Source of the DNA: Oribacterium sp.
GTDB taxonomy: Bacteria > Bacillota_A > Clostridia > Lachnospirales > Lachnospiraceae
Reading direction: 5' to 3'
Assembly (NCBI GenBank): GCA_017940955.1
Contig: JAGAXP010000059.1
Span: 1 to 14,688, forward strand
Length of the DNA: 14,688 bases
Shown: positions 1 to 14,688 of the stretch, one piece after another
Layout: every line of letters starts with the position of its first letter
Position numbering within the stretch: position 1 is the first letter of the stretch
Position numbers and translations under genes: made by a program
Notes under the pieces: model-generated
What the model saw: only the letters and a program-made list of their open reading frames with translations
Told to the model about the DNA's origin: nothing
The model's database searches: none

Positions 1-210
1 ATGCCTATAAGGTATGATGTGGCACATGAATTTCAGATCATTGCAGGGGAAGGTGAAAACCGTAAAGCTGTAGATATTGAAATCGGAGTATATAAGGATG
101 GCAGCTTCAGCACCGGAACAAACTGCACTACAGCGGACCGTATCACTTTCTTCGTGGACCTGGATAAAAACGGGGATTGGGAAGCAGTGGATTTCCTGAA
201 GCAGGATTGA
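1..210 (+). CDS. C-terminal part of an unidentified protein (probably 5' truncated by the window edge)
   Basis: An open frame runs from the first base to a TGA at 208-210, giving 69 residues. The ATG at position 1 has no visible upstream sequence, so it may be an internal methionine of a longer protein. The fragment is acidic, has no membrane segment, and ends in an Asp/Asn-rich stretch (VDLDKNGDWEAVDF) that resembles a calcium-binding or beta-sandwich loop. The lipoprotein gene begins 22 bases downstream with its own ribosome binding site, so the two are probably co-transcribed and may both act at the cell surface. I do not recognise the family. Confidence 0.5.
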   Translation: MPIRYDVAHEFQIIAGEGENRKAVDIEIGVYKDGSFSTGTNCTTADRITFFVDLDKNGDWEAVDFLKQD

Positions 211-232
211 TCATGGAAAGGAGGAAACTATC

Positions 233-2389
233 ATGAGACGATTTATTGCGGTTCTTATTTCTGTATCAATGTTTATGTCGGTGCTTTCGGGGTGTAAGGG
301 TAAAACAGATACTACGGACACGAAGGGTACCGAAGCGGTAAGTAAAGTTGATACAGGTGTAAAAAAGAACGAAGGAGCCGGCACAACCGAAGCAACAAAA
401 GCAGCGGAGGCGGTGCAGACAGTCGAGACGGCAACATTATCACCGGAAAATACCAGTGCAACCCTGGGGGACGGAATTACAGTGGATGTGGGTGATTTTG
501 TTCTGGACGGAGAAGAGAATCTGACTGTTGAGAAGCAGGAAGTTGAGGAGAATCAGGATGAGGGATATAAAATTGAGTCCTATGATTTCTCTATAGGTGA
601 TATGAAGGAGCTTGATGATTTCATCACCATCCGAATCCCCTATGATACAAGCTTTTGTGAGGCGGGACAGGATCCTGCCAGGTGCGTCGGTGCAAAATAT
701 AAAAATGAAGAGACCGGGGAATGGGAGGATGTGCTGTTCGAGGTTGATGAAGATGCAAAGGAGCTTGTGATATACACGGACCACCTGTCTGTTTACGGTG
801 CCTTTTATGTTGAAAATGAAGGTCGTCGCAATGCCTGTATAGCGGATGTACTAGGTTATTATTCATACATGGATAAGTCACAGACCATTGACTTTGCAAA
901 GCGGATAGCAGGAGATGATCCTTCTGTGATGAGGGAGATAATGAGACAGGGAGCAGAGGCAACCGGACTCTTTTTTGACTATGCAGACCAGCTTGATAAT
1001 GCAATAAATATTGTCTGCTCTGATGATATTCCCAATTGGCTGGATACAAGTATTCCGGAAACCAACCAGACCTTGTTTTCCGCCCTGGGATATATCAACA
1101 CATGCACAAATCTTCTGAAGATAAGCTTGAAGGATACAGTGGGCGGCGGCGCGGATAAGAGAGAGGTTCTTAATCTCATAAGAGATGTTGGAAGCAAGGT
1201 GACTACCTACTGGGCGAATGCATTAACAAAGGTAGGAACAGGCGCTTTATCCATCAGCATGGGTGGAGTTCTCGTTCTGGATAAAATGCTTACGGCTTTT
1301 GCGGAAGAGGCACAGGCAACAAAGCTTGAGGATATCGCTTATGTTTATCATCACTATAATGAAGGGTATTATGGTAAAAATCATAAGCCCATGACGCCGA
1401 AGGACTGGCGTGCCAAGGTTATTCAGGTTCTGGAAAGACATCCGGATGATCCTGAGATAGCGATGGCAGCCCTGGAGGCCGGGTTTAATGAATATGCCAG
1501 TCAGTTCTTCAAATTAAGCGGTGATGAAATGTATGATGTGGCAGCGGATACTCCCAATGTTACGGTCAGGAGGATTCCGAACTTCACCGAGGCGGAAAAA
1601 CAGCAGTTGATGGATGAGTATATAGTACACCTGAAAAACACGACCATGCCGGCGGTGCTCACCAGTGTAAGAAACTACATGATCAAAAAGATGGAACAGC
1701 AGCAGCTGGAGGCGGTTGAGAAGGTAAGAGAATACTATAATACAAAGATAACCATTAATATGACTGAAGAGATCAAGGAGGGGGAAGGTTCACAGTATAA
1801 AGGCTATAAGCTGAGAATGGCTCCTTTAAGCAATAAAGCTATCGAAAAAGACTGGGCCGGAATCTGGCCGGAGGGTGGCAAGCTTCGTTCCTCGGCAACT
1901 CTTCTTGGATTTACTATCGCGGGTTATCCTCATACACTTGAGTTTTTTAAACCTGATGCCGATATGAACACGGATCAGCCGGAACTTACGGTTCCGTTTG
2001 TTATAAGTATGCCGGAGATAAACATTACCTTCGGAGGCAAGGAAGCTTTGTCTGTTGAGTCATTTATGGGTGAATGGATCAATCAGGATGGTGAGCGTAT
2101 GATACTTATTCTGAACGGAGGCAATGTTATCGAAAAAGATCCGGATCTTTCCTGGTATGCGGGAGATGTTTGTGTGACAGAATATTCTGCAGAGGTTGAT
2201 GACCAGACTCTCGTGTTTAAGGGAATCACCACCTGGGTTACCGGTCCTGAAAATCTCTATACTACTGATGAGGCACGCCGCCTTGAGCTGGATGCTTCAA
2301 GCCTCAGTGATGAGTTAACTGCATTGGCGGTGCAGGATGGAATGGTTACGGAGATGACGAACGGAACGAACCACTATACGAGAAACTGA
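233..2389 (+). CDS. Large secreted lipoprotein of unknown function
   Basis: The product has 718 residues. The first 21 form a lipoprotein signal peptide: MRRF, a hydrophobic core, then the lipobox LSGC with Cys21 as the expected lipidation and anchoring site. A Thr/Glu/Lys-rich linker of roughly 50 residues follows, typical of Gram-positive lipoproteins. Next comes an acidic beta-rich region (about 65-200) containing TIRIPYD and YTDHLSVYGAFYV, then a mostly helical middle (about 200-520) and a C-terminal region (about 620-718) starting FMGEWINQDGERM that looks like a small beta-barrel or lipocalin-like fold. The ribosome binding site AAAGGAGG lies 7-8 bases before the ATG and fixes the start. 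No catalytic motif is visible. Surface location is well supported; function is unknown. Confidence 0.85.
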   Translation: MRRFIAVLISVSMFMSVLSGCKGKTDTTDTKGTEAVSKVDTGVKKNEGAGTTEATKAAEAVQTVETATLSPENTSATLGDGITVDVGDFVLDGEENLTVEKQEVEENQDEGYKIESYDFSIGDMKELDDFITIRIPYDTSFCEAGQDPARCVGAKYKNEETGEWEDVLFEVDEDAKELVIYTDHLSVYGAFYVENEGRRNACIADVLGYYSYMDKSQTIDFAKRIAGDDPSVMREIMRQGAEATGLFFDYADQLDNAINIVCSDDIPNWLDTSIPETNQTLFSALGYINTCTNLLKISLKDTVGGGADKREVLNLIRDVGSKVTTYWANALTKVGTGALSISMGGVLVLDKMLTAFAEEAQATKLEDIAYVYHHYNEGYYGKNHKPMTPKDWRAKVIQVLERHPDDPEIAMAALEAGFNEYASQFFKLSGDEMYDVAADTPNVTVRRIPNFTEAEKQQLMDEYIVHLKNTTMPAVLTSVRNYMIKKMEQQQLEAVEKVREYYNTKITINMTEEIKEGEGSQYKGYKLRMAPLSNKAIEKDWAGIWPEGGKLRSSATLLGFTIAGYPHTLEFFKPDADMNTDQPELTVPFVISMPEINITFGGKEALSVESFMGEWINQDGERMILILNGGNVIEKDPDLSWYAGDVCVTEYSAEVDDQTLVFKGITTWVTGPENLYTTDEARRLELDASSLSDELTALAVQDGMVTEMTNGTNHYTRN

Positions 2390-2421
2390 AAATAGAAAAT
2401 TAAAGAGGCGTTTTAATGATG

Positions 2422-2475
2422 ATCCCCCTTAAGTAGACAGGTTAGATTTGCAAAACTACTTAAGGGGGATTTTTA
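2422..2475 (+). terminator. Intrinsic terminator after the lipoprotein gene
   Basis: A perfect 15-bp stem (2422-2436 with 2456-2470, ATCCCCCTTAAGTAG and its complement) has a 19-nt loop and is followed at once by five T residues. It lies 33 bases after the lipoprotein stop. The opposite strand has no T run, so it should act on plus-strand transcripts. Confidence 0.8.
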
Positions 2476-2487
2476 GACTTTTATATC

Positions 2488-2527
2488 CACCGGGGAAGGT
2501 TCTCGCCGGCGAGAACCTTCCCCGGTG
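2488..2527. terminator. Perfect 40-bp palindrome between convergent genes, probable terminator of the pfp gene
   Basis: Positions 2488-2507 and 2508-2527 are exact reverse complements (CACCGGGGAAGGTTCTCGCC and its complement) with no spacer. It lies 13 bases beyond the stop of the minus-strand phosphofructokinase gene and just after the plus-strand terminator at 2422-2475. The plus side is followed by CTTTTCTTT and the minus side only by GATATAAAAG, so it may serve as a backstop for both directions. Confidence 0.6.
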
Positions 2528-2540
2528 CTTTTCTTTGGAT

Positions 2541-3776
2541 TTATGCCTCTTCTCCGATGTAGATATGCTGAGGGAGTCCTCCGACATAGATCGGAGTGAG
2601 CTCTGCCTGAATGAGAGGAAGAGCATAGTCGATGAATTCCTGCTTCATCTGGGTGTGGTCATCATTGACCCACTCAAGAGGAACCTTCTTTTCAAGATTT
2701 GCTACCTCAGAGATAGGATGAAGCTCTGTTGTGCACTGGTAAGGTGCATTGGAAATTCTCTTAAGGGCAACCATCTCGCCGGTATGTCCTTCAAAGGCCG
2801 CCTTAACTGCAGCACCGCCTACCTGATAAGCCTCAGTGATATCTGTACGGCTGGTAAGGTGTCCCGCGCAGCGCTGGAGTGTTGAAAGCTCGATACAGCG
2901 GGTCTTGGTGTCCATGGCTCTGGCAACGGTATTGGCAAGGAATCTGGCTGTTCCGGTTAATGCCTTGTGGCCGAAGGCATCTACTGCATGCACATCGTCT
3001 GAAAGCTCGCAGACATAGCGGCCGTCCTCAAGCTTAACGCCCTCAGAAACTGCGATGACAATGCTGCTCTTCTTTTCCTGCATTTTGCGAACCTTTTCAA
3101 CGAAACGGTCAACATTGAAAGGAACCTCAGGGAGACATATCATGTCAACGCCTTCACAGTCATTGTCCTTTGCAAGAGCTGCCGCAGCAGTGAGCCAGCC
3201 TGCATTTCTGCCCATGATCTCTACGATAGTCACATATTTTGTACCGTAAACAGTGGCGTCACGGATGATCTCCTTCATTACAACGCCGATGTACTTGGCG
3301 GCGGAACCGTAGCCGGGGGTGTGGTCTGTCACGGTGAGGTCATTGTCAATTGTCTTAGGCACTCCCACAAATCTGATATCGCTTCCGATCTTTTCGCCGT
3401 AGGCCGCCAGCTTGTTGATGGTGTCCATGGAATCATTTCCGCCGATGTAGAAGAAGTATCCGATATTCATATCATCGAGTTTTTTGAATATATCTTCATA
3501 CACGGCCTTTGCGCCTTCTGCATCCAGCTCCGGCAGCTTGTAACGGCAGCTTCCCAGATAGCTTGAGGGTGTGCGCTTCAAAAGCTCTATATCCATTTTC
3601 TTTTTGAAAACTGCAGTCATGTCAATGTATCTGCCCTCCAGGAATCCCTGGATACCATTGCACATACCATACACATGCTCTGCGCCGCGATTCTTTGCAG
3701 CCTCAAAAACACCTGCCAGTGATGAATTGATTACTGAGGTAGGACCTCCAGATTGTCCGACAATTGCGTTCTTCAT
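2541..3776 (-). CDS. pfp: Pyrophosphate-dependent 6-phosphofructokinase
   Basis: A 411-residue cytoplasmic glycolytic enzyme that interconverts fructose 6-phosphate and fructose 1,6-bisphosphate. Family signatures are clear: the N-terminal phosphate-donor loop VGQSGGPT (residues 6-13), GGNDS (112-116), PKTIDND (140-146, with Asp144 as the catalytic base by analogy with E. coli Asp127) and MGRNAGW (188-194). In the established rule for this family, Asp in place of Gly in GGDGS (here Asp115) together with Lys in PKTIDND (Lys141) marks PPi rather than ATP as phosphoryl donor. An in-frame ATG lies 8 codons upstream, but AAAGGAG sits 4-5 bases before the codon at 3774-3776, so that start is preferred. 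It is monocistronic, with a cre box within its promoter. Confidence 0.93.
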   Translation of the reverse strand: MKNAIVGQSGGPTSVINSSLAGVFEAAKNRGAEHVYGMCNGIQGFLEGRYIDMTAVFKKKMDIELLKRTPSSYLGSCRYKLPELDAEGAKAVYEDIFKKLDDMNIGYFFYIGGNDSMDTINKLAAYGEKIGSDIRFVGVPKTIDNDLTVTDHTPGYGSAAKYIGVVMKEIIRDATVYGTKYVTIVEIMGRNAGWLTAAAALAKDNDCEGVDMICLPEVPFNVDRFVEKVRKMQEKKSSIVIAVSEGVKLEDGRYVCELSDDVHAVDAFGHKALTGTARFLANTVARAMDTKTRCIELSTLQRCAGHLTSRTDITEAYQVGGAAVKAAFEGHTGEMVALKRISNAPYQCTTELHPISEVANLEKKVPLEWVNDDHTQMKQEFIDYALPLIQAELTPIYVGGLPQHIYIGEEA

Positions 3777-3823
3777 ACTTCTCCTTTGATAAAAATGCAA
3801 AAATTGTATTACGTTCTATTATT

Positions 3824-3851
3824 ATGATAGCGCTTACATTTTATTTGTCCA
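3824..3851 (-). promoter_or_regulatory. Sigma-A type promoter of pfp
   Basis: On the minus strand TGGACA (3846-3851) and TATCAT (3824-3829) are separated by 16 bases; each matches the consensus at five of six positions. The predicted transcript start is about 40 bases upstream of the pfp start codon. The spacer is largely filled by the cre box. Confidence 0.55.
3825..3838 (-). promoter_or_regulatory. CcpA catabolite-responsive element (cre) inside the pfp promoter
   Basis: On the minus strand the sequence is TGTAAGCGCTATCA, which fits the classical Gram-positive consensus TGWAARCGYTWNCW at every position. It overlaps the -10 hexamer and fills most of the spacer. Binding there by CcpA normally blocks RNA polymerase, so sugar-dependent control, most likely repression, is inferred. 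Confidence 0.7.
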
Positions 3852-3888
3852 CAGTTATTTTTTATATATTTAAAATAAATTTCTAGTG

Positions 3889-3894
3889 TATAAT
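3889..3894 (+). promoter_or_regulatory. -10 element for the NlpC/P60 gene
   Basis: TATAAT follows a TG dinucleotide in AGTGTATAATG. No good -35 hexamer lies at 16-18 bases; that region is A/T-rich. Transcription from here would give a 5' leader of about 120 nt before the gene at 4022. It diverges from the pfp promoter about 40 bases away. Confidence 0.5.
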
Positions 3895-3904
3895 GATGAA
3901 GAAA

Positions 3905-4003
3905 ATCTGCGTCGGGAACCTTTTTCACGGCGCAATCGGCATGGTTTTGGGGAGTGAACCGGTCTGCATTTACATGTCTGATAAAGTTGAGAAAAAATGC
4001 GTT
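3905..4003 (+). promoter_or_regulatory. Structured leader, candidate c-di-AMP (ydaO/yuaA-type) riboswitch
   Basis: The leader contains GGGAACC, a T-rich spacer, GGCGCAATCGGCA, then GGAGTGAACCGG, then GTCTGATAAAGTTGAG, ending near the ribosome binding site AGAGGGG. This order resembles ydaO aptamers as I recall them (GGAACC, U-run, GGNNNAAUC, then GUCAGCUAAC near the 3' end), but the 3' box is poorly conserved here. Local stems are visible: GGTT/AACC (3943-3946 with 3957-3960) and GCATTT/AAATGC (3966-3971 with 3995-4000). Riboswitches of this class commonly control cell-wall peptidases of the NlpC/P60 type, which is what follows. A degenerate member or another leader is possible. Confidence 0.4.
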
Positions 4004-4021
4004 TAAAGAGGGGATTATCTA

Positions 4022-5473
4022 ATGAAGAAAGCATTGGCACTTAAATATAAAAAGCTTATAAAAGCCGGGCGGAGGTATGCTCTGACCGGAGCGGCTGCGC
4101 TATGCCTGTTCACGGCAGCGGATATGGCGGGGATAAAAGCCTACGCCGGTGTAACCTACATGCCGGATGTTACGAAGGAGATGAATACTCCGGAATTCTG
4201 GCTTTCATTTTCCCCGTATGATGCAGACACGGTTCAGGCGGACAGAGGTAAGATAGAGCAGATCAACCTGGACAACCTCATGAACGAGAAAACAAATATG
4301 AACGATCTTCAGCATTATACCGAAAGTATCGATGGAGTGAAGTTCAATGAACAGGTTCTGGCAGGTGCCAGAGAGGATCTGAAGTCCTATCAAAACAAGG
4401 GCTATTTCGATCAGTACGGAAACAAGTTAAGCGACATTCTGATCGAAAACATTGCTCAGAATACTCAGAACAGGTCTGCGTCACAGCTTCAGGGACCCAC
4501 ATATGCCATAGTGGTGAAGAGAACCACGCTGAATGCATTCCCCACGGATACCATCATCACCGATGAGCTTGGGGATGTGAATTTCGACTACAATGTGCTT
4601 TCAAGTGTGAGGGTGAACGAGCCACTGGTGATCAAATCCGTCTCCGCCGACGGTCTGTGGTACTATGCGGAATCGCTGAACTGCAGCGGCTGGGTTAATG
4701 CTTATGACGTGGCCATTTGCAGCTCCAAGGCCCAGTGGGAAAGCGCCTGGGTGATCCCGGAGGACAGGGTTCTGGTGGTGACCGGCAGTAAGATAATACT
4801 TGCCGAGTCCAATACCAATCCCGAAAGCTCAAATCTCCTTCTTACGGTGGGAACACTTCTGGAGGAGGCACCGGCCGGATCCTACGGTGCGAGGGTTACA
4901 AACCGTTCACCCATTGGCAACTATGTTGTTTATATTCCGGTGAGAAACGGGGACGGAAGCTACAGAAAAGAGCTTGCCCTTATAAACGGCAATGTGGAGG
5001 TCAGCGAGGGGTATCTTCCGCTCACAAAGAGGAATATCCTGACAGTTGCTTTCCGGATGCTGGGTGACGCTTATGGATGGGGAGGAATGCTTTCCTCCAA
5101 CGACTGTTCCGGTTATGTAGGTGATGTTTACCGCTGCTTTGGACTGAAGCTTCCCAGAAACACCACCTGGCAGGCAGCTTCCCATAGCTTCAGCTATGAT
5201 GTTTCGGAATGCACAGACGAGCAGAAGATGGCGTTGCTGAATACCATGCCTATCGGAAGTGTGCTGTTCTTTAAGGGGCATGAGATGATGTATCTCGGAA
5301 CAGTAAACGGAAAGTACTATGTTGTCAGTTCTGTAAGCTCCATGGCCTACTATGCAGGCCCCGGGGTTATGAGAACAAGATCTGTTATGATCAATACTTT
5401 GGATATCAGAAGAGCAAACGGAACCACCTGGCTCAGTAATCTGTATAAGCTTCAGGTGCCGTATATGATGTAA
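4022..5473 (+). CDS. Secreted SH3-domain NlpC/P60 peptidoglycan endopeptidase
   Basis: The product has 483 residues. The first 42 form a long signal peptide (charged start, hydrophobic core, cleavage expected after AYA at 40-42). The arrangement matches the gamma-D-glutamyl-diamino acid endopeptidase type: an N-terminal stabilising region (about 50-130, starting TPEFWLSFSPYDA), a first SH3 domain (about 155-240, with LNAFPT, GLWYYAES and GWVNAYDVAI), a second SH3 domain (about 245-330) and the C40 peptidase (about 340-483). The catalytic Cys362 lies in NDCSG and His420 in KGHEMMYLG. The position where the third polar residue (often His) is expected appears to be Ser436 in YYVVSS. AGAGGGG 8 bases before the ATG supports the start. 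Its likely role is cleavage of stem peptides during wall turnover. Confidence 0.87.
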   Translation: MKKALALKYKKLIKAGRRYALTGAAALCLFTAADMAGIKAYAGVTYMPDVTKEMNTPEFWLSFSPYDADTVQADRGKIEQINLDNLMNEKTNMNDLQHYTESIDGVKFNEQVLAGAREDLKSYQNKGYFDQYGNKLSDILIENIAQNTQNRSASQLQGPTYAIVVKRTTLNAFPTDTIITDELGDVNFDYNVLSSVRVNEPLVIKSVSADGLWYYAESLNCSGWVNAYDVAICSSKAQWESAWVIPEDRVLVVTGSKIILAESNTNPESSNLLLTVGTLLEEAPAGSYGARVTNRSPIGNYVVYIPVRNGDGSYRKELALINGNVEVSEGYLPLTKRNILTVAFRMLGDAYGWGGMLSSNDCSGYVGDVYRCFGLKLPRNTTWQAASHSFSYDVSECTDEQKMALLNTMPIGSVLFFKGHEMMYLGTVNGKYYVVSSVSSMAYYAGPGVMRTRSVMINTLDIRRANGTTWLSNLYKLQVPYMM

Positions 5474-5487
5474 AAGAATCAACTTTA

Positions 5488-5537
5488 GAAGGTCCTGTGG
5501 CTGCACTGGAAGGTGTTGCTGCAGGATCTTCTTTTTT
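5488..5537 (+). terminator. Intrinsic terminator of the NlpC/P60 gene
   Basis: GAAGGTCCTG (5488-5497) pairs with CAGGATCTTC (5522-5531) over 10 bp including one G-U pair, followed directly by six T residues. It begins 15 bases after the stop codon at 5471-5473. Confidence 0.8.
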
Positions 5538-5951
5538 CTGCCGGGACGCTTATTGCCAGTGAGAACCATCCCCTGGTGGATATGGCGGCAGAATTGGATC
5601 ATTTTGACTTTTTGGGAGTTATCCGCCGGATTCCTTTGGCTTGTTGCGGGTAATGCCTGAAATAGCCAAAAGTAATAATTTTGAAATTTATAATGCAGGT
5701 GGGCAGGATAAGGACGGTAAAATACAGGTGAAAAAATCATTTTTTGGAATGATTTTATTAAATTTTTATACTTTAAGCATATAAATACGTATAAAAACCC
5801 TTAAAAAACGAAGAATTTTAGAAAAATTTTTCGTTTTTTGCAGAATTACGTAATTTCAAGGGGTTTTATTATTTAATTTATTGTGAAGAACGCTAAATAA
5901 AAATTATTACACTTTTCTGCAAAATAAGATGATATATGATGGATAATTGTG
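5538..5951. other. Gene-free AT-rich stretch with nested inverted repeats
   Basis: No convincing gene is visible. The first 120 bases are richer in GC and hold a short open frame without a start. From 5730 onward the sequence is strongly AT-rich and has several dyads: AAAATCATT (5733-5741) with its complement at 5748-5756; AAAAAACGAA (5803-5812) with TTCGTTTTTT (5830-5839); an outer AAAACCCTT (5794-5802) opposite AAGGGGTTTT (5858-5867); and the 12-bp palindrome AATTACGTAATT (5844-5855). The nested pair at 5794-5867 could form a cruciform or act as a weak terminator. Confidence 0.5.
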
Positions 5952-5983
5952 TATAATTACTACTAAATAATTACATTGTAATT
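5952..5983 (+). promoter_or_regulatory. -10 box and adjacent dyad upstream of the FtsL-like gene
   Basis: TATAAT occupies 5952-5957 after TTGTG; no clear -35 hexamer is seen. The transcript start would fall near 5964. Just downstream is a perfect dyad, AATTACA (5969-5975) and TGTAATT (5977-5983) around one central T, placed where a repressor could block initiation. The regulator is not known. Confidence 0.4.
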
Positions 5984-6013
5984 AATTCGTGGGATAAAAA
6001 AGAAATGGGAATC

Positions 6014-6060
6014 GCATAATTCTGATATATAAAAAATATTTCCGGAAGTCAGAATTATGC
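6014..6060 (+). promoter_or_regulatory. Leader hairpin immediately before the ribosome binding site of the FtsL-like gene
   Basis: GCATAATTCTGA (6014-6025) and its exact complement (6049-6060) form a 12-bp stem with a 23-nt loop. The ribosome binding site AAGGGGAG starts at the next base (6061), so the helix abuts but does not mask it. No T run follows. A role in translation or transcript stability is possible. Confidence 0.5.
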
Positions 6061-6075
6061 AAGGGGAGCAGAAAA

Positions 6076-6666
6076 GTGAAACAATATGAGGTTAAGGGCA
6101 ACACAGTACGCTCTTTTGAAGTAGAAGATCGTGAAGCTTCAAAGAGTACTGTAGTTATCCAGCAGAGGGGAAGAAGAAACCAGCTTCATCTGTATCGTAC
6201 GGAAAACGGTCAGATAAAGATGGAATATGACATTGACAAGAGCATAATCAAACCCGCATTGAGATGCATTCCGGATGCTATCATTGACAGGATTTGTTAC
6301 GCAGCGCTCATCATTTCACTTTTGTTTATTTTTGGCACCTGCTATCAATGCGTAGAGGTGGATACATCAGTTGCCACAAGACTGGAGAGCATTGATCGTA
6401 AGCGTAATGAATTAAACGAACTGAAATTGGCGAATGAAGCAGTTAAGTCAGCGATTGACAGTGCTGTTAATCCGGATCTTATCTATCGTGAGGCTACAGA
6501 GGTTTACGGAATGGTTCTTCCGACGGATTCTGAGATTATTACTTTTGAAAAGGAAAGCAGTAATAAGGGATACGTAAGAACCTATGATACTATTCCCGCA
6601 GGTTACGAGAAGATCGAAAGTCCGGTAATTGTTCTGGCTAATGAACTGGCAAAGCTGATTGGATGA
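6076..6666 (+). CDS. FtsL/DivIC-like bitopic membrane protein
   Basis: The product has 196 residues, starting at GTG with AAGGGGAG 7 bases upstream. A basic/acidic cytoplasmic part (about 1-70) precedes one membrane segment (about 74-92, CYAALIISLLFIFGTCYQC). A short coiled coil follows (about 97-128, rich in Leu, Glu, Lys and Asn), then NPDLIYREATEVYGMVLPT (132-150), which matches the pattern after the coil in FtsL and DivIC-type septum proteins (a helix ending in GM, then a beta strand). The long cytoplasmic N-terminus and the tail after residue 158 are larger than in minimal FtsL. Such proteins bridge the FtsQ and FtsW/FtsI complexes in the division septum. No mraW or pbp gene is adjacent, which leaves the assignment as family-level. 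Confidence 0.6.
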   Translation: MKQYEVKGNTVRSFEVEDREASKSTVVIQQRGRRNQLHLYRTENGQIKMEYDIDKSIIKPALRCIPDAIIDRICYAALIISLLFIFGTCYQCVEVDTSVATRLESIDRKRNELNELKLANEAVKSAIDSAVNPDLIYREATEVYGMVLPTDSEIITFEKESSNKGYVRTYDTIPAGYEKIESPVIVLANELAKLIG

Positions 6667-6688
6667 TAAAAGGATTTGTGAAAACCAT

Positions 6689-6733
6689 AAGCACATTGGG
6701 GAGGATGGAACTATCCGAACCGATGTGCTTTTT
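6689..6733 (+). terminator. Intrinsic terminator of the FtsL-like gene
   Basis: AAGCACAT (6689-6696) pairs with ATGTGCTT (6723-6730), with an inner GGAT/ATCC pair near the tip, followed by a short T run through 6733. It starts 22 bases after the stop codon and separates this gene from the RNA transcription unit downstream. Confidence 0.7.
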
Positions 6734-6771
6734 GGTTGCTGAAAATAAAAATAATTTCCATAAAATAAAAC

Positions 6772-6800
6772 TTTACAAAATACGTTTTCGGTGTTAAAGT
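6772..6800 (+). promoter_or_regulatory. Promoter of the non-coding RNA unit
   Basis: TTTACA (6772-6777, five of six consensus bases) and TAAAGT (6795-6800, four of six) are separated by exactly 17 bases. TG one base before the -10 gives an extended -10 element. The predicted start is near 6807. No ribosome binding site with a long reading frame follows, so the promoter appears dedicated to the RNA. Confidence 0.6.
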
Positions 6801-6806
6801 AAGGAC

Positions 6807-7496
6807 AACAGAAAAAGAAAAGTCAACAGAAAAGTTCACCTGACGAGAAAGGGTGAAGGGCCGGTTGGCAAAAGTGCAGGGGATGAACCTGCGAAACTAA
6901 ACTAAAGAAAGCAAGAGGTGCAAGGACATGACACCAGATCAGTCAGTCACTAGTATCCTCTGGACCGCTTAAAAAGAAGAAAAACGTGAGAAGATCTCCG
7001 GACCGTACATCCGGGAGATGGTTCAAACCAATAGAGAAATGAATTTTCGGATTATTTCTTAATTAAAGTCCAGACGATATTATTGCAAAGGAAGATCGAC
7101 ATAAGAATATACAGGAAGCTGTAAAGAAAGATTCTTGTAGAGAAATAAAGTTGAGTGGTTAATTAGAGGTCTTTAAAGGGAGACCGGATAAATAAAGATC
7201 CGGAAAATCTGATAAGAAGAATACTTAGAAGGATTCGAAGGATAAATTCAAGTAATAAAAACAGTCGATCTGATAATTGAATATAGAGTCAAAACTGAAT
7301 ATTGAAATAATCTATTTATAGATGATATCCATAAGATAAAAAATTACTATCGAAAAGATATTTATAGAATTTAAATAGAAATCTAAGAAACGAGGTACAA
7401 ACCGAAGTACAATTAAGTAAGGGGACGTAATACCGAGTCTCAGGGTCAAGTTAATAATATAAATTTAAAAGCTGTCGCGACGCGGCAGCTTTTTTT
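6807..7496 (+). ncRNA. Candidate large structured non-coding RNA (about 690 nt)
   Basis: The stretch lies between a promoter (6772-6800) and a strong intrinsic terminator (7468-7496). Neither strand holds a reading frame of useful length, and composition is purine- and A-rich, unlike neighbouring genes. Many local hairpins are visible: TTCACC/GGTGAA (6835-6840, 6852-6857), GCAGG/CCTGC (6876-6880, 6888-6892), an outer AAGC/GCTT (6909-6912, 6967-6970) enclosing AGAGG/CCTCT (6914-6918, 6957-6961), ATCTCCGGA with TCCGGGAGAT (6994-7002, 7010-7019, one bulge), GGTCT/AGACC (7168-7172, 7181-7185) and GGAT/ATCC (7186-7189, 7198-7201). Unpaired A-rich linkers separate them. Size and style recall the large ornate bacterial RNAs (ROOL, GOLLD, OLE), but I recognise no diagnostic motif. 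It does not look like RNase P RNA, tmRNA, SRP or 6S RNA. The alternative is a long untranslated leader of the chemotaxis gene, which the terminator argues against. Confidence 0.65.
7468..7496 (+). terminator. Intrinsic terminator of the non-coding RNA
   Basis: AAAGCTGTCG (7468-7477) pairs with CGGCAGCTTT (7483-7492), with one G-U pair and a 5-nt loop, and a run of seven T residues spans 7490-7496. It is one of the strongest terminators in the window, about 190 bases before the chemotaxis gene. Confidence 0.88.
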
Positions 7497-7585
7497 ATAG
7501 GATTTTTAAGGTTATGCAGGGGTCTTCGGCACATAGATTACCGAAATATTATTATCCTGAAGTACAAATTATCTTAGATACAGAT

Positions 7586-7612
7586 TATAGTTTTGCATAT
7601 ATATGTCGATAG
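7586..7612 (+). promoter_or_regulatory. Candidate sigma-28 (SigD/FliA) promoter for the chemoreceptor
   Basis: TATA (7586-7589), a 15-base spacer and GTCGATAG (7605-7612) resemble the motility consensus TAAA-N15-GCCGATAT at three of four and six of eight positions. It is placed 74 bases before the chemoreceptor start, and motility sigma factors commonly drive such genes. The match is imperfect. Confidence 0.35.
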
Positions 7613-7685
7613 AGACACTTAAGTAAGTGATTAGCCTGGCAATATATCAACAAAACACAAGGATGCGGAAACAGAAGGAGTCAAT

Positions 7686-9374
7686 ATGCTGAAAACATTT
7701 AATGACCTTAGAATCAAGGCAAAATTCAGAGTAGTTCAGATCGTAATCATCGCTATATTTGTTTTTTCGCTTGTCGTAGCATTCAATGCTTTTTTTCAGA
7801 TGAGCAGTACTGCAACTATGATAACTACGGTAAATATACCTAATCTTATGGATGAGAATCTGGCGAGAAAAGATATTCAGGCGCTTCAAAAGAGGATGCT
7901 CATCGCCATCATTAATCCCAAAATGGATAATGTTAAGACTCAGAAGGAGTGGCTGGATGACAGATTCATAGTTATGCAGGGGTATGTAGATAACCTGAAA
8001 AGAAACGTCACTGATCAGTCTCTCGTGACTAATCTGGATCAGGATCTCAAGGGGGTCGTGGATGGTGCCAATGAGATTTTTGCATATCTGGAGGTTGGAA
8101 AGCTGAAGGAGGCAAAGGATTATTTCTTAAACGGTTACACGGACATAACCTGCGAAAAGCTTGCTAAGGATCTGGAACACATAGGGGATTATGCTGAGGA
8201 CGTGGCAGACATGAATTCCAGGAGGATCGAGACGCTGAAGTTTACTTCCACCATTGTGCTCGTAGTTGTTTTAGCTATTGCGATCGCTCTCATATTGACC
8301 ATATTCCAGTATCTGTCTTCCTATATGACAAAAGGAATCCATGAGATAAGCTCGGGACTTTTGACCATGGCAGACGGAGAATTTTCTTATCGCATATCTG
8401 ACGAAAGGTTTGGAAAGGATGATCTGGGTGAAATGGTTAAGGAATATAATTCCATGGCGGAAGACACAGATGCGGTAATTCTGGACATTTGCAGGGTTCT
8501 GGAGGAGATGGGAAAAGGCAATTTTGCTTCAAAGCCCACTGTTCCCGAAAAATATAAGGGTGAGTATGGGAAGATCATTGAAGCCTTTGAAAGCATCCAT
8601 GACAACCTGAAGGAAATATTCAGCAAGATGTCTACCGTTGCATCCGAGGTGGAATCAAGATCTGCCCAGATTGCGAACGGCTCCATGTCCCTGGCCCAGG
8701 GAGCTACCGAGCAGGCTTCAACTATTCAGGAGCTTTCAGACAAGATGAGGGCCTTTGATGAGAATATCGCAAAGAGCGCTGCCAATGCCATTGAAGCTGA
8801 GGAATCCTCCATCACTGTTTCTCAGAAGATCAATAATGAAAATCAGCTGATGCAGGAGATGCTCAAGGCCATGAATGAAATTGAAGGCAATGCTCAAAAG
8901 ATCAATGAGATCAACAAGGCTATCGATGACATAGCATTCCAGACAAATCTCCTGTCTCTAAATGCTTCTGTTGAGGCAGCAAGGGCAGGAAGCGCAGGAA
9001 AAGGTTTTGCAGTCGTTGCTGGTGAAGTGAGGAATCTCGCAGGCAAATCCCAGGATGCCGCCAATGAAACCTCGAAGCTCATTCAGGGAACTATCCTTTC
9101 CGTAAGAAACGGTGCGAAGATAGTGTCAGAGGCTGCACAGGCATTGCAGGATGTTATAGAAAATGCCAATAAGAGTCAGGAAATCGCTAAAGCTATTTCC
9201 CGTGAAATGCAGACAGAGGCAGAGGCTGTGAAAACCGTGTCAACAGGTCTTGAACAGATTTCCGAGGTTGTACAGCAAAATTCCGCTACATCCGAGGAAA
9301 GCAGTGCTTCCAGTCAGGAATTGAATGGTCAGGCAGCGGCCCTGAGAAAGATGGTCAGCAGTATATCATATTGA
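7686..9374 (+). CDS. Methyl-accepting chemotaxis protein
   Basis: A 562-residue transmembrane chemoreceptor. The first membrane segment is about 18-40; an extracellular helical ligand-binding region (about 41-188, four-helix-bundle type) follows; the second membrane segment is about 189-211. A HAMP domain (about 212-265) and a second HAMP-like segment around EEMGKGNF lead to the cytoplasmic signalling domain. Its hairpin tip is clear from residue 413: IDDIAFQTNLLSLNASVEAA, then RAG and KGFAVVAGEVRNLAGKS, the region that contacts CheA and CheW. No C-terminal CheR-binding pentapeptide is present (it ends SSISY). The ribosome binding site is AGAAGGAG. It stands alone, without che genes nearby. 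The ligand cannot be inferred. Confidence 0.95.
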   Translation: MLKTFNDLRIKAKFRVVQIVIIAIFVFSLVVAFNAFFQMSSTATMITTVNIPNLMDENLARKDIQALQKRMLIAIINPKMDNVKTQKEWLDDRFIVMQGYVDNLKRNVTDQSLVTNLDQDLKGVVDGANEIFAYLEVGKLKEAKDYFLNGYTDITCEKLAKDLEHIGDYAEDVADMNSRRIETLKFTSTIVLVVVLAIAIALILTIFQYLSSYMTKGIHEISSGLLTMADGEFSYRISDERFGKDDLGEMVKEYNSMAEDTDAVILDICRVLEEMGKGNFASKPTVPEKYKGEYGKIIEAFESIHDNLKEIFSKMSTVASEVESRSAQIANGSMSLAQGATEQASTIQELSDKMRAFDENIAKSAANAIEAEESSITVSQKINNENQLMQEMLKAMNEIEGNAQKINEINKAIDDIAFQTNLLSLNASVEAARAGSAGKGFAVVAGEVRNLAGKSQDAANETSKLIQGTILSVRNGAKIVSEAAQALQDVIENANKSQEIAKAISREMQTEAEAVKTVSTGLEQISEVVQQNSATSEESSASSQELNGQAAALRKMVSSISY

Positions 9375-9476
9375 CAGATATAGTTCATATTTATTAGCAT
9401 GAATGTTTCCATGACGATAAAGGTATAAAGGGTTAACACTCATTAAATTCATTTTGAAACGGCAGTTAACGTATAA

Positions 9477-9516
9477 AAAGAGTGGCATATCCCGGTTTCG
9501 GGATATGCCACTCTTT
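9477..9516. terminator. Bidirectional terminator between the chemoreceptor and MATE genes
   Basis: An 18-bp perfect stem (9477-9494 with 9499-9516, containing GTGGCATATCCCG) has a 4-nt GTTT loop. The plus side ends in CTCTTTCTCTT and the minus side in CTCTTTTTATAC, so it can stop transcripts from both converging genes. Confidence 0.85.
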
Positions 9517-9565
9517 CTCTTAAGAACGATGTGTATTTAGAAAGCCTTTATAGTATTTCTCCGGG

Positions 9566-10975
9566 CTAAGAGCTTTTTGCATAAGCGTTTTTATTGGTTA
9601 ATTCCCGCCGTACTGTTTTGATTACCCGGAGGTAAGCGAAGGCGGTGAAGGCTCCGGCGGTGATCCAGGCTGCCGGGTCGCAGAATACTGCAAGAGGAAA
9701 GCTCATGGTGGACATGGCTATGACAGCCACCACAAGTCGTGCGAAAAACTCAACTACCCCACCCATCATGGGAAGGAAACCGTGGCCGCATCCCTGCATG
9801 GCATTTCGGAAAATAAAAATGAAGCTTAGAGGGATGTAGAAAACAGTTACTATATGAATATATGTTCTTGCCCATGGCATCATGAGGGAGATGGTATCAA
9901 GTGCTGCGGCAGCTCCCTGTGAGGCATCTTGAGAACCTGAGCTTGCGAAGAAAAGCGCCATGACAGGTCTCAAAAACAGATTGCAGGCAATGGCGGAAAT
10001 GATGGAGTAGATTATCTCTATCACCACGGAAGCCTTTATTCCTTTGCTGATCCTGTTGCTGTCTCCGTAGCCGTAGTTTTGGCCGCAATAGGTGGCGATA
10101 GCCTGACCCATGGCTATCATTTCCTGGGTCATTATATTATGGAGCTTGTTTGCTGCGGTATAAGCTGCAACTGCGGTGGAACCGAAAAGGTTGATGGCCG
10201 ACTGCATTATCATGGTGCCGGAGGCTGTGATGGCAAACTGGAGTGCCATGGGAATGCCTACTGCCATCTGGTGCTGGGTGTCTGTACGGTTTATTCTCCA
10301 GTCATTAAGCTCAGGCCAGAGAACATTAGCCTTGAAGCGAATGTAGAATAGACAAAGCAGCGCCGATAAGCCCTGAGAGATATTTGTGGCCCAGGCGGCA
10401 CCGGCTACTCCCATTTTTCCTACTATAATAAACAGGAGATCCAGGACAACATTGATACATGCGCTGAAAACAAGGAAATAAAGGGGCACACGGCTGTTTC
10501 CTATGGCTCTTAAAAATGCGGAAAAGAGATTATAAAACACGCTTGCCACGGTCCCGAGACATATGATGGTTATGTAGGTCAGGGAATCCCGGAAAATGTT
10601 TGCAGGCGTGTTCATCAGGTGCAGGAGAGGATTCATAAGTGAAACCGAAAGCAGAGTTACTGTAAGAACGACTATAAGAGCCAGTAATATGCCGTTGGCC
10701 ACGCTTCGTTTTACTCTTTTATAATTCTGGGCACCGAAGGCCTGGGCCGTAAGAACGGTGAAGCCGGTGCACAGTCCCTGGGAAAAGCCAAGAACCAGAA
10801 ACATGATATTTCCGGTGGCACCCACGGCTGCCAGGGCATCCGAGCCTACGAAACGGCCTACTATGATGGTGTCTGCCATATTGTAAAGCTGCTGGAAGAC
10901 ATTACCTATAAAAAGCGGGATCATAAATTTAAGTATAATAGGAAATGTATTTCCTTTGGTCATATCTACTTCCAT
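9566..10975 (-). CDS. MATE-family multidrug/sodium (or proton) antiporter
   Basis: A 469-residue integral membrane protein with about 12 hydrophobic segments, the usual length for the MATE family, whose members export cationic drugs, dyes or metabolites in exchange for Na+ or H+. Signatures include the N-terminal PLFIGNVFQQLYNMADTIIV, GRFVGSDALAAVGATG and the start of the second half at MAVGIPMALQFAITASGTMI, reflecting the internal two-fold repeat. The start is fixed by AAAGGAGG 7-8 bases upstream; a second Met lies four codons in. It is monocistronic with its own sigma-A promoter and an unusual duplicated leader. The substrate cannot be assigned. Confidence 0.93.
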   Translation of the reverse strand: MEVDMTKGNTFPIILKFMIPLFIGNVFQQLYNMADTIIVGRFVGSDALAAVGATGNIMFLVLGFSQGLCTGFTVLTAQAFGAQNYKRVKRSVANGILLALIVVLTVTLLSVSLMNPLLHLMNTPANIFRDSLTYITIICLGTVASVFYNLFSAFLRAIGNSRVPLYFLVFSACINVVLDLLFIIVGKMGVAGAAWATNISQGLSALLCLFYIRFKANVLWPELNDWRINRTDTQHQMAVGIPMALQFAITASGTMIMQSAINLFGSTAVAAYTAANKLHNIMTQEMIAMGQAIATYCGQNYGYGDSNRISKGIKASVVIEIIYSIISAIACNLFLRPVMALFFASSGSQDASQGAAAALDTISLMMPWARTYIHIVTVFYIPLSFIFIFRNAMQGCGHGFLPMMGGVVEFFARLVVAVIAMSTMSFPLAVFCDPAAWITAGAFTAFAYLRVIKTVRRELTNKNAYAKSS

Positions 10976-11005
10976 AAAAGCTCCTCCTTTATAAACTCAT
11001 GTTTT

Positions 11006-11104
11006 CCGCCGTTTATCTCTGACATACAGATGCAGATCTAATCGGCTCCTTTAATGATTTATTTCCGGCTGTTATGTCTGATGTACAAATTGAGACATAA
11101 GCGG
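11006..11104 (-). repeat. Tandemly duplicated hairpin leader element of the MATE gene
   Basis: Two imperfect copies, 59 bases apart centre to centre, lie between the MATE promoter and its start codon. Each contains a 29-bp dyad: TTATGTCT...AGACATAA (11072-11100) and TTATCTCTG...CAGATCTAA (11013-11041, tandem G/A mismatches in the stem). Each is flanked by CCG/CGG that can extend the stem. On the transcript both copies end in GGAAA, and each is followed by AAAGGAG; the second AAAGGAG is the MATE ribosome binding site. The terminal loops share TGTA. It could be a tandem RNA regulatory element or a pair of operator sites; no known riboswitch was recognised. Confidence 0.6.
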
Positions 11105-11128
11105 CGTCTTTTTCAATAATGAATGAGC

Positions 11129-11157
11129 ATTATAATCTTTCTTTACCCAATTTCCAA
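11129..11157 (-). promoter_or_regulatory. Sigma-A promoter of the MATE gene
   Basis: On the minus strand TTGGAA (11152-11157) and a perfect TATAAT (11129-11134) are 17 bases apart. The start near 11122 gives a leader of about 147 nt that contains both copies of the duplicated element. Confidence 0.65.
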
Positions 11158-11241
11158 TAGTAATTTTGTATTTTTTGGAATCCCGCCGGGAACGAACTGT
11201 TATGAAATTGTAAAAAAGAAATTATATTCTTAAATTCTTGA

Positions 11242-11272
11242 ATTCGCGAATATTTAACTAATGATGTATAAT
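11242..11272 (+). promoter_or_regulatory. Promoter region of the DUF2752 operon
   Basis: TATAAT occupies 11267-11272 in GATGTATAATT, about 32 bases before the start codon. No good -35 hexamer is found; instead the 10-bp palindrome ATTCGCGAAT (11242-11251) covers the -35 position and might bind an activator or repressor. Confidence 0.4.
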
Positions 11273-11303
11273 TAAATTGAATTTTTAGTAACGGAGTAAT
11301 GCT

Positions 11304-11723
11304 TTGAGGAATTGGAAGTCGGACATTGAAGCTTTCTGCGTCATTGCGGGATTTTATCTTTTTTTGCAAATGGTGCTGGGAATCGGCTGCCCTGTTAAAT
11401 TTCTTACGGGGGTTTCCGATGCGGGCTGCGGTATGAGCAGAGCCTGGTTAAGTGTGCTGCATCTGGATTTCGCCGGGGCGTTTTACTATCATCCCCTGTG
11501 GATGCTTCCGGCGCCTGCGGTGTTTGTGATCCTTTTCAAAAAAAGGATTCCGGACAAGACATACAGGCTTCTGGTGATCTGTTTCGTGGCGGCATTTCTC
11601 ATGGTTTACGGTTACAGGATGTTCTTCATGCCGGATCAGGATATAGTCGTTTTCAGACCCTGGGAAGGCTTTATATGGAGGAGCATCGAAACAATAGCTA
11701 TAGTCATAAAAAGTCTTTTATGA
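11304..11723 (+). CDS. DUF2752 family membrane protein
   Basis: The product has 139 residues and begins at TTG, supported by GGAG at 11293-11296 seven bases upstream. The family signature is complete: CP (29-30), LTG (34-36), GCGMSRA (41-47) and HPL (63-65), set among three to four membrane segments. DUF2752 proteins are small integral membrane proteins of unknown function; the conserved cysteines suggest metal or thiol chemistry, but that is inference. The next gene starts 17 bases after its stop, so the two form an operon. Pairing with a zinc-ribbon membrane protein suggests a shared envelope role. Confidence 0.85.
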   Translation: MRNWKSDIEAFCVIAGFYLFLQMVLGIGCPVKFLTGVSDAGCGMSRAWLSVLHLDFAGAFYYHPLWMLPAPAVFVILFKKRIPDKTYRLLVICFVAAFLMVYGYRMFFMPDQDIVVFRPWEGFIWRSIETIAIVIKSLL

Positions 11724-11740
11724 TGCATTGGGGGGTAAAT

Positions 11741-13495
11741 ATGATTTGTAAAAAATGTGGATCACAGATAGAGGATGGTTTTAAATTCTGTCCGAATTGC
11801 GGAAATCCTATGGAGCAGTTTGCTGCGGCAGCTGGTGCGGAGGTTAATGCTTCTGCCGAAACAACAGCCGCGGAGACTTCGTCAGTCGTTTCGGATGATG
11901 CTAATGTTTCTGCTGAAACAGCAGGCACAGTGGCTGAGGAATCTGCAGAAACCGAGACCTATACGACATTCAATGAGGTTTCGGGTGAGACAGCCGGAGA
12001 GGCAGAGTTCGTACAGCAGCCGGAGAGTGTTTCAGGAACAAGTTCAGACACATCAACAGAGAACGTTGTTGCGGGAGCTTTCGGAGGAACTTCACAGGTG
12101 CAGGAAGATGCTGCGGAAAATCATAATGTCAATGTCGCACAGCAGGCTCAGGAAAATGTAAATCAGACTCAGGGAATATTTAATGCTTCTTATAATCAGG
12201 GCGGCTTCGTTCAGGGAAGCTTTAACGGTACACCGAACCAGGGAAGCTTTAATGCCAATTCAAACCAGGGCGGCATCGACGGTGCACCGAACCGGGGAAG
12301 CTTTAATGCCAATCCAAACCAGGCCGGCTTCAACGGTGTTCCGAATCAGGGAGGCTATAATGCTAATCCGAATCAGGGCGGATTCAATGGTGCACCAAAT
12401 ATGAATGCACCGGCACCTAAGTCAGGAATAAGCACGATCGGTCAGGTTTTCACCATTGTTGCCCTTGTGCTTATGTTCTTCCAGTGCTTCCGTGTTATCG
12501 GCAGTTTCTTCGGTATACTTGGATACCTTGCGGATGAGGGTGTCATTGGACTTTTATATGGAGCTATGAACTTCCTTATCAATGTCATCAAGCTCGGTGG
12601 TCTTGCGCTTTCCGCAGTAACTACATACCTTATTTGGAAAAAGTGGGATGACAGTAAGGCTGAACCTCTTATGGCAGGTGTTTTGACCGGCGGTGTACTT
12701 ATTCTTGCAACAGTTGTACTTAGGGCGATCTTTACGTCACTTATCAACTTTGCCGTTGGTTATGATATTGGAAGCCTTTTCTCAGGAGCATTCCTCAGCG
12801 TGATCTTCTCCGCTGCCATGATGGCTCTCGTTTACATGAAGATCACTGAAAAGCAGATCGATCCTATGGCCGGTCTCAAGAGTAATTTCGGAAATGGCAT
12901 CAAGGAAGATCTGAAGACCGTAGGCGAGATGGCTGTTCAGGCAAAAAATGAGTTCCAGGCCGGAAAGAACACCGCTCAGTACACCGGTGCCAATGCTCCC
13001 ACCGGAAACAGTGTGAATCAGCAGTACACCGGTGCAAACGGAAACATTAATCCGAATGGTCAGCCTTACGGTGGTCCGGCAGGCCCGCTTTCGACGGACA
13101 GAAGCATCGTGGCTTACATTCTTCTCGGACTCATTACCTGCGGAATTTATGATCTTTACATGATTCACCTTATGATTCAGGATGTGAATGTTACCTGCGC
13201 CGGTGACGGAAAGGTGACAAAGGGTATCCTTGAGTATATTCTTTTTGGTATCCTTACCTGCGGAATCTATGATTATGTATGGCTGTATAACTTTGCCAAC
13301 CGTATCCAGAGCAATGCTCCACGTTACGGCATGAGGTTTGAGGAGGGCGGTACTACAATCCTTCTCTGGTGGATTCTTGGAGCATGGCTTTGCGGCGTTG
13401 GTCCGTTCTATGCGATGTACCTTATCATCAAGAATACCAATGCGCTTAATGCAGCTTACAACAACATGATTGCTCAGCAGCAGTCTAATCAGTAA
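11741..13495 (+). CDS. Zinc-ribbon membrane protein with C-terminal DUF4234 domain
   Basis: The product has 584 residues. The reading frame is open farther upstream, but the zinc ribbon begins exactly at the ATG at 11741, just after a GGGGG ribosome binding site, so that start is chosen. Order: a CxxC-x10-CxxC zinc ribbon (Cys3, Cys6, Cys17, Cys20), an acidic Ala/Glu/Thr/Val-rich disordered linker (about 27-140), an Asn/Gly-rich tandem repeat (about 145-220), four or so membrane segments (about 227-370), a second Asn/Gly/Gln-rich linker, and DUF4234 (about 450-584) with the repeated motif ITCGIYDLYM and LTCGIYDYVWLYN. The function is unknown; it may be an envelope or stress-linked membrane assembly protein. 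Its stop codon abuts the foldback element. Confidence 0.85.
   Translation: MICKKCGSQIEDGFKFCPNCGNPMEQFAAAAGAEVNASAETTAAETSSVVSDDANVSAETAGTVAEESAETETYTTFNEVSGETAGEAEFVQQPESVSGTSSDTSTENVVAGAFGGTSQVQEDAAENHNVNVAQQAQENVNQTQGIFNASYNQGGFVQGSFNGTPNQGSFNANSNQGGIDGAPNRGSFNANPNQAGFNGVPNQGGYNANPNQGGFNGAPNMNAPAPKSGISTIGQVFTIVALVLMFFQCFRVIGSFFGILGYLADEGVIGLLYGAMNFLINVIKLGGLALSAVTTYLIWKKWDDSKAEPLMAGVLTGGVLILATVVLRAIFTSLINFAVGYDIGSLFSGAFLSVIFSAAMMALVYMKITEKQIDPMAGLKSNFGNGIKEDLKTVGEMAVQAKNEFQAGKNTAQYTGANAPTGNSVNQQYTGANGNINPNGQPYGGPAGPLSTDRSIVAYILLGLITCGIYDLYMIHLMIQDVNVTCAGDGKVTKGILEYILFGILTCGIYDYVWLYNFANRIQSNAPRYGMRFEEGGTTILLWWILGAWLCGVGPFYAMYLIIKNTNALNAAYNNMIAQQQSNQ
12227..12400 (+). repeat. 54-bp coding tandem repeat (Asn/Gly-rich)
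   Basis: Three 18-residue units occupy 12227-12388, of the form G-x-PNQGSFNANPNQGGFN, followed by a partial GAPN copy. Similar but shorter NQGGF/QGSFN units precede them from about 12176. The units differ by a few substitutions each, as expected from slippage in a disordered linker between the zinc ribbon and the membrane segments. Confidence 0.85.
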
Positions 13496-13857
13496 TACGT
13501 CAGAGCCGGAGGTCATCCCTTTATACACGGGTCCCTCGGTCGGAAAAATCAAAATCGAATCCCTAAGAGGCAGTGGGCATCCGTTTAAAAACGGGTCGCC
13601 TCGCCGGAATAATCTAAAATTGCTCCCCTAAGAATCACTAGGCCCTCGCCAATGTCAGAGTTCTTTTTATAACAACTCTGACTTGGCGAGGGGGCTAAGG
13701 AAAATGGAACCAAGTGATTCTAAGGGGAGCAATTTTGATTATTCACGGCTCGGCTCAACGTTTTAAAACGGATGCCCACTGTCTCTACGGGATTCGACTT
13801 TGATTTTTCTCTCCCTCACTCAACGTGTATAAAGGGATGACCTCCGGCTCTGACTTA
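13496..13857. repeat. Modular foldback (long inverted repeat) element, possible MITE or structured RNA
   Basis: The two halves are imperfect reverse complements over about 160 bases each. Terminal arms are TACGTCAGAGCCGGA (13496-13510) and TCCGGCTCTGACTTA (13843-13857). Left modules A (13511-13574) and B (13575-13639) pair with right modules B' (13713-13777) and A' (13778-13842). The tip is a near-perfect stem, CCCTCGCCAA plus GTCAGAGTT (13643-13662) with its complement (13674-13692), around an 11-nt loop. A and B are about 70% alike. No reading frame fits. The outer bases could be a TA target duplication, which would suit a Tc1/IS630-type MITE; the first TA directly follows the TAA stop of the zinc-ribbon gene. 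As RNA it would form a hairpin of about 360 nt at the end of that transcript. Confidence 0.8.
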
Positions 13858-13943
13858 GGCTTATTTATGCCGGAACTGGTGATGCGTTGTAGTGCTGATA
13901 TAATTCTTATTGTTTGAGGAACTAAGCGATTGGTGGTGGGGTG

Positions 13944-13952
13944 TGTTATAAT
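13944..13952 (+). promoter_or_regulatory. Extended -10 promoter of the nucleosidase-like gene
   Basis: TGTTATAAT gives TG, one base, then TATAAT (13947-13952). No -35 hexamer is seen at the usual distance; extended -10 promoters often lack one. The start codon is about 34 bases from the expected transcript start. Confidence 0.5.
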
Positions 13953-13992
13953 GCGAAGAGATGACAGAAGGAATGTTTGGCGGGTGGTTTGA

Positions 13993-14688
13993 ATGGTTTT
14001 TGTTTTTATGGCGCTGTATCCAGAAGCGAAGCCGGTGATCAAGAGGCTGGGGCTCAGGAAGAGGACGGACAGGACGAGGTTTCAGGAGTTTGTTTCGGAG
14101 GATTTGGAAGTTGTTCTTGCGATTACCGGTGTGGGACCGGTGGCGGCAGCGGCTGCTGTGGCGGCGGTTCTGACTGAATATGATGCGGGGCCGGGGGATC
14201 AGCTTCTGTCGGTTGGAACGGCTGCGTCGCTCCATGGAGAACGGGAATCGGTTGGGACGGCTGCGTCGCTCCATGGAGAACACGGATTAGTTGGAACTAT
14301 GGAATCGTCTGGTGTTGAAAACCATTCATCGGTAAGCCTGACAGAGGAAGGAGATAATTCAGATATTTTCCTTTTGAATAAGCTTCTGGATCAGAATGCG
14401 GACAGGACTTTTTATCCGGATATGTTGATCAAAACTGACCTGAGGGAGGCTTCGGGGATTACCGGAAGCACGGTGCTGTCTCAGAGGGCGGCAGCTTTTA
14501 TGGCTGTTGCTGCAGAGGGGTATGACCTCTATGATATGGAGTCTGCAGCGGTTTATCAGGCGGGGAATTTATTTCTCGGACCTCATCAGATGAGTTTTAT
14601 AAGGGTTGTATCTGACAGAGGAACTGAGGCTGAAGACAGGAAGAAAGTTGTTTCTGATGAAGGAATAGAGACTGAGGACCGGGGGCAA
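13993..14688 (+). CDS. Nucleoside phosphorylase/nucleosidase superfamily protein (3' end outside the window)
   Basis: An open frame of 232 codons runs to the last base with no stop, so the gene is incomplete at its 3' end. An in-frame TGA lies directly before the ATG; GGGTGG at 13982-13987 is a weak ribosome binding site, and Met6 is an alternative start. Motifs fit the purine phosphorylase/MTA-SAH nucleosidase fold: TGVGPVAAAAA (45-55, glycine phosphate loop), SVGTAASL (73-80, like TGSAGGL), DIFLLNK (124-130), YPDML (141-145), DMESAAVYQ (181-189, with Glu183 at the ribose-binding Glu position) and VVSD (205-208, with Asp208 at the catalytic Asp position). Two in-frame tandem duplications lie in loops after SVGTAASL and after VVSD. 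The substrate is not assignable; purine nucleoside or methylthioadenosine hydrolysis or phosphorolysis is likely. Confidence 0.72.
   Translation, partial: MVFVFMALYPEAKPVIKRLGLRKRTDRTRFQEFVSEDLEVVLAITGVGPVAAAAAVAAVLTEYDAGPGDQLLSVGTAASLHGERESVGTAASLHGEHGLVGTMESSGVENHSSVSLTEEGDNSDIFLLNKLLDQNADRTFYPDMLIKTDLREASGITGSTVLSQRAAAFMAVAAEGYDLYDMESAAVYQAGNLFLGPHQMSFIRVVSDRGTEAEDRKKVVSDEGIETEDRGQ
14209..14281 (+). repeat. 39-bp in-frame tandem repeat in the nucleosidase-like gene
   Basis: A 34-base stretch beginning TCGGTTGG at 14209-14242 recurs at 14248-14281 with one mismatch, a period of 39 bases or 13 codons. It duplicates SVGTAASLHGE, the substrate-loop motif. A decayed third unit (LVGTMESSG) follows. 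Confidence 0.9.
14605..14688 (+). repeat. 42-bp in-frame tandem repeat after the catalytic VVSD motif
   Basis: Units 14605-14646 and 14647-14688 agree at 30 of 42 bases and encode VVSDRGTEAEDRKK and VVSDEGIETEDRGQ. The second ends at the window edge, so more copies may follow. Confidence 0.75.

Follow-up and report, generated by a model that had tools for sequence, protein, structure and literature searches.

Genomic locus and boundaries of the RNA gene

The DNA analysed here, referred to as the window, is a stretch of 14,688 nucleotides from Oribacterium sp. (Lachnospiraceae; contig JAGAXP010000059.1). It carries, between an FtsL-like gene without a Pfam match and a gene assigned by Pfam to the chemoreceptors (MCP), a region delimited by a promoter and an intrinsic terminator, from which the ends of an RNA gene were deduced (Table 1). 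A MatE gene (Pfam) also belongs to the neighbourhood, and no tRNA is present in the window. Elsewhere in the window, an ORF of 718 aa (233-2389, plus strand) begins like a lipoprotein and did not match any Pfam family.

Both the promoter, with its 17-base spacing and extended -10 motif, and the terminator with seven T residues had been part of the original prediction, and both are borne out. Similar promoters were read by eye 5' of other copies of the RNA (L034 has no clear -35 box), and a terminator is found in 26 of 27 copies, L047 being the one for which none was entered. As bare patterns, the two signals are within chance, as the seven promoter-like sites compare with 5.2 and the single terminator-like site with 0.9 in shuffled sequences. 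Hence, they are credible because they are conserved across copies and not because the patterns are rare.

Table 1. Features of the RNA gene and its upstream region, with positions in the window.
Feature	Position	Strand	Basis
A/T-rich UP-like element	6742..6759	+	alignment columns before -35 conserved, others similar by eye; putative function
Promoter TTTACA-17-TAAAGT, extended -10 (TG before -10)	6772..6800	+	pattern; like sites 5' of other copies by eye
RNA gene	6807..7496	+	start deduced from promoter, end from terminator
P1	6822..6869 (strands 6822-6827, 6864-6869)	+	two-sided changes in 6/6 pairs, pairing in 87.5% of cells, structure-fitted alignment
P2 hairpin, near-invariant loop UGACGAGAAAG (6841-6851)	6834..6857	+	6/7 pairs with two-sided changes
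P3 hairpin	6874..6892	+	5/6 pairs with two-sided changes; one pair rank 3 in structure-blind test, E 0.77
Shine-Dalgarno AGAGGUGC	6914..6921	+	pairs with 6953-6961 in one fold; helix 4 of structure-fitted alignment
Putative short ORF MTPDQSVTSILWTA, 14 codons + stop, ATG start	6928..6972	+	pN/pS 6.4, nine window-type copies
Segment X, common to two competing helices	6946..6966	+	swap test, predicted pairing
Local hairpin GAUCUCCGG..CCGGGAGAUGG	6993..7021	+	predicted fold
Segment A', partner of X	7067..7086	+	X:A' in window -19.8 kcal/mol, z -2.2
3' element GAGGUACAAACCGAAGUAC	7392..7410	+	conserved among copies; resembles start-site element by eye
Intrinsic terminator, seven T	7468..7496	+	pattern

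Inside the gene, the plus strand has no ORF of at least 40 aa; on the minus strand, an ORF of 45 aa lies inside the gene and one of 42 aa spans its start. To this extent the earlier claim that the region lacks a useful reading frame stands, but it overlooked a conserved Shine-Dalgarno sequence, start codon and short ORF (see below). The predicted fold energy of the gene is below that of all shuffled sequences (z -5.55, 0/20 shuffles as low), also upon removal of the terminator (z -3.90, 0/60 shuffles as low). Four relatives gave z values of -4.09 (0/60 shuffles), -3.36 (0), -1.94 (4) and -1.92 (1), and the fold signal is therefore weaker in two short copies.

Searches with the covariance models of Rfam 15 returned no match in the window at gathering thresholds. 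When positions 6600-7700 were searched at E values up to 10, eight sub-threshold matches were obtained, the best of which, GibS (E 0.36), falls on the terminator region. Accordingly, the RNA falls into the size class of ROOL, GOLLD and OLE, as proposed originally, but the likeness goes no further: neither these families nor raiA nor any other Rfam 15 family matched over threshold. Housekeeping RNAs sit at other places in the genomes inspected. That is, bacterial type A RNase P RNA was located elsewhere in 5/5 genomes (four over cut-off), tmRNA in 6/6 (over cut-off), and 6S RNA in 5/6 at E up to 1, with 2/6 over cut-off and none in genome G007. In agreement with the original view that the gene lies outside tRNA and phage contexts, none of 88 pattern matches in viral contigs has the loop of the RNA, and two have a promoter-like site upstream. 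No mention of the RNA was found in the literature searched, which included passages of PMC11109978 and PMC8040213. We conclude that the window contains a real gene for a large structured RNA whose family was not found in Rfam 15.

Copies in Oribacterium and their genomic settings

A DNA search of 61 relatives yielded matches in 13, comprising eight long ones (L001-L008), two diverged members of the Oribacterium RNA (L009 and L010) and three that are unlike members by eye (L011-L013). A model built from the 5' 148 nt of the RNA (R1) matched in all 17 Oribacterium genomes searched, at 26 places, with two copies in nine genomes; these places and the window constitute the 27 copies considered here. 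Of 40 stretches retrieved in another search, ten Oribacterium-like ones were counted as members and most others were set aside by organism name. L051 reads like coding DNA and, like L065 and L074, has no R1 match. Rfam searches at E up to 1 of ten loci with other copies revealed only a SAM riboswitch (L010, 1944-2048, plus strand; 65.5 bits, above gathering), which is located near a pepT-type copy and upstream of a gene that we take to be metK-like.

The copies occur in two settings. In the window-type setting, the RNA gene lies 3' of the FtsL-like gene in 8/8 relatives and is followed by a convergent MATE gene in 7/8 and by an MCP gene in 1/8. In the other setting, the RNA is convergent to a presumed pepT-like gene (7/8 loci read), and a presumed metA-like gene is likewise found in 7/8, both names coming from our reading of the sequences and not from Pfam. 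Of the two settings, the pepT one is presumably the more ancient. In L004-L008, the DNA of the RNA gene is 77-79% identical and the adjoining FtsL-like protein 53-58%, a comparison that is only indicative because DNA is set against protein. Two copies are peculiar in their architecture. On the reverse strand of L009, the 3' element GAGGUACAAACC..GU occurs at two places and the region was matched twice by the DNA search, which suggests a tandem duplication within the RNA gene, whereas L039 has an insertion of ~100 bases in the P3 region with the flanking core kept.

Conserved helices and covariation

To describe the common fold, 22 of the 27 copies were aligned by structure, leaving out the near-duplicates L001, L002, L006 and L045 as well as L039 with its large insertion. 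Two-sided changes were observed in 27/31 pairs, and 92.0% of cells pair in this alignment as compared to 35.6-56.1% in slid versions. A structure-blind test used an alignment made without structure and a null simulated on a tree. Here, the three highest-ranking pairs all belong to the predicted helices P2 and P3, ranks 1 and 2 being P2 pairs with E values of 0.010 and 0.18; only the first of them is significant at E 0.05. None of the pairs at ranks 4-6 had been predicted, and the pairs of P1 are not among the top pairs of this test. The near-invariant loop of P2 suggests a binding site.

A putative start site with two competing helices

All 27 copies contain a Shine-Dalgarno sequence, a start codon and an ORF of 12-19 codons. 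In L047, ATA occupies the usual start position and an in-frame ATG is present one codon upstream. Segment X, in the distal part of the ORF, is common to two competing helices: it can pair either with the Shine-Dalgarno sequence or with the downstream segment A', which starts 104-193 nt 3' of the start codon. Both pairings were assessed in 14 representatives by an alignment-free swap test, in which the energy obtained with the own partner is compared with that after swapping partners among copies (2000 swaps). For X:A', the own partners gave -26.21 vs -15.64 kcal/mol for swapped ones, a value reached in 0/2000 swaps, and the own partner was best in 11/14. Without the window-type copies, the result was much the same (-26.70 vs -15.69), and z is -2 or lower in 24/27 copies. 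For Shine-Dalgarno:X, the corresponding energies were -8.16 vs -7.00 kcal/mol, reached by 1-2 of 2000 swaps, with the own partner best in 4/14 only. Thus, covariation of X:A' is strongly supported and that of Shine-Dalgarno:X less so; the gene, its conservation and the covariation of P2 and X:A' are established by these data, Shine-Dalgarno:X more weakly. In the window, the two pairings exclude each other because both use 6953-6961. The pairing of X with a strand near 7150 is there slightly more favourable (-20.9 kcal/mol) than that with A' (-19.8).

Predicted ensembles back a refolding gate only in part. In transcripts ending before A', the Shine-Dalgarno sequence is predicted on X at 0.66 or higher in 8/14 representatives, and a closed state is not clear in the other 6/14 truncated RNAs. 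At full length, X:A' is predicted at 0.44 or higher in 10/14, but the Shine-Dalgarno sequence is unpaired at 0.5 or higher in only 3/14, and in L036 it is predicted to be more open before A' has been made than after. In the two window-type RNAs among the 14, it would remain on X at full length (0.82 and 0.75), X:A' in the window reaching just 0.09 as compared to 0.82 for Shine-Dalgarno on X. The case for competing helices is stronger than that for a real unmasking of the start site, and it is stronger in the pepT type than in the window type.

At the level of the peptide, no purifying selection was seen. The pN/pS ratios are 6.44 for nine window-type copies, 0.84 for 16 others excluding L023 and L038, and 1.27 for 16 loci of a possibly related RNA described below. 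In none of these three sets does frame 0 give the lowest value among the three frames; this amino-acid test is confounded, however, because the same codons pair as RNA. Three peptides tried against NCBIfam gave no match. The ORFs of L023 and L038 open with MD, as in the possibly related RNA. Viewed together with the open frame of that RNA (see below), these ratios suggest that the amino acids count for less than the frame; this would fit translation as a step within the mechanism.

A possibly related RNA in other Lachnospiraceae genera

Searching with the loop motif and its flanking stem uncovered free-standing RNA genes in further genera. A pattern for the start site matched 18/397 genomes, as compared to zero for the reversed control. 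Such RNA genes account for 16 of the 18, the other two (L140 and L149) being chance coding matches. A model of the core of this possibly related RNA (R3), applied at E 0.01 per genome, matched in 50/397 genomes of the family and 44/334 sampled genera, a count from which strict filters lose some members and in which the weakest matches may be chance. Of these loci, 16 + 14 were read, and a promoter is present in all of the 14 further, more diverged ones. When three loci were searched with Rfam, four sub-threshold matches were found, and 20 loci yielded a single sub-threshold match, mir-6301 (E 0.0032, 31.7 of 70 bits).

How this RNA relates to the Oribacterium RNA was addressed from several sides. 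Among 22 sources including the window and 17 Oribacterium loci, R3 matched only L130 (E 0.012), and it gave no match in the Oribacterium genomes G001 and G009. The loop GANGAGAAAG is found upstream in 14/16 loci that had been retrieved by the start-site pattern alone but, among the 14 diverged loci, within the transcript only in L270, L271 and partly L279. R2 had a best match with E of 0.01 or lower in 17/20 outside loci, largely via the hairpin, vs 3/20 in a control that is not clean, as two of its matches, L117 and L122, coincide with L141 and L147 (the third, L110, has E 0.0011). The two RNAs are possibly akin, judging from the hairpin loop, the start-site element and the like arrangement. 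The peptides encoded in Oribacterium are unlike those of the possibly related RNA.

The latter contains an ORF of 25-36 codons with a common MD..QYVSG core. In 31 loci (16 + 14 + L130), 25 codons are open in frame 0 in 31/31 cases as compared to 4/31 and 0/31 for the other frames; start codons are TTG (18, of which 16 were fixed by the search pattern), ATG (12) and CTG (1). Length changes before the QY codons preserve the frame. Eight of them were counted on a tree, one being artefactual, since a start-to-QY distance of 19 derives from an earlier CAATAT in L139. In 14 of the 16 loci, analysed without L137 and L146, the QYV codons pair with a downstream strand and covary (0/2000 swaps), and two further pairings are weaker (0.0125 and 0.023). 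A pairing of a 3' CCUCC with the Shine-Dalgarno sequence was rejected in the same 14 loci, its covariation being unsupported (fraction 0.89). In this RNA, conservation seems to extend to both an open frame and an RNA structure, apparently with no selection on the peptide, and such a combination is in itself unusual.

Some loci deviate from this arrangement. The 5' hairpin is absent from L137 and L150, where the promoter directly precedes the start site. Apparent minimal forms, consisting of a stem-loop with the same loop, a Shine-Dalgarno sequence, the ORF MIEPVQQ and a terminator, were seen in L113 (reverse strand) and L088, L113 having two of them 848 bases apart. The motif CTGACGAGAAAGG alone occurs at 51 places in 299 genomes, with no enrichment apparent by inspection over its reversed control. 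L022 and, from another search, L090, L093, L101 and L102 were judged chance matches by eye; from the latter search, L092 and L094-L100 were left unread, L092 and L095 overlapping loci found again with CTGACGAGAAAGG.

Discussion

Only a small number of large structured RNAs are known from bacteria, and their functions are mostly obscure. The RNA described here occurs in every Oribacterium genome searched, twice in nine of the 17, with a possibly related RNA in 44/334 of the genera sampled, and competing, covarying helices at a start site represent a directly testable mechanism. The original prediction of a large new non-coding RNA holds in that the gene is dedicated, structured, conserved in homologues, covarying and without a match in Rfam; that the RNA is simply non-coding has become doubtful.

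We tentatively favour, while granting that other readings together carry more weight, a free-standing RNA in which refolding gates translation of the short ORF. Transcribed from its own promoter to its own terminator, the structured RNA would hold the start site of the ORF. During transcription, the Shine-Dalgarno sequence would pair first with X, until A' emerges, captures X in a long helix and thereby may free the Shine-Dalgarno sequence. Provided that the ORF is translated in Oribacterium, the RNA would then be a switch that refolds in concert with the ribosome, and it probably acts in trans because the neighbouring genes differ between the two settings. More broadly, such stand-alone RNAs of Lachnospiraceae could form a superfamily missing from the catalogues. 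In its members, a start site and short ORF would be contained within a large fold, translation and refolding would regulate one another, and the RNA rather than the peptide would be the main product, making it a ribosome-coupled trans-acting switch. This broader notion is somewhat doubtful.

A serious competitor, plausible albeit short of probable, is a purely structural large RNA, for instance a protein-binding or multimeric scaffold, in which the start-like element is an untranslated motif. The pN/pS ratios in all three sets fit such an RNA, the start element is embedded in helices with two-sided changes, and the P2 loop may be a binding site. Against it speak a frame that is open over 25 codons in all 31 possibly related loci and survives length changes before the QY codons, and the in-frame ATG next to the ATA of L047. 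The same open frame and the shared MD..QYVSG core could point to an mRNA that encodes a small protein between long untranslated regions of regulatory function, with the peptide as the product. We consider this unlikely, as amino-acid-level selection was not seen, the three peptides tried had no NCBIfam match, the ORF makes up only a minor part of the conserved length and the Oribacterium peptides differ from the others. Finally, the MCP gene on the same strand 3' of the RNA in the window could suggest a cis-acting leader of the downstream gene. This is very improbable and already disfavoured: the terminator separates RNA and MCP, nearly all window-type relatives have a convergent MATE gene at this place, and the pepT-like gene is convergent to the other type in 7/8 loci read.

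Several known systems offer parallels. With ROOL, GOLLD and OLE, the RNA shares the size class and complex folding (PMC12286853); it differs by the missing covariance-model match, the absence of tRNAs from the window and the presence of a start site. The raiA motif RNA (ModT) is likewise a widely conserved structured RNA of Bacillota (PMC11706538). The RNA reported here differs in having no Rfam match. RNAIII of Staphylococcus aureus (cf. PMC11237564) has a dual function, being a regulator in which a short ORF is present as well. It resembles the present RNA in size and in having a short ORF, putative in our case. The RNA reported here differs in that the Rfam scans returned no match to any family, and a dual-function working mode is no more than a possibility, with the frame kept in the possibly related RNA but no selection seen on the amino acids. 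In hok-type mRNAs, the start site is controlled by a fold-back of the RNA. Masking of a start site by its own RNA is thus common to the hok type, to the 5'-3' pairing of icaR (PMC3868564), and to the switch proposed here. The difference is that the masking segment of the Oribacterium RNA sits inside the ORF.
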